Source: Acidobacteriaceae bacterium
GTDB lineage: Bacteria; Acidobacteriota; Terriglobia; Terriglobales; Acidobacteriaceae
Direction of reading: 5' to 3'
Length of the DNA stretch: 64,000 nucleotides
Assembly (NCBI GenBank): GCA_021323655.1
Contig: JAJPKO010000058.1
Coordinates: forward strand, 1-64,000
Below are positions 1 through 64,000 of the stretch, in pieces. Numbering within the stretch: position 1 is the first letter of the stretch; each line of letters opens with the position of its first letter. Under the pieces are notes generated by a model. It worked only from the letters and a program-made list of their open reading frames with translations, was not told the origin of the DNA and ran no database searches. The position numbers and the translations under genes are program-made.

Positions 1-201
1 CGGTGCATCCGCACCAACAACCCGCTGGAACGGCTCCATCGCGAGATTCGGCGACGAACGCGCGTGGTGGGCGCGTTTCCCGATGGCCGCTCGGCACTCA
101 TGCTGGTGGCCGCGCGGCTGCGGCATGTGGCCGCCACCCGCTGGGGCACGAAACGCTACTTGCAGATGAACAGGCTGGCCGAAGTCCGGGCCATCGCCTG
201 A
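1..201 (+). CDS. IS256-family transposase, C-terminal end (5' end outside window)
   Basis: An open frame enters from base 1 and ends at TGA 199-201, giving 66 residues. It starts RCIRTNNPLERLHREIRRRT and continues with a segment VVGAFPDGRSALMLVAARL. The TNN-LER-hREIRRRT block followed by VVGAFP and a DG-SA-MLVAARL helix is the hallmark C-terminus of mutator-type (IS256) DDE transposases, just after the catalytic Glu region. The catalytic residues themselves lie outside the window, so I cannot say whether the element is intact. A perfect palindrome and a probable IS terminus follow directly downstream. Confidence 0.85.
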   Translation, partial: RCIRTNNPLERLHREIRRRTRVVGAFPDGRSALMLVAARLRHVAATRWGTKRYLQMNRLAEVRAIA

Positions 202-206
202 GCCGC

Positions 207-240
207 TTTGCCAGTGGTCCCCATGGGGACCACTGGCAAA
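207..240 (+). terminator. Perfect 34-bp palindrome behind the transposase gene
   Basis: Bases 207-240 are an exact self-complementary palindrome centred on CCATGG, beginning five bases after the transposase stop. It would fold into a very stable hairpin when transcribed. The likely role is a transcription terminator for the transposase, or a block to read-through into or out of the element. There is no long U-tract, so a simple intrinsic terminator is not proven. Confidence 0.6.
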
Positions 241-280
241 ACAACCTCAACCAACAACCTTCCTAAGTTCCAGGGAAGAT

Positions 281-308
281 CGAAAGTGCGAAACTTACTG
301 GACACTAC
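281..308. mobile_element. Probable right terminus of the IS256-type element
   Basis: About 80 bases after the transposase stop lies CGAAAGTGCGAAACTTACTG followed by GACACTAC. The position and character fit an IS256-family terminal inverted repeat, and recognisable non-IS sequence (a hydrolase remnant) begins within about 50 bases. The left end is outside the window, so the repeat cannot be paired and no target duplication can be checked. Confidence 0.35.
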
Positions 309-357
309 CTGAGACCACCTCTTGCCACGGGCAAGGCATTTCGCAAAATGGCCGTTT

Positions 358-600
358 TTTGTGCGATTTCCTCTATGAAGGCTTTAATGCTGACGAGAAC
401 GGGAGGATGGCCTCGATGGTATTCTCTCCCATGTTGCCGGAGCTGGCCGCGGCAGCTTCAATTACCGTTTTACGCAACCCTCGCGAGATGCGGAACCTAC
501 ATCTTCTGTTTCTTTCCAACTGATGTCTTTCCCTTTACCGATCAATCTGAGCGCGAACCCAAGACCGGGCAGACTGGCGGCTGCTCGACCGGGCTGTAGC
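358..600 (+). pseudogene. Decayed fragment of a secreted alpha/beta-hydrolase-domain protein
   Basis: Four short pieces in successive frames together read like one conserved stretch. First comes DFLYEGFNADENGRMAS (about 365-414). It is followed by DGILSHVAGAGRGSFNYRF with TQPSRDAEPTSS (415 to about 505), then FFPTDVFPFTD with a following TGQTGG (about 505-585), then LLDR. From memory this order (YEGFN-DE-GR, DG-HVAGAGRGSFN-RF-QPSRDA, F-PTD-FPF-D, TGGLLDRA) is typical of the alpha/beta-hydrolase-domain family known as Abhydrolase_10. At least three frameshifts and the loss of both ends make it a relic. It lies immediately outside the IS right end, which fits decay after insertion. Confidence 0.55.
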
Positions 601-620
601 AGACAGGTTGTCGTTACGCA

Positions 621-3434
<2,814 letters not shown>

Positions 3435-3640
3435 AGTTTGATTATGCCGCACAAGGTACGTCAACCGGAGCGTCCGACGTGCGTCAGGTAAAAAGAATGC
3501 TCGTCATCCACACAGGCGGGCAGAGATATGCATTGGTCGGTGCTATCGCATCCACTCAATTCCTAACGGGGCCTTAGAAAAGCGAAGGGAACCGCACAAG
3601 GTCTCTCAAAACCATTGCGAGAGGCCGCGGAATTGATATC

Positions 3641-4648
3641 TCACGGATGGTTCTCTATCAGATTGCCCAATTGTTTCAGCATCTGCCGGGCCTTTTCTTT
3701 TTCGCCTAATCTCCGGTAGGCCTCGGCCAGATTTGCATATACGGCCCGGTTTTGGGGTTCCAGCCGACGGGCAGTCTCGAGATGCAATACCGCGTCCGCA
3801 GTCCGGTTTTCCATTAAATACAACCTGCCCAGAGCGATCTGTGCTGTGGAGTAACGCGGCTTTTCTTTAACTGCGCGCTCCAGGAGTGATTCTGCTTCGA
3901 TGAACTCCGGCTGACCGGGCAAGGCCCCCGTATGGATGAGTACTTCGGCCAGCAGATCCAGCAGCACAGGGTCATTGTTCCCGGCGCGAATACCTTCACG
4001 GGCCACTCTGACTGCCTCAGGAAGGTCATCAGCAAACAAGCTTTTTTGTGCCAGCACGAGATAAGCAATGTCTGTTCCAGACGCGAGGTTTGCCGCTACA
4101 GAAAATTCTGTCTGCGACTCGAGGTCATTTCCGGTCTGGGCCAGAAACATCGCTTTCTCATAGTGAAGCCGCGCTGAATCGGGCAGGTTCTTCAGGCCTT
4201 CATTCACAATTTGGAGACCAAGGGTAAAATTCTTCTGGTCCGTACAGGCATCGACGATAAAGAGGTAAAGTTTTTCGTCTTTTGGTGTCTGTGCTTCAGC
4301 CCGATGAAATGCTGCAATGGCCTGAGTTGTGAGTGCCTGACCGATGTAGGTCTGGGCCAGGAGATTATTCACACCGGCATTGTCGTGGCCGGAAGCCCGC
4401 AGCATTTCCAGTTGGCTTGCGGCTTTGCCATATTCATCCAAGCCGAGATAGCACAAGGCAAGATTAAAACTGGCGGCGTATCCACGCGCCCGTAAGAGAT
4501 GGGGAACGGCTTCATCCAGACGCCCCTGATGAATCAATACAACCCCAGCGCCGAGCTCGCTTTCGCTGGAGGACGTCTCCTGCCCCAACAGGCAAACAGC
4601 ACACGCCAGAACGCATGTTAAGACACTGAACTGGGCACGTAGTTTCAT
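3641..4648 (-). CDS. Secreted tetratricopeptide-repeat protein
   Basis: About 335 residues. The start at 4648 (MKLRAQFSVLTCVLACAVCLLGQ) gives a clean Sec signal peptide with cleavage near GQE. An upstream ATG at 4696 would place 16 polar residues before it and is less likely. The mature part is a chain of about eight 34-residue helical repeats with TPR spacing (for example the segments around LDEYGKAASQLEML, GQALTTQAIAAFHRAEAQTP and ALGRLYLMENRTADAVLHLETA). No enzyme motif is visible. TPR arrays bind partner proteins, and this one probably works in the periplasm, partner unknown. A TATAAT box with an 18-bp palindrome right behind it lies upstream and suggests repressor control. Confidence 0.85.
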   Translation of the reverse strand: MKLRAQFSVLTCVLACAVCLLGQETSSSESELGAGVVLIHQGRLDEAVPHLLRARGYAASFNLALCYLGLDEYGKAASQLEMLRASGHDNAGVNNLLAQTYIGQALTTQAIAAFHRAEAQTPKDEKLYLFIVDACTDQKNFTLGLQIVNEGLKNLPDSARLHYEKAMFLAQTGNDLESQTEFSVAANLASGTDIAYLVLAQKSLFADDLPEAVRVAREGIRAGNNDPVLLDLLAEVLIHTGALPGQPEFIEAESLLERAVKEKPRYSTAQIALGRLYLMENRTADAVLHLETARRLEPQNRAVYANLAEAYRRLGEKEKARQMLKQLGNLIENHP

Positions 4649-4722
4649 TGAGCTAAGCAATGATGCCCCCGGGGAGAATGCAACATCAATCCCCAAGTGC
4701 CGCCCCGAAATATACGCATTTG

Positions 4723-4754
4723 AATAAATCGCGATTTATTTGGGATGAATTATA
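4723..4754 (-). promoter_or_regulatory. -10 box plus 18-bp palindromic operator upstream of the TPR gene
   Basis: On the reverse strand TATAAT occupies 4754-4749. Beginning nine bases downstream is AATAAATCGCGATTTATT (4740-4723), an exact 18-bp palindrome. Transcription would start at about 4742, so the palindrome would sit right on the start region, the classical place for a repressor operator. The gene start at 4648 leaves a leader of roughly 95 bases. The cognate protein is unknown and no good -35 box is evident. Confidence 0.45.
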
Positions 4755-5002
4755 GGATTAATATTCCTCCGCATGCTGAAGGAGGGAGCGTTCGGTTCTG
4801 GACCGGAACTCGCCCAGCAGGTTTCAGGAAGGAATGCAATGCAATGGATTGTCATGCTCTTGCTTCTAGTATGAGCTGTTTTGCGCAGGAGTAAGACGAC
4901 TTTCAAGCCGGCGACTCGAATTCGCTCTGCACGGATGATCAGAGCCAAGCAAGGAAACGGAATCCATCTCCCTCATGCCGAAAGCTACTCTATTATCATT
5001 TC

Positions 5003-5032
5003 ATTATACCGAAAGTATGCAGGTAGTTTCGG
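5003..5032 (+). promoter_or_regulatory. Candidate operator in front of the DeoR-family gene
   Basis: CCGAAA (5009-5014) and TTTCGG (5027-5032) form an inverted repeat with a 12-base centre, 24 bases ahead of the regulator's start codon. The left arm lies in ATTATACCGAAAG (5003-5015). A near match, ATTATATCCGAAAG, occurs upstream of the alsE-like operon at 13605-13618. DeoR-family repressors commonly recognise repeats with TTTCG/CGAAA cores and often regulate themselves. That this protein binds here is inference. Confidence 0.35.
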
Positions 5033-5055
5033 AGGCATGAGAAGGAGAATGCGTG

Positions 5056-5862
5056 ATGATCCGTAGAGCCAAATCTGTCGGCCCCGAGGAACGGAGTCAA
5101 ATGCTAATTGATGAACGGCGGCGGCACATACTGTTACTGGTGCAAAGTCAGGGCAAGGTGCTGGTCGGGGAACTCGCGCGGACTCTGGGTATCTCGCAGA
5201 TTACGATTCGCAAGGATCTCGATCATCTACAGATGAAGGGGTTAATTCAACGCAGTCACGGCGGCGCTTTGCGCCTGCAGGCGGGCGCGCTTTTTGATCC
5301 CTCTCTCCAGGAAAAACAGAAGGAACACTCGCAGGAAAAGCAGCGCATTGCCGCCGCCGCTGCAGAGATGGTGAAGGAAGGTCAATGCGTCATGCTCGAT
5401 TCCGGCACAACGACGGCGGCAGTCGCTAAAGCCCTCAAGCGCTTCGCACAGCTCACCGTTATCACAAACGCAGTCAACATCGCAGCTGATTTGGCCAACA
5501 CGAACGTTGAGGTTATCCTAATTGGCGGAACGCTCCGCAAGAACTCCTTCTCTCTGGTCGGTCCGCTGGCCGAAGATATCCTCGAGGAAATGCATGCAGA
5601 TATTCTCTTCCTCGGCGTGGATGGATTCGATCTGGAGATTGGCATCACCACTCCGAATATCCTCGAATCCCGCGTGAACCGCGCCATGGTCAAGGCCGCT
5701 GGACGCGTTGTGGCGGTCTGTGATTCCACTAAATTTGGCCGGTTAAGCCTCTCGCGGATCATTCCACCTTCGTCCATCGACAGCATAATCACCGACAAAA
5801 ACCTCTCTCACGAAGTGGGGGAAGAGCTCCGCGCCAGTAACATCGAGGTCATCCTGGTGTAG
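5056..5862 (+). CDS. DeoR/GlpR-family transcriptional repressor
   Basis: About 268 residues with the standard DeoR layout. An N-terminal winged helix-turn-helix comes first (ILLLVQSQGKVLVGELARTL, then ISQITIRKDLDHLQMKGLI and RSHGGAL), followed by the sugar-phosphate-sensing DeoRC domain with MLDSGTTTAAVAKAL, NAVNIAADLA, LIGGTLRKNSFSLVGPLAE and DILFLGVDGFD. Members usually repress sugar catabolic genes and are released by a phosphorylated intermediate. AAGGAG at 5042-5047 supports the ATG at 5056; the adjacent GTG at 5053 is possible. It lies close to the reverse-strand sugar-phosphate operon at 10.3-13.5 kb, whose upstream region shares a motif with this gene's own, so it is the best candidate regulator of that operon. 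The effector is unknown. Confidence 0.88.
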   Translation: MIRRAKSVGPEERSQMLIDERRRHILLLVQSQGKVLVGELARTLGISQITIRKDLDHLQMKGLIQRSHGGALRLQAGALFDPSLQEKQKEHSQEKQRIAAAAAEMVKEGQCVMLDSGTTTAAVAKALKRFAQLTVITNAVNIAADLANTNVEVILIGGTLRKNSFSLVGPLAEDILEEMHADILFLGVDGFDLEIGITTPNILESRVNRAMVKAAGRVVAVCDSTKFGRLSLSRIIPPSSIDSIITDKNLSHEVGEELRASNIEVILV

Positions 5863-6458
5863 AAACCACGCGCTGTTTGGCGGTGAATTGATAAGCACTC
5901 GACCGCCGCGTGAGCAGTGATAATAACGATATCCTCGGTATGGTGATCATTCTTGCGGGTACTGACATTATCGGTGGTGCCAACAACTGCCTTTGCGATC
6001 GCGAACGAAACAGAAGTCGTCCATACACCACTGCTCTGGCTCCACACTTGGGGTAATCGAGAATCCGGCGACAACCCATTCGAAACGGCGGTCTGCCAGA
6101 CCCTACCCAAGCGGCGCCCGGCAATTGGGTCCTCCCGGAAAAACAAGTCTCAAAAGCCGATCCAGCTGGCGCGACGGGTTCCATCTGCAGGATTCAGAAA
6201 AAGCGTAGAAAGTCATAGAGAAAAGATCAAATATCTGGTCGCACTCAACTGAGCACGCGCGCCCCTGCCGTCAAGCGATGCCGCGCTCATAGCAGTCGCC
6301 GCCCTCCTAACACCCTGTTTAGGAAACTCCCGCCGATCGAACACCTCCATCGGGGGCCCCATTGTTACGATCAGCTGTGCTAGCTTGCTGATCGTTCCTG
6401 TTCCCTTCCACTAACATGGGCCCCTTTTGATTGGAGTTCTTCACTCTGCGCCGCTTAT
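5863..6458. other. Intergenic region between convergent genes, no gene supported
   Basis: About 600 bases between the DeoR-type gene and the BNR-repeat gene, which converge. Short open frames exist on both strands, but none has a convincing start, ribosome site or recognisable motif. I see no clear terminator hairpin. Degraded coding sequence is possible but cannot be shown. Confidence 0.5.
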
Positions 6459-9400
6459 TCACGGATGTAGCAGTGTCACCGTGAGGACAGTGCTGGAGTT
6501 GATTGCGCCCGTTGCGGCGTCGCTGGCACTTACCGTGACCGTGTAGTCGCCCCAACGGGTCGATGGACCAGCGGAGACGGTAAGGGTTGCGACGTCCGTA
6601 TCTGGAATCGTGATCGAGGACGGAATGCTGCACGTGGGCGGATGGTTTGGCTTGGTGATGGTTGAGGTTACTGAGCAGGCGACGTTAACGGCCCCCGTAA
6701 ATCCTCCCGAAGGCACAAAGCTGATTGTGGCCGTGCCGGTTTCGCCACGCTGAAGCGTGAGGTTTCCGTGATTATCAAGGCTTAAGCTGGGCGGGACCTG
6801 CACGGTGACAGGCACCACGATACTGGTAATGATCGAGCCATTATTCGCGGTGGCAGTGATCGTGACGGAGTAAGCACCGAGCGTGGTTGCCGAATCGGCT
6901 GTAATGGTCAGATCCGCAGTGACCGCCTGGGTTCCGGAGATACCCATCGAGGAAGGGATGCTGCAGGTCGGGTTGGCTGCTCCGGACGGCGAGGCGGTAA
7001 TCGCACAACTCAGGTTCACGATCCCCGTAAATCCCTGCGTGGGTGTGATGGTGATCGTGGAACTGTTGCCGGTCGTTCTGCCGTTCCATACAGTGATGGA
7101 CCCGCTGTTCGTCAGGTCGAATCCAGGACCCAGCGGAACCGGGTACTTGAAGGCGCCATTTCCGTTTGTCCCGATCAGCAGGTTGTTCCCATCTCCGGTT
7201 ACAGAGATGTCCATGATGCGACCGGTGGTCTTCAACAGGTCGCCGACACCCGGAGTAGCGCCCGGATACTGAGTTGCGTTGGTCCAGTGCTGGCCGTCGT
7301 CATCGGAGATCCATATCCCGGTCCCTATGTTGACGTCCACGAACTCGGCTTGAATGTTGGTGCCGCCGTACACGCGTCCTGGTTTAGTTGCGGTTGGAGC
7401 GAAGGCAAGGGCTTGCCCGTGTCCAATGTGTGCCCAGTTTGGGTCCGGCTGCATCGTAAGCGGATTCATGTTGTCGTCGTTGAGAGTCAGATTCCAGGTC
7501 CATGTTCCTCCGGATTGCGTTCCCTTCCAGAAGCCACCCGGATAGTCCTGGCCATTCGCAAACTGCTCGCGGGTACCGACCAGCAGGGACTGGTCATGAG
7601 GATCGAAGATCACCTTGATTACGTCGTTGGGGATATTTCCGGTTGCCCCAGTCACCAACGGTGTAATCAACTGCCATGTCTGGCCGCCATCCGCGGACTT
7701 GTAGACGCCTCCGGGTTGAGTGATATAGGGTGAGCAGCCTGCAATCGCTCTCACGGCCGCATATACGTTGTGACTCGGATCGACGGTGAGCGAGGTGACG
7801 GCATTCGTGGGGACGATCGCAGTTCCGCAGGTCAGCTTCGATCCAATGGCGGTGTAGGTCCAGCTGCTGCCGCCGGCCGATCTCACGTACACGCCGCCGC
7901 AGCCGCTATCCGCCAGATAGGTCGACTCCGTTGCCGTGGTGCCGTCAAAGGCGATGTCCGTGAACAAGTGAGAGCAGCCGAATGGCGGAGCAGGGGAGCC
8001 GGGATTGGGCAACGCGGCATTAATCGCGGGGGTCAGGTCCGCCCAAGTGTTCGTTCCGCTGAGCTGGTAAAGAGTTGTGCGCCCAGAAAGATAATAGTTC
8101 CCCAGGCTGATCGGGTCCGGGATCGTGAAGTAAGGCTCATTTGGGATGGAGCTCGCCAGCGCTCCGACGCCGCCCAACCCACTGCACTTGGATGTGTCAG
8201 CCAGAGGTGCAGGAGCATCGGAAGGATATTTGACCCCGAGCTGGCACCAGCTCGTCCCTCCATCCTTACTCAGCATGGCACCTACGTCGCTGTTGGTCAG
8301 AAAGATGTTGGAGGGGTTGCCCGGATCCGGACGAATCGTACGCGCAACGGTGATGTTGATGCCCGTGGTCTGGTAGTCTGTGCCATTCAAGGTGGTGTAG
8401 GTCTCACTCCAACTCTGGCCCGAATCCGTGCTTTTATAGACGGCGACCGGACTTCCATAGAGGAGGTTGCCGGTGATTGGGTCAAACGCCAGGGACTCAG
8501 TCCATCCACTGATCTTCTGAGGTTGGTTCAAAAGGCCAAGATTGTCGTTCACATTGCTGACGGCAGTATAGCCCCCGGCCCAGCTATTGTTCGTCGTAGT
8601 GGGATTATCCAGGTAATAGGCGCCCCAGTAGGCATTGACAGCACCGGCGTACAGCCGCACCGAGGATGGTCCGTTCCTGTTGTCGAGGGTCAGGGTCCAA
8701 AAGCGGGTACCGCTTCCGGGGAGATTCCTGGTGATGTCCGTCCACTGACTTCCGCTGATGCTTCCAACCGACGCGTACACCTTCCGATAGGTCCTGAGTA
8801 CGGGTGGGTTTACGCTGTTGTCCTTGGCCGCGAATTCAACCGCAGCATACCTGGTTGTCGTTAGACCGGTATTCGGATCTTTCTGCGACGGATCCAGTAT
8901 GAGGTCGAAGACCGAATACGCCGTGTTGGCCGGCGGGGTGACGAGCGGCGGGAGTGTGAAGGCCGTGAAGGTGCTCCAGGTACTCCCGCCATCCTGGGAG
9001 ACGTAGGCGCCCTTGTTGGTGGCCAAATAGATGACGCAGGACCGGCCTCCGCAGGCACCGGAGTTCGGATCGAACACGATGCGATTGACAACGGTACCCG
9101 CCGGAAGCGGAGTTCCGTTCACCATGATTGGATCCCTAGACCAGGTGGAGCCGCCATCGACGCTCTTATAGATACCCACCATACCGGAGCTGTTCGCCTG
9201 ATATCGAACCTGGCCGATACCGGCGAAGATCACGCGCGCCATGTTGGTCGAGGGATCCACGGAATTCGGATCCACGGCGATGGCACCAATCGGGGTGGTG
9301 AAGGACCACATGTAGGGAAAGGGGGCAAGGACGCCGACGATGCCGGGCACTCTGCTCCAGGTCGTACCTCCATCGGTCGATTTCTGGAGCCCGCCACTGG

Positions 9401-9770
9401 CCGCGGCATAGATGATCCCGTTGCTGGCTGAGTTGGGGTCCTCGGCGAAAGCGTCGATCTCGAGTGAGTTCACTCCGCTCGTGCCATCCCACACCTCGCC
9501 AGAGCTGTGGACCCAGCTTGCGCCGCCGTCATCGGAATAGAAGATGCCGCCGATGTCGCTGCCGAGAAAGATCCGGTTATTGGCCGCATTCGGCGCCATG
9601 TAATGCGAGTAGAAGAGAGTTGGTACCCAGCCGCCCCCGCCGAATCCTATCGAGCCCTGATTCTGAGCATCGGCCAAGCACGTCCCGAGCGCAAAGAATA
9701 AATGGGTGATGAGGGTCGCCGCAGCCCAGCACAACAGCGTTTTCTTTCGATTTACATTATTCGATATCAT
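6459..9770 (-). CDS. Large secreted BNR/Asp-box repeat protein (sortilin/GH74-like beta-propeller) with C-terminal Ig-like domains
   Basis: 1103 residues. The signal peptide lies in the first 36 (hydrophobic LLCWAAATLITHLFFALGT, cleavage near ADAQ). Residues of about 40-870 are rich in Asp-box repeats of the form S-DGG-W (YSDDGGASW, KSTDGGTTW, KSVDGGSTW, VSQDGGSTW, KSTDSGQSW, LSKDGGTSW, KSADGGQTW, ISDDDGQHW), which build beta-propellers. The N-terminal GGGWVPTLFYSH and SDIGGIFYSDDGG resemble GH74 xyloglucanases, where two such propellers form the substrate cleft. I cannot place the catalytic Asp residues, so hydrolase activity is inferred. Two Ig-like domains of about 100 residues follow (each with an FTG-V-L/V-C core and TCSIPSS). 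An RBS (AGGAG) and a TTGACA promoter lie directly upstream. Confidence 0.8.
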   Translation of the reverse strand: MISNNVNRKKTLLCWAAATLITHLFFALGTCLADAQNQGSIGFGGGGWVPTLFYSHYMAPNAANNRIFLGSDIGGIFYSDDGGASWVHSSGEVWDGTSGVNSLEIDAFAEDPNSASNGIIYAAASGGLQKSTDGGTTWSRVPGIVGVLAPFPYMWSFTTPIGAIAVDPNSVDPSTNMARVIFAGIGQVRYQANSSGMVGIYKSVDGGSTWSRDPIMVNGTPLPAGTVVNRIVFDPNSGACGGRSCVIYLATNKGAYVSQDGGSTWSTFTAFTLPPLVTPPANTAYSVFDLILDPSQKDPNTGLTTTRYAAVEFAAKDNSVNPPVLRTYRKVYASVGSISGSQWTDITRNLPGSGTRFWTLTLDNRNGPSSVRLYAGAVNAYWGAYYLDNPTTTNNSWAGGYTAVSNVNDNLGLLNQPQKISGWTESLAFDPITGNLLYGSPVAVYKSTDSGQSWSETYTTLNGTDYQTTGINITVARTIRPDPGNPSNIFLTNSDVGAMLSKDGGTSWCQLGVKYPSDAPAPLADTSKCSGLGGVGALASSIPNEPYFTIPDPISLGNYYLSGRTTLYQLSGTNTWADLTPAINAALPNPGSPAPPFGCSHLFTDIAFDGTTATESTYLADSGCGGVYVRSAGGSSWTYTAIGSKLTCGTAIVPTNAVTSLTVDPSHNVYAAVRAIAGCSPYITQPGGVYKSADGGQTWQLITPLVTGATGNIPNDVIKVIFDPHDQSLLVGTREQFANGQDYPGGFWKGTQSGGTWTWNLTLNDDNMNPLTMQPDPNWAHIGHGQALAFAPTATKPGRVYGGTNIQAEFVDVNIGTGIWISDDDGQHWTNATQYPGATPGVGDLLKTTGRIMDISVTGDGNNLLIGTNGNGAFKYPVPLGPGFDLTNSGSITVWNGRTTGNSSTITITPTQGFTGIVNLSCAITASPSGAANPTCSIPSSMGISGTQAVTADLTITADSATTLGAYSVTITATANNGSIITSIVVPVTVQVPPSLSLDNHGNLTLQRGETGTATISFVPSGGFTGAVNVACSVTSTITKPNHPPTCSIPSSITIPDTDVATLTVSAGPSTRWGDYTVTVSASDAATGAINSSTVLTVTLLHP

Positions 9771-9803
9771 AGGAGCTCTCCTATTCGAACATAATGAAAC
9801 AGG

Positions 9804-9832
9804 AGGCTAGCACTTCAATGTAATGTTGTCAA
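9804..9832 (-). promoter_or_regulatory. Sigma-70-type promoter of the BNR-repeat gene
   Basis: On the reverse strand a perfect TTGACA (9832-9827) is followed after exactly 17 bases by TAGCCT (9809-9804). The start codon at 9770 lies about 27 bases beyond the expected transcription start, with AGGAG in between. The -35 is ideal and the -10 is weak, so this could be an activator-dependent promoter. It indicates that the BNR gene can be transcribed independently of the operon upstream. Confidence 0.55.
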
Positions 9833-10294
9833 CCGAGTTGTTAGTTTTTATTTCGCTTTAACGTTCAAGGCATCGTGGGATCCATAACAAGGGGTGGATA
9901 TTGTGACGTATTCGTTCCAGTAGCCATTTCCTCCATCTCCTCATCGGCGAAATCAAATGTGTTCCTTAACTGCACGGAAGGAATCCCGTTGCGAGTGCGT
10001 GAAGATATGCGCTTACGCTTAGAGGAATGCCAGGAGCATACGGGCGTGGGGAACCCCAATTGTTCGCTCGAGGAAAGGGCCCTCGAACGGAATCGCGCAG
10101 AAGTATCGCTTGCTTGTCTTGGCTATTTTCCTGCCATTCGTGAGCTGGCAAGTGTTGCTCACAGGACGGGCTCAATCCGATTGCAAACCATACAACTCTG
10201 ATAAAATATAAGTTCGTCGACAAAGACTATAAGGATAGAAATCACGCACAGAAAGGCAATGGCCATTTACCTTGCGTTCCCGGAAAACCTCGGC
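9833..10294. other. Intergenic region, no gene supported
   Basis: About 460 bases between the end of the RpiB-ROK gene and the promoter of the BNR gene, both on the reverse strand. The short frames here have no start signals or family motifs. I see no strong hairpin. Confidence 0.45.
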
Positions 10295-11761
10295 TCAAGC
10301 GAGAAGAGCAGTGCGATAGCTCTCCTCGCAGTAAAGCAATGCCGCGCCGATGAGAGGAGCATCCTCACCAAGAGAAGATTTACAGAGATGCACCTTTTCA
10401 GATGTTAACTTATAAGCTCGATTCCGCACGAATTCACGGAGCGGATTCAGCAGAAGAGTGTCGGGCGCGTTAGATATCCCTCCGCTGATACTCACAATCT
10501 CAATGCTATTGAGATTGACGAGATTCACAATACCGATGCCAAGATAGCGGACGGCCTGATCTGTTATCTGCCTAGCCTCGACATCGCCGTGCACCGCCAA
10601 CTCGAAGACGTCCTCAACGCTGATGCATTCCTCATCTTTTTTGAGGCGCTGCGGCAGGTCTTTGATTACAGATCTCGCATCCCTCAGGATCGCCGAGCCG
10701 CCAGCGTACGCCTCCAGACACCCGCAGCGTCCGCAATTGCATGGCCGGCCATCGCTTTCGACGATCATATGCCCGAATTCGCCCGCAGTGTTGAGGCCGC
10801 CGTGAAAGATCGATCCATTCAACACCATGCCGCATCCGACCCCGGTACCTAATGTTATGCTGGCGACCGTCGACACGCCCTGCCCCGAGCCGACGAGGTA
10901 TTCTCCCCAGGCAGCCGCTCTCGTATCCTGCGTAACACAAACAGGAATATCGAAAGCTTTATGGATTGGTGCAATGATGTTGAAGTTGGCCAGATGCAGG
11001 TTTGGGGCGAACAGAATTACACCGGTCTTCGGCTCTACGGTTCCCGGAACTCCAATTCCTAAACTCTCAACGGATCTGAGTGCAGCGCCGCTCTCGTTCA
11101 GCAACCGGCGCACCCCAAACAGAATTGAATCGACGATTGCCGCATCTCCCTGGCCTGCCGGGGTCTTCTCCTTGGAGGATAACAAAACCTTTCCGGAAGC
11201 ATCCACCAATCCGAACTTGATATTGGTTCCACCGAGGTCGACGCCGATGCTCAGCTTTCCCTCGCAGGTGGCCCGCGGGCGAATCTGCTGAACGTCGCCG
11301 GCGGCTTTGTGCAGCTCGTATTGGCGAATCTTCTCAACCCGCTGAGCGTGGCGGCCACCCTCGAATGGCGTCTGCACCCATTCATCAACGATCATCTTGG
11401 CCAGTTCGATGCCTACGACCCGGGCTCCTAACGCAAGCACATTGGTATCGTTATGCAGCCGCGAAAGCCGGGCGGAGTAGGGCTCGCTGCATACGACTGC
11501 TCGAATGCCCGGCACTTTGTTGGCGCTGATCGAGATCCCAATGCCACTCCCGCAGCAAACAATCCCTCGTTCAAATTCTCCGCGCGCAACAGCTTCACCG
11601 ACCGCGAATCCAAAATCACAGTAGTCGACTCTTTCCGTATTGCATGTGCCGAAGTCGCGGACCTCGTAACCTTTCCCGGAAAGGTAGTTCTTGATCTCCT
11701 CCTTGAACGAAAAAGCGGCGTGATCTGAACCGACAGCAATCTTGCATTTCTCCTGGGTCAT
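10295..11761 (-). CDS. Fused RpiB-type aldose-6-phosphate isomerase and ROK sugar kinase (predicted allose-6-P isomerase/allokinase)
   Basis: 488 residues in two complete domains. Residues of about 5-150 are an RpiB/LacAB isomerase: VGSDHAAFSFKEEI, GIVCCGSGIGISISANKVPG with the active-site Cys, and RLHNDTNVLALGARV with the catalytic His. After a linker of about 18 residues, residues 168-488 are a ROK kinase: SIGVDLGGTNIKFGLVDASG (phosphate loop), LGIGVPGTVEPKTG, TLGTGVGCGMVLNG, the GEFGHM motif, and the zinc site with CNCGRCGCLEAYAGG. In E. coli, RpiB isomerises allose-6-phosphate to allulose-6-phosphate and the separate ROK protein AlsK phosphorylates allose. Here both activities would sit in one cytoplasmic chain. 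The transporter ends 16 bases upstream and an AlsE-like epimerase precedes that. RBS AAGGAAG. Other aldoses are possible. Confidence 0.87.
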   Translation of the reverse strand: MTQEKCKIAVGSDHAAFSFKEEIKNYLSGKGYEVRDFGTCNTERVDYCDFGFAVGEAVARGEFERGIVCCGSGIGISISANKVPGIRAVVCSEPYSARLSRLHNDTNVLALGARVVGIELAKMIVDEWVQTPFEGGRHAQRVEKIRQYELHKAAGDVQQIRPRATCEGKLSIGVDLGGTNIKFGLVDASGKVLLSSKEKTPAGQGDAAIVDSILFGVRRLLNESGAALRSVESLGIGVPGTVEPKTGVILFAPNLHLANFNIIAPIHKAFDIPVCVTQDTRAAAWGEYLVGSGQGVSTVASITLGTGVGCGMVLNGSIFHGGLNTAGEFGHMIVESDGRPCNCGRCGCLEAYAGGSAILRDARSVIKDLPQRLKKDEECISVEDVFELAVHGDVEARQITDQAVRYLGIGIVNLVNLNSIEIVSISGGISNAPDTLLLNPLREFVRNRAYKLTSEKVHLCKSSLGEDAPLIGAALLYCEESYRTALLA

Positions 11762-11777
11762 GCTTGGCTTCCTTACC

Positions 11778-12788
11778 TTATCGCACCATTGCCGTAACCA
11801 GCAGACTTAGGCCGGCAACAAACAGCACGAACATTGTTGTAATCATGACGATAGTACCGGTCGAGGCGCCGCGGAACTCTTTCCAGACAAACACACCCCA
11901 GATTGCCGCTACCATGGTGCCCCCCTGCCCTAGCCCATAGGCAATGGCAGGGCTGGCAGCCTTTGAAGCAATAAAGTTGGAGATCGTTCCCGCGCTGTTG
12001 ATTAATCCGCCGAGGACGCCTATCAAGTGATACCGGAATGACCCTCCGGCAAAATAGTCGGCGTAGGTAACCTTCTTTCCCTGGAAAGGGTGCGCCATGA
12101 GATAACTATTGAAGACCAGATTGGACAACAGAGATCCCAGAGAAAAGATCAGCACCGCCGCATAAGGCCCAAACTTGCTCGGATCGAGATGGGCATAATC
12201 GGCTGAGATAGACCGCTGCACAAGGTAATAGAACAAGCCCATCAGGATGCCGCCGGATAAGGCGAGCAGGATACCTTTCGTGAGCTCGCCTTCAGGCCCC
12301 TGGTTTCCCTTCTGCCTCCGATACGCCAACGCATCCAGAATGATGGCAGATGTAATGCACGCGACCCCCACGAAAATCAGAACCGGATTGCCTTTGGGCT
12401 GGGCGACGTAGTTGATCGATACGCCTTCGACCAGGGCGATTCCAATTCCGATGGGAAATGCGACCGCCATGCCGGCGATTGCGATCGCCGCCATGAACAG
12501 GATATTCGCGAGATTAAAAACAATACCGCCAAGGATTGCCCATGCGAAACTCATCCCGCTGCCTTGCGCCAGGTCAGCCAAAAGTCCCCGGCCGCTTGGG
12601 CCAAACGAGCCGAAGGTGAGCCCTACAATTAACGGAAGGACAAAATATCCGATTGCCTGATCCCAGTAGTAGAGCGAGAAGCCATAAGAATTTGGCTCTG
12701 CCTTGAGCGTGTTCGCATGTGAACCCCAGCAGAACATCGTCAGGACGCAAAGGGCTACGGCTACACCGTAGGAGTGGGCGAGCATCAT
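11778..12788 (-). CDS. GRP/RhaT-like sugar permease
   Basis: 336 residues with about ten hydrophobic segments and two related halves, as in the drug/metabolite superfamily group that includes glucose/ribose uptake (GRP) and rhamnose permeases. Clear features are MFCWGSHANTLK in the first helix, a conserved VFNLANILFMAAIAIAGMAV, FPIGIGIALVEG, and near the end AYGLGQGGTMVAAIWGVFVWKEF. It should be an inner-membrane, ion-coupled sugar importer. Its start ATG overlaps the stop of the epimerase gene (ATGA), and the RpiB-ROK gene begins 16 bases after its stop. It is therefore translationally coupled in the operon and is probably the uptake step for the sugar the kinase phosphorylates. Confidence 0.82.
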   Translation of the reverse strand: MMLAHSYGVAVALCVLTMFCWGSHANTLKAEPNSYGFSLYYWDQAIGYFVLPLIVGLTFGSFGPSGRGLLADLAQGSGMSFAWAILGGIVFNLANILFMAAIAIAGMAVAFPIGIGIALVEGVSINYVAQPKGNPVLIFVGVACITSAIILDALAYRRQKGNQGPEGELTKGILLALSGGILMGLFYYLVQRSISADYAHLDPSKFGPYAAVLIFSLGSLLSNLVFNSYLMAHPFQGKKVTYADYFAGGSFRYHLIGVLGGLINSAGTISNFIASKAASPAIAYGLGQGGTMVAAIWGVFVWKEFRGASTGTIVMITTMFVLFVAGLSLLVTAMVR

Positions 12789-13474
12789 ATGCGGGACTCT
12801 TTTCCTTGCACGAGCTCCCTGACTGCCTCGGTTGCCCGGCGAATGTCATAACGTTTATCAAAGATGCTTGAGGTCCCGCACACCAACATCGTTGCGCCCG
12901 CTGAAAGCATTGCAGGAATATGCTGGAAGCTAACGTTCCCGTCTACTTGAATCTCAATGTCAGTGCGGCCTTTGGAGCGGAGCAAGTCACGCACATTCGC
13001 AATCTTGCGGAGCATGGCTGGCACAAGTTTTTGTCCCGCGAATCCAGGATTCACCGTCATCACGGTAATCAGATCGACATCGTCGAGAATATATTCAAGA
13101 ACGGTAAGCGGCGTCGAGGGATTAAGCGCAATACCCGGTCTGCCCCCTGCATCTCGAATCAACTGAAGGATCCGCTGCGCGTGATGCGTCGCTTCGAAAT
13201 GGATTGAAACGAACTCAGCGCCGGACGAGATTGCCCGTTCAACATATCGCTCGGGATCGGCGACCATTAGGTGGCAGTCCATCGGAATGGCGCAAAGGGC
13301 ACGAGCGAGCAGCATGATATCGAAGTTCAAAGCGAAGTTCGGGACGAAGTTCCCGTCCATAATATCGATGTGCAAATAATCGATGCCGGCTTCCACGAGC
13401 TGACTGATGTCCGCTGACAGGTTCCGAAAATCGGCGCACGCCAAGGACGCCTCAATATTCACCCTCCCCATCAT
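12785..13474 (-). CDS. alsE: Ribulose-phosphate/D-allulose-6-phosphate 3-epimerase family protein (AlsE-like)
   Basis: 229 residues, a cytoplasmic TIM barrel of the Rpe family. Metal and catalytic motifs are complete: YLHIDIMDGNFVPN, PMDCHLMVADPERY, VSIHFEAT, and EIQVDGNV followed by AGATMLVCGTSSIF. The phosphate-binding stretch reads ITVMTVNPGFAGQKLVPAML. As I recall, ribulose-phosphate epimerases have MSVNPGFGGQ here whereas E. coli AlsE has MTVDPGFAGQ, so the Thr and Ala favour allulose-6-phosphate 3-epimerase (product fructose-6-phosphate). It is the first gene of a three-gene operon (AAGGAGG ribosome site, spacing 7) with a sugar permease and the RpiB-ROK fusion, which supplies the preceding steps. 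A plain Rpe role cannot be excluded. Confidence 0.82.
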   Translation of the reverse strand: MMGRVNIEASLACADFRNLSADISQLVEAGIDYLHIDIMDGNFVPNFALNFDIMLLARALCAIPMDCHLMVADPERYVERAISSGAEFVSIHFEATHHAQRILQLIRDAGGRPGIALNPSTPLTVLEYILDDVDLITVMTVNPGFAGQKLVPAMLRKIANVRDLLRSKGRTDIEIQVDGNVSFQHIPAMLSAGATMLVCGTSSIFDKRYDIRRATEAVRELVQGKESRI

Positions 13475-13913
13475 TTAGCAGCCTCCTTGAAACTCCTCTA
13501 ACCCTTCTCTGCCGACTGACTGCTGGACATAATCCTGGGCTGGCTTCTGACCATTCTGAGACCGACAACCGTTTTCCATAAAATTGGACGCTCGCAACTA
13601 AATGATTATATCCGAAAGATTTCAAATCAAAATCGCAAAGAAAACGTGATCACTACGTCACATCCGTATTACGATCTTGCCGGGTCATGCCTCGTGCAAT
13701 CGGAGCAAACCCATCCTGGCGGAATGGGCCGCCCTATCAAATCCACGAGCTCTCGATGAATTCAGGTATTTTGGGGGGCTCTCCAGAAGAGCTGCTTCCG
13801 CCGGATTAACGCAAATCTGACTACGCCAGGGCGCGCCGTCGTCGACCAGTAAAACATCTAATCAACGAGTAGGGCAGACGCAGCCCTAAATCTGCAACAT
13901 CGTAGTACTATTT
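13475..13913 (-). promoter_or_regulatory. Upstream region of the alsE-like operon with a candidate repressor site
   Basis: About 440 bases without a gene between the SIS gene and the epimerase gene. At 13605-13618 (reverse complement CTTTCGGATATAAT) a TATAAT box overlaps CTTTCGG, which also occurs as CTTTCGGTATAAT on the reverse strand in front of the DeoR-type gene (5015-5003). It lies about 130 bases before the operon start. A TTTTGA with 16-base spacing could be the -35. Nothing else in the region is recognisable. Confidence 0.35.
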
Positions 13914-14978
13914 CTATCCAGCCAGCGTGACTACACGACTCAGATTGCGGGGTGAGTCAGGGTCGAGCCCCTTCTGCAATCCGAAATAACAACCAAGCAA
14001 CTGGCCCCAAACCAGATATACGACGAGCCGAGCTAACTCCGGAACACCCAGCGATAGCTCGATCGCTAGGTCTGCCGAGCTTCGGACAGCGGGAGTGAAC
14101 TTATTTGCAATCGCCAAGGTGGCCGCGCCCAACTCTTTCATCTCTATAAGCACAGCGCTTTCCTTTGCAAAACCTGCTTCAGAGAGCAGGCAGCCGACCA
14201 AAACCTTCTCAGAGACGATCGATTTTGGGCCATGCCGAAATTCCAGCGAGTGGAAGAACTGCGCATACGTCGAGGAGGATTCCATGATTTTGAGCGAGAC
14301 CTCTTCGGCGATCGGATAAAGCGGGCCTTGGGCCAGGAAGGTGACATCTTCAAAGCTCTGGCGAGCGAAATCTTCTGTTTGCGAGGCATAAAGCTCAAAC
14401 AGCCGGTTTAGCTCCGACGGAAGCGCATTTAGGGCTTCTATAAAATCGAGACGGCCAGCAAATTTGGCCGCTATATACTGCAGCGCAATCAGCATCGAGC
14501 TGAATGAGGAGGTCATCACCGTGCTTTCCTCAACTACGGGCAGTTTCAAAGTTCTGTGGGTCAGTTCCGCTAGTTCGTTTCCATCACAGGTTACGGCGAG
14601 GAATTGGATGCCCCTCTCCTTGAGAACTTCTCCGACTTCGAGCACTTCCGAAGTGCGTCCGGAGCGCGAAATCAGGACCGGAAAGACCGTAGGATTCCAG
14701 ACAGGAAGGTGCAATTCAGGAAATAACAGAATTTCTGAGGCAGGCACGGCGTTCGCCGGCACCGCTGCCAGATCTTTAAAAGAAGCGGCAGCGGCCTGCG
14801 CGAGATAATAGCTAGTTCCGCAGCCAACGAAGATCCACTGGAAAGAAAAGGGATCTTTGTCGGGCATAAGGATGTCCAGATTGGTATTGGCTAACGCTTG
14901 CAGACAACGTCGCCAGACAGCAGGTTGTCCATATATCTCTCGTAAGGTTCTTTCTCCTGCTTTCATCTGATTCTCCAT
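13914..14978 (-). CDS. Double-SIS-domain sugar-phosphate isomerase/deaminase (AgaS/GlmS-isomerase-like)
   Basis: About 354 residues with two SIS domains. The first has FVGCGTSYYLAQAAAASF and PVLISRSGRTSEVLEV, the second FLAQGPLYPIAEEVSLKIME, FHSLEFRHGPKSIV and the C-terminal DSPRNLSRVVTL. This is the arrangement of the isomerase half of GlmS and of stand-alone enzymes such as AgaS and FrlB that deaminate or isomerise amino-sugar or fructosamine 6-phosphates. The catalytic Glu is probably in the VSLKIMESS segment. I use ATG 14978 (MENQMKAGERT), preceded by GGAG; an upstream ATG at 15050 would add an unlikely hydrophobic extension. It lies between a secreted beta-helix enzyme and the alsE-like operon, which suggests that the locus also handles an amino sugar. 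Substrate unknown. Confidence 0.8.
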   Translation of the reverse strand: MENQMKAGERTLREIYGQPAVWRRCLQALANTNLDILMPDKDPFSFQWIFVGCGTSYYLAQAAAASFKDLAAVPANAVPASEILLFPELHLPVWNPTVFPVLISRSGRTSEVLEVGEVLKERGIQFLAVTCDGNELAELTHRTLKLPVVEESTVMTSSFSSMLIALQYIAAKFAGRLDFIEALNALPSELNRLFELYASQTEDFARQSFEDVTFLAQGPLYPIAEEVSLKIMESSSTYAQFFHSLEFRHGPKSIVSEKVLVGCLLSEAGFAKESAVLIEMKELGAATLAIANKFTPAVRSSADLAIELSLGVPELARLVVYLVWGQLLGCYFGLQKGLDPDSPRNLSRVVTLAG

Positions 14979-15161
14979 ACTCTCCGATCCAAAATAAGTT
15001 CCCATTTCGCGAGTATATATAAGCGTAATAAAACGCAATAAAAAATTCAATTCATCGGTGCTTCAGAAAGCGATTGTCGCGGCGCGGTCCATCCACGAGC
15101 AACCATTCCGCCAATTCCTCGTATGATCGAAGTTAAGGCTGAAGTCTTCGAGATGGTGTGC

Positions 15162-17471
15162 CTACGGATTTTTCACGGGAGTGATAGACGGCAGCGGCTT
15201 CTCTCTAACCCCGCTCGCCTCGACGATGGGCCAGTGCGCGCGTAAGGGGCTTGCATAAGGCCCGATTTTATGGATCGGTATCGGAACAAAGCCCAACCGC
15301 AGAGCGGGTGAGTCTGGCCGCAGACGATAATCGTCATGGGCTGCATCCATAAACCCTGGATCGGCGATGATGGAATGGGTGTCCATGCCCTTCTTCCGCC
15401 ATTGTTGCCATTGCTTATCATGCGGGACATTTGGTAAATCCACATCCAGCGGCAGCCCATCGTGCCAGATCACGTTGTAATCAGAGTCCTGGATATCGAT
15501 GTTTTCAGCACCGGATTGAAGAAAAATTTTAGATGGCTGTGGGCTCGAGGGCGGTGGCAATGGCCAGTTCAGCGCATTCAACCTATTCTCCTTATAAAGG
15601 ACAATGTTGCGCAGGAATTTATCTCCTTGCATGCGAAGCATGGTTTGTGGATCGCTTGCCGCCCAGTTCCCGTATTTCTTATAAGCAGGATTCGCGCGAT
15701 ATTTGCTGAATTGCTTCAGCTGGTCTGCCTGTGACCCTTTGGCGAGCACACTAAAATCGACCTGGCATATATCTCCATCTACAATGATATTGTTTTCGAT
15801 CACATTGTCGCGACCGCCGTGCATCTTCACCCCACCCAATGGCGCTCGAACCAGAATATTGCCGTATACCTGCACACCGCTGGCGGTCTCGTCCAGGTAA
15901 ATGGCTGAACTGAAATAAGGCGAAATCCACATATTCTCTCTGCGGCCATAACCCAGCGTGTCCTCGATGAAGTTGTAGCGGATAACATTGCCTCTGTTCG
16001 ACCAACCCATACCGTAGAGATAAATTCCACCAGTGTCTTCGGTTTCTAGATTGGTGTCCCGGATGTGGTTGTATTCGATCATGCAATCAGCGCAGCCGGC
16101 AAAAATACCTAACCGCGTAGTGTCGTGGATCAGATTATGAGAAACACGCAACCCGACCCCATCCAGGTAGATTCCGCTGCCATGGCCATTCAGGATTCCA
16201 ATGTGGTGAATGTAATTGTTGTCGGCATAGTGGCCAGCTGGCTCAAGCGTATCGCGGCTTCCTCCCGATAATGCGATGCCGTTGTTATCGACATCGTAGA
16301 TGTCATTGCCAACCACCCCGCAGTTCTTTCCGCCGTCGATTCTGATTCCGGCGCCCGACTGAATCCCGGGTTCGGAGTTGGAGCCCAACCGCCCGCCAAT
16401 ATTCCGGATGCGATTGCCGGCGATCAGGCAATTTAGGCAATCGCGAACCAGAACCGCAGAGCTATCTGCGCCCTCCAGCGTAAATCCTCGGATTGTAATC
16501 CAGGCTGCGCCAGGCTCGATCTCAATCAGGTTCCCGGTCGTGGGCGCATAGATTGTCGCTCCCGCTATTGGAGAAGGTGGCCAAAAGTAAAGCGTCCAGG
16601 TTTTGCGATCCAACCACCATTCTCCCGGCCAGTCTAGTTCCTCGAACAGATTGCGCACATAGTAGCGATCCAGCGGGCGAATCGCATATTTTGCATCCTT
16701 GCCCAGAGTTATCGTCCTTGTCTCCCGGTTTACCGAGACGATCGGAAGCTCCTGGTTGATCCAGTTGAACCTCGGAAAGATAATCACCTCTCCGTCTGCC
16801 GGGTGTGCCCAGGTGCGCGCATCGCTTACCTTATATTGAAGCTGGTTTCTGCTGTCATCGGAGCGAGCTACAAACATGGGAATAGGCTTGCCGGCGACAT
16901 AGGCATATCCTCCCGTATATGCGTGCTCTGGATCGAAATTAGGGTAGCGAGCAAGGATCTGCCGGTGATCGTTAAAGAACAATTGGCGGAAATATATTCC
17001 GCGAAAGCCTTGCGCACCTACATCCGCTTTGAGAATCGCATTTCGGTAAGGATGAAAGCCTGTAATCGGTCTACCGCCGATGAGCACCGGCTTCTCCTTG
17101 CCATAGCTTTGATACACCACCGGCGCTTCCGCAGTACCGGAATCATCCGCAGTGAGCGAAAACGTTTGCGGAATCCAGTAAGTCCCGCCGCGGACCCACA
17201 CTGTGAACGGACGGCGAACCCCGTCTCTTTTGAGCTTTCGAATCTCATCTCGGGCGCATTCCAGCGTAGCGAATGGCCCCTCACTTCCCTTCCCAGTCGG
17301 GCTAGCTACTCGGCCAGACCATGAATCGTTTCCATTTGTGGCCACATAGAGATCCAGGGACTGGGCGGCTGCTGTACATGCTCCGCTGAACGAGAACGCG
17401 ATCCAGAGTATTGCCACCCATCGGACAGTCACATCCCGGAATAGCGATGTTCTATGCATTTGTGTACCCAT
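15162..17471 (-). CDS. Secreted right-handed parallel beta-helix protein (probable polysaccharide-active enzyme)
   Basis: About 769 residues from ATG 17471. A signal peptide covers roughly residues 1-37 (hydrophobic VAILWIAFSFSGACTAAAQS). The mature start DLYVATNGNDSWSG, then GPFATLECARDEIR and VWVRGGTYWIPQTFSLTADD is the standard opening of beta-helix proteins in the pectate-lyase/GH120 fold group. The middle has many short turns with Asn/Gly ladders (NCLIAGNRIRNIGG, NCGVVGNDIYDVDNNGIALS, DNNYIHHIG, NVIENNIIVDG). The C-terminal part (NVIWHDGLPLDV, DPGFMDAAHDDYRLRPDSPA) is also typical. It is probably periplasmic or extracellular and acts on a plant or microbial polysaccharide. The catalytic residues and the substrate cannot be read from sequence alone. 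Confidence 0.78.
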   Translation of the reverse strand: MGTQMHRTSLFRDVTVRWVAILWIAFSFSGACTAAAQSLDLYVATNGNDSWSGRVASPTGKGSEGPFATLECARDEIRKLKRDGVRRPFTVWVRGGTYWIPQTFSLTADDSGTAEAPVVYQSYGKEKPVLIGGRPITGFHPYRNAILKADVGAQGFRGIYFRQLFFNDHRQILARYPNFDPEHAYTGGYAYVAGKPIPMFVARSDDSRNQLQYKVSDARTWAHPADGEVIIFPRFNWINQELPIVSVNRETRTITLGKDAKYAIRPLDRYYVRNLFEELDWPGEWWLDRKTWTLYFWPPSPIAGATIYAPTTGNLIEIEPGAAWITIRGFTLEGADSSAVLVRDCLNCLIAGNRIRNIGGRLGSNSEPGIQSGAGIRIDGGKNCGVVGNDIYDVDNNGIALSGGSRDTLEPAGHYADNNYIHHIGILNGHGSGIYLDGVGLRVSHNLIHDTTRLGIFAGCADCMIEYNHIRDTNLETEDTGGIYLYGMGWSNRGNVIRYNFIEDTLGYGRRENMWISPYFSSAIYLDETASGVQVYGNILVRAPLGGVKMHGGRDNVIENNIIVDGDICQVDFSVLAKGSQADQLKQFSKYRANPAYKKYGNWAASDPQTMLRMQGDKFLRNIVLYKENRLNALNWPLPPPSSPQPSKIFLQSGAENIDIQDSDYNVIWHDGLPLDVDLPNVPHDKQWQQWRKKGMDTHSIIADPGFMDAAHDDYRLRPDSPALRLGFVPIPIHKIGPYASPLRAHWPIVEASGVREKPLPSITPVKNP

Positions 17472-17759
17472 GATCCTCAATTTGCCGAAAGAAGAGGTCC
17501 AGCTTGCTGAAAACCCTTGGAAATCTCTCCCCAAAACCGGGGGCCGCCGCACTCCTGGCAGATAATCGAAACCGAACCCAAAATATTCGTAATCTTATGA
17601 TAGAAAGATACTACAAAGAGCGTTAACATGCGAAAGGCTTATAAACAATAAACCGATCTAACAATATGTTTAGAGGGTGCCTATGATGAGGAGCAGTATG
17701 TTTGCTCCCCGGCAATGCCAACCCTCGATCTCGCCGGAGCGTTCCACGCAACAAAAGTC
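17472..17759. other. Intergenic region, no gene supported
   Basis: About 290 bases between the start of the beta-helix gene and the end of the enolase-superfamily relic, both on the reverse strand. The stretch near 17580-17640 is AT-rich and probably holds the beta-helix promoter, but no clear -35/-10 pair stands out. Confidence 0.4.
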
Positions 17760-18214
17760 CTTTTCTGTACGTCCCGTGGCTTCCGTGAGCGGAGTCGCCG
17801 TTGAGGTTACGCTCGCCAATATGCGAGGACGCGGTCGCGGTAGCATCCGCCGAGCAGGCCGCCCACGGATTGTTGCGCGGCCTTTCCCAGAATGTCCCAG
17901 AGGGCGATATTGATACCGCTGATGGTATGGGTGACGGCACCGCCTCGTCCAAGCCAGAATGTGTTGGCATTAAGCTTTTCGGTCACACGCTCCGGCTCCA
18001 GCGGATTTTCTCCAAGATAAAGCGGTTCGAGCATAGCTAAAGCGCCGTGAGCCAGCAAATCATTGGTTGAAATTGAACCCCGGCCCGTAAGGCTGGCATC
18101 GGTATGGACGGCGATGAGTGTGTGCACGCAGTCATTCGGCTTGATCTCATTGGCCCATCCTCCGGGAGGAGCGCTGCCGCGCAGGCTCGCTACCCATATT
18201 TTCGTAATCTTCAT
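17760..18214 (-). pseudogene. Truncated and frameshifted enolase-superfamily (mandelate racemase/muconate lactonizing) gene
   Basis: The reading frame from 18214 gives 135 residues with the N-terminal capping domain of this superfamily: MKITKIWVASLRG, then HTLIAVHTDASLTGRGSIST, then the helix ISGINIALWDILGKAAQQSV and the loop GGLLGGCYRDRVLAY. It stops at TAA just after the position where the barrel should begin. Removing two bases lets the frame continue RVLAYASVTSTATPLTEA, like true homologues, but the similarity fades within 20-30 codons and the roughly 250-residue metal-binding barrel is missing. It must be inactive. It lies 32 bases downstream of an intact APC permease on the same strand, so the two probably once formed a catabolic operon. 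Confidence 0.75.
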
Positions 18215-18246
18215 GCCACGATCTCCTTTTCGAGGACGGCCATGCT

Positions 18247-19623
18247 TCAGGAAGACTCGCTGAAGTCAATCATCTTTGGTGTTGTCCGGAAGCATCGGGT
18301 GGTAGCGGCGAGATAAACTGCCCCGATTAGGAACCAGATACCGCCGACGATCTTCGCCAGTATGTTGAGGTTCCACCAGATGGAAGCGCAGAATGCGAAT
18401 CCGATAAGAGGAACGACAATGTCGGCCAGGATTCGCCGCTGCCCGCCTTTATGCATCAGAGCGAAATGCCAGAAAGCGGAAAGATTGACTCCCATGAAGG
18501 CAAGAAACGCGCCGAAGTTCAGGAGTTCTCCTGCATGTTCATACGCGTTTCCGAGATAGTTGAGGCCAATGGCGCCGACGTAGGCAATGGCGCTCACGAT
18601 CAGAATGTTGTACGTCGGCGTGTTCGTCTCGCGATGAATATGGGCAAAGATTCTGCGCGGTAAAACGCCGTCACGGCCCATGCCGAAGAGCAAACGAGCA
18701 GCGCCGAGTCCACCGGTGAGTGCACTGCCCAGAGCTGCCAGGATCAGAACCACGCCCATGGCCTGAAAGAGAAATGATCCGCCGACACGCCGGCAGACGT
18801 CCATGAATGCCGTTTCAAGGTTTGGGAAGGTGTGCCAGTTCGGCCAGACCCGCTGGCCCAGGTAAACCTCGGCGCCGCTAAGGATTCCGGTAAAAATACA
18901 GACGAGGACGGTGGCGAGCAGCACGTTGCGTCGAGGGTTTTCTACATCTTCCGAGAGTGTGGTAATGCCATCGAAACCAATGTAGGTGAGTGCTGCGAAT
19001 GACGTGGCCCCCCAGATGAGGTGTGTGTTGAAGGTGTTGGGGTTGTAAAACGGCTGGATGGAGAAGAGTCCGAACCAGTGTTCCAGGTGAAACAGATAAC
19101 GAACGGCGGCATAGAAGAAAATGGCAATGACCACGCACATCGCAGAGAGCAGCACTTTGTTAGCGCGCGCGGAGGATTTGATGCCGATGAGGTTGAGAGC
19201 TGTGATCAGGGCCACAACGACTAGCGCGGTAATGGCATAAGGAAGGCGGGTAATGTATCGGCTCTGGAGGGCTGCGGATATCCAGATGACATTCAGGAGC
19301 GGCTGAAGAATGTAATCAAGGAGCATCGCCCAGCCGACAAGAAAGCCAAGATGCGGATTGATGGTTCTGCCCACATATGTGTATGCGGAACCAGCGGAAG
19401 GGTAGACTGCCGCCATGCGTCCATAGCTGATTGCGGTCACGACCATAGCGAGCATGGCGATGAGGATAGTGGTTACGGAATGTCCATTGGAAAGCTTTTG
19501 TGCGACCCCGAACAGCGGAATGGGTGCGGTGGGCTGAATCAGCACCATGCCGTAGAAGATGAGATCCCACAGCGTGAGCACCTTGCGCAGCCTGATGTCG
19601 ATCCCGCATTGCACTTCCGGCAT
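18247..19623 (-). CDS. APC-superfamily amino-acid/amine permease
   Basis: About 458 residues with 12 predicted membrane helices and the APC fold. The first helix region reads LTLWDLIFYGMVLIQPTAPI, helix 2 contains YGRMAAVYPSAGSAYTYV (the conserved G-YPSAGS-Y), and helix 6 contains FAALTYIGFDGITTLSEDVENPRRN (F-GFD---T-SEE--NP). LLFGMGRDGVLPRRIF is also standard. It should be an inner-membrane secondary transporter for amino acids or related amines. ATG 19623 (MPEVQCGID) is preceded by GGAG; another ATG eight codons upstream lacks one. It is the only apparently intact gene in a run of degraded genes (17.6-21.7 kb), flanked by a broken enolase-superfamily gene and a deleted Gfo/Idh gene. Confidence 0.88.
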   Translation of the reverse strand: MPEVQCGIDIRLRKVLTLWDLIFYGMVLIQPTAPIPLFGVAQKLSNGHSVTTILIAMLAMVVTAISYGRMAAVYPSAGSAYTYVGRTINPHLGFLVGWAMLLDYILQPLLNVIWISAALQSRYITRLPYAITALVVVALITALNLIGIKSSARANKVLLSAMCVVIAIFFYAAVRYLFHLEHWFGLFSIQPFYNPNTFNTHLIWGATSFAALTYIGFDGITTLSEDVENPRRNVLLATVLVCIFTGILSGAEVYLGQRVWPNWHTFPNLETAFMDVCRRVGGSFLFQAMGVVLILAALGSALTGGLGAARLLFGMGRDGVLPRRIFAHIHRETNTPTYNILIVSAIAYVGAIGLNYLGNAYEHAGELLNFGAFLAFMGVNLSAFWHFALMHKGGQRRILADIVVPLIGFAFCASIWWNLNILAKIVGGIWFLIGAVYLAATTRCFRTTPKMIDFSESS

Positions 19624-19674
19624 AACTAGCCTTGCTCCTGCAACCATAAGGGAATGGAGCTCCCGAGGTTTACT

Positions 19675-19974
19675 TCAACTCGCGCGGCCCGTGTCGATCC
19701 ACCTCTGGTCGGCGTTGGAAGCGGCGACCGCTTCCAGTAGTCGCTGTACTTCAACAATGGACCCGTTGAGCCAGATGGCAAGCTCAAGAGAGTGCGAGAG
19801 CTGGTTCCCCATGACTCCTGAACCGGCCTCGCCGGGGTTGAATCTCCAGGCCGCTTCGCCTGCGGTCCTGCCACAGCTTTGCAGATACAGCACGCGAAGG
19901 GTTGTAGCTTCGGTCCTACCTGAGGAGCCAAATCCTTCCAAGCATTTCAGTATTTCTTCTTCAAAGCTCCGCAC
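19675..19974 (-). pseudogene. Internally deleted Gfo/Idh/MocA oxidoreductase relic
   Basis: The 99-codon frame contains YLQSCGRTAGEAAWRFNP then GEAGSGVMGNQLSHSLELAI and WLNGSI, which match the middle of the intact Gfo/Idh protein encoded at 43124-44251 (YLQSWGRSPNDPGAWRF, EEAGSGASGDLLSHSLDLA, TWLNGPV). It then jumps directly to VQRLLEAVAASNADQRWIDT, which matches that protein's last 40 residues (TQRLLEAVAESGSRRLWVDV). About 165 codons between the two blocks are missing, as is the whole Rossmann domain. The gene is dead. It shows that a relative of the 43-kb enzyme once sat beside the APC permease, 51 bases upstream of its start. Confidence 0.75.
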
Positions 19975-20114
19975 TCCCCGCCAGCAGATCGAGATCGACG
20001 CTGGAGGTCGATGGCTGCGCAGATGCCTTCGCAGCGATCATCAGCGGCGCAGAGCAGCCCCAACCCGCCCAGGAACAAAAGATCGCTGGCAGCCGCACCT
20101 CAGTTCACTAGACG

Positions 20115-20214
20115 TTGACCGCTGCTTCCACACGAAACTGGTTCCTTATCAAAGTCCGTGGAGCCTCAGGTGAACTGCTGCTGCTCGGCAACCCGATCTA
20201 CGTGAACTGGACCT
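20115..20214 (+). pseudogene. Possible C-terminal relic of a secreted metallohydrolase
   Basis: The short stretch RNWFLIKVRGASGELLLLGN followed by PIYVNW resembles the last residues of PHP/CehA-type secreted metallohydrolases, which commonly end in V-RD--G-LL--TNPIYV. Nothing upstream (19975-20110) continues the similarity. If genuine it is another fragment in the decay zone; chance cannot be ruled out. Confidence 0.25.
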
Positions 20215-21662
20215 CGCCGGCAGGCGAGCAATCACGAACAGCATCCTTAATCCTTAGGCTCGGTTTTCCTTCGAAATCGGATCCCCCCGAACCGCCAGAT
20301 TCACTTCCAAGAAGTCTGACCTCATCCCCCGGCCCCTTCATCTCCTCTGCGATATGTGCCGGAGTCGAGTCATGCAAAGGCCAGTGAAAGTAGAGGTCTT
20401 TGATAATCCTCTTCGCAATCAATCGCGCCGCGCCAAGGGCGCTGGCCTCGCCACCAAGCTTAGAAACCATTAGCTGAACGTCATTCGCCGAGCTTTCCAA
20501 CGACCTCTGCTTGATGATCCTGCGCAGAGGATCGGAAACCAACTCCGGAATCTCCCGGAAAAGCGCCCCCCCCGAAGATCACGACGCTCGGATTCAGCAG
20601 GTTGATCAGGTTGGCCAATCCGATTCCGATGTAAGAAGCGGACCTCTGCAACACCCTGTACGCCAGGCTATCGTCCTCCCTCGCAGCCTGTGCGATCAAC
20701 TCGATGCTGACCTTCTCGAGATCATCGCCAATCGCCTCACGAATCCTGGAGTCCGTACCCTGCTCCATTGCGGACCGTACATTTTGAATAATCGCGGCGC
20801 ACGAAGCTACTGTTTGAAGGCAGCCGGTGTTTCCGCAGGAGCACAATGAGCCGTTTTCGTTCACAGTGATGTGCCCGAACTCGCCGGCCCGGCCGCCAGC
20901 CCCCTCATAGATCCTGCCATCGAGGAAGATTCCAGCCCCAACGCCCATTCCCACATCGATGTACAGAAAATTGTTCAGATCTCGTGCCGCCCCGAAGCAT
21001 TTCTCCGCAATCGTCGATGTCCGGACACTGTCTTCAACCAGGCACGGAAGATCGAACTCCTTCTCGAACAGCTCGCGCAGCGGCACGTTCTTCCACTCCG
21101 CCATCTGGCCCGGTCGTGGATAGGAAAGAACTACTCCTGTCTTGCTATCGATCACACCGGAGTGCGCAATCCCGATGCCCTTGATCAATCTTCGTGGAAT
21201 GTTGGATCCTCCTATCGACTCATGGATGCTGAGAAACGTCTTCTCTAACACCCGCTCGCGGCCAGCGTTTAACTCCGTTCGCGACCGTGACTCGTAGACG
21301 AGCTTCCCATTGATATCGGTAATAACAATGCGCAAAAAGAAAGACCCAAGATCGACGCCGACAAGATAGCCCGCATCGCCACGAACCTGCAGCGGTATCG
21401 GCTTACGACCTAAACTGGGCCCCGTCTGCTCAGCCTCAATGGCGGCATCCTTCTTCTGTGTCGTCGGGGCTGACTCGACCACCATCCCTTTCTTGATCAG
21501 CTGCTGAACAATCGCCGTGATCAATGACGGACTCAAGGTGGCCTGTTTTGCCAACTCCAATCTCGAGCTATTAATTTTAGAATGTATTAATTGCAGAATT
21601 CCAAGCTCGCGCTGCTCGAGTTTTTTCAGGTCCTCGCGTTCACGCCTTGCTGTTTTGCTCAT
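20198..21662 (-). pseudogene. ROK-family transcriptional regulator interrupted by a frameshift at G8
   Basis: From ATG 21662 the frame encodes an N-terminal helix-turn-helix (RELGILQLIHSKINSSRLEL, AKQATLSPSLITAIVQQLIK) and then a ROK domain (YLVGVDLGSFFLRIVITDIN, GIGIAHSGVIDSKTG, GEFGHITVNENG, CSCGNTGCLQTVAS). At NPSVVIFGGG it meets eight consecutive G (reverse complement of 20566-20573) and goes out of frame. Dropping one G restores IFGGALFREIPELVSDPLRR and a normal ROK C-terminus in the next frame, down to the stop at 20198. The last 60 residues (EMKGPGDEVRLLGSE onward) look like a non-homologous tail. Intact members bind sugars and repress catabolic genes. It is divergent from the esterase gene at 21736. 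Sequencing error at the homopolymer is a real alternative. Confidence 0.75.
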
Positions 21663-21735
21663 AATCGCTATTTTAGTATTATGTTAAGGGGTTACGGCCT
21701 GAAGTCGAGGCTTTTATTTTAGATTTGATGACCAG

Positions 21736-23871
21736 TTGATAAATTTCTTCTACGCAGATCGAGGTCCAGTCTTGCGAAGGGGTCCCTCTCCATGGCTACT
21801 CTTCAATGCAATTCGCCGACCTGGTTTTCGGCCGCCTCTCGTTGTCATTCTGGCCTGCCTCGCCACCACTCCCTCCGCGCTGAGCCAATCCATTCCGCAG
21901 GATAGTTTCCTGGCCTGGATGAATTCCATCGCTCAGCAAGATTTGCACCAGCGTGCGCAGGTGGTTCGCAGCATCCGTACCATCGGCGAAGCAGAACAGC
22001 GCAGGCGCTTCGTGCGCCAGCAGCTGCTCCATGACCTCGGCGGGTTCCCGGACCATCGCGCCCCGTTGAACGCAAAGTGCACTGCTACCATCCAGGCCGG
22101 CTCCTACACCATTGAGAAAGTGATCTACGAATCTCTGCCCGGCTTCTACATCACGGCAAATCTTTACCGGCCGAACGAACCCGGCCGCTATCCTGCGGTA
22201 CTTCTGCAGACCGGCCACACGCAGGAAGGAAAAGCGGGAGATCAGCGCATCGCGGCGAACCTTGCCATGAAGGGTTTTGTCGCGCTCAGCTTCGATCCCA
22301 TCGGCCAGGGCGAGCGCGAGCAGACCTACAGCCGCCAGTTGGACGACGCGTTAGCCGGTTGGTCCGTACCCGAGCACATCGAACTCAACGCCCAGTCGCG
22401 GCTCATCGGCCACGGCCTCGCGCGCTATTTCATCTGGGATGCGATGCGTTCGCTCGACTATCTCTCGAGTCGGCCCGACGTCGACGCCTCACGCATCGGT
22501 ACCTCCGGATGCTCCGGCGGTGGCGCGCTCGCAATGTTTCTTGGCGCGCTCGATCCGCGCGTTAAGGTTGTGGTCTCCAGCTGTTTCCCCAGCTCCTACC
22601 AGACCCTGTTTCCTCTCCCCGGCGCTCACGCGGAGATGACCTTCCCGCACTTCCTGGCGAGCGATCTGGATACCGCCGATTTCCTCGAACTCGCCGCTCC
22701 CAAGCCCTGGTTGCTGCAATCCAATGCGGCCGATCAATACGGCTTCGGCCCTGAGGGTGTCGAACTTGTCTATCGCGAGGCCCAGGACTGGTACGATCTT
22801 TACGGCGCGCGCGGCAACCTAGGCCTTGTCATTACGCCCGGCCCGCACGGAATGCCCCTCCAAAGCCGAGAGGCTCTCTACCGCTGGATGATCCAATGGC
22901 TGAAGAACGGGCAAGGCGATTTCCACGAGCAGCCGGTGACAATGTTTCCCGAAACCAGCCTGCTCGTTACCCCGTCCGGACACGTAGAAGATCTCCCTGG
23001 CAGCCGCAAACTCCACCAGCTTTTCCTCAAAGACCTGCACGCGCGAGAAACTTCCGGTTCCATTCCCGATCTCTTATCCGAATTTAAGGCACTGCAGATC
23101 CCAACCGGCGAATCGGGGCCACGCGTCAAAATACGAAACTCGACCAACACTCCATTCGGTTCGCGGCAGCAACTCGAATTTGAAAGCGAGCCCGGAATCT
23201 GGATCGAGGCCGCGCTCTACACGCCGAGTTCGCCGGGCCGCCATTCCGCCGTTGTCCTTGTGCAGCACGACGAAGAGTTAAAGAGCATGCCGCCGGCGAC
23301 ATTAGCCGAAAAATTGGCTTCGATCGGCCAGGTCGTTCTTTTGCTCGAACCTCGATCCTCCCGATTCAAAAACCCCGAAGGACCGGGTACCGGCGATTGG
23401 TTCGACGACCTCCATGCCGATCTGATCGGCCGCAATCTCCCCGCCATGCGCGCTCACGATATCCTCCGCGGCGTCGACCTACTGAGCGCCCGCCCTGATG
23501 TCGATCCTCATGCGATTCGCGGCGCGGCGCAAGGCGTCGCCGGCATCTGGCTTCTGCTCGCCGCCGCCTCCGACCCCCGCCTGACAACCATCTGGCTCGA
23601 CAGGACTCCTTCCAGCCTGCGAGCGGCACTCGACATCTCCATGCCCGCCCGCCTGCCGGATGCAGTGATTCCGGGCTTCATTCTCCGTTGGGACCTGCAG
23701 GATCTAGTGAAGGCAATCGAACCGCGACGCGTTTTCTGGACGGACCCTGTCAACTGGAGGCAGCACGTCGTCGCGCTGGGCCCGCCGTTTCGCTATCGCT
23801 ACGTCGTAGGAGAGATAACGGATGAAAAGGAGGCGCAGGATGATGCTTTCATTCGCGAGTTCCTCAAATAA
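21736..23871 (+). CDS. Secreted two-domain alpha/beta-hydrolase (acetylxylan-esterase-like)
   Basis: About 711 residues, with a signal peptide ending near residue 52 (PPLVVILACLATTPSALSQS). The first hydrolase domain (about 60-400) is complete: YITANLYRPN, VALSFDPIGQGERE, the nucleophile elbow RIGTSGCSGGGALAM (Ser in GCSGG) and the His in TPGPHGMP. A second domain (about 430-711) repeats the fold (IWIEAALYTPSSPG, HDILRGVDLLSARPDVD), but its elbow reads IRGAAQGVAG, so the Ser is replaced and it is probably non-catalytic. It likely removes acetyl or other esters from plant polysaccharide in the periplasm. The start is uncertain: TTG 21736 is the earliest possible, and TTG 21772 also keeps the signal peptide. 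The HAD gene follows after 212 bases. Confidence 0.8.
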   Translation: MINFFYADRGPVLRRGPSPWLLFNAIRRPGFRPPLVVILACLATTPSALSQSIPQDSFLAWMNSIAQQDLHQRAQVVRSIRTIGEAEQRRRFVRQQLLHDLGGFPDHRAPLNAKCTATIQAGSYTIEKVIYESLPGFYITANLYRPNEPGRYPAVLLQTGHTQEGKAGDQRIAANLAMKGFVALSFDPIGQGEREQTYSRQLDDALAGWSVPEHIELNAQSRLIGHGLARYFIWDAMRSLDYLSSRPDVDASRIGTSGCSGGGALAMFLGALDPRVKVVVSSCFPSSYQTLFPLPGAHAEMTFPHFLASDLDTADFLELAAPKPWLLQSNAADQYGFGPEGVELVYREAQDWYDLYGARGNLGLVITPGPHGMPLQSREALYRWMIQWLKNGQGDFHEQPVTMFPETSLLVTPSGHVEDLPGSRKLHQLFLKDLHARETSGSIPDLLSEFKALQIPTGESGPRVKIRNSTNTPFGSRQQLEFESEPGIWIEAALYTPSSPGRHSAVVLVQHDEELKSMPPATLAEKLASIGQVVLLLEPRSSRFKNPEGPGTGDWFDDLHADLIGRNLPAMRAHDILRGVDLLSARPDVDPHAIRGAAQGVAGIWLLLAAASDPRLTTIWLDRTPSSLRAALDISMPARLPDAVIPGFILRWDLQDLVKAIEPRRVFWTDPVNWRQHVVALGPPFRYRYVVGEITDEKEAQDDAFIREFLK

Positions 23872-24083
23872 GTTTGGGTGTCCGTAATGGCGAGCATCTT
23901 CGCTCCCTGCAAAATCGGCGTCGAGCTCTCATCCCTCCACACGATGAGACCGGTTCGCGCGGCTTGCCTTTCTGCGGGCGAACTGGATCGCACGGGCCTC
24001 CTAGATTGCACCGCGCACCAGGACGGCTGCGGTTCTCTGGGCCCACGTGAATTCGGCAAATCTGCGCGACAGGATGGCTTACG

Positions 24084-24689
24084 ATGAGCAATCTGCCGGA
24101 AGCGCTTATCTTCGATTACGACGGCGTGCTCGCCGATACCGAACCGCTGCACTGGAAGTCCTGGGCGGCCCTGCTGTCGCGCTATGGCATTCAGCTTGGC
24201 TGGGATGAATACTGCCGCATCGGGCAAGGCGCCATTGATAGAAAAATTTTCGAGCACTTCCGCACGCGGATGCCGCTCACGGATGCAGAAGCCTTTGAAC
24301 TTCAGAACCGCGAGCGGAAACGCGTCGTGCTCGATCTCTCGTTAAAGCAGAACCCCATCGCGCAAGAGACCGTCGCATTGTTGCAGTCGCTCCAGGGCTA
24401 CCGACTTGGTCTCGTGACAAGCTCAGAACGAACCGAAGTCGAACCTGTTTTGCGCGCCGCCCGAATCTTCGAGAGGTTTGATGCAATGGTCTTTGGAGGT
24501 GAGGCCGCATCGCCCAAGCCATCGCCTGCTCCATACCTTCTCCTTGCCGATCGGCTCGGCGTAAAGACCGGAACCGCTTTTGAAGATTCCGAGCCCGGCC
24601 TCGCAAGCGCGAACGCTGCCGGCTTTCGAACCGTCAAAGTCGATTGGCCGGGCGACCTCGCGCAGATCGTCAGACGAACGCTGAAGTGA
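24084..24689 (+). CDS. HAD-superfamily phosphatase/phosphomutase (beta-phosphoglucomutase-like)
   Basis: 201 residues, cytoplasmic. All four HAD motifs are present: EALIFDYDGVLADTEPLH (nucleophile Asp and general-acid Asp, motif I), GLVTSSERTEV (motif II), GGEAASPKPSPAPYLLLADR (Lys, motif III) and GTAFEDSEPGLASANAAG (motif IV). A helical cap between motifs I and II fits the beta-phosphoglucomutase/phosphoglycolate phosphatase subgroup. The EPLHW-SW region and KPSPAPYL are most like sugar-phosphate phosphatases. An AGGA sequence nine bases before the ATG is the likely ribosome site. Downstream of the secreted esterase it could handle a sugar phosphate from the same substrate, but the 212-base gap leaves co-transcription uncertain. 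Confidence 0.87.
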   Translation: MSNLPEALIFDYDGVLADTEPLHWKSWAALLSRYGIQLGWDEYCRIGQGAIDRKIFEHFRTRMPLTDAEAFELQNRERKRVVLDLSLKQNPIAQETVALLQSLQGYRLGLVTSSERTEVEPVLRAARIFERFDAMVFGGEAASPKPSPAPYLLLADRLGVKTGTAFEDSEPGLASANAAGFRTVKVDWPGDLAQIVRRTLK

Positions 24690-24788
24690 ATCGGCGCTTT
24701 GCGGGACCGGCAGTCTTCTCCTCTGGTGTTGGGGGCCTCGTTGCACCTGTTGGCAACCGACTGAAGCGTCCGGCGCGGACATCATCGT

Positions 24789-25565
24789 TCATAGCTCCGG
24801 CAGAAGCACTCGGGCATTCCCTTCCAGCAGGGCCGCCCTCCCGTCCTGCGCAAGACCGGCAGACTTGACCTTCAACAGTGCAGCCTCAAAATAGAAGAAG
24901 GGATAGGAGGAGCCAAACATCACCTGCGTCGGCGAAAACGATCGGATCAGATCGGCAAGCCCTTCTATGCCCTCAACCCTTGCCATATCGCAATACACTC
25001 GCCCCTCCCGCGCGAGTTCCCGCAAGCCACGAGATTCGTCCCCGTCCCAGCCCCCTCCATTCAGCAGAACCAGTTTCAGGTCCGGCACACGCCGCACAAT
25101 CTCCGCCAGCGGAGCAGGATCCACTGGCGGCACCCGCATCAGCGGAAACTGCGTCCGCTCGTCTTCCATGCAAAAGACAATCTGCACCATCAGCCGGCGG
25201 GCGGCGGCCCTGGAGAAAAGATCCGCGACCACCGGATCTGCCAGCGTATATCCGTGATAGTTCGGATACAGGCGAATACCCCTCATGCGATGGACTTCGT
25301 GGCACCGCCGCAGGTCCCCCGGCCAGTCCGGAAACTTCGGATTCACACAGCCAAACGGAACAAGGAAATCCGGGCAATGATGGCTGCATGCATCCGCCAG
25401 CCGCGAATTGACGCCTGCCACGTCCCTGCACAACAGGGCCTCGAAGCTTCCTGCCCATGCTTGTCTCACGCCTTTCTCTTTCAGGCGCCGCACCAGCTCT
25501 GCGGGGTCATCGCCTGCCAAGCGGCGGAACGGCCAGTGAAAGAGATGGACATTCGTATCGATCAA
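24789..25565 (-). CDS. Amidohydrolase-family protein lacking the metal ligands (probable pseudoenzyme)
   Basis: 258 residues with the fold of ACMSD-like Amidohydrolase_2 proteins, but the metal-binding positions are degraded. The first-strand HxH is NVH (MIDTNVHLFHW). The strand-5 His is absent (LMVQIVFCMEDE), and so is the strand-6 His (LKLVLLNGGGWDG). The final Asp of FGSD is Ser (VMFGSSYPFFYF). The fold is otherwise well preserved (GIRLYPNYHGYTL, VYCDMARVEGI, LLEGNARVLLPEL), so the gene seems maintained. No signal peptide is visible. Its start overlaps by four bases the stop of the next-door amidohydrolase, which keeps every ligand. Translational coupling suggests the two act together, perhaps as a hetero-oligomer with this one as structural or regulatory partner. 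Confidence 0.75.
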   Translation of the reverse strand: MIDTNVHLFHWPFRRLAGDDPAELVRRLKEKGVRQAWAGSFEALLCRDVAGVNSRLADACSHHCPDFLVPFGCVNPKFPDWPGDLRRCHEVHRMRGIRLYPNYHGYTLADPVVADLFSRAAARRLMVQIVFCMEDERTQFPLMRVPPVDPAPLAEIVRRVPDLKLVLLNGGGWDGDESRGLRELAREGRVYCDMARVEGIEGLADLIRSFSPTQVMFGSSYPFFYFEAALLKVKSAGLAQDGRAALLEGNARVLLPEL

Positions 25566-26464
25566 GACGGCAACCCTTTCGCTCGTAACACAGGCGCTAA
25601 CAGACGCCTGAGATTTCCTGCAAGAATCAGCTCCTTCGCTGAATCCGGAATATCGGCGCCAATCACCTTGGCCATCTGCGATGCGAACGTCCTCCCTCCC
25701 GCATCGCTGCCGAAAATGACGCGTTCAGCGCCAAGCTCGCGAACTGCCATCTCGACAAATCCGGACACCGGGTCCGATCCCGCGATCCCCGCATAAACAT
25801 TGGGCGTATCGCGGATCGTGCGAATACCCAGCTCCCAGGTGCCTCCGGTGTGTCCGCAGATAAACTTCCCCTTGGGATGCCGGCGGGCAAGCTCCACCAG
25901 GTCGGCCGGAGAGGATTCATCCCTCCCGTTTCCGCCCGCCGCGATCCATGTGTGTTGCAGAATCGGAGCATTCATCGCAATCGCGCGCTCTACAATCGGG
26001 TCCAGCAAGGGCGAATTGCACCTTACATCCGTCTCCAACTCGCCGACCATCACCATCGGCCCATTCAGCAGGCAGCGATCGAACTCCTGTAGGCTCGACG
26101 CCGTATCCCGCGGGTTCAAATACAACGAACCGTATGCCCGGTCCGGAAAATGCTTTACCGCGCGCATCACATGGTCGTTCTCCTCGCGCACCTGCGCGGG
26201 CGTTGGATACGGCATGTGCTCCCCAAACCCCTGGGACAGGATCAGGCGCTCGATACCCAGCCGATCCATATGCCGAACCAGAACTGCCATGCGTTCCTCG
26301 GCAGTATTGCCGGGCAGCCCCTCCAGGTGGCTGTGGGCGTCCCAAATGCGAAAGTGCTTCCCGATATCCGGCGCCTCCGAAATGCTGTTGCCCATCGCCG
26401 GCAGGCCAGCCGAAAGTGCTCCTGAGACAAAACCTTTGAGGATGGTCCTTCGATCAATAGGCAT
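25562..26464 (-). CDS. Tat-exported amidohydrolase (ACMSD-like TIM barrel)
   Basis: 300 residues. The N-terminus MPIDRRTILKGFVSGALSAG is a twin-arginine signal, so the enzyme is probably folded with its metal in the cytoplasm and exported to the periplasm. Metal ligands are complete: HxH in FRIWDAHSHLEGLPG, His in APILQHTWIAAGG, His in GKFICGHTGGTWE and Asp in VIFGSDAGGRTF. The family hydrolyses or decarboxylates small cyclic, lactone or aromatic acids. The substrate here is unknown. It is the first gene of a two-gene operon with the degenerate relative that overlaps its stop. It lies between an esterase/HAD pair and a TonB receptor, which fits a role in degrading an imported or periplasmic compound. 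Confidence 0.83.
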   Translation of the reverse strand: MPIDRRTILKGFVSGALSAGLPAMGNSISEAPDIGKHFRIWDAHSHLEGLPGNTAEERMAVLVRHMDRLGIERLILSQGFGEHMPYPTPAQVREENDHVMRAVKHFPDRAYGSLYLNPRDTASSLQEFDRCLLNGPMVMVGELETDVRCNSPLLDPIVERAIAMNAPILQHTWIAAGGNGRDESSPADLVELARRHPKGKFICGHTGGTWELGIRTIRDTPNVYAGIAGSDPVSGFVEMAVRELGAERVIFGSDAGGRTFASQMAKVIGADIPDSAKELILAGNLRRLLAPVLRAKGLPS

Positions 26465-26593
26465 CTCTATCCACTCGCTCTACTTCCTTCCGGAGCCTGG
26501 AGAAAACTTAACAGAGATCGGGATCGGCCGATCTTGGGAAGCACCGCAACCCGCGCTGCTTCACCACACGCGCCGGTCAGTTGCCTTCAACCA

Positions 26594-26629
26594 AAGAGGC
26601 ATCCACGATGGTTTGCGTGGATGCCTCTT
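26594..26629 (-). terminator. 14-bp perfect stem downstream of the first TonB receptor gene
   Basis: AAGAGGCATCCACG (26594-26607) pairs exactly with CGTGGATGCCTCTT (26616-26629) around an 8-base loop. It lies about 80 bases after the receptor stop (26707, reverse strand) and in front of the amidohydrolase operon on the same strand. It probably ends the receptor transcript. The U-tract is weak. Confidence 0.6.
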
Positions 26630-26706
26630 GAACAGCGCTGCGAGCTCTGTTGGATTCTCGGCCGGCCCGCCCTTCTTGCTGCAAGCGGTACCGCGCCAAG
26701 GGAAAC

Positions 26707-29700
26707 TCAGAATTGGAACTTCAAAGCAACCTGGCCGACCCGCTGGCTGTTCGGTTGCACTGACGAGATCACGCCGAACGTAGTACCTCCCAGGTATCCG
26801 TTCGGGTTAGCGAACTGCGTGTGATTGAAGGCATTGAAGAACTCGGCGCGGAACTGCATATTCACCCGCTCTGTGATGAGCGTGTCTTTATGCAGCGCCA
26901 TGTTCCAGTTGTCGAACCCGGGCCCATGGAAGAACCGAGGTGCCGTATTGCCGAAGCTGCCCAGCGGCGGCAAGCTGAATCCCTGAGCCGTCATCCATAC
27001 ATTCCTGCACGTGCTGGACTGATGCGTCGGGCACGGGATAGGTTTGCGAGGATCGACAAAATGAACTTCACCTGTCAGGTCCGGTGTATCTAGTCCTGAT
27101 GTGCCGCGCAGCGATTGGTCAAACTGTCCGAAAAGGGTAACCGGGAAGCCGGTTGCAAGACGCGTAATGCCGGCAATCGCCCACCCCTTGACAAGCCGCC
27201 CAGGAGCGCCTGAGAACATCTCTTCAAACGGTATCGTGTAGATATAGCTTGCGACGAAATTATTCGTGACGTCGAAGTTCGAGAGCCCTCGACTTAGCGC
27301 CGGGTTCTCGTAGTTCGTACGATTGTTGAAGAATGAGCCGTTATCCAGCGACTTCGACCACGTATACCCTACAAGGAATGTTAAATTCCCGGTGCTCTTC
27401 TGCAGAGTCGTCTGCAGCGAGTTGTAACTTGAATTGGCGCCATTCCTCTCGTAGAACGAACTCCCGAACGTGTCGCAGTTGCAGGCAGCGTTGTAAGCGG
27501 TATTCGGGGAGCTGAGAGGCCCGCGAGTGCCGTACACCAGACTGCCGTCCGGCCGCGTGAAGACCTGATCTTCAAGAAAGCGCCCGCACTGCAGCGTACC
27601 CGCCATCACTCCGGACCCTCGCAGGCTCATGCACAGGTTCGGATCTCCCGGATTTGCTTCGACAAGGGATATGAGATGGTGCGCCACGCTGCCCACGTAC
27701 CCAATGCTGAACAGCAGCGACGGTGCCAGCTCCCGCTGGAGAGTAACGTTGTAATGAATTCCGTAAGGCAGCTTGTTGTGAATGTCGTATCCAATCTGTC
27801 CGCCCAACGGCAGATAAGGCGTGAAGTCGAAGTTTCTTGCCGCCTGGCTTCCGGGCTGCGGAATCACGTAAGGGAACTTTTGCCCCTGGGACGCGCCCGT
27901 AGACCGCGTCCGGAAAGGCTCCTCAAACAGAGGCGGCGCGGACGATGACCAGTATTCGCTGAAAGGCAGACCTCCGATGATCCAGTACAACGTCTGGTCC
28001 TGGATCGCGTTGTAAAAGAGTCCCGAGCCAAACCGAATGCTCGTCTTGCCCGGCGCGCCCACAAGCTTCCCGAGAAGTCCCGTCGAGGCGGTGGGTGCGT
28101 ATGCCAGCCCGAAACGCGGAGCGAAGTGATTGTACTGGGTGGAACCCAGCGTCCTGGAAACCCCCGGATCGCCCGGATACACCAGGCCTATCGGAGCGTT
28201 CGGATACTGTACCGATTGCTCACCCGGAACAATCGTCTGAATCTTGTCTTGCGTGTCATACCATGGCGTGCTGAACTCCCAGCGTAGCCCAGCATTCAAC
28301 GTCAGGTTCGGAGTCACGCGAATCGAGTCCTGTATGAACGCCCCGCCGTATTTGCTCCGGCCATCCAATTGTTGCACGCTGTTCTGCGAATAACTCGTCG
28401 GTGATCCCAGCAGATAATCCGCCACGTCATACCCGGTTTCGCCACCGTCGAAGCTGAACGACCCGAGGAACGAGCTGCCGTTGCGATTATTCAATTGGTA
28501 GTACCGATACTCTCCTCCGAACTTCAGAGTATGGCGGCCCACCACCTTGGTGAAGTTGTCCGCGACCGCGTACGTATTCTGAATTGAATTCGTCGTGCCC
28601 GGCTCACCAAAGTTGAAGTTGTTCAGCGAAATATCAGGCACAGCCATGAAGCCCGGAGGGCCTCCGTTATTGATGCCCAGCGTCCCTGTCCCGGTAACAA
28701 AACCCATGCTGCTCAGCGAAGGCGCGGCGGCTCCGGACGTAGCGACCCTTGCAACAATCCGCGTGTAACTCAGCCGGAATAAATTCACCGCGGTCGGATT
28801 AATCGTCAAGGTGTTGCTGAGCGTGGCCAACTGGTCCCGGTTCGCATTTGCGGATCCGAAGCCGGTAGGGAAGCTGTTCGCTCCGCCTCCATAAGGATCG
28901 AATGAGCTAAAGTCTTCCATGTGGTAATAGGCTGACCAATCGCCGGTCTTCGCAGTGTTAAAATCCACTCGCTGCCCTATCTTGTGATCGATCGAATCGA
29001 TGGATGCGACGGAGACGAAGTTGTAGCCGCTGTTACCTGTCACATTCGGCGCCGGAATAAACCGCAGCGTGCCCACCGCAGCCGGGGAAAACGCGCTGGT
29101 AGGAATGTTGCCGTCAGGAAAGACGCTGGAATAGGGTTCGCCGTCCGTAACCGTCTTCCCAAGCCGCTGCGACAGCACCTGCGCCCAATAAGTCCCGGTC
29201 ACCGTACCCGTCAGATGTTCCACGCCGATCTTGCCCTGACGCTCGTCGTTTGTGGGAACCAGCGTTGTGTTGCCGGCCCCGCCGTTCACCTGCCGGTCGC
29301 CCTGGTAGTCCGTGAACCAGAACAGCTTGTTCTTGATCGCCGGCCCGCCAACCGCGAACCCGTACTGATTCTTCTTCAGCGCTCCTTTGGTCTTCGCAAA
29401 ATATCCCTTCGAGTCCATCGCATCGTTGCGAAGGAATTCGAACACCGTGCCGTGAATGCTATTGGTGCCGCTTTTGGTAACGGTGTTCATGATCGCGCCG
29501 CTGAAGCGTCCGTATTCGGCGTCAAAGGTATCCGTCAGCAGCCGAAACTCTTCAATCGAATCCAGGTTCGGTTGCACACCGGCCTCGAAGTTCGCGCCGC
29601 CTGAGACATCCGCGCCATTGATTAAGAATCCATTGCTTTGTTCACGCTCTCCGTTTACTGAGAACGTGCCCGGCCCCTGATTGCTCGCGTTCCCGGGCGA

Positions 29701-30201
29701 TGCCGCCGGCGCAACTCCCGGCTGCAGCCCGAATAGATCGAGGAAGCTCCGGCCGTTCAGCGGCATCTGCGAAATCTGCTTCTCATTGATCACCTGCCCC
29801 AGCTGTGTATCGGTCGTCTCTACGTGCGCGGCATTGGCCGAAACACTCACTTGCTCGCTCGTGCTCCCCACCTGCATCACAACGTCGATGCGCCGCTGCT
29901 CGTCAACCGTGAGGACAACGCCCTCCTCAACAAAGTCCTTAAACCCCGTGTGCGCCACGCGAACCGAGTAGCGCCCGACCGGCAACGCCTGGATGCGATA
30001 TGCACCGCTTGCATCCGTCATCGACGACTTCTCCAGTCCCGTGGCTTCGTTCCTCGCAACTACCTGAACGCCTGGAATCACTGCGCCGGAAGAATCTTTG
30101 ACAGTCCCGAGAATCGTTCCCGATACCTCCGCTGCCGCGGTTAAAGCCCCCAATAAGGCCAAACAGCCTATCACCAACCATGCCGACCATCCCCGCTTCA
30201 T
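26707..30201 (-). CDS. Oar-like TonB-dependent outer-membrane receptor with N-terminal carboxypeptidase-regulatory domain
   Basis: About 1164 residues from ATG 30201, which has GAGGAGG just upstream. The signal peptide is WSAWLVIGCLALLGALTAAA. Next comes a carboxypeptidase-regulatory-like Ig domain (GTILGTVKDSSGAVIPGVQV, YRIQALPVGRYSVRVAHTGF). The plug domain includes QISQMPLNGRSFLDLFGLQP and SIEEFRLLTDTFDAEYGRFS with GAIMNTVTKSGTN. The long beta-barrel ends VGQVALKFQF with the terminal Phe needed for outer-membrane insertion. It should import large ligands such as oligosaccharides using TonB energy. I see no clear TonB box, as is usual for this subgroup. It is divergent from the Gfo/Idh-ApbE-DoxX operon across a 490-base control region, so the two may share regulation. 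Confidence 0.9.
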   Translation of the reverse strand: MKRGWSAWLVIGCLALLGALTAAAEVSGTILGTVKDSSGAVIPGVQVVARNEATGLEKSSMTDASGAYRIQALPVGRYSVRVAHTGFKDFVEEGVVLTVDEQRRIDVVMQVGSTSEQVSVSANAAHVETTDTQLGQVINEKQISQMPLNGRSFLDLFGLQPGVAPAASPGNASNQGPGTFSVNGEREQSNGFLINGADVSGGANFEAGVQPNLDSIEEFRLLTDTFDAEYGRFSGAIMNTVTKSGTNSIHGTVFEFLRNDAMDSKGYFAKTKGALKKNQYGFAVGGPAIKNKLFWFTDYQGDRQVNGGAGNTTLVPTNDERQGKIGVEHLTGTVTGTYWAQVLSQRLGKTVTDGEPYSSVFPDGNIPTSAFSPAAVGTLRFIPAPNVTGNSGYNFVSVASIDSIDHKIGQRVDFNTAKTGDWSAYYHMEDFSSFDPYGGGANSFPTGFGSANANRDQLATLSNTLTINPTAVNLFRLSYTRIVARVATSGAAAPSLSSMGFVTGTGTLGINNGGPPGFMAVPDISLNNFNFGEPGTTNSIQNTYAVADNFTKVVGRHTLKFGGEYRYYQLNNRNGSSFLGSFSFDGGETGYDVADYLLGSPTSYSQNSVQQLDGRSKYGGAFIQDSIRVTPNLTLNAGLRWEFSTPWYDTQDKIQTIVPGEQSVQYPNAPIGLVYPGDPGVSRTLGSTQYNHFAPRFGLAYAPTASTGLLGKLVGAPGKTSIRFGSGLFYNAIQDQTLYWIIGGLPFSEYWSSSAPPLFEEPFRTRSTGASQGQKFPYVIPQPGSQAARNFDFTPYLPLGGQIGYDIHNKLPYGIHYNVTLQRELAPSLLFSIGYVGSVAHHLISLVEANPGDPNLCMSLRGSGVMAGTLQCGRFLEDQVFTRPDGSLVYGTRGPLSSPNTAYNAACNCDTFGSSFYERNGANSSYNSLQTTLQKSTGNLTFLVGYTWSKSLDNGSFFNNRTNYENPALSRGLSNFDVTNNFVASYIYTIPFEEMFSGAPGRLVKGWAIAGITRLATGFPVTLFGQFDQSLRGTSGLDTPDLTGEVHFVDPRKPIPCPTHQSSTCRNVWMTAQGFSLPPLGSFGNTAPRFFHGPGFDNWNMALHKDTLITERVNMQFRAEFFNAFNHTQFANPNGYLGGTTFGVISSVQPNSQRVGQVALKFQF

Positions 30202-30402
30202 CTCAACCCTCCTCAAAATTATTTAGTCCCTAGTTCTTCGAAATCGAGAGGCGCCTAGTGGCTTCTCCGGGAGGGGGGCCCAATTTGCAATCATCGCGTT
30301 CTTCCTGACCTGTTAAGCGGAATCTCCCACCGAAAGAATCCTTCTTTTTGCCATCATGCGCAGAAAGGTACGCATAAATACGCCATTTGTCAAAACATTT
30401 TT

Positions 30403-30431
30403 TTTACATGCAGTAAATCAGGTGCTATACT
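30403..30431 (+). promoter_or_regulatory. Near-consensus sigma-70 promoter of the Gfo/Idh-ApbE-DoxX operon
   Basis: TTTACA (30403-30408), a 17-base spacer and TATACT (30426-30431) lie within a T-rich stretch. Transcription would begin near 30438, leaving a leader of about 255 bases before the GTG at 30693. A 21-bp palindrome at 30526-30546 lies inside that leader. Confidence 0.6.
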
Positions 30432-30525
30432 CCGCTTTTGTCGTTGCTTTGCTTCATCTTTTGGTGGCGAAGCACAATCTCCCGGATGTCGGCGGCGGGT
30501 TGCGCATCGGGGCAGCCGTCGCGGA

Positions 30526-30546
30526 ACGAGGAACCTGGTTCCTCGT
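30526..30546 (+). promoter_or_regulatory. 21-bp palindrome in the operon leader
   Basis: ACGAGGAACC and GGTTCCTCGT are perfect 10-base inverted arms around a single T. As DNA it is a dimeric-regulator site; as RNA a loop of one base is too tight unless the inner pairs open. It lies about 90 bases after the predicted transcription start, so a repressor bound here could act as a roadblock. The cognate regulator is unknown. Confidence 0.45.
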
Positions 30547-30692
30547 AGATCTCAAATCAGACGTAGGATGGCCGAGGTAAAAATTTCAGCATTGCAGCGT
30601 CGAAGCAACTTTAAACCGATCCCCGTGTGGGACCTTGTTGTAAGGCAGCTTCTGCTGCAAACTGGCGAAGGCGCAGATCTAGGAGGTACCTG

Positions 30693-32069
30693 GTGTCAAT
30701 AGGCCGTTCGGCGAACAGGATGAGAAGAACGCGAGGGTTCTCGCCAGCTATGCGAAAGTTCGGGCGCCGACATTTTCTAAAGGCCGTCGGCGGCGTTTCG
30801 GCACTGGCTGCATTCGGAGCAACCGTCGCATTTGAAGGGCCCCGCCGACGTGGCCCGGTTCGTGTCGCACTGATCGGCGCGGGCGCCCAGGGCGAGGTCC
30901 TGTGCAATAGCCTCGACCCGTTTGTCGCTCAGCTCGCGGCTGTCTGCGATATCAGGCCATCCACCAAGGCGACCGCGGAGCAGCAACAAGGGGTGAAGTG
31001 GTATCAGGACTGGCGCCAGATGCTGAACGATGGCTCCATCGAGGCGGTCATGATCGCCACTCCGCTGTGTACCCACGCCGAGATCGCCGCCGGTTGCCTG
31101 GACGCCGGCAAGCACGTGTTCTGCGAGACCGGCATAGCCCAGGATGCCGCCGGCTGCGAGCGCTTGATCGCGGCCGCACAAAGGAGCGGACGCATTCTCC
31201 ACATCGGCTATCAGCACTATTATGAGCCGCTCTACTGGGCCGCATTCAACAACATCATGAGGCAAAACCTCCTCGGCGACGTCTTCGCCATTGAGGCCTG
31301 CTGCCCCACCAGCCACTCCGAACGCGTGCCCGTCAACCCGGACGACGCCGGCTTCGACCCTCGTCCCTGGGGATATGCATCCCTCGATCAGCTGATGAAC
31401 TGGCGGCTCTACCGGCGCTACTCCGCCGGTCCGATGGGCGAGTGGGGCGGGCGCGTGATCTCCCTCATCAACTGGTTCCTGGGCGGACCTCCCACCGCCG
31501 TGCAGGCAACCGGCGGTATCTATACCTACAAGGATGACCGCGATGTCAATGACCACGTCTTTGTAACGCTCGAATATCCCTATTCGAGAACGACGACCCT
31601 CTCTCTCATCCCGTCCAATGGGTTTGTGCAACCATACATGCAGATCATGGGCAAGAAAGGCACGCTGATCCTCTCTGAGGGCGAGTCCCTGCTCTTCATG
31701 GAGGACCAGGACAACTCCACTCAGTTGTCCACCGCGCCGGTCGGAGGCACGCAGTCTATCATGGATGCCTCGGCAAGCCGCCGCGCCGAGGGCGCCAATC
31801 ATTCCACGCTCGCACAAGGCGCGGTTGCGGGACAGGCCGGCAACACGGCCGCCTTCCAGAACGAGATCGTCGCATTCTGCGGTTCGATTCGAGCCGGGGC
31901 TCCGCTGCGCGGTTCGCTCTCCGATGCCCGGAACGTCACCCTCGGCTGCCTCGCAATCGATAAGGCCATCGAGAGACAGACCCGGGTCATGACGCAACTT
32001 CATGCGAAGATGGACCGCCATGCCCTGTTCGATCAAGACGAAAGACAAACTGCCTATGCGCGAAGTTAA
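30693..32069 (+). CDS. Tat-exported Gfo/Idh/MocA-family protein with degenerate active site
   Basis: About 458 residues from GTG 30693, chosen because AGGAGG (30681-30686) lies six bases upstream. Longer or shorter starts lack such a site. A Tat signal (KFGRRHFLKAVGGVSALAAF) directs it to the periplasm with bound cofactor. The Rossmann loop is intact (VRVALIGAGAQGEVL). The usual catalytic EKP Lys is missing (HVFCETGIAQDAAGC), and the conserved active-site His of the second domain is replaced (MGEWGGRVISLINWF). The related protein at 33698 keeps both residues and shares FDPRPWGY, GGIY-YKD-R and V-DH-FVT. This protein may therefore bind NAD(P) without the standard chemistry, or act as partner of its paralogue. 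First gene of a five-gene forward operon. Confidence 0.82.
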   Translation: MSIGRSANRMRRTRGFSPAMRKFGRRHFLKAVGGVSALAAFGATVAFEGPRRRGPVRVALIGAGAQGEVLCNSLDPFVAQLAAVCDIRPSTKATAEQQQGVKWYQDWRQMLNDGSIEAVMIATPLCTHAEIAAGCLDAGKHVFCETGIAQDAAGCERLIAAAQRSGRILHIGYQHYYEPLYWAAFNNIMRQNLLGDVFAIEACCPTSHSERVPVNPDDAGFDPRPWGYASLDQLMNWRLYRRYSAGPMGEWGGRVISLINWFLGGPPTAVQATGGIYTYKDDRDVNDHVFVTLEYPYSRTTTLSLIPSNGFVQPYMQIMGKKGTLILSEGESLLFMEDQDNSTQLSTAPVGGTQSIMDASASRRAEGANHSTLAQGAVAGQAGNTAAFQNEIVAFCGSIRAGAPLRGSLSDARNVTLGCLAIDKAIERQTRVMTQLHAKMDRHALFDQDERQTAYARS

Positions 32070-33102
32070 CGGCGACGGCGCCATGCCCAACAGAGCTCCA
32101 TCCCGACGCGAAGTCTTCTCCCGCTGGCACACATGCCGTCCGTCCGCGCCGCCCAGGGAAGACTGGATCCGCATCTCGCACTCCGCAATGGCCTGCACCT
32201 TCGACGCCATCGTTTCCCCCGAGTGCGAGCCCGGCATCGGCGCCGCGCAGGAATATCTACGGAGCGTCGACCGCCTGGAGTCCATCCTCTCCGTCTTCCG
32301 CGCCGAGAGCGAAGTCAGCATGCTGAATCGCTCCGCGGCCGAACATCCGGTTTGGGTAGGACCCGAGCTCTTTGCCCTGCTCCAGTGCTGTGAGCGGTTG
32401 CATCGCGAGACAGATGGTGCCTTTGACGTAACCTCCGGCGCGCTCACCAGATGTTGGGGTTTTGAGAATCGCAGCCCGGCACTCCCATCCCCCGAGGCTC
32501 TCAAAGCGGCGCGCGGATCCTCCGGCTTCCGGCACGTCACCCTGCATCCGGACGGCGCCGTCTCATTTCGCTCCGCCGGCCTGCGCATCAACTTCGGCAG
32601 CATCGGAAAAGGGTATGCACTCGATCAGGGTGCCGCAACGATGCGCGCGCGCGGAGTGACGACCGCCCTGCTCAGCGCCGCAAACAGCAGTGCGTTCGCC
32701 CTGGGCAGCGGTCCCGGCGGCGCCGGCTGGCGTGTGGGCCTCCGTCATCCGGTCTTTAAGAACCAGCGGTTTGCAACATTACTGTTGCGTTCCTGCGCCC
32801 TCGGAACCAGCGGTCAGGAAGAACAAGGCTTTGAGATCGATGGCCAGCGCTATGGGCACATTCTCGATCCGCGTTCTGGCTTTCCGGCAAGAGGTGTCCT
32901 CAGCGCCACCGTGCTGGCCGGTTCCGCGGCCCAGTCTGACGCTCTCGCCACGGCGTTCTTCGTTGGCGGCATGCCCTTGGCCGAGCGCTATTGCGCTGCG
33001 CACCCGGGCATCGTCGCCGTCATGCTTCTGGAGGATGATTTATCGCGCCCGATCGTGGTCGGATCGAGCAATCACGTGGAGGTGAATCTTGGGAATATAT
33101 AG
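32056..33102 (+). CDS. apbE: ApbE-family FAD:protein FMN transferase
   Basis: About 348 residues. ApbE enzymes attach FMN covalently to Thr or Ser of exported redox proteins. Family motifs visible are SVDRLESILSVFRAESEVS, GAFDVTSGALTRCWGF, INFGSIGKGYALDQGA (FAD site), HILDPRSGFPARG and SAAQSDALATAFFVGG (metal site region). The N-terminus has SRREVFSRW but no hydrophobic stretch, so no convincing signal peptide is seen. The start is uncertain: ATG 32056 overlaps the preceding gene by 14 bases, and ATG 32083 is the alternative. The DoxX gene begins inside its last codons. I found no protein in the window with a clear flavinylation motif (D-x-x-[ST]-x-A-[ST] type), so its target is probably elsewhere or non-canonical. 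Confidence 0.87.
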   Translation: MREVNGDGAMPNRAPSRREVFSRWHTCRPSAPPREDWIRISHSAMACTFDAIVSPECEPGIGAAQEYLRSVDRLESILSVFRAESEVSMLNRSAAEHPVWVGPELFALLQCCERLHRETDGAFDVTSGALTRCWGFENRSPALPSPEALKAARGSSGFRHVTLHPDGAVSFRSAGLRINFGSIGKGYALDQGAATMRARGVTTALLSAANSSAFALGSGPGGAGWRVGLRHPVFKNQRFATLLLRSCALGTSGQEEQGFEIDGQRYGHILDPRSGFPARGVLSATVLAGSAAQSDALATAFFVGGMPLAERYCAAHPGIVAVMLLEDDLSRPIVVGSSNHVEVNLGNI

Positions 33103-33658
33103 ACCGGCGCCGTCCTCGCTCTCCGGATTCCAGCAGTTTGCGCTGGTTGCTCTGCGCATCCTCATCGGCTGGCATTTTCTCTACGAGGGCTATTACAAAC
33201 TCGTCGTGCCTGCATGGGCATCCGACGGCACGCGCCTGGGGCCATGGACCGCGGAAGGCTATCTGGCGGGAGCCACAGGTTCTGTCGGACGCCTGCTCCA
33301 CGCGCTGTTCGCTGCGGGCTGGGGACATGCCATCGACCTCGCGGTCATCGCCATCCTGCTCGCCATCGGCCTCTCCCTCATCCTCGGAGCGTTCACTCAG
33401 GCAGGATGCGTTGCGGCCCTGGTCATGCTCGGCCTCTTCTACATCACCTCGATCCCGCTCACCAGCGCCCCCCAGCCTGGCCAGGAAGGTCACTTCCTCA
33501 TCGTGGACAGAAATCTGGTCGAGTTCGCGGCGGTCCTCTTGCTTTGGTCTTTTCGACTCGGCCGCATCGCGGGCCTCGATGCCGTCTTCTCTGAGTGGCG
33601 CGTCGAGCGCAGGTCTTCGTCGGCGCCCCATGAAAATACGCAAACCGCCGCGGGTTGA
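33089..33658 (+). CDS. DoxX/DoxD-family inner-membrane protein
   Basis: 189 residues with four hydrophobic helices (FALVALRILIGWHFLYEGYY; ALFAAGWGHAIDLAVIAILL; AIGLSLILGAFTQAGCVAAL; FAAVLLLWSF). The first helix, ending FLYEGYYKL, is the DoxX signature. DoxX relatives are small membrane proteins linked to quinone or thiol redox, for example the DoxD subunit of thiosulfate:quinone oxidoreductase. The TTG start at 33089 is decided by GGAGG six bases upstream, and the gene overlaps apbE by 14 bases. Placed between apbE and a second Gfo/Idh gene, it could pass electrons from a periplasmic oxidoreductase into the quinone pool. That role is inference. Confidence 0.82.
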   Translation: MGIYRPAPSSLSGFQQFALVALRILIGWHFLYEGYYKLVVPAWASDGTRLGPWTAEGYLAGATGSVGRLLHALFAAGWGHAIDLAVIAILLAIGLSLILGAFTQAGCVAALVMLGLFYITSIPLTSAPQPGQEGHFLIVDRNLVEFAAVLLLWSFRLGRIAGLDAVFSEWRVERRSSSAPHENTQTAAG

Positions 33659-33697
33659 TGGCCCCTTCTAACTGGGATTGGAGCTAAAAGACACGTT

Positions 33698-34915
33698 ATG
33701 TACTTGACTTCGGAGCAGAAGCGCATCGGACAACGAAACTTCTGGGCAGTGGTCGGCCCGGACCTTAACCCTGACCGGCTGAAACTGGAGACCTGTATCC
33801 CCCGCGGCTTTCCCGGCGGCCCGGTCAGGGGCGGCATCGTCGGTGTCGGAGGCCAGGGCTCCGTCCTGCTGAACGCCTGTCGGCCGGAGTTTATCGACCT
33901 CGTCGCCGTCTGCGATATCAATCCCGCCCACCAGACCCGGGCGTGCAACTATCTGGCCTCCCAGGGATGGAAACAGCCCACCCAGTACACAGACTGGCGG
34001 GAGATGGCGCACAAAGAGAATCTCGAGGTCGTCATCATCGCCACTCCGCTCTGGAGCCATGCCGAGATCGCATCCGGCTTCCTCGAGGCCGGAACCAACG
34101 TCCTCTGCGAGAAGATGATGGCCCACGATGTAGCCGGTTGCCGCCAGATGATTGCGGCCGCCGACAAAGCGCATCGCAAACTCGAGATCGGCTATCCCCG
34201 CTTCTACGATTTCTTTCACCAAGCCATGGAGCAAAGCTTCTTCCGACCCCGGCGGCTCGGCGACATCCACTTCGTGCGCATGTTCACCGACAGAAATGAA
34301 TCCTGGCGCAGATACCAGCCCCCTCCCTTCCCGGGCTTCGATCCGCGTCCCTGGGGCTATCCCGACTGGGAGCACCTCAATAACTGGCGCATGTACGACG
34401 TCTATTCGCGTGGAATGATGGCCGAGCTGGCAAGCCATCTCACCTCCTGCGCCGACTGGCTCCTCGGAGCAGACCCCACCTCGGTCTACGCTTCGGGAGG
34501 AATCTACTACTACAAGGACGGCCGGCAGGTCGACGACCATATGTTCGTTACCTACCAGTATCCTGGGGGTTGCAACTTAGAGCTGGTCATGATCCTCACC
34601 AATGACTTCGAAGGTCTCTACGAGGAGTTCAACGGAACCGAGGGCACTCTGATTCTCAGCGAGACAGCCGGCCCGCTCTACTTTCCTAAAGACCCGAACT
34701 CCATTCACAAGGGCAAGGACAACGGGCTCACCCTCGATTTCTGGACCAACTTCGAAATCGCCTTCCGCACAGAGCTTTGGACCCTCTGCTCGGCTGCTCG
34801 CCACGGAACTCCTCTGCTGTGCGGTACCGCGCGGGGACTCTCGACCACTGTGCACTGCCTCGCCGGACAGGAGGCCGCCCGCACACAATCGCGCGTCGAA
34901 ATCTCCGCCACCTGA
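33698..34915 (+). CDS. Gfo/Idh/MocA-family oxidoreductase (intact active site)
   Basis: 405 residues. The Rossmann loop is VRGGIVGVGGQGSVLLN near residue 45. The catalytic Lys is retained in NVLCEKMMAHDVAGC (the canonical EKP has Met for Pro), and the second-domain His is retained in MAELASHLTSCADWLLG. The opening MYLTSEQKRIGQRNFWAVVG is not a signal peptide, so this copy appears cytoplasmic, unlike its Tat-exported paralogue at 30693. The two share long blocks (FDPRPWGY, ASGGIYYYKDGRQVDDHMF, GTEGTLILSE), so they arose by duplication and now flank apbE-doxX. Members oxidise or reduce sugars, often at C3, with NAD(P). Substrate unknown. The ceramidase-like gene follows after about 80 bases. 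Confidence 0.87.
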   Translation: MYLTSEQKRIGQRNFWAVVGPDLNPDRLKLETCIPRGFPGGPVRGGIVGVGGQGSVLLNACRPEFIDLVAVCDINPAHQTRACNYLASQGWKQPTQYTDWREMAHKENLEVVIIATPLWSHAEIASGFLEAGTNVLCEKMMAHDVAGCRQMIAAADKAHRKLEIGYPRFYDFFHQAMEQSFFRPRRLGDIHFVRMFTDRNESWRRYQPPPFPGFDPRPWGYPDWEHLNNWRMYDVYSRGMMAELASHLTSCADWLLGADPTSVYASGGIYYYKDGRQVDDHMFVTYQYPGGCNLELVMILTNDFEGLYEEFNGTEGTLILSETAGPLYFPKDPNSIHKGKDNGLTLDFWTNFEIAFRTELWTLCSAARHGTPLLCGTARGLSTTVHCLAGQEAARTQSRVEISAT

Positions 34916-34998
34916 ACGCGGCCTGACCTGCCGTGCCCACCGGCTGCGCAGATCGGCTGTCGCGCACACCATCCAATCAGAAAGGATATTTGGAACCT

Positions 34999-36378
34999 AT
35001 GGCCTGGTTGTCTAGCCGTATTCGAGTTCTCCTGGTGGCTGCCGCTATCTTCCTCCTCTCTGTGGCAGCGCGGCCCCTATGCGCGGCGGACCTGAAGGCC
35101 GGCGTAGCCAGCGTCGATATCACCCCGCCCCCCGGTGCCCACATGTGGGGCTACTTCGACCGCGTCCAGGGCGCTCAGGGCATCCTGGATTCCCTCTATG
35201 CCCGCGTCCTGGTTCTCGATGATGGCGCCCGCCGCGTGGCTTACGTGGATCTCGACCTCGGCCGGAGCTTTGGATCCGCCTCCCTCGACCGCCTGCGCGA
35301 CTCCGTCAAGAGCGCCGGAATCACTCACCTCATCGTGCAGGCCACGCACACCCACGCCGGTCCCGTCGTCATGGATGTCTATCCCTCCGGACCGCCCGCC
35401 TGGGAGACGGCCGCCCTCGACAAGATTGCGCAGGCCATTCGCCAGGCCCTCGAGCACTCCATCCCCGTGCGGCTCGGCGTTGGCTACGGCGTCGCCTCCA
35501 TCGCCTACAACCGTCTCCGCGTCGGCCGCAACGGCCAGGTCGCCATGCTCTGGAGCAACCCCGCCCGTATCCCCACCTGGCCGGTCGATTCCACTGTCGC
35601 CGTTCTGCGTATCGACCGCACCGATGGGCAGCCCCTGGCCATCCTCGTCAACTACGCGGCCCACCCGGTGACCTTCGGCTCCGATATGCTGCAATTCTCG
35701 GCCGACTTCCCCGGTGTCATGTGCAAGGTCGTGCAGCAGAGCTTCGCCGGCAAACCCCTCGTTTTCTACATGCAGGGCGCGGCCGGCGATATCAACGTCT
35801 ACGACGCCGGCACTCCCATCACTCAGGACGCGGTCGGAAGAAGGGATTGGGCGGGAGAAACCCTCGGCAAGGCCGTAGTCGATGTGGCCAGATCCATCAA
35901 AACCGAGCCGGACCCCGATCCCCGCATCGATGTCGCGCAGGATACCCTCCTCTTCCGCTTGCGATGGGATCCCGCCAGGTTCCGCAACGAGACGCTGCGC
36001 GAGATGGGACCGGACGCCTTCAAGTACTTCGCGCCGCCAGTCCAGGAAAAGCTCGCGCTCCCGGTCGTCACGCTCTTGATCGACCGCAAGATCGCGTTGA
36101 TGACCATGCCCGGCGAGCCCTTCGTCGAATTCCAGATGAGCTGGCGCTCCCGCTGCCCGGTGCACGACTGCCTCTTCCTGGGCTATACCAATGGATACTT
36201 TGGCTACCTTCCAACCATCCAGGCTGGAGTCATAGGAGGCTACGGAGCCGCAAGCGCGTCCACCTGGGTCGAGCTCGGCGCAGGAGAGCAGATCATGAAT
36301 CACGCCATCATCCGCGCCAACTCTATGCTCGGGCTCCTGAAAGACTCGCCCAGCTCAGACTGGCAGAGCCTGCCATAG
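34999..36378 (+). CDS. Secreted neutral-ceramidase-like hydrolase
   Basis: About 459 residues from ATG 34999, with a signal peptide IRVLLVAAAIFLLSVAARPL ending CAA. The mature start (LKAGVASVDITPPPGAHMWG), then VLVLDDGARRVAYVDLDLGR, IVQATHTHAGPV (zinc ligands HTHAGP), VNYAAHPVTFG (zinc His) and MQGAAGDIN are the signatures of the neutral/alkaline non-lysosomal ceramidase N-terminal domain. The protein is shorter than true ceramidases and lacks the separate C-terminal domain. Such short relatives are common beside sugar genes and may cut other amides, for example N-acyl amino sugars; that substrate is a guess. It is the last gene of the Gfo/Idh-ApbE-DoxX operon. No terminator is obvious in the following 600 bases. 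Confidence 0.85.
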   Translation: MAWLSSRIRVLLVAAAIFLLSVAARPLCAADLKAGVASVDITPPPGAHMWGYFDRVQGAQGILDSLYARVLVLDDGARRVAYVDLDLGRSFGSASLDRLRDSVKSAGITHLIVQATHTHAGPVVMDVYPSGPPAWETAALDKIAQAIRQALEHSIPVRLGVGYGVASIAYNRLRVGRNGQVAMLWSNPARIPTWPVDSTVAVLRIDRTDGQPLAILVNYAAHPVTFGSDMLQFSADFPGVMCKVVQQSFAGKPLVFYMQGAAGDINVYDAGTPITQDAVGRRDWAGETLGKAVVDVARSIKTEPDPDPRIDVAQDTLLFRLRWDPARFRNETLREMGPDAFKYFAPPVQEKLALPVVTLLIDRKIALMTMPGEPFVEFQMSWRSRCPVHDCLFLGYTNGYFGYLPTIQAGVIGGYGAASASTWVELGAGEQIMNHAIIRANSMLGLLKDSPSSDWQSLP

Positions 36379-36784
36379 TCCCCAAAAGGCCCACTGTCTG
36401 CGCGCGAATCTCAGCAATCTGTCGATCTCTCGTCGTGCGGCTCAGGATAGCTCGATCCGCCCTACATAGAGAAACTTCAGAGAAACTTCAGGCCACCGCC
36501 GCCGCAGTTCCGCGTAAACCGCGCAACATCCTCATTGCAAAGATTTTCTGGGCTAAATCTCTGGAATCAATAGTTTTAGTTGTAGCGGCATAAATATATG
36601 ACTATACCCGGACGCAAATGTAGGTTAGCCCAAATAATTTATTGCCTTTGCATCTCCCGCAACACGCTGATTCCAATGATTCGCGCCAAAATCCCTGCGT
36701 TACCAGCGGCACGCCTCCGCCCGCCGCCCGAACCGTTCGCGATACCTTCGGAGGCGAATCTCGACAATTTCTGCTCAAATTGCC
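36379..36784. other. Intergenic region, no gene supported
   Basis: About 400 bases between the ceramidase-like gene and the control region of the aminotransferase operon. A tandem AGAGAAACTTC duplication lies at about 36470-36490. AT content rises towards 36550-36640. Short open frames here lack start signals. Confidence 0.4.
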
Positions 36785-36872
36785 GAAATTATCCATAATT
36801 TCAGCACTGCGATGTCAATTTATTTCTGTTGTAAACTAAATTCTTGACCGCGCCGACTAAAATCGGTATATT
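36785..36872 (+). promoter_or_regulatory. Palindrome and sigma-70 promoter upstream of the DegT operon
   Basis: GAAATTA (36785-36791) and TAATTTC (36796-36802) form a 7-base inverted repeat around TCCA. Forty-two bases further on, TTGACC (36844-36849), a 17-base spacer and TATATT (36867-36872) make a good promoter. It would leave a leader of about 130 bases before the ATG at 37012. The palindrome lies just upstream of the -35, a usual place for an activator or repressor. Confidence 0.5.
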
Positions 36873-37011
36873 TTTCTCCCATGGCTGTAGCATCTCCGAA
36901 AAGTAACCTGCGCGAAGTTTGGTCTCTACACGCGATCTCCACTCCGCAGTTGCCCATCGGCGGATACATTGCCGTTGGCTAGTTCGGTGCAATTTCAGTC
37001 TAGGAGCTCAG

Positions 37012-38346
37012 ATGCGATCCGGTGAAAACACGGCGGTTCAAGACGCAGCACAGATCCAAGGCCGGCTGGCGATCCACGGAGGAACGCCCATTCGGACTGA
37101 GCCTCTCCCTCTCGAATTTCCAGGCGTCCACCACATTGACGAACAGGAATCCGAAGCTGCCGCCCGCGTCATCGCGAGCCGCTCGTTATTTCGCTACTAT
37201 GGCCTGAATCCGCAGAAGGAAGTCGAGGCCTTTGAACGGGAGTTCGCCGGGTTTCTCGGCGTATCCCATGCCCTCGCTGTCACCAGCGGTACCGGCGCGC
37301 TCAACGTCGCCTTATCCGCGCTCGGCATAGGACCCGGCCAGGAGGTCATCGTGCCGGCCTACATGTGGGTCGCAGTCGCCGGCGCCGTCGTCAGCCACGG
37401 TGCTATCCCTGTACTGGCCGATATCGACGATACATTCTGCCTCGACCCCAAATCCCTGGAAGAACGGATCAGCCCGAAAACCTCGGGCATTATCGTCGTT
37501 CACATGAGCGGAGCGCCCGCAGACATAAAAGCGATACGCGAAGTGGCGCGCCGGAGGAATCTGTTCCTCGTGGAAGATTGCGCGCAGTGTATTGGTGGAA
37601 GCGTCGACGGCCAGAAGGTCGGGAGCTTTGGCGACATCGCCACATTCAGCTTCCAGATGAATAAGAATATTACCTCCGGCGAAGGCGGCTGCGTCGTTAC
37701 GAACGACCGCCGCCTGTACGAACGCGCGTTCGCCTGCCACGACCTCGGATATGCGCGCGATGAGAAGGGAAGGCTGAAGCTCGACAATCCCGATCTGCTG
37801 TTATGGGGACTCGGATACCGCATGGATGAGCTGCGGGGAGCGCTGCTCCGAATCCAGCTGGCGAAGCTGCCCCAGATCACAGCCAATATGCATCGAAGCA
37901 AATACCGCATTCGGAAAGCTTTGGAGCGCCTTCCCGGCATCGGGCTGCGGAGGATCGTGGATCCGGAAGGCGACACGGGACCTTTCCTGATCACCACGTA
38001 TCGCGATGCCCTGACCGCTAAGCTCGTCAACCAGGCCCTGCGCGCAGAAGGCATCGTGACCTTCCCTCAGGGAATCTCCAACATCATGATGAGCGACTGG
38101 GGCATGCACCTTTACTACAACATTGCCAGCCTGGTTCAACGTACCAGCGTCGACGGCAAAGGGTTTCCCTGGAAGCTAAGCGAGAACTCCGGCTCGACCG
38201 CCCGGTATGAGAAGGGGACGTGCCCCGTCGCGGACAGCCTCTTTGAAAGGAGCACCCTTCTCGCCATTCCCTCCTCTCTCAGCGAGCGTGACGAGGAGGA
38301 CATCATTCAGGCGTTTGAGAAGGTCCATGGAGCGCTCCTCGCTTGA
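37012..38346 (+). CDS. DegT/DnrJ/EryC1/StrS-family PLP aminotransferase
   Basis: 444 residues from ATG 37012, with AGGAG five bases upstream; an earlier in-frame start has no such site. Fold-type I aminotransferase motifs are present: ALAVTSGTGALNVALSALGI (phosphate-binding), VIVPAYMWVAVAGAVVSHGA, FLVEDCAQCIGG (Asp that pairs with the pyridine nitrogen), and FSFQMNKNITSGEGGCVVTN with the PLP-binding Lys. The family transaminates keto-sugars in sugar-nucleotide or aminocyclitol metabolism. Here the neighbours (an NAD-dependent epimerase and a DHDPS-family aldolase 70 and 1100 bases downstream) suggest a pathway on an amino sugar or keto sugar rather than antibiotic synthesis. No glycosyltransferase or nucleotidyltransferase is nearby, so a catabolic role is more likely. 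Confidence 0.87.
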   Translation: MRSGENTAVQDAAQIQGRLAIHGGTPIRTEPLPLEFPGVHHIDEQESEAAARVIASRSLFRYYGLNPQKEVEAFEREFAGFLGVSHALAVTSGTGALNVALSALGIGPGQEVIVPAYMWVAVAGAVVSHGAIPVLADIDDTFCLDPKSLEERISPKTSGIIVVHMSGAPADIKAIREVARRRNLFLVEDCAQCIGGSVDGQKVGSFGDIATFSFQMNKNITSGEGGCVVTNDRRLYERAFACHDLGYARDEKGRLKLDNPDLLLWGLGYRMDELRGALLRIQLAKLPQITANMHRSKYRIRKALERLPGIGLRRIVDPEGDTGPFLITTYRDALTAKLVNQALRAEGIVTFPQGISNIMMSDWGMHLYYNIASLVQRTSVDGKGFPWKLSENSGSTARYEKGTCPVADSLFERSTLLAIPSSLSERDEEDIIQAFEKVHGALLA

Positions 38347-38417
38347 TTCCCAGCGCCGGACCGAACTTCTGATTTCAAACCTCATAACTGCGGAGCAGAC
38401 AAGTACAAAGGCTGGAC

Positions 38418-39455
38418 ATGACGACGGAAGAGAACCTTATCCGGACAATGGACGAACTGGAAGAGCGCCTCTCGCGGCCAACCACGGAGGATGCGGAAGC
38501 TCTCTCCAACATGGAAGGCGACCTGCTTATCCTCGGGGTCGGCGGAAAGATGGGACCGAGCTTGGCACGGCTGGCCCGCCGCGCGGCAAGCATGGCCGGC
38601 GTTGATAAGCGAATCATCGCAGTGGCCCGTTTCTCGAACCGGGAGCTGCGATCGGAGCTGGAGAAAGATGGGATCGACACCATCCAGGCAGACCTCCTCG
38701 ATCCGGTTGCTTTGCGGGAATTACCAGATGCGCCCAACGTTGTCTTCATGGCAGGGCGCAAGTTCGGGACCGAGGGTGGAGAACATCTTACCTGGGCCAT
38801 GAACGCCTTCTTGCCCGGCCTGGTGGCGCAGCGGTTCCGCAGCTCGAAGATTGTGGCGTTCTCGACGGGCAATGTTTATCGGTTGCGCGACATTACCCGA
38901 GGCGGATGCGATGAGGATGCGCCCATCTCGGCCGATGGCGAGTACGCGCAATCGGCGCTCGGGCGGGAGCGGATCCTGCAGTATGGATCGTACGAATGGG
39001 GGACGCCCACCGTGCTCTTGCGGCTCTATTACGCCGCGGAGCTCCGCTACGGCGTGCTGGTGGACATCGCGCTTGCGGTGTACCGCAAGCAGCCGATCGA
39101 TCTCCGCAATGGCGTCATGAACTTCATCTGGCAGCGAGATGCGAATTCAGTTTGCCTCCGGTCCTTTGCGCATTGCCAGTCGCCGCCCTTGGTGTTGAAC
39201 ATCAGCGGGCCGGAGACGCTTTCGGTGCGCTACATCGCTCAGCAATTCGGGCAGCGGTTCGGCATCGAGCCTATCTTCACCTCAGAGGAGACAACGCATG
39301 CGTTGATCTGCAACAGCACCAAGGCGCACCGGCTCTTCGGCTATCCGACGGTCACGCCACAGGAACTGTTTGACTGGGTGGCCTGGTGGATCTCCCACGA
39401 CGGCGAACTGCTGAACAAGCCTACGCATTTTGACGTACAAGACGGAAGATTTTGA
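38418..39455 (+). CDS. NAD-dependent epimerase/dehydratase family (extended SDR)
   Basis: 345 residues. After about 33 polar residues comes DLLILGVGGKMGPSLARLAR, a variant Rossmann glycine loop (G-GG-MG). It is followed by VVFMAGRKFGTEGG, KIVAFSTGNVYRL (Ser region of the active site) and a segment EYAQSALGRERILQY. In the YxxxK position the Tyr is in EYAQSALGRE and the usual Lys is Arg or displaced, so the catalytic dyad needs checking. NISGPETLSVRYIAQQFGQR is a normal C-terminal substrate-domain motif. It probably epimerises or dehydrates a sugar derivative. The next gene's ATG overlaps its stop by one base (TGATG), so the two are translationally coupled. Confidence 0.82.
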   Translation: MTTEENLIRTMDELEERLSRPTTEDAEALSNMEGDLLILGVGGKMGPSLARLARRAASMAGVDKRIIAVARFSNRELRSELEKDGIDTIQADLLDPVALRELPDAPNVVFMAGRKFGTEGGEHLTWAMNAFLPGLVAQRFRSSKIVAFSTGNVYRLRDITRGGCDEDAPISADGEYAQSALGRERILQYGSYEWGTPTVLLRLYYAAELRYGVLVDIALAVYRKQPIDLRNGVMNFIWQRDANSVCLRSFAHCQSPPLVLNISGPETLSVRYIAQQFGQRFGIEPIFTSEETTHALICNSTKAHRLFGYPTVTPQELFDWVAWWISHDGELLNKPTHFDVQDGRF

Positions 39456-40471
39456 TGAATATTCGTGAGAAGCTGCGCCTGGGACATGTTATTCCCGCAC
39501 ATCCGCTGGCGTTGAACAGCGCTCGTAAACTGGACGAACGCCGACAACGCGCATTGACCCGCTACTATATCGCCGCTGGAGTGGGCGGAATTGCCGTGGC
39601 CGTCCACACGACGCAGTTCGAGATCCGCGAGCGCGGGCTGCTGCGGCCAGTCCTGGAACTCGCCGCGGAGGTAGCACGTTCCCATAACGTCATCAAGATC
39701 GCAGGAGTTTGCGGAAAGCTGCCCCAGGCCGTCAGCGAAGCCGAACTTGCAAAATCGTTCGGCTACGACGCGGTCCTGCTGAACATGAACGCACTCAAAG
39801 GCGATAGCGTGGCCAGCCTGCTGGACCACGTGCGGACGATAGCTGCGATCATTCCAGTGATTGGCTTTTATCTGCAGCCGGCCGCGGGCGGAATTGTTGT
39901 CCCGTACACGTTCTGGCGCCAATTCGCTGAGATTCCCAACATTGTCGCCATCAAGATTGCACCCTTCAATCGCTATCAAACCTTCGAGGTGGTGCGAGCT
40001 GTGCTGGAAAGCGGACGCTCTCAGGAGATCGCCCTCTACACCGGCAACGACGACAACATCCTGGTCGATCTGCTAACGGAATTCGAGGTCGACGGAAGAC
40101 GGGCGCGCATCGTCGGCGGCTTGCTGGGCCATTGGGCTGTGTGGACGAAGGGTGCTGTAGAGCTGCTTGCACGAGTGAAGAATCGCACTGATCCGATCTT
40201 GCGAGGCGAGTTGACGCTGGCACAGCAGATTACCGATATGAATGCCTCGATCTTCGACCCGTCCCATAACTTCGCGGGCTGTATTCCCGGTATTCACGAA
40301 GTTCTGCGACGTCAGGGCTTGCTGGAAGGCCTCTGGACCCTGGATCCAGGCAGCGGACTCTCTCCCGGCCAGAGCGAAGAGATCGATCGCGTATGCCGCA
40401 GTTACCCTCATCTTTGCGCCGAGGACGACCGTTTCATCCAGGAACACCGCGACGCCTGGCTGCGGCCGTAA
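39455..40471 (+). CDS. DHDPS/N-acetylneuraminate-lyase-family aldolase
   Basis: 338 residues, a TIM barrel of the DapA superfamily. Visible features are the opening GHVIPAHPLALN, AAGVGGIAVAVHTTQFEIRE (equivalent to the G-TGE segment), VIGFYLQPAAGGIVVPYTFW with the Tyr region, and NIVAIKIAPFNRYQTFEVV, where the Lys of VAIKIAPF is the Schiff-base Lys. ALYTGNDDNILVDLL follows. Unlike DapA there is no clear GTTGE motif, so lysine biosynthesis is unlikely. Relatives cleave or form 2-keto-3-deoxy sugar acids or related aldols. Together with the aminotransferase and epimerase upstream it suggests removal of nitrogen, rearrangement and aldol cleavage of a sugar. The ATG is coupled to the previous stop. 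Confidence 0.82.
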   Translation: MNIREKLRLGHVIPAHPLALNSARKLDERRQRALTRYYIAAGVGGIAVAVHTTQFEIRERGLLRPVLELAAEVARSHNVIKIAGVCGKLPQAVSEAELAKSFGYDAVLLNMNALKGDSVASLLDHVRTIAAIIPVIGFYLQPAAGGIVVPYTFWRQFAEIPNIVAIKIAPFNRYQTFEVVRAVLESGRSQEIALYTGNDDNILVDLLTEFEVDGRRARIVGGLLGHWAVWTKGAVELLARVKNRTDPILRGELTLAQQITDMNASIFDPSHNFAGCIPGIHEVLRRQGLLEGLWTLDPGSGLSPGQSEEIDRVCRSYPHLCAEDDRFIQEHRDAWLRP

Positions 40472-40592
40472 AAGTACCATTCTTCAGCTTGGATCGGCCT
40501 GCGCCCGGCTGCACGGCAAGGCCATTCGGCTGGAGACGCATGGCGCCGCAACAACACTGCTGAGCGAGCTCCTCTGCGTGCGAAATGACGTG

Positions 40593-43127
40593 TTAGCGCG
40601 CCAGGTCCGGCTGTTTGATCGTACCTTGTCCGGCGGAAGGGTCGGCAACAAGATCCGTCGGTTTCACTTCGAATGAATCCTTGAGGACAATGTCCTCAGC
40701 TGAACGTCCGATCATCACATCGAAGACACCGGGCGTGACCCGCCAGTGCATATTTTGGTCGAGCAGCATCAGATCTTCCGGCCTAATCGTCAAGGCAACT
40801 GTCGCGGTTTCCCCCGGTTTGAGGTCGACGCGATCGAATCCCCGCAGCTGCTCCACGGGAAGAGAGACCGGCGCATACCGCTGATGGATATACATCTGCA
40901 CCATCTCAGTCCCTTCGCGTTTTCCGGTATTCGTGACGTTTACAGTCACCTTTACGACTCCGCCATTGTGGATTTGCGCGGGGCTGACGCGAAGGTTGCT
41001 GTACTTGTAGTCGGTGTAGCTTAAGCCGTAGCCGAAGGGATAGAGCGGGGTGGCGGGCATATCCACGTATCCGTGTGCCGACCCATGTTGGCTCCAGTAA
41101 CTCTTCGAAGGCTTGTAGCTGTAGTAGACGGGGAGCTGGCCTGAGCTCCGGGGCACAGTAATCGCCAGCCGCCCGCTGGGATTGTAATCTCCGAACAAAA
41201 CATCGGCGACAGCCTCCCCGCCCCTCTCGCCGGGCTCCCAGGCTTCAACAATGGCGGGGAGCCGGGCAGCTTCCCAGTTAATCGAAAGCGGACGGCCGTT
41301 CACGAGCACAAGAACCACAGGCGTGCCGGTAGCCTGAACGGCCCTGATCAATTCTTCCTGGGCGCCGGTCAGGTCCAGACTGGCGACATCGTAACCTTCC
41401 CCATCGGTGGCCGGCTGGTCGCCCCTGCCCGAATTGTCCGGCCGTTCTCCGACGACAACGACAGCCACCTGTGCTTTGCGGGCAGCGTCCACAGCGGCTG
41501 CGAAGTCTTTCTTACCGCCGATGACATCGCATCCCTTTGCATAAAAGATTTGCGTATCCGGCGAGATCTTCTGACGAATTCCATCCAGGATCGAGGTGAC
41601 CTTGTGCGGCACAAGCTGTGGCGAATAATCTCCGAGCTGGCTCGGGCCGTTATCGGCATTCGGACCAATCACCGCGATCGACTTCAAATCTTTCTTCAAG
41701 GGCAGGAGTTTGCGTTCGTTTTTGAGCAGCACGATGCTTTCGCGCGCTGCCTGCAACGCCAGCGCCTGATGCCCGGGAGAGTGGACGACCTCTTTGGCTC
41801 GCGCCAGATCCGCATAGGGGTGTTCAAACAACCCCAGCCGGAACTTAAGCTCCAGCACGCGGCGCACGGCTCGATCAACCAGCTGCTCAGGTACCTCACC
41901 CTGGCGAACGCTTTCGATGAGCGGTGCCATATACGCAGGCTCGTAGGTTATATCCATATCGACGCCGGCACGGAGGGCCATGGATCCGGCTGCTTTCTGG
42001 TTTGGGGCAACGTTCTCATAAACGATGGAGTCGAACCCGTTCCCTTCGCTCACGACGATCCCACGAAAGCCGAGTTCATTGCGGAGGACCTTGGTATTCC
42101 ACTTCTCCGAGGCATGTTCCGGGACATCGTCGATCTCCGGATATCCAGCCATAACGCCGAGCGCGCCGGCATTGAACGCCGAGACCCAAGGGACAAGGAA
42201 GTTTTCGCGAAGGCTGCGTTCGGAGATCTCGATTGCGCCTCGCTCCAGGCCGCTTGATGGCTCGCTCTGCGTTGGGAAGTCGGTCATGAGGGCGACTGTC
42301 TTATCGGGAGCATCGATATTGCGGCCCTGGACGCCGCTCACGATGTTTCTGGCGATCTGCGCATAGAGATAAGGGTCCTCAGTGAATGCCTCCATGTTGC
42401 GTCCCATCCTCGGGTCGCGGTCCAATTCGAGGACGAGCGTGGAAAGGATATGAATTCCTACGGAACGCGCCTCGGCGGCCTCGGCGGAATAGATGCGATA
42501 CACAAGGGGCATATCGAAGGTACTTCCGATCGAGAGGCCCTCAGGAAAGATGGTTGCGCCGGGAAACATCGCACCATGGGCGCCTTCTTCGTCCTCAAGC
42601 AGCGGAATCTTCAGCCGCGTCTGGGTGAGGGCGATCTTCTGCAGTTCGTTGAGGTAATTTACCTCCCACGCGAGGTCACCCTGCTTGAGAGTATCTAAAA
42701 GCGTGAAGAATCCGGCGCCGGGGCCGATCTCGGCGGTATAAGTCCCCGCTGCGAATTTCTTCGCTGCTTCGATCTTTTCAGGGATTGTTTTCCCCAACTC
42801 ACCTACGTATGCGCAAGGCAGATTAAGTTGGCCGATCTTCTCTTCTAGGGTCATACGGCTCATCAGGTCGTCCACCCGGACGCCGATGGGCTGGGTAGGA
42901 TCCAGGTAAGGAGGCACGGATGAGGACGGCTTCTGCGCAGAAACGGACCTGAGGTCCAGGAAAGCCGTGGCCAATAGTATTACCGCGCAATACCGGCGGA
43001 CCCGACACAGGCGAGCACCGTGGAGCGGGTCCGCGAGACCCAGCCTGCTGACAGACTCGGACGCATCTGCCCGCCTCTCGGCGAATTCGCGGGATGCGTA
43101 AGTGGTCCTGCTGCGGCCCAAGCTCAT
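40593..43127 (-). CDS. Secreted GH3 beta-glucosidase-family protein with Glu at the nucleophile position
   Basis: 844 residues, with a long N-terminal region before a hydrophobic signal (YCAVILLATAFLDLRSVSAQ). The GH3 N domain (about 75-400) includes VDDLMSRMTLEEKIGQLNL, IPLLEDEEGAHGAMFPGATI and DRDPRMGRNMEAFTEDPYL. The C domain (about 440-680) has ESIVLLKNERKLLPLKKDLK, AVIGPNADNG and VLVNGRPLSI. A fibronectin-III-like domain closes the chain (YSNLRVSPAQIHNGGVV, GTEMVQMYI). In typical GH3 enzymes the nucleophile Asp lies in VVSDW; here the text is FRGIVVSEGNGF, so Asp is replaced by Glu. Relatives with VSEGG are familiar to me, so this may be a true subgroup. The start overlaps the Gfo/Idh stop (ATGA); it ends the reverse operon MFS-Gfo/Idh-GH3. 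Confidence 0.88.
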   Translation of the reverse strand: MSLGRSRTTYASREFAERRADASESVSRLGLADPLHGARLCRVRRYCAVILLATAFLDLRSVSAQKPSSSVPPYLDPTQPIGVRVDDLMSRMTLEEKIGQLNLPCAYVGELGKTIPEKIEAAKKFAAGTYTAEIGPGAGFFTLLDTLKQGDLAWEVNYLNELQKIALTQTRLKIPLLEDEEGAHGAMFPGATIFPEGLSIGSTFDMPLVYRIYSAEAAEARSVGIHILSTLVLELDRDPRMGRNMEAFTEDPYLYAQIARNIVSGVQGRNIDAPDKTVALMTDFPTQSEPSSGLERGAIEISERSLRENFLVPWVSAFNAGALGVMAGYPEIDDVPEHASEKWNTKVLRNELGFRGIVVSEGNGFDSIVYENVAPNQKAAGSMALRAGVDMDITYEPAYMAPLIESVRQGEVPEQLVDRAVRRVLELKFRLGLFEHPYADLARAKEVVHSPGHQALALQAARESIVLLKNERKLLPLKKDLKSIAVIGPNADNGPSQLGDYSPQLVPHKVTSILDGIRQKISPDTQIFYAKGCDVIGGKKDFAAAVDAARKAQVAVVVVGERPDNSGRGDQPATDGEGYDVASLDLTGAQEELIRAVQATGTPVVLVLVNGRPLSINWEAARLPAIVEAWEPGERGGEAVADVLFGDYNPSGRLAITVPRSSGQLPVYYSYKPSKSYWSQHGSAHGYVDMPATPLYPFGYGLSYTDYKYSNLRVSPAQIHNGGVVKVTVNVTNTGKREGTEMVQMYIHQRYAPVSLPVEQLRGFDRVDLKPGETATVALTIRPEDLMLLDQNMHWRVTPGVFDVMIGRSAEDIVLKDSFEVKPTDLVADPSAGQGTIKQPDLAR

Positions 43128-44251
43128 CTTTGGCTACCTGCTTTGGTTGTAGTTTCCGCGTGATCTACATCGACCCACAAGCGGCGAGAGCCCGATTCCG
43201 CTACCGCCTCCAAAAGCCTCTGAGTTGCCAGCGCATCGGAGAAATCGGGATGGAATCGATTGCCGGACGAGAGCGCGTTCAGGAAGTCCACCAGCGTAAA
43301 GATGAAGGTATGTTCGTAGCCGATCACATGTCCAGGCGGCCAGACGTGATCGACGTAAGCGTGACCGAGGCCTGTGACGAGAATCTTCCGGAATCCCTGC
43401 AGTGCGCTTTCATCGCTGAAATCGCTGAACTGAAGATGATTCATCTCCTCCAGATTGAAAGCCAGGGATCCCTGGGAACCATTAACTTCGAATGCATTTC
43501 GATTTTGATTTCCGGTAGCGAACCGTGATGCCTCGAAAGTTGCTATGCTGCCGTTGCTGAATTCGGCAAGCAGGATTACTGCGTCATCCACCTTTCGTCC
43601 GGGGTAGAAGGTATGCACGGATGAGCATAATCTCCGAACGGGTCCGTTGAGCCAGGTGGCGAGATCCAGGGAGTGGGATAACAGGTCGCCCGAGGCTCCG
43701 GATCCCGCCTCCTCAGGGTGGAATCGCCATGCGCCTGGGTCGTTCGGAGATCTGCCCCAGCTTTGAAGGTAAAAGCCACGATAGTGAAACACGTCGCCGA
43801 TGCGGCCTTCGCTGATCAGTTGATGGGCCAACCGTACCGCCGGCACCCTGCGGTAGTTGAACCACACAAGTGTCGGGACACCTCGCGCGGCCTCAGCCAT
43901 CCGTTCGGCCTGCTCGACCGAATTGGCAAGCGGCTTTTCGCACATTACGATTTTGTCGGCGCAAGCGGCCGCGATCGCGATCGGCGCGTGCAGAGAGTTT
44001 GGGGTGCAGATATCGACGATGTCGATATCCGGCCGCCCGACAACTGACTGCCAATCTGTGGCGGTTTGTTCCCATCCCCATTGGGTGGCCGTCTGTTGCA
44101 GCTTCTCTTTGTTCCGTCCGCAAATGACTTTAAGCCCCAGCTCGAAAGGCAGATCAAAGAAGTGCCCGGCCTGATGAAATGCATTGGAATGGGCACGGCC
44201 CATAAAGCCGTAACCCACCATCGCGATGTTCAGCTTCCTTCGATTTGGCAT
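43124..44251 (-). CDS. Gfo/Idh/MocA-family oxidoreductase
   Basis: 375 residues from ATG 44251, set by AGGAGGGG about eight bases upstream; an open frame continues further up but inside the MFS gene. Standard features: IAMVGYGFMGRAHSNAF (Rossmann loop), DIVDICTPNSLHAPIAIAAA, KIVMCEKPLANSVEQAERMA (EKP motif with catalytic Lys), RVPAVRLAHQLISEGRIGDV, and SGDLLSHSLDLATWLNGPV with the active-site His. There is no signal peptide, so it is cytoplasmic. It probably oxidises a sugar or inositol-like compound with NAD(P). It lies between an MFS carrier (92 bases upstream) and GH3 (four-base overlap), a transport-oxidise-hydrolyse set. A deleted relative lies at 19675-19974. Confidence 0.9.
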   Translation of the reverse strand: MPNRRKLNIAMVGYGFMGRAHSNAFHQAGHFFDLPFELGLKVICGRNKEKLQQTATQWGWEQTATDWQSVVGRPDIDIVDICTPNSLHAPIAIAAACADKIVMCEKPLANSVEQAERMAEAARGVPTLVWFNYRRVPAVRLAHQLISEGRIGDVFHYRGFYLQSWGRSPNDPGAWRFHPEEAGSGASGDLLSHSLDLATWLNGPVRRLCSSVHTFYPGRKVDDAVILLAEFSNGSIATFEASRFATGNQNRNAFEVNGSQGSLAFNLEEMNHLQFSDFSDESALQGFRKILVTGLGHAYVDHVWPPGHVIGYEHTFIFTLVDFLNALSSGNRFHPDFSDALATQRLLEAVAESGSRRLWVDVDHAETTTKAGSQR

Positions 44252-44342
44252 GCAGAGTCTCCCCTCCTGGGCGCCACTGATTGGATTGTTCTTTGTCCCG
44301 TGCCAGATGATTCGGCGGACATTGGAAGCGTCTTTCAGCCGT

Positions 44343-45590
44343 TCACGTGATCCTCCTATGCTTTGGGACCAAGAAGGTCGCAAGGACTGCGACGAATGCG
44401 AGGACGTCCAACGCAATAAATCCGGGCAGATAACTGCCCTGCGCATCGCGCATGTGGCCCATGATCCAGGGTGAGCCGGACTCGGCAAAGCCCTGAATGG
44501 TAAGAATGATGCCTAACAATCTCCCCAGCATTTCCATGCTGAAGATCTGCGCAGTGACCAGGGAGATGATCATGTATTCCCCGCCGATTGCAACTCCGAG
44601 AATGGCGGCGAAGGCGTACAGATGGAGGGGCGACTGGCCAAGGATAAGGATGGGAATCGCCACTGCGATGAGGGAATAGATCAGGATCATCACGTCCCTG
44701 GGATGAATACGGTCCGCCAGCCAGCCCATGGTCAGGCGTCCAACGATGCTGAACGCCAGGATGAGAGACAGGAACCTTGCTGCCAGGGCCTGGCCGTAGT
44801 GATGGTCGAGGACCAGAAAGAGCTTGAGATTTTGTTCTACGCCGCTGATCGCGGCGACAGAGCATATGCTCCCCAATGCCAGCAAATAGAACGGGACACT
44901 TCGAACCGCCTTTGCAATCGAGGCTCGCTGCGCCGAGGGACGGGCCCGGGGGAGCTCTGCGGTATGCCAGGAGGGAACTTCCTTGACGAAATAGGCTGCG
45001 GGAAAGGCGAGCGCGAAGATGATGAGCCCCAGACAACGCAAGGCGTTCTGCCATCCAAAGTGCTGCACCAGCAGGTTCGAGATCCAAGGCACGCTGGCGC
45101 CGCCGATCCCGATACCGAGGTATGCAATGCCCATGGCCTTCCCACGGGACTTCTCGAAGTATTCCGTGAGCAGGACCTGGTTGGGCAACGGGCCTCCGCA
45201 GACAAAGCCGAGCGCGTTCAGGATGTAAAACAGATAGAACATGCCCAGGCTGGAGATCGTGCCCAGGCCGATGAGCGCGATTGAGGCCATCAGGATGCCG
45301 AACATCATGAGCCGTCGCGGCCCGAACCGATCAACCATCCAGCCGGCCAGGAAGCCGAAGAACGGGCCGAAGATCAATTTGCTGGCGGCGTTTCCCGAGG
45401 TAACCTGCGAGCGCGTCCACCCGAACTGCTGGACCATGAAGTCGTAGTAGTATGGCAGGCCCCAGAGCGCGAGGCCGACGGTACAGAACATCACGATGAA
45501 GGCGGTTCCCACCACCTGAACTGCGCGCGCGTCACAGCGGCCGCCTGCAATAGGGGGGGTCAGAGCTTCAGTAGAAACGGGATCCGCCAT
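44343..45590 (-). CDS. MFS transporter
   Basis: About 415 residues with 12 membrane helices. The loop between helices 2 and 3 carries GWMVDRFGPRRLMMFG, the MFS signature (G--aDr-GrR), repeated as MGWLADRIHPRDVMILI between helices 8 and 9. The first helix (GTAFIVMFCTVGLALWGLPY) and QFGWTRSQVTSGNAASKL resemble the monocarboxylate/oxalate-formate antiporter group, which carries organic and sugar acids. It is the first gene of the reverse operon with Gfo/Idh and GH3, and it faces the forward TIM-barrel/enolase operon across a 215-base region with a palindrome. ATG 45590 is preferred to an upstream TTG at 45608. The substrate is probably a sugar acid or keto-sugar. Confidence 0.85.
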   Translation of the reverse strand: MADPVSTEALTPPIAGGRCDARAVQVVGTAFIVMFCTVGLALWGLPYYYDFMVQQFGWTRSQVTSGNAASKLIFGPFFGFLAGWMVDRFGPRRLMMFGILMASIALIGLGTISSLGMFYLFYILNALGFVCGGPLPNQVLLTEYFEKSRGKAMGIAYLGIGIGGASVPWISNLLVQHFGWQNALRCLGLIIFALAFPAAYFVKEVPSWHTAELPRARPSAQRASIAKAVRSVPFYLLALGSICSVAAISGVEQNLKLFLVLDHHYGQALAARFLSLILAFSIVGRLTMGWLADRIHPRDVMILIYSLIAVAIPILILGQSPLHLYAFAAILGVAIGGEYMIISLVTAQIFSMEMLGRLLGIILTIQGFAESGSPWIMGHMRDAQGSYLPGFIALDVLAFVAVLATFLVPKHRRIT

Positions 45591-45650
45591 ATCGTCTGAT
45601 CGCTGCAAGGGCAGAGAGATTCCAGTCTTTGCTGCTCAATCCAAGACTAC

Positions 45651-45671
45651 TAATTTTCTTATGGAAAATTA
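45651..45671. promoter_or_regulatory. AT-rich palindrome between the divergent MFS and TIM-barrel operons
   Basis: TAATTTTC (45651-45658) and GAAAATTA (45664-45671) are perfect 8-base arms around TTATG. The site lies 61 bases before the MFS start and 135 before the TIM-barrel start, so one regulator could control both directions. The rest of the 215-base region holds no other clear element apart from AT-rich promoter-like sequence near 45680-45720. Confidence 0.45.
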
Positions 45672-45805
45672 TTAGTCCGGTATGACATTATCTTGCATGG
45701 CATAATTTTCAATCAAGAAAAATATGCTTGTTGTTTTTGTTTTTTGAGTGGTTGGCCAACGCGCCTCCCCTTATGACGTTGCGCGGGCGTAGCCAGGGAG
45801 GGAAT

Positions 45806-46789
45806 ATGAACCAGTATTGTTCGCGGCGCGAGTTTCTCCAGATGGCGTCGGCTGCCACCGCGGGCGGCGCCCTGGGGGCGTCATGTAGTCTTCCGGCTAT
45901 GGCTCTGGAGGGCCCTCCGCGCAAGGCGGTTCCGGGCCCACTTTGCGTGTTTTCGAAGTCGTTCCCGCAATTAGGATGGACGGAGCTTGCGAAAGCAGCG
46001 AAAGGAGCGGGGTTCGACGGGATCGACCTGACGGTGCGGAGCGACGGGCATGTGCTACCCGAGCGGGCGGCCGTGGATCTGCCCAAAGCAATTGCTGCGA
46101 TCCGGGCCGAGGGGATGGTAGTGCCGATGCTCACGACGGAACTGGTCGACCTCCAAAGCACAGGAGCGCGTCCGATCTTGGAGATCGCCGGCAAGCTTTC
46201 CGTTCCTTATATCAAGCCCGGCTACTACCCGTACAAGTCCGCGAATCCGTTCGACGATGTGCGCGAGGCCGGCAGGAGATTTCGCGGCCTCGTAGATCTT
46301 GCGAAGGAAAACGGCGTCCAGATTGGATACCACAATCATCCGGACTGGGTTGGTGGCTCGATCTGGGATGCGGCGAACGTGATCGAACCTCTCGATGCGC
46401 ATTGGAGCGGGTACTATTTTGACCTGGGCCACAGCTCTGTAAACGAGGGTGAAGACGAATGGCGCATCGCCGCCAATCTTGTCATGCCGCGGCTGAAGAT
46501 GGTTGCCGTGAAGGATATGACCTGGACAGCCGGAGGAGAGCGCAGGTGGCAACCGGTCTCCTGTCCGATGGGGACAGGAATGGCACCCTGGAAGGAGTTC
46601 TTCGCTCTGCTTGCGAAGTCGAGTTTCAATGGGCCCATCAGCTTCGGCCAGGCATACGCGATTCCGGGTGTTGCTGACGAGGAGGGGATCGCTGTTTCCC
46701 GTGCGGCGGCCCCCAAGGTGATGGCGGCGGCAGGATCGAATCTGGAATATCTGAAAGCGCGGCTGCGCGAGGCCTATGGGCATGCGTAG
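45806..46789 (+). CDS. Tat-exported lipoprotein, sugar-phosphate isomerase/epimerase-like TIM barrel
   Basis: About 327 residues from ATG 45806, with GGGAGGG four to ten bases upstream. The leader CSRREFLQMASAATAGGALG followed by ASC combines a twin-arginine motif with a lipobox-like Cys, so the mature protein is probably a periplasmic lipoprotein. The AP-endonuclease-2/xylose-isomerase-like barrel follows: GFDGIDLTVRSDGH, VPMLTTELVD (metal Glu), VQIGYHNHPDWVGGS (metal His), YFDLGHSSV (Asp/His) and MVAVKDMTW. Exported members of this superfamily act in periplasmic keto-sugar pathways (isomerases and 3-keto-glycoside lyases). It starts a forward operon; the Tat-exported enolase-superfamily gene follows after 50 bases. 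Confidence 0.82.
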   Translation: MNQYCSRREFLQMASAATAGGALGASCSLPAMALEGPPRKAVPGPLCVFSKSFPQLGWTELAKAAKGAGFDGIDLTVRSDGHVLPERAAVDLPKAIAAIRAEGMVVPMLTTELVDLQSTGARPILEIAGKLSVPYIKPGYYPYKSANPFDDVREAGRRFRGLVDLAKENGVQIGYHNHPDWVGGSIWDAANVIEPLDAHWSGYYFDLGHSSVNEGEDEWRIAANLVMPRLKMVAVKDMTWTAGGERRWQPVSCPMGTGMAPWKEFFALLAKSSFNGPISFGQAYAIPGVADEEGIAVSRAAAPKVMAAAGSNLEYLKARLREAYGHA

Positions 46790-46839
46790 GGACCGGGCGG
46801 AAAGAGGTTTCTTCAAAATCGAAGACTGAGGATTCTGCT

Positions 46840-48303
46840 TTGAAACAAGCTGCTGAGACCCCAAGGAGGAACTTTTTAAAATCGGTTGCGTCGATGGGAG
46901 CCTTGTCTCTCTCACCGATCGGGACAAGGCTCATGATCGCAGCGCCGAAGCGCAAATCGAGCGACATTCGGATCAAGCAGGTCCAGATCGGATTTGAAAA
47001 TTATCCATATCGCAGCGCCTACAGGTTTGGCGGCCGCAGCGCTCAGGGGGTAACCCTGATCAATGTCGATTGCACGGTAGAGACGGCTTCGGGCCGGATT
47101 GCGAAAGGCTTCGGCTCGATGCCGCTGGGCAATCTGTGGTCGTTCCCTTCGAAGACGCTCTCCTACGATGCAACTCTCGACGCAATGAAACAGCTTGCCC
47201 AAGAGATCGGGAAGATCACAGAAGGCTATACCGAGTTCGGGCACCCCATCGATATCAACTTTGCACTTGAGCCGGAGTACCTGAAAGCTGCAATTCGAGT
47301 GGCTCAGGACCTGCGGTTGGGCGAGCCGATCCCCAGGCTGTGCACGCTGGTTACAGCGAGCGCCTTCGACGCAGCGGCGCATGATGCGTTCGGGAAGGCG
47401 CATCGGCTGAACTGCTATCTGACCTACGGCCCGGAGTTCATGAGCTACGATCTTGGCCGTTATCTGTCTGCGGAGTTTCGCGGCAAGTATCCCGGCGACT
47501 ATCTCCTCCGGGAGCCAGAACCGTGGTTATGGTGCAATCATTCCGTTGGAGCCGGCGACCCGATTGATGCGAGCGACGTGAAGAGGCCGATCAAGGATGG
47601 CCTGCCGGAGACACTCGCCGAATGGATCGTTGCCGATGGCCTTACCCACCTGAAATTGAAGCTTGACGGCAATGATTTCGAGCACGATATCGAGCGTATC
47701 GAACATATCGACCGCGTGACCGGCGATGTCCAGACCCGGCGAGGGGTTCGCAAGTGGTATTATTCGCTGGATTTCAATGAGCAGTGTCCCAACGCGGATT
47801 ACCTGCTTCAGTTTATGGCGCGGATCCGGAAGGATTCGCCCGCCGCGTATGGGCGCATCACGTTCATCGAGCAACCGACGCGAAGAGATCTGAGACCTGG
47901 CCTGGACCAGATGCTTTTCAAAGCTGCGAAGCTCAAGCCTGTTGTGATGGACGAGTCCTTGACTGGATTTGATGCGCTGCAGCGCGGCCGCCGGCTTGGC
48001 TACAGTGGAATCGCCCTCAAAGCATGTAAAGGACAGAGCCAGTCCGTGCTGATGAACGCGGCGGCGCATGAGTTCAGGATGTATCTGACAGCCCAGGACC
48101 TGACATGTCCCGGCGCTTCACTGATTCAGTCTGCAGGAATTGCAGCGCACATCCGGGCAATCGATACCCTCGAGTCGAATGGGCGCGAGTATGTTCCCGA
48201 GGCCAATGTGGCATGGCGGGAGAGGTTCCCGGGACTGTTCAAGGTAAACGACGGAAAGCTGCGGACCGCAAACCTGAACGGGCCGGGTCTGGGCGCTGTG
48301 TGA
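46840..48303 (+). CDS. Tat-exported enolase-superfamily (mandelate racemase/muconate lactonizing-like) enzyme
   Basis: 487 residues from TTG 46840 (GAGG nine bases upstream). The N-terminus AETPRRNFLKSVASMGALSL is a twin-arginine signal, so this normally cytoplasmic fold is probably exported. Barrel residues are complete: KxK base in THLKLKLDGND, Asp/Asn ligand in YSLDFNEQCPN, Glu in ITFIEQPTRRD, Asp-Glu in PVVMDESLTGF and Lys in GIALKACKGQSQ. The chain is about 100 residues longer than usual, with an extra segment between capping domain and barrel (YLSAEFRGKYPGDYLLREPE). Members dehydrate or epimerise acid sugars or dipeptides. It lies between the TIM-barrel lipoprotein and a CocE/NonD hydrolase in one operon. 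Confidence 0.85.
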   Translation: MKQAAETPRRNFLKSVASMGALSLSPIGTRLMIAAPKRKSSDIRIKQVQIGFENYPYRSAYRFGGRSAQGVTLINVDCTVETASGRIAKGFGSMPLGNLWSFPSKTLSYDATLDAMKQLAQEIGKITEGYTEFGHPIDINFALEPEYLKAAIRVAQDLRLGEPIPRLCTLVTASAFDAAAHDAFGKAHRLNCYLTYGPEFMSYDLGRYLSAEFRGKYPGDYLLREPEPWLWCNHSVGAGDPIDASDVKRPIKDGLPETLAEWIVADGLTHLKLKLDGNDFEHDIERIEHIDRVTGDVQTRRGVRKWYYSLDFNEQCPNADYLLQFMARIRKDSPAAYGRITFIEQPTRRDLRPGLDQMLFKAAKLKPVVMDESLTGFDALQRGRRLGYSGIALKACKGQSQSVLMNAAAHEFRMYLTAQDLTCPGASLIQSAGIAAHIRAIDTLESNGREYVPEANVAWRERFPGLFKVNDGKLRTANLNGPGLGAV

Positions 48304-48317
48304 TTGGAGACCATCTC

Positions 48318-50102
48318 ATGTCGAAAGCCGTAACCCACATGTATGTGTTGTGCCTGACTCTGTTCGCGTCGTTTTACGCCGCCTGCCAGGTCTCACCCGG
48401 GATCGACATTGCGCGGAATGTTGCCATGAAAACTCGCGATGGCGTGACTCTGTACGCTGACGTGTATCGCCCGGATGGCGCCGGCAACTTTCCGGTACTG
48501 CTCGAGAGGACTCCGTACAACAAGGAATACCCCGATGATGAAGATTTTGCGCGGATGGCCGTCGCTCGCGGCTTCATGGTCATCATCCAGGACGTCCGGG
48601 GCCGCTATACCTCAGAGGGCGAGTGGTACCCCTTCAAGCACGAGATGGACGACGGCTACGACACGGTGGAGTGGGCTGCTGCGTTGCCCCATTCCAATGG
48701 GAAGATCGGCATGTTTGGCAGCTCCTATGTGGGCGCCACGCAGATGCTGGCCGCGATCAGCCAGCCGCCACATCTTGCCGGCATCTGTCCGGTGGTCACC
48801 GCCAGCAATTATCACGAGAACTGGACGTATCAGGGTGGCGCCTTCGAGCAGTGGTTTAACGAGTCATGGACGTCGGGGCTGGCGCAAGATACTGCCGGCC
48901 GTGTTATTCGCCAGAATACCAACGCGCTCGAGAATCGTAACGTCCTGCCCCTCAGCGGGTATCCACTCTTCAACGTCGAGACACTCGCGAATCCTGGCGG
49001 CCTGACGAGCTCGCTGGCGCCATATTTTCTTGACTGGCTCGATCATCCCGAGTACGACGGCTACTGGAAGCAGTGGGCTATCGACGCAAATTACGGCAAG
49101 ATTCAGGTGCCGGCGCTCACGGTGGCTGCCTGGTATGACATCTTCCAGGGCGGTTCGTTGCACAACTATCTTGGGCTCCGAGCGCATGCGGGAAATGAAG
49201 CCGCACGCGCGGGCCAGCGGCTGCTGATTGTGATCGGCGGACATGCCGGCGAAGGAGAGAAGATCGGCACAGTCGATTTCGGCCCCGCCGCCGCTGAGTA
49301 CAGCGAGAACGCCGTCACGCTAGACTGGTACGATTTTCTGCTGCGGGGCCGGCAGAATCAGTTCGCCACCAGCAAGCCGGTGAGGATCTTCGTGATGGGC
49401 GAAAACCAGTGGCGCGATGAGGATGCATGGCCGCTGGCCCGGGCAGTCCAGACCAGCTATTACCTGCATTCTTCCGGGAAGGCCAATAGCTCCGCCGGGA
49501 ATGGATCGATATCTACCGAGCGGCCGCAGGACGAGGCGCCGGACAGCTTCACGTACGATCCGGCCGACCCGGTCCCCACCGTAGGCGGTCCGCTTTGCTG
49601 CGACGCCGTGCATCTGCCGCCGGGACCCCGCGACCAGAAGGCTGTCGAGAGCCGGCCAGACGTGCTGGTCTATTCGACTCCGCCATTTGCGGATGCGATG
49701 GAGGTTACCGGCCCTGTTACACTCGACCTTTATGCCAAATCATCGGCTGTCGATACCGACTTCACTGCGAAGCTGGTAGATGTCTGGCCCAATGGTTACG
49801 TGCAGAATCTTACCGAGGGGATTCTTCGCGCCCGTTATCGGAGTTCCACCAGCAGCGCTACGCCGCTGGTCCCGGGCAGGATTTACGAATTCAAGATCGA
49901 TCTTTGGTCCACCAGCAATGTGTTTCTGAAAGGCCATCGGCTGCGGGTGGAGGTCAGCAGCAGCAACTTTCCACGTTTCGACCGCAACCTGAACACAGGA
50001 AAGAGCGCGGCAGTAAGCTCCGAGGTGATCAAAGCCACAAATACCATCTTTCACGATAAGCAACACCCGAGCGCGCTCGTTTTGCCGGTCGTGCGGCGAT
50101 GA
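48318..50102 (+). CDS. Secreted CocE/NonD-family (X-Pro dipeptidyl-peptidase S15-like) hydrolase
   Basis: About 594 residues from ATG 48318, GGAG eight bases upstream and 14 bases after the previous stop. Hydrophobic leader MYVLCLTLFASFYAACQ. The alpha/beta-hydrolase core contains GVTLYADVYRPDGAGNFPVL, IIQDVRGRYTSEGEWYPF (oxyanion region), KIGMFGSSYVGATQML with the nucleophile Ser, and a His in LIVIGGHAGEGEKIG. The C-terminal jelly-roll domain is also normal (VLVYSTPPFADAMEVTGPVT, LRVEVSSSNFPRFDRNLNTG). The family hydrolyses esters or amides, with known members acting on cocaine, glutaryl-cephalosporin or X-Pro peptides. In this sugar operon an acyl ester or amide is a likely target; the substrate is unknown. 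Confidence 0.87.
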   Translation: MSKAVTHMYVLCLTLFASFYAACQVSPGIDIARNVAMKTRDGVTLYADVYRPDGAGNFPVLLERTPYNKEYPDDEDFARMAVARGFMVIIQDVRGRYTSEGEWYPFKHEMDDGYDTVEWAAALPHSNGKIGMFGSSYVGATQMLAAISQPPHLAGICPVVTASNYHENWTYQGGAFEQWFNESWTSGLAQDTAGRVIRQNTNALENRNVLPLSGYPLFNVETLANPGGLTSSLAPYFLDWLDHPEYDGYWKQWAIDANYGKIQVPALTVAAWYDIFQGGSLHNYLGLRAHAGNEAARAGQRLLIVIGGHAGEGEKIGTVDFGPAAAEYSENAVTLDWYDFLLRGRQNQFATSKPVRIFVMGENQWRDEDAWPLARAVQTSYYLHSSGKANSSAGNGSISTERPQDEAPDSFTYDPADPVPTVGGPLCCDAVHLPPGPRDQKAVESRPDVLVYSTPPFADAMEVTGPVTLDLYAKSSAVDTDFTAKLVDVWPNGYVQNLTEGILRARYRSSTSSATPLVPGRIYEFKIDLWSTSNVFLKGHRLRVEVSSSNFPRFDRNLNTGKSAAVSSEVIKATNTIFHDKQHPSALVLPVVRR

Positions 50103-50226
50103 GATCGCCTCGCTCGGAGCGACCGCTCCGCTTCAGATCCCCCTTGCCGGCCTACGCTCCATGCCAATCGCTGCGAACCCGCTTCATCTGGCGAGGCCGA
50201 TTTCGAGGAGCTGACAGGAGTACCGC

Positions 50227-51198
50227 TTGACTCAGTTATCTGCGAAGTCGACGAAGTATATGGATTGGGCCTGCCTGATGCTCATCAATTTCATGTGGGC
50301 GACGCAGGTGCCGGTGATCAAGCTGATCGGGGACCGGCTCGGCCCGGTCGCCATTGCTTTCGTCCCCATGGTCTTGAGCACCTTGCTGTTTCTGCCCGCG
50401 TTGTATTTTGAAAGCCGGCGGCTGGCCCGTCCGCTGCAGTGGCATTGGCGCGACGCCAAGCATTTTCTGATCGCCGGTGTGTTCGGCATGTTTCTGCTTC
50501 AGTTTACGTACACGCTGGGGGCGCAGCGGACGCTCGGTTCCAACGCGGCTGTGATCACGTTGAGCATTCCCGCGCTGGTGGCCGTGGCGGCTTCGATCAT
50601 GCTGGGCGAAAAACTTACGGCGGTGCGTTTGGCCGGATTTCTGCTTGCGCTTGCCGGCGTGCTCATGACCTCGGTTCCTGACCTGCGCCGCTCGCACCTG
50701 GGCAGCGGAAGCTATCTGCTAGGCGACTTTCTTTTCTTTGTCGCCTGTGCAGCTTCAGCTTTCTATAACACGTACTGCAAGCTGCTGATCGAGAAAAACT
50801 ATACCGAGCTGGAGATCCTGGTGTACACCTCGGCGGTTGCGAGCATCGGCAGCATCCCGTTATTCTTCTGGTTGGAGCCTGTCCCGGTCCGCACGATGCT
50901 GCAGATGGACTGGCGCGCGCTGCTCGGCATTCTTGAACTGGCGCTCATCGTCTATGGCGCCTCGATGCTTCTTTTCTTCTGGATACTCAAACGGCTCGAC
51001 GTGACCCAGGCGACGCTAAGCAACTATGCACTCCCATTCTTCATGGGAGTGCTGGCGGTGCTGGTTCTGCACGAGCGCCTCACGCCGCTGGTGATCGCCG
51101 GCGGCTGCATTGTATTCCTCAGTACGCTGATCGTGACGGTGTACGAGTCGGATATCCTGGCCTGGCTTGCCCAGCGCCGCTCTGCTCAGTCTGAATAG
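50227..51198 (+). CDS. EamA-family (DMT superfamily) transporter
   Basis: 323 residues with ten predicted membrane helices in two EamA repeats. The first is MDWACLMLINFMWATQVPVI to MLGEKLTAVRLAGFLLALAG (with LGEKLT closing helix 4-5), the second LGDFLFFVACAASAFYNTYC to VLHERLTPLVIAGGCIVFLS. It is an inner-membrane carrier for metabolites or an exporter; substrate unknown. The TTG at 50227 is the start: AGGAG (50215-50219) lies seven bases upstream, and an ATG twelve codons inside has no ribosome site. It closes the forward operon of TIM barrel, enolase-superfamily enzyme and hydrolase, from which it is separated by 124 bases. Confidence 0.85.
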   Translation: MTQLSAKSTKYMDWACLMLINFMWATQVPVIKLIGDRLGPVAIAFVPMVLSTLLFLPALYFESRRLARPLQWHWRDAKHFLIAGVFGMFLLQFTYTLGAQRTLGSNAAVITLSIPALVAVAASIMLGEKLTAVRLAGFLLALAGVLMTSVPDLRRSHLGSGSYLLGDFLFFVACAASAFYNTYCKLLIEKNYTELEILVYTSAVASIGSIPLFFWLEPVPVRTMLQMDWRALLGILELALIVYGASMLLFFWILKRLDVTQATLSNYALPFFMGVLAVLVLHERLTPLVIAGGCIVFLSTLIVTVYESDILAWLAQRRSAQSE

Positions 51199-51292
51199 AT
51201 CGACCGCCGACTGTGGTGTGGCTCGATCCGCAGGATTCCGGGTCTTCCGGCGTCGGCCATAGACCGCAACAGGGACCTTGGCCCGATATTCG

Positions 51293-54061
51293 CTAGTACT
51301 TCACCATGACGTCGTATGTTCCGCCCGCTTGCGGAATCCTGACCCATTCCTTTTGCGCATCGAAATCGTTCCACGGTTTGCCGTTGACCGAGACCTGCCG
51401 CATGGGCTTGCCTTGCGGGTGGCGAATGCGCAGCAAGATGCGCGGTGCTGTGCCACGGGCATCGAGTTTTATATGCGCAGCAATACTTCCGGATGCGGAC
51501 GAGCTCCGCACAGTATAGGAGACATCGCCGAACCATGTGGGCGCGCTGGTGACAGAGATTCGCTTCCCATCTTCCAGCCACGCCCGAGGGGCGGCCTGCA
51601 ACAGGACCAAGGTGTGGTCGTCCGATTCGCGCACAAGCATGTTGCGGTACAGCTCAAACCATGCGCCATCCGTGCTCGGCGGTCCAAAGAACTGTCCCCA
51701 TCGCCAACGGTGCTCCACTGGTTCAAACAAGGTTTGGCTGAATCCGCCGGCCATCATGCTGTAGAAGACCCTGATTGCCGCTTTGACATCATCGCGATCA
51801 AGATAAGCTGTCGCCTGCTGGTTGTAGACCGGCTCGTTAGCCAATCCCCATCCATGCAGGAACAAGTTGTCTTCGTGGTCGTTCAATAGCGAATCCGCCA
51901 TCAGACCGTCAGACGGCAGTGCGTTGAGACGCAGCAGATGGGTCGCCCCCGTATCCACGTCCGAGGGATACCACAACTGGAAGTTGCGTCCGGGCACCGC
52001 CGCATTGGAGGGTACATAGGGGATCCAGGTGTGATCGCGCAACTCGACCAGCGGGGATTCAACCGTTGCCGAGCCGAATCCGTGCTGGATGGCCGTGTGG
52101 AACTCCTGCGCAGTCTTCAGGCATTCTTCCGCACGTGGGCTGCCGTAGCGAGCTAATGCCTTACCCATCAGCTCGAGGCCAGCATAGAGGTAGCCCTGGT
52201 TGAAGGCCCAATACCCGTCCCCTGTGAAATCGTTCAGCGGGCCCTCTACCAATCCGCGCGTAGGTCCGGACTGGTTGGCTGCGCGGCGCACCTCGGCCAG
52301 CGTCCAATCAAGCGCCGTGTACGTACCGGGCAGCAGCGACTCGAACGCCTTGCGATCGCCCGAGAGCAGATAATTCTGCGCCACAGCGTACATCATGCCC
52401 GGCGTATAGGCGAGCCAGTGAGCGAACCCATTCACACGGCCGTTGAATTCCTGATTGTTGCGGTAGATGGCCGCAAGCTCATCCGTTGCGATCTGGTTGT
52501 ATCCGCGGAGGCCGTACAGCATGTAATCAACATAAACGGCCTGGTTGATGGGCCAGGGTGTCCCGGTCTGCGAATACGCGAAATCGGAATACGGCAGGTC
52601 CATGCGCCCGTCGCTGTGAAGGCGCGGAAGCATAAGCGCGTGCCAGAGGTTCGCCCGGAACAGATCGTTGACTGCCTTCTCCGGCACCTCAAACTGCGCG
52701 CCGCGATCCAGATAAGAGGACCAGAACCACAGGGTTGCTGCGCGTGCGCCCTCATAATCCAGGCGTGCCAGCGTCTCGCGCTCCGCCGGACTTATGACGG
52801 GCGAAGGCAGAGTTACAAAAAACTCCTTTGTTCCGTGGGGCGGCAGATCCACGGTAAGTGTAATGTCCACTCGCTTCGGCTTCTGGTCCTCTTCCTGCAC
52901 GCTGGCCCAGGCCAACCGCGCGCCTTCCGGCTTGAGTGCGAGGAGAACATTGTGATGTGCTGCATCCTCGAGGAAGACCTCTTCCCCAATCTGTTGCTCG
53001 ATGAATCCCGGATCATCCTCGGCGGGCAGCTCCCGCTCGTGCACCATCGTGACGGGCACTGCGTGGCGCTGGCCGGAAAGATCCGTCATCCTCACGCGCT
53101 GCATCAGTACCATTGGAATATCACCGCGCCGCCTCTGGGGAGGCCCGTTCAACGGGTACGCGAACTGCTCTACCTCGTAGCGCACCTGGTCACGCTCGAA
53201 TACCGTCATTACCACCGGCAGGCCGTCCGTCAGCGTTTGGCTCTTCCAGAAGGGAACGATACCTTCGGCCAAATTTCCGAATTCATACCAAAAGCGGAAG
53301 TGATCGGAGTTGCCGTAGTCGTTCCACACGCCCGCCCCGCGATCGATGCCAAACTTCGGAATGGCCGAGTCCCAGGTCAGGCATACGATGTGCCCGGGCC
53401 CCTGCTGCGCCGGATGCATATAGTCCGGGCTGCCCATATCCGCCCATCTTGCCTTGTATTCCGCATAGGTCGCCTCGGGTGCCTTCTTCACCTCATCGAG
53501 CACACGCAGCCCCGCCCAAGGCGCAAGCTGCTTCTCGATCTCCGCATACGACGCAGGCACGGGCCCGGTACTCACATACGTATCCAGCGCCGGCACCCAG
53601 AAGGTCTTCTGTCCGAGCAACTGATCCAGCGTCAGCGAAAAACCGCGGGTGCCTTCCGGGTTCAATTTAAACGTCAGCTTGCGCGTATCCACCCGCCAGG
53701 CGGGGTCCTGTGTCAGCCGCCGCACTGTAGCGGCATCACTGTGCGCGATCAGGTCCGACCAAATGACATGCTGTCCCTCCACGGGCTTGATATTGGCTGG
53801 CTGATACCGGATCGTGTACGTCCGCTGGTCAACATGACCACCCCCAAGGGTCGTCCGCCACTGCTGCGTTTTGTCCACCATCACACCCGGCGAGGCAAGG
53901 AGTTCGAGAAAGAATGGAGTACCGGCGGGCGATGTGTATCCAGCCGCCACCGTGAGCGTTATCTCCGGTTGGGTTTGCGCGTGCAACTTCCGGCCGGCGC
54001 AGAGCGCAATCAGCGCCAATACTAACCTGCCGCATGCTTTCCTTCTTGCAGTATTCATCAT
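51293..54061 (-). CDS. Secreted six-hairpin (alpha/alpha) glycosidase-like protein
   Basis: About 922 residues from ATG 54061, with leader ACGRLVLALIALCAGRKLHA. The N-terminal 380 residues are beta-rich (EITLTVAAGYTSPAGTPFFL, LDQLLGQKTFWVPALDTYVS). The central 350 residues look like an alpha/alpha-barrel of the six-hairpin glycosidase superfamily: AVNDLFRANLWHALMLPRLH, YSDFAYSQTGTPWPINQAVY, VDYMLYGLRGYNQIATDELA, GPLNDFTGDGYWAFNQGYLY. A C-terminal beta domain (VSYTVRSSSASGSIAAHIKL) follows. I cannot assign it to a numbered GH family; acidic residues around GDGYWAFNQ and DHEDN are candidate catalysts. It is isolated on the reverse strand, facing the mutarotase gene. Confidence 0.72.
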   Translation of the reverse strand: MMNTARRKACGRLVLALIALCAGRKLHAQTQPEITLTVAAGYTSPAGTPFFLELLASPGVMVDKTQQWRTTLGGGHVDQRTYTIRYQPANIKPVEGQHVIWSDLIAHSDAATVRRLTQDPAWRVDTRKLTFKLNPEGTRGFSLTLDQLLGQKTFWVPALDTYVSTGPVPASYAEIEKQLAPWAGLRVLDEVKKAPEATYAEYKARWADMGSPDYMHPAQQGPGHIVCLTWDSAIPKFGIDRGAGVWNDYGNSDHFRFWYEFGNLAEGIVPFWKSQTLTDGLPVVMTVFERDQVRYEVEQFAYPLNGPPQRRRGDIPMVLMQRVRMTDLSGQRHAVPVTMVHERELPAEDDPGFIEQQIGEEVFLEDAAHHNVLLALKPEGARLAWASVQEEDQKPKRVDITLTVDLPPHGTKEFFVTLPSPVISPAERETLARLDYEGARAATLWFWSSYLDRGAQFEVPEKAVNDLFRANLWHALMLPRLHSDGRMDLPYSDFAYSQTGTPWPINQAVYVDYMLYGLRGYNQIATDELAAIYRNNQEFNGRVNGFAHWLAYTPGMMYAVAQNYLLSGDRKAFESLLPGTYTALDWTLAEVRRAANQSGPTRGLVEGPLNDFTGDGYWAFNQGYLYAGLELMGKALARYGSPRAEECLKTAQEFHTAIQHGFGSATVESPLVELRDHTWIPYVPSNAAVPGRNFQLWYPSDVDTGATHLLRLNALPSDGLMADSLLNDHEDNLFLHGWGLANEPVYNQQATAYLDRDDVKAAIRVFYSMMAGGFSQTLFEPVEHRWRWGQFFGPPSTDGAWFELYRNMLVRESDDHTLVLLQAAPRAWLEDGKRISVTSAPTWFGDVSYTVRSSSASGSIAAHIKLDARGTAPRILLRIRHPQGKPMRQVSVNGKPWNDFDAQKEWVRIPQAGGTYDVMVKY

Positions 54062-54266
54062 CAATGTCGATCCGCGCCCTCCATCCATTATTCTTTCGCA
54101 GCGGTCGCGTGCCTTCCGATCCAAGCCGCCGTTGGTGACGCGTTTTCGTCCAACCAGGAGGACGCGGCATTGCAACTGCGGCTCCATGCGCCTGACCCAG
54201 TTCCTATACTGAAGGCGTACTGAAAGCGTCCGCATCGAGTTTCGATGATGGGTAAAGGGTTGCGCA

Positions 54267-55157
54267 TTGATTCAGCTCCAATCGTCCGCTCTGGTCATCA
54301 CCGTCCTTCCGGAGGTCGGCGGCAAAGTCGCACAAATTCACGACCGGAGTTCCGGGCACGACCTGCTCATTGGGCCGCGTCGGCCCTATCGCACCATTCC
54401 GATGGAGGGTGATTGGCTGCAGCACGATACCAGCGGCATGGATGATTGTTTTCCCAATGTTGCTCAGGGCCTGTATCCGCAAGTTCCGTGGAGCGACACT
54501 CATCTTCCTGATCTGGGTGAGTGGACGCATGGAACATGGAACGTAGCCGATGCCACTCCGAGCAGGATCGTTCTCGAGCGGTCCGGCACGATTCTTCCCT
54601 ACTTCGCTCAGAAGACCGTTCGTCTGGCTGACGACCGGCATCTGGAGTTCTCGTATGTCGTTGAAAACCGAGGCGTCGCACCCATCCGATACTTGTGGTC
54701 GGCGCACCCGCTGATCTCCGTACCCAGCTCGTTTGCAATCGAAGTGCCCCCCGGAAAGCTGATCTTCCGCACCTTTCCCCACGACGGGCATATTCGGTCA
54801 TGGCCGAGGTACGAGAACGTGGACCTCTCTCGTGAATGGATCGCGCGAGGAGAGAATCTCAAGGTCTTCATTACTGGCATGGCGGAAGGCTGGTGCACCC
54901 TTCACCTGCCATCGCACTCGCTTCGCTTCACGTTCGGACTCGAATCGATTCCGATCCTCGGCCTGTGGTTCAATAATTATGGATTCCCGGCAGGTGAAGA
55001 TGCATTCCGCTGCATCGCCGTTGAGCCTTGCACGTCGCCATCGGATCTGCTCGATGAACTCGCGCCCTCTGCCTATCCGGTCCTGGGTTTGAGTGAGCGG
55101 ATGGAGTGGTCGCTGAGCCTGCATGTCTCGAAATGCCTTTCAACCGAAACTGAGTAG
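54267..55157 (+). CDS. Aldose-1-epimerase (galactose-mutarotase-like) protein
   Basis: 296 residues, all-beta. The TTG at 54267 is the earliest start possible (in-frame stop at 54246) and AAAGGG lies about seven bases upstream. Mutarotase-like features are VTVLPEVGGKVAQIHDRSSG-type opening strands, GMDDCFPNVAQGLYP, GEWTHGTWNVAD, SYVVENRGVAPIRYLWSAHP (His candidate) and CIAVEPCTSPSDLLDELAP with a Glu candidate near the end. The canonical NHxYFN and D-R motifs are not evident, so it is a divergent member and the anomeric-carbon activity is inferred. No signal peptide, so cytoplasmic. Its last 18 bases overlap the end of the opposite-strand transporter gene. Confidence 0.78.
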   Translation: MIQLQSSALVITVLPEVGGKVAQIHDRSSGHDLLIGPRRPYRTIPMEGDWLQHDTSGMDDCFPNVAQGLYPQVPWSDTHLPDLGEWTHGTWNVADATPSRIVLERSGTILPYFAQKTVRLADDRHLEFSYVVENRGVAPIRYLWSAHPLISVPSSFAIEVPPGKLIFRTFPHDGHIRSWPRYENVDLSREWIARGENLKVFITGMAEGWCTLHLPSHSLRFTFGLESIPILGLWFNNYGFPAGEDAFRCIAVEPCTSPSDLLDELAPSAYPVLGLSERMEWSLSLHVSKCLSTETE

Positions 55158-55574
55158 CACCAGCGAAAGCACGCCAACCGCAATTCCGGCGATTCCGTAG
55201 CGCCCGATCCGTTCGTTGTAGATTAGCACTCCGCCCGCAGCCACAATGAAAAGATTCCCGCCCGTCGTAATCGGAAACACGATGTAGCCCGGTACTCCGC
55301 GCTCCAGCGCCAGCAGACTAAATAATTGTCCGCCAAAGCTCGCTGTTCCAATTCCGAACGCAATCGCCACCTCGCGCACGGCAAACCCTCCGCTCTCGAA
55401 CAGAAATGCAGAGAAGCTGAGAATTCCCGATCCCGCATACCACCACAGCAGATATTGAAAGTGAAACTGCTGCAGGAGCCCTCTCTCAGCCATCACTTTG
55501 AGGCCGAATGGCCCCAGGCCATTCATCACGAAGGCGATCATCATCAGCCGCATCCATTGGCCGGAACGGCTCAT
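55140..55574 (-). CDS. Half-size EamA/DMT transporter subunit (second gene of pair)
   Basis: 144 residues with about five hydrophobic helices (MRLMMIAFVMNGLGPFGLKV; YLLWWYAGSGILSFSAFLF; EVAIAFGIGTASFGGQLFSL; GYIVFPITTGGNLFIVAAGG; YGIAGIAVGVLSLVLLSF). The end IYNERIGRYGIAGIAVGVLS matches the EamA repeat signature (Y-E-l----GI--i--g). At half the length of ordinary EamA carriers it must pair, most likely with the product of the overlapping gene upstream, since the ATG overlaps that gene's stop (ATGA). Substrate unknown. Confidence 0.82.
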   Translation of the reverse strand: MSRSGQWMRLMMIAFVMNGLGPFGLKVMAERGLLQQFHFQYLLWWYAGSGILSFSAFLFESGGFAVREVAIAFGIGTASFGGQLFSLLALERGVPGYIVFPITTGGNLFIVAAGGVLIYNERIGRYGIAGIAVGVLSLVLLSFG

Positions 55575-56041
55575 GCAATCTCCTCTGGGGCACGCTCCTC
55601 TTCCGATCGCCGCATCTCGTCCTCCTGCTTATCTTTCCATAGCAAGAGGACGGCGGCCACTGCCAATGCCAACACCGCCACTTTCTTTGTATTCACGGAC
55701 TCATGATAGAGCACGACTGAACCAGCAGCCGGAATGGCAGCCGAGAGATTAATAATGAGCCAGCTCGTCGAAATCTTCCCAAAACGCACCCCGGCCATGA
55801 ACACAATGCCTCCGATGGCGTTCATGATTCCAAAGGACACTGCGATCACGTACACTGCGGTCGGTACATGGAACTGGCCGCTGCGAAAACACATCACGAA
55901 GCCGGCACTGAACGCAACACACCATGCGTACGCCCAGGCATATACTGCGCCGGGCCTGCACTGCCTCAGGTTCGCGAACTTCACCAGCAAGCCTATCGCC
56001 CCGAAACAGATGAGGGAGAGGACCATGTAAAGGAATCCCAC
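55571..56041 (-). CDS. Half-size EamA/DMT transporter subunit (first gene of pair)
   Basis: 156 residues with about five helices (MGFLYMVLSLICFGAIGLLV; AYAWCVAFSAGFVMCF; VYVIAVSFGIMNAIGGIVFM; WLIINLSAAIPAAGSVVLYH; VAVLALAVAAVLLLW) and a charged tail (KDKQEDEMRRSEEERAPEEI). SVVLYHESVNTKKVAVLALA is the repeat-closing signature. The pair resembles heterodimeric small multidrug or DMT systems in which two short proteins replace one fused carrier. The 5' region (56042-56292) is shared with the divergent deacylase gene and contains a 9-base inverted repeat. Confidence 0.82.
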   Translation of the reverse strand: MGFLYMVLSLICFGAIGLLVKFANLRQCRPGAVYAWAYAWCVAFSAGFVMCFRSGQFHVPTAVYVIAVSFGIMNAIGGIVFMAGVRFGKISTSWLIINLSAAIPAAGSVVLYHESVNTKKVAVLALAVAAVLLLWKDKQEDEMRRSEEERAPEEIA

Positions 56042-56140
56042 GCGTATATCTCCAGGCGATCGGTTTTGGTAGGCCTCGGTTCCCAGTGATAGCGGGGAAG
56101 AGGAATCCCATGGGTATAAACGGGCTCCGCTTCAACGAAT

Positions 56141-56182
56141 GTAACATGCAGTGGTGTCGGCTTTGGGGCTTCCGCATGTTAC
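56141..56182. promoter_or_regulatory. Spaced inverted repeat between the divergent transporter pair and deacylase gene
   Basis: GTAACATGC (56141-56149) and GCATGTTAC (56174-56182) are exact 9-base arms separated by 24 bases. The site lies 100 bases before the transporter pair and 110 before the deacylase gene. It could be two half-sites for a dimeric regulator or a chance match. Confidence 0.35.
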
Positions 56183-56292
56183 GGCTTTGAAAGTGTCCAT
56201 CCCTCTGTACAGCATTTGGCCTCATTCGGCGTCTTCTTCATTTCGGCGGGGCCGGTCGTTCAAACTAGTTCGAGAGGAGCGAATTACAAGGC

Positions 56293-57333
56293 ATGCCGAC
56301 GATCATTCATCATCCCGATCAGATTGACTTCGATAAGCCCGGCAAGCACCACTACCAGGTCGCATTTCATCTCGATTCTGGCTGGGGCTATTCCCTGGTG
56401 CCCCTCACTGTCATCAACGGCACGCGGCCTGCTTCGTCCGGCGAAAATCCTCCCGGCTTGGCTGCTTTCGGTGGAACCCACGGAAACGAATGGGAAGGCC
56501 AGATCGCCATCAAACAGCTCTGCCAGGAACTCCATCCCGATCAGATCAGCGGGCGTGTGATCCTGATGCCCCAGTTAAGCCAGAGTGCCTGCGCGGCCAA
56601 TCAGCGGGTTTCGCCATTCGACGGCGTGAACATGAACCGCGCCTTTCCCGGCAATCTGCGCGGCAGCCTCTCCTATCGCATCGCCCATTTCGTAAAGTCG
56701 TATGTATTTCCGCGGGTGAGGGTGGTCGTTGACGTGCACGCCGGCGGCCGTGAAGGCGGCTTCGCGCTGTGCACTTCGTTCCATCCAGTACCCGATCCTG
56801 CACAATTCGCGGAGATTGGCCGCGTGGCCGCTCTCTTCGATACGCCATTCATGCTTGTCTACTCGAGCCAAATGGCCTCCGGCCTGCTCACCGACGAGGC
56901 TGAGGCCGAAGGCAAGATTGCTATTGGAGGCGAATTCGGCTTCGGCGAGTCAGTCAATCGCCGCGGAGTCCTCCATGCCGTCACTGGCATCCAGAATGTT
57001 CTCCGCCATTACAACATGTTGGCCGGAGATATCGTCCGCATCGATTCCGGGCGCAACCATTCACCGCTTCTCGTAGATGCGCGCAACCTGGAGGACTATA
57101 CTCCCTGCCCTCAAGATGGAATTTGGGAACCACTCGTGGACCTTGGAGATCGGGTGCAGAAATATCAGCTGATCGGGCGCGTCCATTCCTTCTCCGACCA
57201 CACCGTCGCCGCACTGGAACTTCGCGCCCACCGCGATGGGATCATGATCATGATGTGCGGAACGGCCCAGTGCCGACAGGGTACAACGCTCTTCGTCATC
57301 GCCGCCCCGGTAGACCACGGAACGAAAACCTAG
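56293..57333 (+). CDS. Succinylglutamate desuccinylase/aspartoacylase-family zinc deacylase (M14)
   Basis: 346 residues, cytoplasmic. The zinc site HxxE...H is complete: LAAFGGTHGNEWEGQIAIK (His and Glu) and VVVDVHAGGREGGFALC (His). The substrate-binding NMNRAFPGNLRG and the catalytic Glu in IAIGGEFGFGESVNRRG are also present. The C-terminal beta domain (DGIWEPLVDLGDRVQKYQLI and GRVHSFS) is lipoyl-like, as usual. Enzymes of this group remove N-acyl groups from amino acids (aspartoacylase, AstE, ectoine-pathway DoeB). In a sugar region it may deacylate an amino acid or amino-sugar derivative. AGAGGAG lies upstream of the ATG. It stands alone, convergent with the second TonB receptor. Confidence 0.87.
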   Translation: MPTIIHHPDQIDFDKPGKHHYQVAFHLDSGWGYSLVPLTVINGTRPASSGENPPGLAAFGGTHGNEWEGQIAIKQLCQELHPDQISGRVILMPQLSQSACAANQRVSPFDGVNMNRAFPGNLRGSLSYRIAHFVKSYVFPRVRVVVDVHAGGREGGFALCTSFHPVPDPAQFAEIGRVAALFDTPFMLVYSSQMASGLLTDEAEAEGKIAIGGEFGFGESVNRRGVLHAVTGIQNVLRHYNMLAGDIVRIDSGRNHSPLLVDARNLEDYTPCPQDGIWEPLVDLGDRVQKYQLIGRVHSFSDHTVAALELRAHRDGIMIMMCGTAQCRQGTTLFVIAAPVDHGTKT

Positions 57334-57452
57334 TCTGGTGCAGTGCGTCGTAAATGATGGCCATTCTTACCGCAAGTGGAACGAGTGGTGGAAATGGCGC
57401 TGTATCAAAAGCCCGCCAACGATCACAGCATCCATCTCCTGTCTCGCACGGT

Positions 57453-60400
57453 TCAGAAGATCAGCTTCAGAGCGAACTGCATCTCCCGAGGAGCTCCAGC
57501 GGTGAAGATCTGTCCCGTGCTCGATTCTCCAATGGATGCGTTGGGTGCGCCGAAGTTCACATAGTTCGGGGCATTAAATGCCTCCCACCTGAACTGCAGG
57601 TAGGTTCCCTCGCGGAATACAAAATTCTTCAGGAGCGCCGCATCCAGGCCCTTCGTCGCCGGTGCATCCATGATGTTCATGCCGGAGTCGCCATAGGTGT
57701 ATGCAGCGGGCGCTGCCAGCGCATTGGGATTGAACCACAGCTTGGCGCCACGGTGTGGAACCGAGAGCGATCCCACCAGATCGGGGCGGGTGTCATATCC
57801 ATTGCCCAACGTCGCACCCGGAACATCGAACGAAAAAGGCGCTCCTGACGCATATGAGAGGATGCCGCTCAGCTCCCACCCTCCAAGCAGCAGATCTGCG
57901 GCCCGATTCATGCCGTTGAAGTATTTCCGGCCGCGGCCAACCGGAAGATCGTAAACCGAGTTCACCGTCAGGATGTGGGTAATATCGTTGGCAGAACGGC
58001 CGCGGTTGTAGCCCGTCGGAGTCAAAGGTTGTACAGTGCAGTAGACGCAGGACGCGAGATTGTCGACCATCAACTTGCTGAATGCATAGGAACCGGTGAA
58101 GGTCCAGCCGTTGATGAAGCGGCGCTCCCACTTGGCCTGTAGACCGTTGTACCAGGAATCGCCCATGTTCTGATATAGGAAGATACTGCTCAGTTGCGGA
58201 ATCGGCCGGGCCGCCTGCAAGTCAGCATATTGGCCGGCCGCGACGTCGTCATACGATTGACCGGAGATTCCATCGAACAGATGATTGCCAACGTAAGAGA
58301 TGGTCAGCGTGGAAGCCAAAGGCAACGTCTGTTCCACGGCCAGGTTCCACTCATGCGTCTTTTGCGCCCTCACGTTCCATGCCGGCGCTGCTACGCTCGG
58401 AGGGCTGAAGGTATTCGGCACTAGCGGGAAGGCTGTCTCCCACTTCTGCTTCGATTGCGCGCTGAAACTCGGTGTCTCATAGCTCCAGTAGGGCGGTCCC
58501 ACAATGGACGAAGCAGCGATGTTGCCTTGGAAGCTGCTGGTAAAGATGCCGTAAGCGCCGCGCAGCACGGTGCCGTTTCTCATGCTCCATGCGAACCCTA
58601 ACCGCGGAGAAAAGTACCCATTACCCTGGAACAGGCCGGCAGGAATTCCAACAGTATTGGCGGGGACCCACAATCCGGCAGTCGCTGCGGCAAGGTACGG
58701 AGCCACCGGTTGCGCACTCAGATTGACTTTCCCGTTGGAGTCGACGCCGGCTATTACCTTACCGGTTCGCGGATCAAAGGTGGCACCATTGCCGTGCACC
58801 AGGGTCTTGTCATACCAGCGGTCGTATCGCAGACCCAGGTTGAGGGTAAGGTTGCGCGTAACCTTGTACGTATCCTCTACGAAAATGCCCGTGTAAGGCG
58901 CGTGTTGCACTCCGAATGGCGCAATCGGATAGTTCCGCGCCGCGGACGAGGTCAGACCGAGAAGATAATCGGCGAAACCGTTCCCCGTGTATTGACCGTT
59001 GAAAGTGAAGTTGCCTTGGGATGCGAACGAATTATGGTTCCCGTACACCGCCCTCGTGTCGTACTGGATCCCGACATCGATAAGGTGCTTGCCGCGCACG
59101 AGGTTCACGCTCGTCTTGCCGTTCCAGCTGTGCGACCATAGCTTGCCATTGGCGCCCCATAATTCCCCAAAACCCGTGTAGCCGCTAATGCTGACACTCG
59201 GGAACCCGGCTGCGCTCTGCTGCGATGGCGAGGAAAATCCTTGTATTCCCGCCTGGTCGGTCAGGTTCGTTCCGCCCACCTGCGGACTGATGAACGTGTT
59301 GTTCGAACTCTGATATCCGGCGTTCGCGCTGAACACCGTATTCGCTGAGATCGTGTACACGTAATCGAGCGTGTAGCTCTCCTGCACGGTCTTATTGGTC
59401 TCATACACCTTGGGACTGTAGCCATAAAACAGCTCTGGGCTGTCGTAGCGAACCCAGCGCCCGTAAAGATGCTGCTTGGTGGTGAGCACATGATCGATGC
59501 GTGCGGTCCCCGACGTGGTGTCATTCTTCGTCGACGCAACCGCGTGGTAATTACCGTCCGCAGCGTTGGGTTGCAACAGGTATGGGAAGAACGACACCGC
59601 CGCGGGGTCGAACCGATTTGATGGTATCTGGTTATTCGGGAAGGGTTGACCGGTTGTTGGATCCATGATGGGCTTGGAAAGGCTTGAAAAATCGCCCGTG
59701 AGCATCGCAGGCACGGGAACGGCGTTGTTGAAGATCTGGTTCTGCCGGATGCGCAGCGCCTCAAAACTTCCGAAGAAGAATGTCTTGTCGCGGATGATCC
59801 GCCCGCCTCCCGCGGCGCCATACTGGTTCTGCACCAGCTTTGGCGTGGTCGTCTCGAAATAGTTCCGCGCGGCAAACGCGCTGTTCCGCGCAAATTCCCA
59901 CAGTGCTCCATGGTATGCATTTGTGCCGAACTTAGTCGCCACCATCACCTGCAGCGGATAACGCCCATTCTCGGCGCTGAAGTTGGATGTCTGCACATTG
60001 AACTCCGCAATGGTATCCACGCTGGGAATCGCGGTCGCGCCTTCATCCATCGCGCCGTTCGCGTTGGCGCCGTCCAGCGAGAACTGCGTCTGGCCGCTCT
60101 GCACGCCCACGCCCTGCACATACGAACCGCGCTCCGCACCGAACTGGCCGCCCTGCTGACCGGTATATTGCATGCCCGGAGCCAAGCTCACCAGTTGCAC
60201 CACATTGCGGCCGTCAAGCGGCAGATCTGTCACCTGCTTTTCCTGGATCACCGTTTCGGTGGACGCGGTTTCCGTCTGCATCTGCGATTCGATCCCTTGC
60301 ACCGTCACTTGCTGGCTCACGCTGCCCAGCGTCAGCACGGGCGACAGCCTGCTCCGCTGGCCGATCTCCAACACGAGCCTGTCCATCTTCCAACTATTGA

Positions 60401-60653
60401 AGCCGTTCATCAACACTTCCACTGAGTAAGGTCCGATGGGCAATGCGAGGATTTGGAAATTGCCGCCGCTATCCGTCGTGTCTTCCTTTTTGAATCCGGT
60501 GTCCAGGTTCATCGCTGTAACCTTGGCACCGGGGACTACGGCTCCGCTTTGATCCGTGACAACACCGAGCACCGCTCCCTGCTCGGCAGTCTGCGCACAC
60601 AAGGTACTTGCTGCCAATGGCAGCAGGGAGATTAGGAGTAACAGTTTTCGCAT
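57453..60653 (-). CDS. Oar-like TonB-dependent outer-membrane receptor (second)
   Basis: About 1066 residues from ATG 60653, set by GGAGG six bases upstream; the open frame continues further up without signals. Signal peptide MRKLLLLISLLPLAASTLCA. Then the carboxypeptidase-regulatory-like domain (GVVTDQSGAVVPGAKVTAMN, LPIGPYSVEVLMNGFNSWKM), the plug (VTDLPLDGRNVVQLVSLAPG, SVDTIAEFNVQTSNFSAENG) and a large barrel ending MQFALKLIF with the terminal Phe. It shares the overall layout of the receptor at 26707 but the two are clearly different in sequence, suggesting different ligands. It is divergent from the IclR gene across a 309-base region with a palindrome, so IclR is its probable regulator. 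Confidence 0.9.
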   Translation of the reverse strand: MRKLLLLISLLPLAASTLCAQTAEQGAVLGVVTDQSGAVVPGAKVTAMNLDTGFKKEDTTDSGGNFQILALPIGPYSVEVLMNGFNSWKMDRLVLEIGQRSRLSPVLTLGSVSQQVTVQGIESQMQTETASTETVIQEKQVTDLPLDGRNVVQLVSLAPGMQYTGQQGGQFGAERGSYVQGVGVQSGQTQFSLDGANANGAMDEGATAIPSVDTIAEFNVQTSNFSAENGRYPLQVMVATKFGTNAYHGALWEFARNSAFAARNYFETTTPKLVQNQYGAAGGGRIIRDKTFFFGSFEALRIRQNQIFNNAVPVPAMLTGDFSSLSKPIMDPTTGQPFPNNQIPSNRFDPAAVSFFPYLLQPNAADGNYHAVASTKNDTTSGTARIDHVLTTKQHLYGRWVRYDSPELFYGYSPKVYETNKTVQESYTLDYVYTISANTVFSANAGYQSSNNTFISPQVGGTNLTDQAGIQGFSSPSQQSAAGFPSVSISGYTGFGELWGANGKLWSHSWNGKTSVNLVRGKHLIDVGIQYDTRAVYGNHNSFASQGNFTFNGQYTGNGFADYLLGLTSSAARNYPIAPFGVQHAPYTGIFVEDTYKVTRNLTLNLGLRYDRWYDKTLVHGNGATFDPRTGKVIAGVDSNGKVNLSAQPVAPYLAAATAGLWVPANTVGIPAGLFQGNGYFSPRLGFAWSMRNGTVLRGAYGIFTSSFQGNIAASSIVGPPYWSYETPSFSAQSKQKWETAFPLVPNTFSPPSVAAPAWNVRAQKTHEWNLAVEQTLPLASTLTISYVGNHLFDGISGQSYDDVAAGQYADLQAARPIPQLSSIFLYQNMGDSWYNGLQAKWERRFINGWTFTGSYAFSKLMVDNLASCVYCTVQPLTPTGYNRGRSANDITHILTVNSVYDLPVGRGRKYFNGMNRAADLLLGGWELSGILSYASGAPFSFDVPGATLGNGYDTRPDLVGSLSVPHRGAKLWFNPNALAAPAAYTYGDSGMNIMDAPATKGLDAALLKNFVFREGTYLQFRWEAFNAPNYVNFGAPNASIGESSTGQIFTAGAPREMQFALKLIF

Positions 60654-60893
60654 CGGTGCCTCCAGGTTAGGGATCGCTCTTGGTGAACGGAAACTAGGCC
60701 GACTTATTGACGACAGTGTTCTACAAATGAGGTTGCGGTGGAACGTCCCGCTCCCCTCCACATAGCGATACCGTCCGGCCCGTTGAACAGAACTCCAGGA
60801 AATACTGCAGGCAGACGGGCATCATGGGCCTGCACATCCAGCGATGTCTCGAATGGTAAGGGGAGCGAATCTCAGGTGGGTGTCCGATTAGCT

Positions 60894-60957
60894 GGACGAT
60901 TCGTCCTTGATCCGGGTATGTCCTATAAATAATTTGGTAATTGGGGCATGCTATAAT
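60894..60957 (+). promoter_or_regulatory. Palindrome and -10 box upstream of the IclR gene
   Basis: GGACGATTCGTCC (60894-60906) is a perfect palindrome around T, and GTCC eight bases before it adds a second half-site. TATAAT (60952-60957) ends only five bases before the ATG at 60963, so the transcript would start at or just after that ATG. No good -35 lies at 17-base spacing. The palindrome is a candidate IclR operator shared with the divergent TonB receptor gene. Confidence 0.4.
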
Positions 60958-60962
60958 CGGTC

Positions 60963-61790
60963 ATGCAAATCATGTCGGGACCGAGAACCCAGTCGGTGCC
61001 GGCCTTGGAGCGAGGGCTCCTGATCCTGGAGCACCTGGCCCAGTCCCGGCGAGGGGTCACTCTTTCGCAACTCACTTCCAGGCTACAATTGCCCCGAAGC
61101 AGCGGACATGCGCTTCTGCTCACCTATCAGCGCTGCGGGTACGTACAACGCGACAAGGAGACGGGCCGGTATCGCCTTGGTTCACGCCTCCATACGCTTG
61201 CCAATATGGCGCTTGCCGGCCACTCGCTCCGCAGCCATTGCTCCTCGTTTCTCCATAGCCTGATGCGGGAGACCGGCGCCACCGTACATTTGGCCGTCAT
61301 GGAAGATGGGGAAGTGATCCTCATCGATCGCGTGGAGCCCAACGGCAACGCAAGGCTGGCTACATGGATCGGTAAGCGCATGGGTCTGCATTGTACGGCC
61401 GTCGGTAAAGCAATCATTGCTCATCTTCCCCCGAGCGTCCTCGAGGAACTCATACAGAAACAGGGAATGATACGCTACAACGAAAACACTATTGCCTCCA
61501 TGCGCAAACTCCGCATCGCATGCGAACAGATTCGCCAGCTCGGCTACGCCGTTGACGATGAAGAAGAAGAGATTGGCGTGCGTTGCATCGGCGCCCCGGT
61601 TTACAACGACAAGGGTGACGTAGTGGCCGCAATCAGCATCTCCGGCGGCAAAACCCAATTCGAAGAAATCCCCGCCAAAGCTGAAGTTGTCAAACGGACC
61701 GCTGCTCTGCTTTCCCAGCACATGGGCCCACTGTGGGAAGAACTTTCTGCAAGCGATGAACTACACCGCAGGAACCCGTTCCCCGAGTAA
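60963..61790 (+). CDS. IclR-family transcriptional regulator
   Basis: 275 residues with the two-domain IclR layout. A winged helix-turn-helix comes first (SVPALERGLLILEHLAQSRR, GVTLSQLTSRLQLPRSSGHA, DKETGRYRLGSRLHTLA). The effector domain follows (ETGATVHLAVMEDGEVILID, MGLHCTAVGKAIIAHLPP, YAVDDEEEEIGVRCIGAPVY, GDVVAAISISGGKTQFEEIP). IclR proteins bind small metabolites such as sugar acids or aromatic acids and control adjacent catabolic genes. Start: ATG 60963 or ATG 60972. A TATAAT box lies so close that the mRNA may be leaderless, favouring 60972 or initiation at the 5' end. Likely targets are the divergent TonB receptor and the convergent GH39/SDR genes. Confidence 0.9.
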   Translation: MQIMSGPRTQSVPALERGLLILEHLAQSRRGVTLSQLTSRLQLPRSSGHALLLTYQRCGYVQRDKETGRYRLGSRLHTLANMALAGHSLRSHCSSFLHSLMRETGATVHLAVMEDGEVILIDRVEPNGNARLATWIGKRMGLHCTAVGKAIIAHLPPSVLEELIQKQGMIRYNENTIASMRKLRIACEQIRQLGYAVDDEEEEIGVRCIGAPVYNDKGDVVAAISISGGKTQFEEIPAKAEVVKRTAALLSQHMGPLWEELSASDELHRRNPFPE

Positions 61791-61837
61791 ACCCTGCAGA
61801 GGGCGAACCTGTACACCCTCCGCTCTCCGCCGCGTAG

Positions 61838-63262
61838 CTACCGGCTTCCCAGCAACTGCTTCTCCCAATCGATCGGCTCCATGGCCCAGGATTCGATGCC
61901 GTATGGCCCCAGGTTGATCTCGAGAGGCTGCCCGCTCGATGTGACGTGCACATCCGGCAGCGGCCGCAAGCGCGAGTTTTCGTCCTGCGATGATGCTTCG
62001 GCATCAAGCATCCGACGATGGGCAACCAGCGGCTCCTTCAGATCACGCACATCCATTTTGAGCTTCACTGGCTGGGGCGAGTAATTCCAGAAAATCAGGT
62101 TATATGTCTTGTACTCGTCGTCATACGCGAGGAACGCATGCACAGCCTCGTCGTTTGAATTCGCGCCCAGGCGCTCGCCGGTCACTCTCGCCAGCAGCTC
62201 GAATGTGAAGTAATCGGGCCGCATGACGTTCTGGTAATCAAATAGGCCGGAATATTGTGGCATGCGGTTCCACCAGCTCGCCATGAACGAAGCCCCCCCG
62301 GGCGAAAAGAACGGCAGAAACTGTGAGCGCTCCACATGGTAGTCGCGAATGTGATAGAAGCAGGAGTACGTCAGCCCCGCTTCCTTCATGCGCCACGCCG
62401 TCTCGGCCACAAACGCCGGTTGAATGCGAACATCTTTTGGCGGCACGGTAAGGGCCATATTCCATTCATCGAGAATCGTCTCCGGATGCAATGATGTATG
62501 CTGCGCCAGCAATGCCTTCACCCCATAAATGGTGCCTTCGATGGCCTTGGGATCGTTGTTATAGATGTGCCACGAAACAAAGTCGAGCCGCACCTTCTCC
62601 TTGTCGGCATAGGCAATCAACGCCGGCAGGATCGGCGACTTCCAGCCCGCCACTGCCGGCCCGCCTACATGCGCAGTGGGATCGGTGCGCAGCACTGCCT
62701 CGATGGTATGGCGGTAATAGCGGGTGTAGTTCTCGGGAGTATAGCGGTTGGGGGAACCGCCCATCTCGCCAATATCACCCTCGTTGCCGACCTCCCAGTA
62801 AAACCCCGTGAGTCCCTTCTGCTTGTAATGGTCCACCATCGCAGAAATAAGTTGCTCCCACTGCGCGTAGTCGTTCGGATCGATCACGTCCTGGTCGACC
62901 TTGGGATACAGCACCTTCGGCTTGATGGTAATGGTCATCAAAGGAATAGCACCCGCCTGGATAATGTCATCGACAGATTGATCAAGCGTGTCGAAGTGGT
63001 ACTGCCCCGGTGCGGGTAGCAGATCGAAGTATTCCTGAACAAAGATCCGGATTAAATGAGGGTGGAGCGCGCGTATCTCGGCCACGCGGCTGTGGAAGAT
63101 GGGGTCCGGCGACAGTCCTCCCTGTCCCAGCGCGATGTGATCCATCTCCATCCGCCCCGCGTCCTTGCCAAAATCCAGAGTCAGCGTAGTGCTGCGCGTT
63201 TGGGCCACAGCGCTGGCCAAACCAATAGCCAAAGCAAGCAATAGGCTTCCTTTGCGTTTCAT
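61838..63262 (-). CDS. Secreted GH39-like glycoside hydrolase (clan GH-A)
   Basis: About 474 residues from ATG 63262, with GGAAGGAG six to seven bases upstream; longer frames run into the SDR gene. Signal peptide RKGSLLLALAIGLASAVAQ. The barrel starts IRALHPHLIRIFVQEYFDLL and has the acid/base Glu in GFYWEVGNEGDIGEMGG and the nucleophile Glu in HPETILDEWNMALTV, the pattern of clan GH-A families such as GH39 (beta-xylosidase, alpha-L-iduronidase). VRLDFVSWHIYNNDPKAIEG also fits GH39. A small C-terminal beta-domain follows (YKTYNLIFWNYSPQPVKLKM). It is probably a periplasmic exo-glycosidase; xyloside is only a guess. The SDR gene lies 78 bases upstream in the same direction. Confidence 0.82.
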   Translation of the reverse strand: MKRKGSLLLALAIGLASAVAQTRSTTLTLDFGKDAGRMEMDHIALGQGGLSPDPIFHSRVAEIRALHPHLIRIFVQEYFDLLPAPGQYHFDTLDQSVDDIIQAGAIPLMTITIKPKVLYPKVDQDVIDPNDYAQWEQLISAMVDHYKQKGLTGFYWEVGNEGDIGEMGGSPNRYTPENYTRYYRHTIEAVLRTDPTAHVGGPAVAGWKSPILPALIAYADKEKVRLDFVSWHIYNNDPKAIEGTIYGVKALLAQHTSLHPETILDEWNMALTVPPKDVRIQPAFVAETAWRMKEAGLTYSCFYHIRDYHVERSQFLPFFSPGGASFMASWWNRMPQYSGLFDYQNVMRPDYFTFELLARVTGERLGANSNDEAVHAFLAYDDEYKTYNLIFWNYSPQPVKLKMDVRDLKEPLVAHRRMLDAEASSQDENSRLRPLPDVHVTSSGQPLEINLGPYGIESWAMEPIDWEKQLLGSR

Positions 63263-63339
63263 CCATCCACTCCTTCCAAAAAGAACGCGGGTGTATCCTC
63301 GCCAATTCGTCGCGATACGCTCTGCTCCCATCTTGCTTA

Positions 63340-64000
63340 TCATTCTTTCTGGGTCCATTTTCTTGCCGAGCTCGCCGTCCATCCACCGTCAACAGGCAGC
63401 GTCGCTCCGGTGACATAGGAGGCTTCATCGGAGGCCAGAAACAGGGCTGCCCATGCCACTTCCTCCGGATAGCCAACACGCCCGAGCGTGGTCTGATCGC
63501 ACTGCCACTGATAATGCGGATCGTCCGGCCCTTCCGCAATGCGCGTTTGGATCGGTCCCGGGCAGAGCGAGTTGATACGAACGTTGTCGAGGCCGTAGTC
63601 GTAGCACACGCTCATGGTGTAGCCCAGCAGAGCCGCCTTCGTAGCCGTGTAGGCGGCGGAGGTCATCATCCCTTCCATAGCCTGGATCGAGACTACGTTT
63701 ATAATCGAGCCTGCCTTTTGCGCAATCATGTACGGCAGCACCGCCTGAGTAAAGTAATGGGTGCCCATCAGCGCTACATCGATGCATCTGCGCCATTCTT
63801 CGTCCGTAGAGTCCAGCGCGCCATGAAAGTCGGGCATAAGATACGCCGCATTGTTGCACAGCACGTCGATGCGTCCCGTTTGTGCCGCAGCCAACTCGAC
63901 TGCATGCCGCACATCTTCCCGCTTCGAGACATCACTGCGCGCGAAAGCCGCACGCCCGCCTGACGACTCAATGCCATCAACAACCTGGCAACCGGTTTCC
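63340..64000 (-). CDS. Short-chain dehydrogenase/reductase (5' end outside window)
   Basis: The frame is open from the stop at 63340 to the last base of the window, at least 219 residues, so the start and the TGxxxGIG loop are missing. Visible motifs: AFARSDVSKREDVRHAVELA, GRIDVLCNNAAYLM (NNAG-type), GSIINVVSIQAMEG (Ser), AAYTATKAALLGYTMSVCYD (YxxxK catalytic pair), VRINSLCPGPIQTRI, and the end YVTGATLPVDGGWTASS. All are classical NAD(P)-dependent SDR features. It likely oxidises a sugar or sugar acid and would be co-transcribed with the GH39-like gene. Confidence 0.88.
   Translation of the reverse strand, partial: ETGCQVVDGIESSGGRAAFARSDVSKREDVRHAVELAAAQTGRIDVLCNNAAYLMPDFHGALDSTDEEWRRCIDVALMGTHYFTQAVLPYMIAQKAGSIINVVSIQAMEGMMTSAAYTATKAALLGYTMSVCYDYGLDNVRINSLCPGPIQTRIAEGPDDPHYQWQCDQTTLGRVGYPEEVAWAALFLASDEASYVTGATLPVDGGWTASSARKWTQKE

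Follow-up and report, generated by a model that had tools for sequence, protein, structure and literature searches.

In E. coli, the als system (AlsK, RpiB/AlsI, AlsE, AlsBAC and AlsR) provides a route from D-allose to fructose-6-phosphate (summarised in PMC5893763, in excerpt). An annotated als operon is also found on the Chloroflexota plasmid CP069395.1, in the order LacI-alsE-alsK-rpiB-alsB-ABC-alsC, with alsK and rpiB overlapping. ROK kinases that share a chain with another sugar enzyme are known as well: in human GNE (UDP-GlcNAc 2-epimerase/ManNAc kinase) the epimerase step precedes the kinase step, and a bacterial NanE/NanK fusion exists.

Here we describe an operon, in the 64,000-nucleotide stretch of DNA analysed (the window), that brings together a ROK kinase, an RpiB-type isomerase and an RPE-family epimerase, as in the als operon of E. 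coli. The RpiB half shares 60% of its residues with E. coli RpiB/AlsI, 59% with the enzyme encoded in the annotated Chloroflexota als operon and 46% with the second RpiB of its own genome, and the epimerase has a GTS loop similar to that of AlsE. In contrast to the E. coli system, kinase and isomerase are fused, the kinase is only 25% identical to AlsK and lies under the curated cut-off, a GRP permease takes the place of the ABC importer AlsBAC, and no adjacent regulator was found. The plasmid operon likewise has consecutive and overlapping alsE, alsK and rpiB, but they are unfused, the kinase precedes the isomerase, AlsK and AlsE score above their curated cut-offs and the importer is of the ABC type. 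Human GNE resembles the fused protein in joining a ROK kinase to another sugar enzyme of its pathway, and differs in partner enzyme and substrate. Judged by the curated models, the operon is not orthologous to the als operon; most likely it is a D-allose-type pathway that was assembled independently.

Gene organisation of the operon

According to the open reading frame list, the locus occupies positions 10295-13474 on the minus strand and comprises an AlsE-like epimerase, a GRP-type permease and a single RpiB-ROK chain (Table 1). The epimerase gene runs 4 nt into the permease gene, and a 16-nt gap separates the latter from the fusion. Pfam detected Ribul_P_3_epim in the epimerase, Ureide_permease and Sugar_transport in the permease, and two successive domains in the fused chain, LacAB_rpiB (E 7.3e-59, model positions 1-138 of 138) and a nearly full ROK (E 3.1e-68, 2-291 of 294). 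The original prediction of three overlapping or adjacent genes, with a complete RpiB and a complete ROK kinase in one protein, was thus borne out, including the active-site Cys and His of the former (C70 and H103) and the zinc site of the latter (C341, C343 and C348). D13, H14, R137 and R141 are also kept in the RpiB half and D175, T179, D279, E328 and H331 in the kinase half.

Table 1. Positions of the operon genes and of features within their products.
Feature	Position in window	Strand	Basis or remark
Fused gene, rpiB + linker + ROK kinase, 488 aa	10295..11761	-	One open frame, Pfam domains; rpiB and rok are two genes in all 6 relatives
RpiB domain, residues 8-145	11327..11740	-	PF02502
Linker, about residues 150-168	11258..11314	-	No in-frame ATG, GTG or TTG; residues 155-163 modelled with low confidence
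ROK kinase domain, residues 172-477	10331..11248	-	PF00480
Codon of Gln278, preceding catalytic Asp279	10928..10930	-	Asn in 97 of 97 other aligned ROK proteins
GRP-type sugar permease, 336 aa	11778..12788	-	PF07168 (E 8.3e-19), PF06800 (E 1.2e-8)
AlsE-like RPE-family epimerase, 229 aa	12785..13474	-	PF00834 and tree
Epimerase loop GTSSIF, residues 200-205	12860..12877	-	Resembles AlsE GTSGLF; alignments

The two domains are joined by a linker of about 19 residues. In the kinase frame there is no ATG, GTG or TTG at residues 139-184, and the next TTG, at residue 185, lies past the ATP loop; a separate start codon of the ordinary kind is therefore missing for the kinase. CTG codons occur in this frame at residues 150 and 170, and the latter could serve as a weak internal kinase start. 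In the predicted structure of the fusion the kinase half was modelled confidently, whereas the linker and the RpiB half, where the alignment contained a single relative, were modelled weakly, so the placement of the domains was not interpreted. No tRNA gene and no Rfam family was detected in the window, and promoter- or terminator-like sites flanking the operon were not above the frequency in shuffled sequence.

The fused protein

The RpiB half (residues 7-147) passed the curated equivalog cut-off of TIGR01120 with 200 bits against 138.65. In an alignment with E. coli RpiB, C70 falls on the Cys of ICGTG and H103 on the His of RQHNDTN, the catalytic Cys and the ring-opening His respectively (roles after PMC3755991, in excerpt). 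Besides this copy, the genome encodes one further RpiB (G000:C56). The motif CSEPYSAxLSRxHNDTN is common to the RpiB half, E. coli RpiB and the RpiB of the Chloroflexota als operon, and is missing from the genome's other copy. A scan of viral sequences with the RpiB half returned one locus, at 49% identity.

All the ROK motifs, that is DxGxT, the catalytic Asp, ExGH and the zinc motif CxCGxxGCx(E/D), were found in the kinase half (motif list after PMC5458393, in excerpt). By the curated AlsK model (NF007251), however, this half is not an AlsK: it reached 115.4 bits against a cut-off of 253, close to the unfused relatives G033 (119.8 bits) and G227 (113.9), while the Chloroflexota and Pantoea AlsK proteins scored 313.3 and 358.5 bits. 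Its nearest solved ROK relatives are glucokinases, with the E. coli D-allose kinase far down the list, and the top Foldseek matches of the fusion model were ROK glucokinases too.

A distinctive residue precedes the catalytic Asp. The window and the five other operon genomes readable at this position have Gln here, and all 97 other aligned ROK proteins among the matches listed have Asn. This count is drawn from 104 rows, of which six have Gln (from five genomes, G227 contributing two), 97 have Asn and one (L034, G172) ends before the position; the 97 comprise 18 loci from one search and 79 among the best 80 of at least 554 relatives, and one of the two patterns behind the latter set was the Gln motif itself, a bias towards Gln. 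In the four annotated allose kinases the residue is Arg (E. coli) or Lys (Chloroflexota and two Pantoea proteins). The two Pantoea kinases are close kin, and their operons carry a ribokinase, not rpiB. In the NagK of Plesiomonas shigelloides, the same Asn (N104) has been proposed, together with a Glu, to coordinate the 3'-OH, and its change to Asp raised the KM for both substrates, about 45-fold for GlcNAc (PMC10031466, in excerpt; column order of the table inferred). Asn was also found in two further ROK proteins that are not annotated as allose kinases, from Chloroflexota and Sinorhizobium loci; the Sinorhizobium gene adjoins an RPE-family gene. Allose is the 3-epimer of glucose, so an allose kinase would need its 3-OH contact altered.

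The epimerase

By the curated AlsE model (NF007266) the epimerase is not an AlsE. It remained below the cut-off (194.1 against 271 bits), a score that does not separate it from the genome's one further Rpe (G000:C17; 191.9 bits), and it passed the Rpe cut-off (TIGR01163), narrowly, with 220.3 against 212.6 bits, compared to 275.2 bits for the other copy. On the other hand, near the C-terminal phosphate site it has the loop GTS(G/S)(L/I)F, as GTSSIF, which is GTSGLF in AlsE proteins and GSAIF in E. coli Rpe, and which we take to function in phosphate binding. This feature was picked by us from 18 aligned sequences; pairwise, the loop is one residue longer than in two solved Rpe structures, and the multiple alignment places a two-residue gap slightly downstream. 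Furthermore, a tree of 18 sequences placed the operon epimerases on one side of a split, together with AlsE proteins and three plasmid epimerases, and two Rpe plus a Sinorhizobium protein on the other; the support (84/91) is below the tool's star, and one branch is very long. The three plasmid epimerases are annotated as rpe.

The phosphate loop MTVNPGFAGQ, which the original prediction had taken as a mark of AlsE, proved to be a weak one. MTVNPGF-GQ occurs in ordinary Rpe too (MTVNPGFGGQ in the solved 2fli), and the Ala of GFAGQ is common to the window epimerase, E. coli AlsE and the three plasmid epimerases, with Gly in two aligned Rpe, but the six other operon epimerases have GAAGQ, GAVGQ or GSAGQ. 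The allose-type enzyme set of the operon is thus distinct from the RpiB and Rpe copies, named above, that the genome encodes at other loci.

Distribution and origin of the fusion

The genome of the window (4.59 Mb in 65 contigs) is one of seven that carried the operon among 398 genomes of the family, which were drawn evenly from a larger group and searched at E <= 1e-60 with at most three candidates scored per genome. The six others (G033, G172, G190, G227, G362 and G413) have the same order, epimerase-permease-rpiB-rok, and about 55-80% identity per protein, with rpiB and rok separate in all; the kinase of G172 runs off its contig. At the junction, the two genes overlap by 4 bases in G033 and G190 and, with the likeliest starts, are 37 (G362), 45 (G172), 62 (G227) and 79 (G413) bases apart. 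In G172 both lie in one frame, separated by a lone TAA. Since separate genes are the rule in relatives, we infer that this was the ancestral state. The fusion is real and comes from the joining of neighbouring genes, as seen in one genome only. In the lineage of this genome, the rpiB stop and the adjacent rok start would have been lost, leaving the linker behind.

The search for further RpiB-ROK architectures, which the original prediction had called for, pointed to the window's genome alone, that is 1 of 398 family and 1 of 396 phylum genomes (partly overlapping sets). No second fusion was found in the phylum genomes with a 180-residue junction query at E <= 1e-25, and the other of the two genomes of the genus gave no match at E <= 1e-50. 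On plasmids, 1883 records matched; one covered 80% of the query, and there the genes are separate. A fusion whose ROK or RpiB part is only distantly related would escape these searches. In addition, an alignment of six kinases retrieved at least 592 stretches from the genome collection, with at least 554 relatives, and rpiB was present in the stretch of one of the best 80, which is G227. In open-access full text, which takes in few of the subscription journals, no paper describing an RpiB-ROK chain came up; among the open-access papers listed for allose operons, none mentions a fusion in its title or at the start of its abstract. As the fusion is present in one genome, comparison between genomes gives no sign that it is selected.

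Surroundings and regulation

An exact palindrome, TTGAAAGCTTTCA, precedes the operon in five of the six unfused relatives. Genome-wide it occurs once or twice in each of the five carriers, the reversed control not at all, and the exact pattern was not found in the whole genomes of the window (G000), G001 and G413. Because the window's genome lacks the exact palindrome, control of the fused operon is probably different from that of its relatives. A candidate operator upstream of the window operon (13612-13625) has three mismatches to the relatives' palindrome, which is chance level, and was rejected. A LacI-type gene is divergent from and adjoins the operon in G033 and G172, and lies beyond a GH127 gene in G227; the LacI-type protein may bind the palindrome. 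No regulator gene was identified among the window's genes at 10295-15050. The SIS gene at 13914-15050, upstream, was also discarded as an operon member, with no counterpart at E <= 1e-10 in the stretches of the six relatives, two of which end at contig ends.

Second copies of the palindrome precede an outer-membrane receptor-like gene in G190 and a GH29-like gene in G172. Neighbours of the relatives' operons encode GH13, GH127 (in three loci) and a GH39-like protein under the Pfam cut-off. A FucU-like mutarotase is found near three unfused operons; the one at L025 scored 112.6 bits for FucU and 46.2 for RbsD, both under the cut-off. Together, these operon neighbours point to plant polysaccharides, not to allose specifically.

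Proposed pathway and alternatives

Our preferred reading, to which we give a probability of roughly 0.6, is that the operon serves the uptake and breakdown of D-allose or a similar allose-configured (3-epi-glucose) hexose by way of a fused kinase-isomerase. The GRP-type permease would import the sugar, the C-terminal ROK half would phosphorylate its 6-OH with ATP, and the N-terminal RpiB half would open the ring and convert allose-6-phosphate to allulose-6-phosphate. The separate AlsE-like epimerase would then invert carbon 3, producing fructose-6-phosphate for glycolysis. The kinase would descend from glucokinase-type ROK proteins instead of AlsK, and would have acquired its specificity when the Asn at the 3-OH contact changed to Gln. 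The substrate, the order of reactions, the activity of both halves and a benefit of the fusion, such as equal amounts and proximity of the enzymes, are proposed here from sequence, and the fusion might also allow channelling of the aldose-6-phosphate. The compact operon, the fusion and the enzyme set agree with the allose-type operon originally predicted, and the AlsK and AlsE cut-offs were not reached. Also against the allose reading, known allose importers are of another kind, the epimerase narrowly exceeds the cut-off of the Rpe model, and the closest relatives of the ROK half are glucokinases.

This glucokinase kinship, together with the varied glycoside hydrolases beside the relatives' operons, would also be expected if a broad kinase acted on another hexose, such as altrose or a glucose-type sugar from plant glycosides, with isomerase and epimerase working on a different 6-phosphate. 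We regard this as rather unlikely, given that a glucose or mannose kinase needs neither RpiB nor a 3-epimerase to reach fructose-6-phosphate, and that the 3-OH contact carries Gln, with Asn in every other aligned ROK protein counted above. A pentose route appears less probable still. Here, D-ribose or a ribo-configured pentose would be phosphorylated to the 5-phosphate by the ROK half, isomerised to ribulose-5-phosphate by RpiB and epimerised to xylulose-5-phosphate, consistent with an epimerase that passes the Rpe model and an RpiB half that passes the model for ribose-5-phosphate isomerase B. The LacI regulator of G033 fits RbsR best, though with 231.4 of 531 bits, far under the cut-off, and the second palindrome of G190 has genes for a PfkB kinase and a nucleoside hydrolase next to it. 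However, RpiB and Rpe are each encoded a second time in the genome, the usual ribokinase is a PfkB protein, of which the operon contains none, the epimerase loop is AlsE-like, and the mutarotase found by three unfused operons is a better match to FucU than to RbsD (both under the cut-off).

The occurrence of the fusion in one genome only could reflect a sequencing or assembly artefact, the real genes being separate as in the relatives, but we consider this very improbable. The frame is open across the junction and the kinase frame lacks ordinary start codons there. Moreover, the other two frames near the junction offer only a TTG at base 424, inside rpiB and upstream of the kinase, so an indel alone would leave the kinase with a poor start.

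A more specific form of the allose reading, which we advance tentatively and with some doubt, is that the protein is a true bifunctional allose kinase/allose-6-phosphate isomerase independent of AlsK, in which a glucokinase-type ROK protein became allose-specific by the change from Asn to Gln, was paired with an RpiB within this bacterial family and was later fused to it, so that the reactive aldose-6-phosphate would pass from one half to the other inside a single particle. Allose and allulose enzymes are relevant to rare-sugar production, and the fused and unfused relatives would form a natural comparison set for whether fusing consecutive enzymes helps flux. If the bifunctional form is true, the residue before the catalytic Asp (Asn as opposed to Gln, Lys or Arg) would be a general mark of ROK kinases for 3-epi-sugars, giving a simple residue rule to read ROK kinase specificity from sequence, and allose use would have arisen a second time, independently, here with a single protein acting as both kinase and isomerase.

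Sequences surrounding the operon and in plasmid loci

In five related genomes in which the operon carries rpiB and rok as separate genes (G033, G227, G362, G190 and G172), the palindrome TTGAAAGCTTTCA lies upstream of the epimerase gene (L025, L041, L042, L043 and L044, respectively), with one or two copies per genome. The second copy precedes an outer-membrane receptor-like gene in G190 and a GH29-like gene in G172.

The SIS-domain gene of the window is directly upstream of the operon, and no counterpart of it was found beside the operon in the stretches of six relatives (E <= 1e-10), two of which end at contig ends. The dehydratase gene looks truncated because it encodes the N-terminal domain only and the neighbouring gene starts 254 bases away, and the second ROK protein is perhaps a sugar-responsive repressor.

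Genes of the window and of plasmid loci
Sequence	Positions	Strand	Feature
Window	13914-15050	-	SIS-domain protein, glucosamine-6-phosphate deaminase/AgaS kind (under curated cut-offs for those kinds)
Window	17807-18214	-	Mandelate-racemase/enolase-type dehydratase, N-terminal domain only, 135 aa
Window	20481-21662	-	Second ROK protein; weak N-terminal winged-helix match, under Pfam cut-off
L128, Sinorhizobium sp. B11 plasmid	1768-6987		Gfo/Idh/MocA and sugar-phosphate isomerase/epimerase genes, then RPE-family and ROK kinase genes
L138, Pantoea sp. At-9b plasmid	4294-8854		alsE, alsK, then ribokinase; nucleoside hydrolase one gene further
L142, Citrobacter plasmid	2570-6663		Epimerase, LacI regulator, ribokinase-type kinase, PTS transporter
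L143, Enterococcus plasmid	2360-6582		Epimerase, LacI regulator, ribokinase-type kinase, PTS transporter

The nearest plasmid epimerases, those of Citrobacter and Enterococcus, are annotated as rpe and have the AlsE-like loop, and their gene sets could possibly encode an allulose route. On the Sinorhizobium plasmid, the Gfo/Idh/MocA and isomerase/epimerase neighbours of the RPE-family and ROK genes suggest a different sugar route. In G190, a PfkB kinase and a nucleoside hydrolase are encoded near a TTGAAAGCTTTCA copy; together with the Pantoea neighbourhood, this prompts the speculation that allulose might derive from six-carbon nucleosides.
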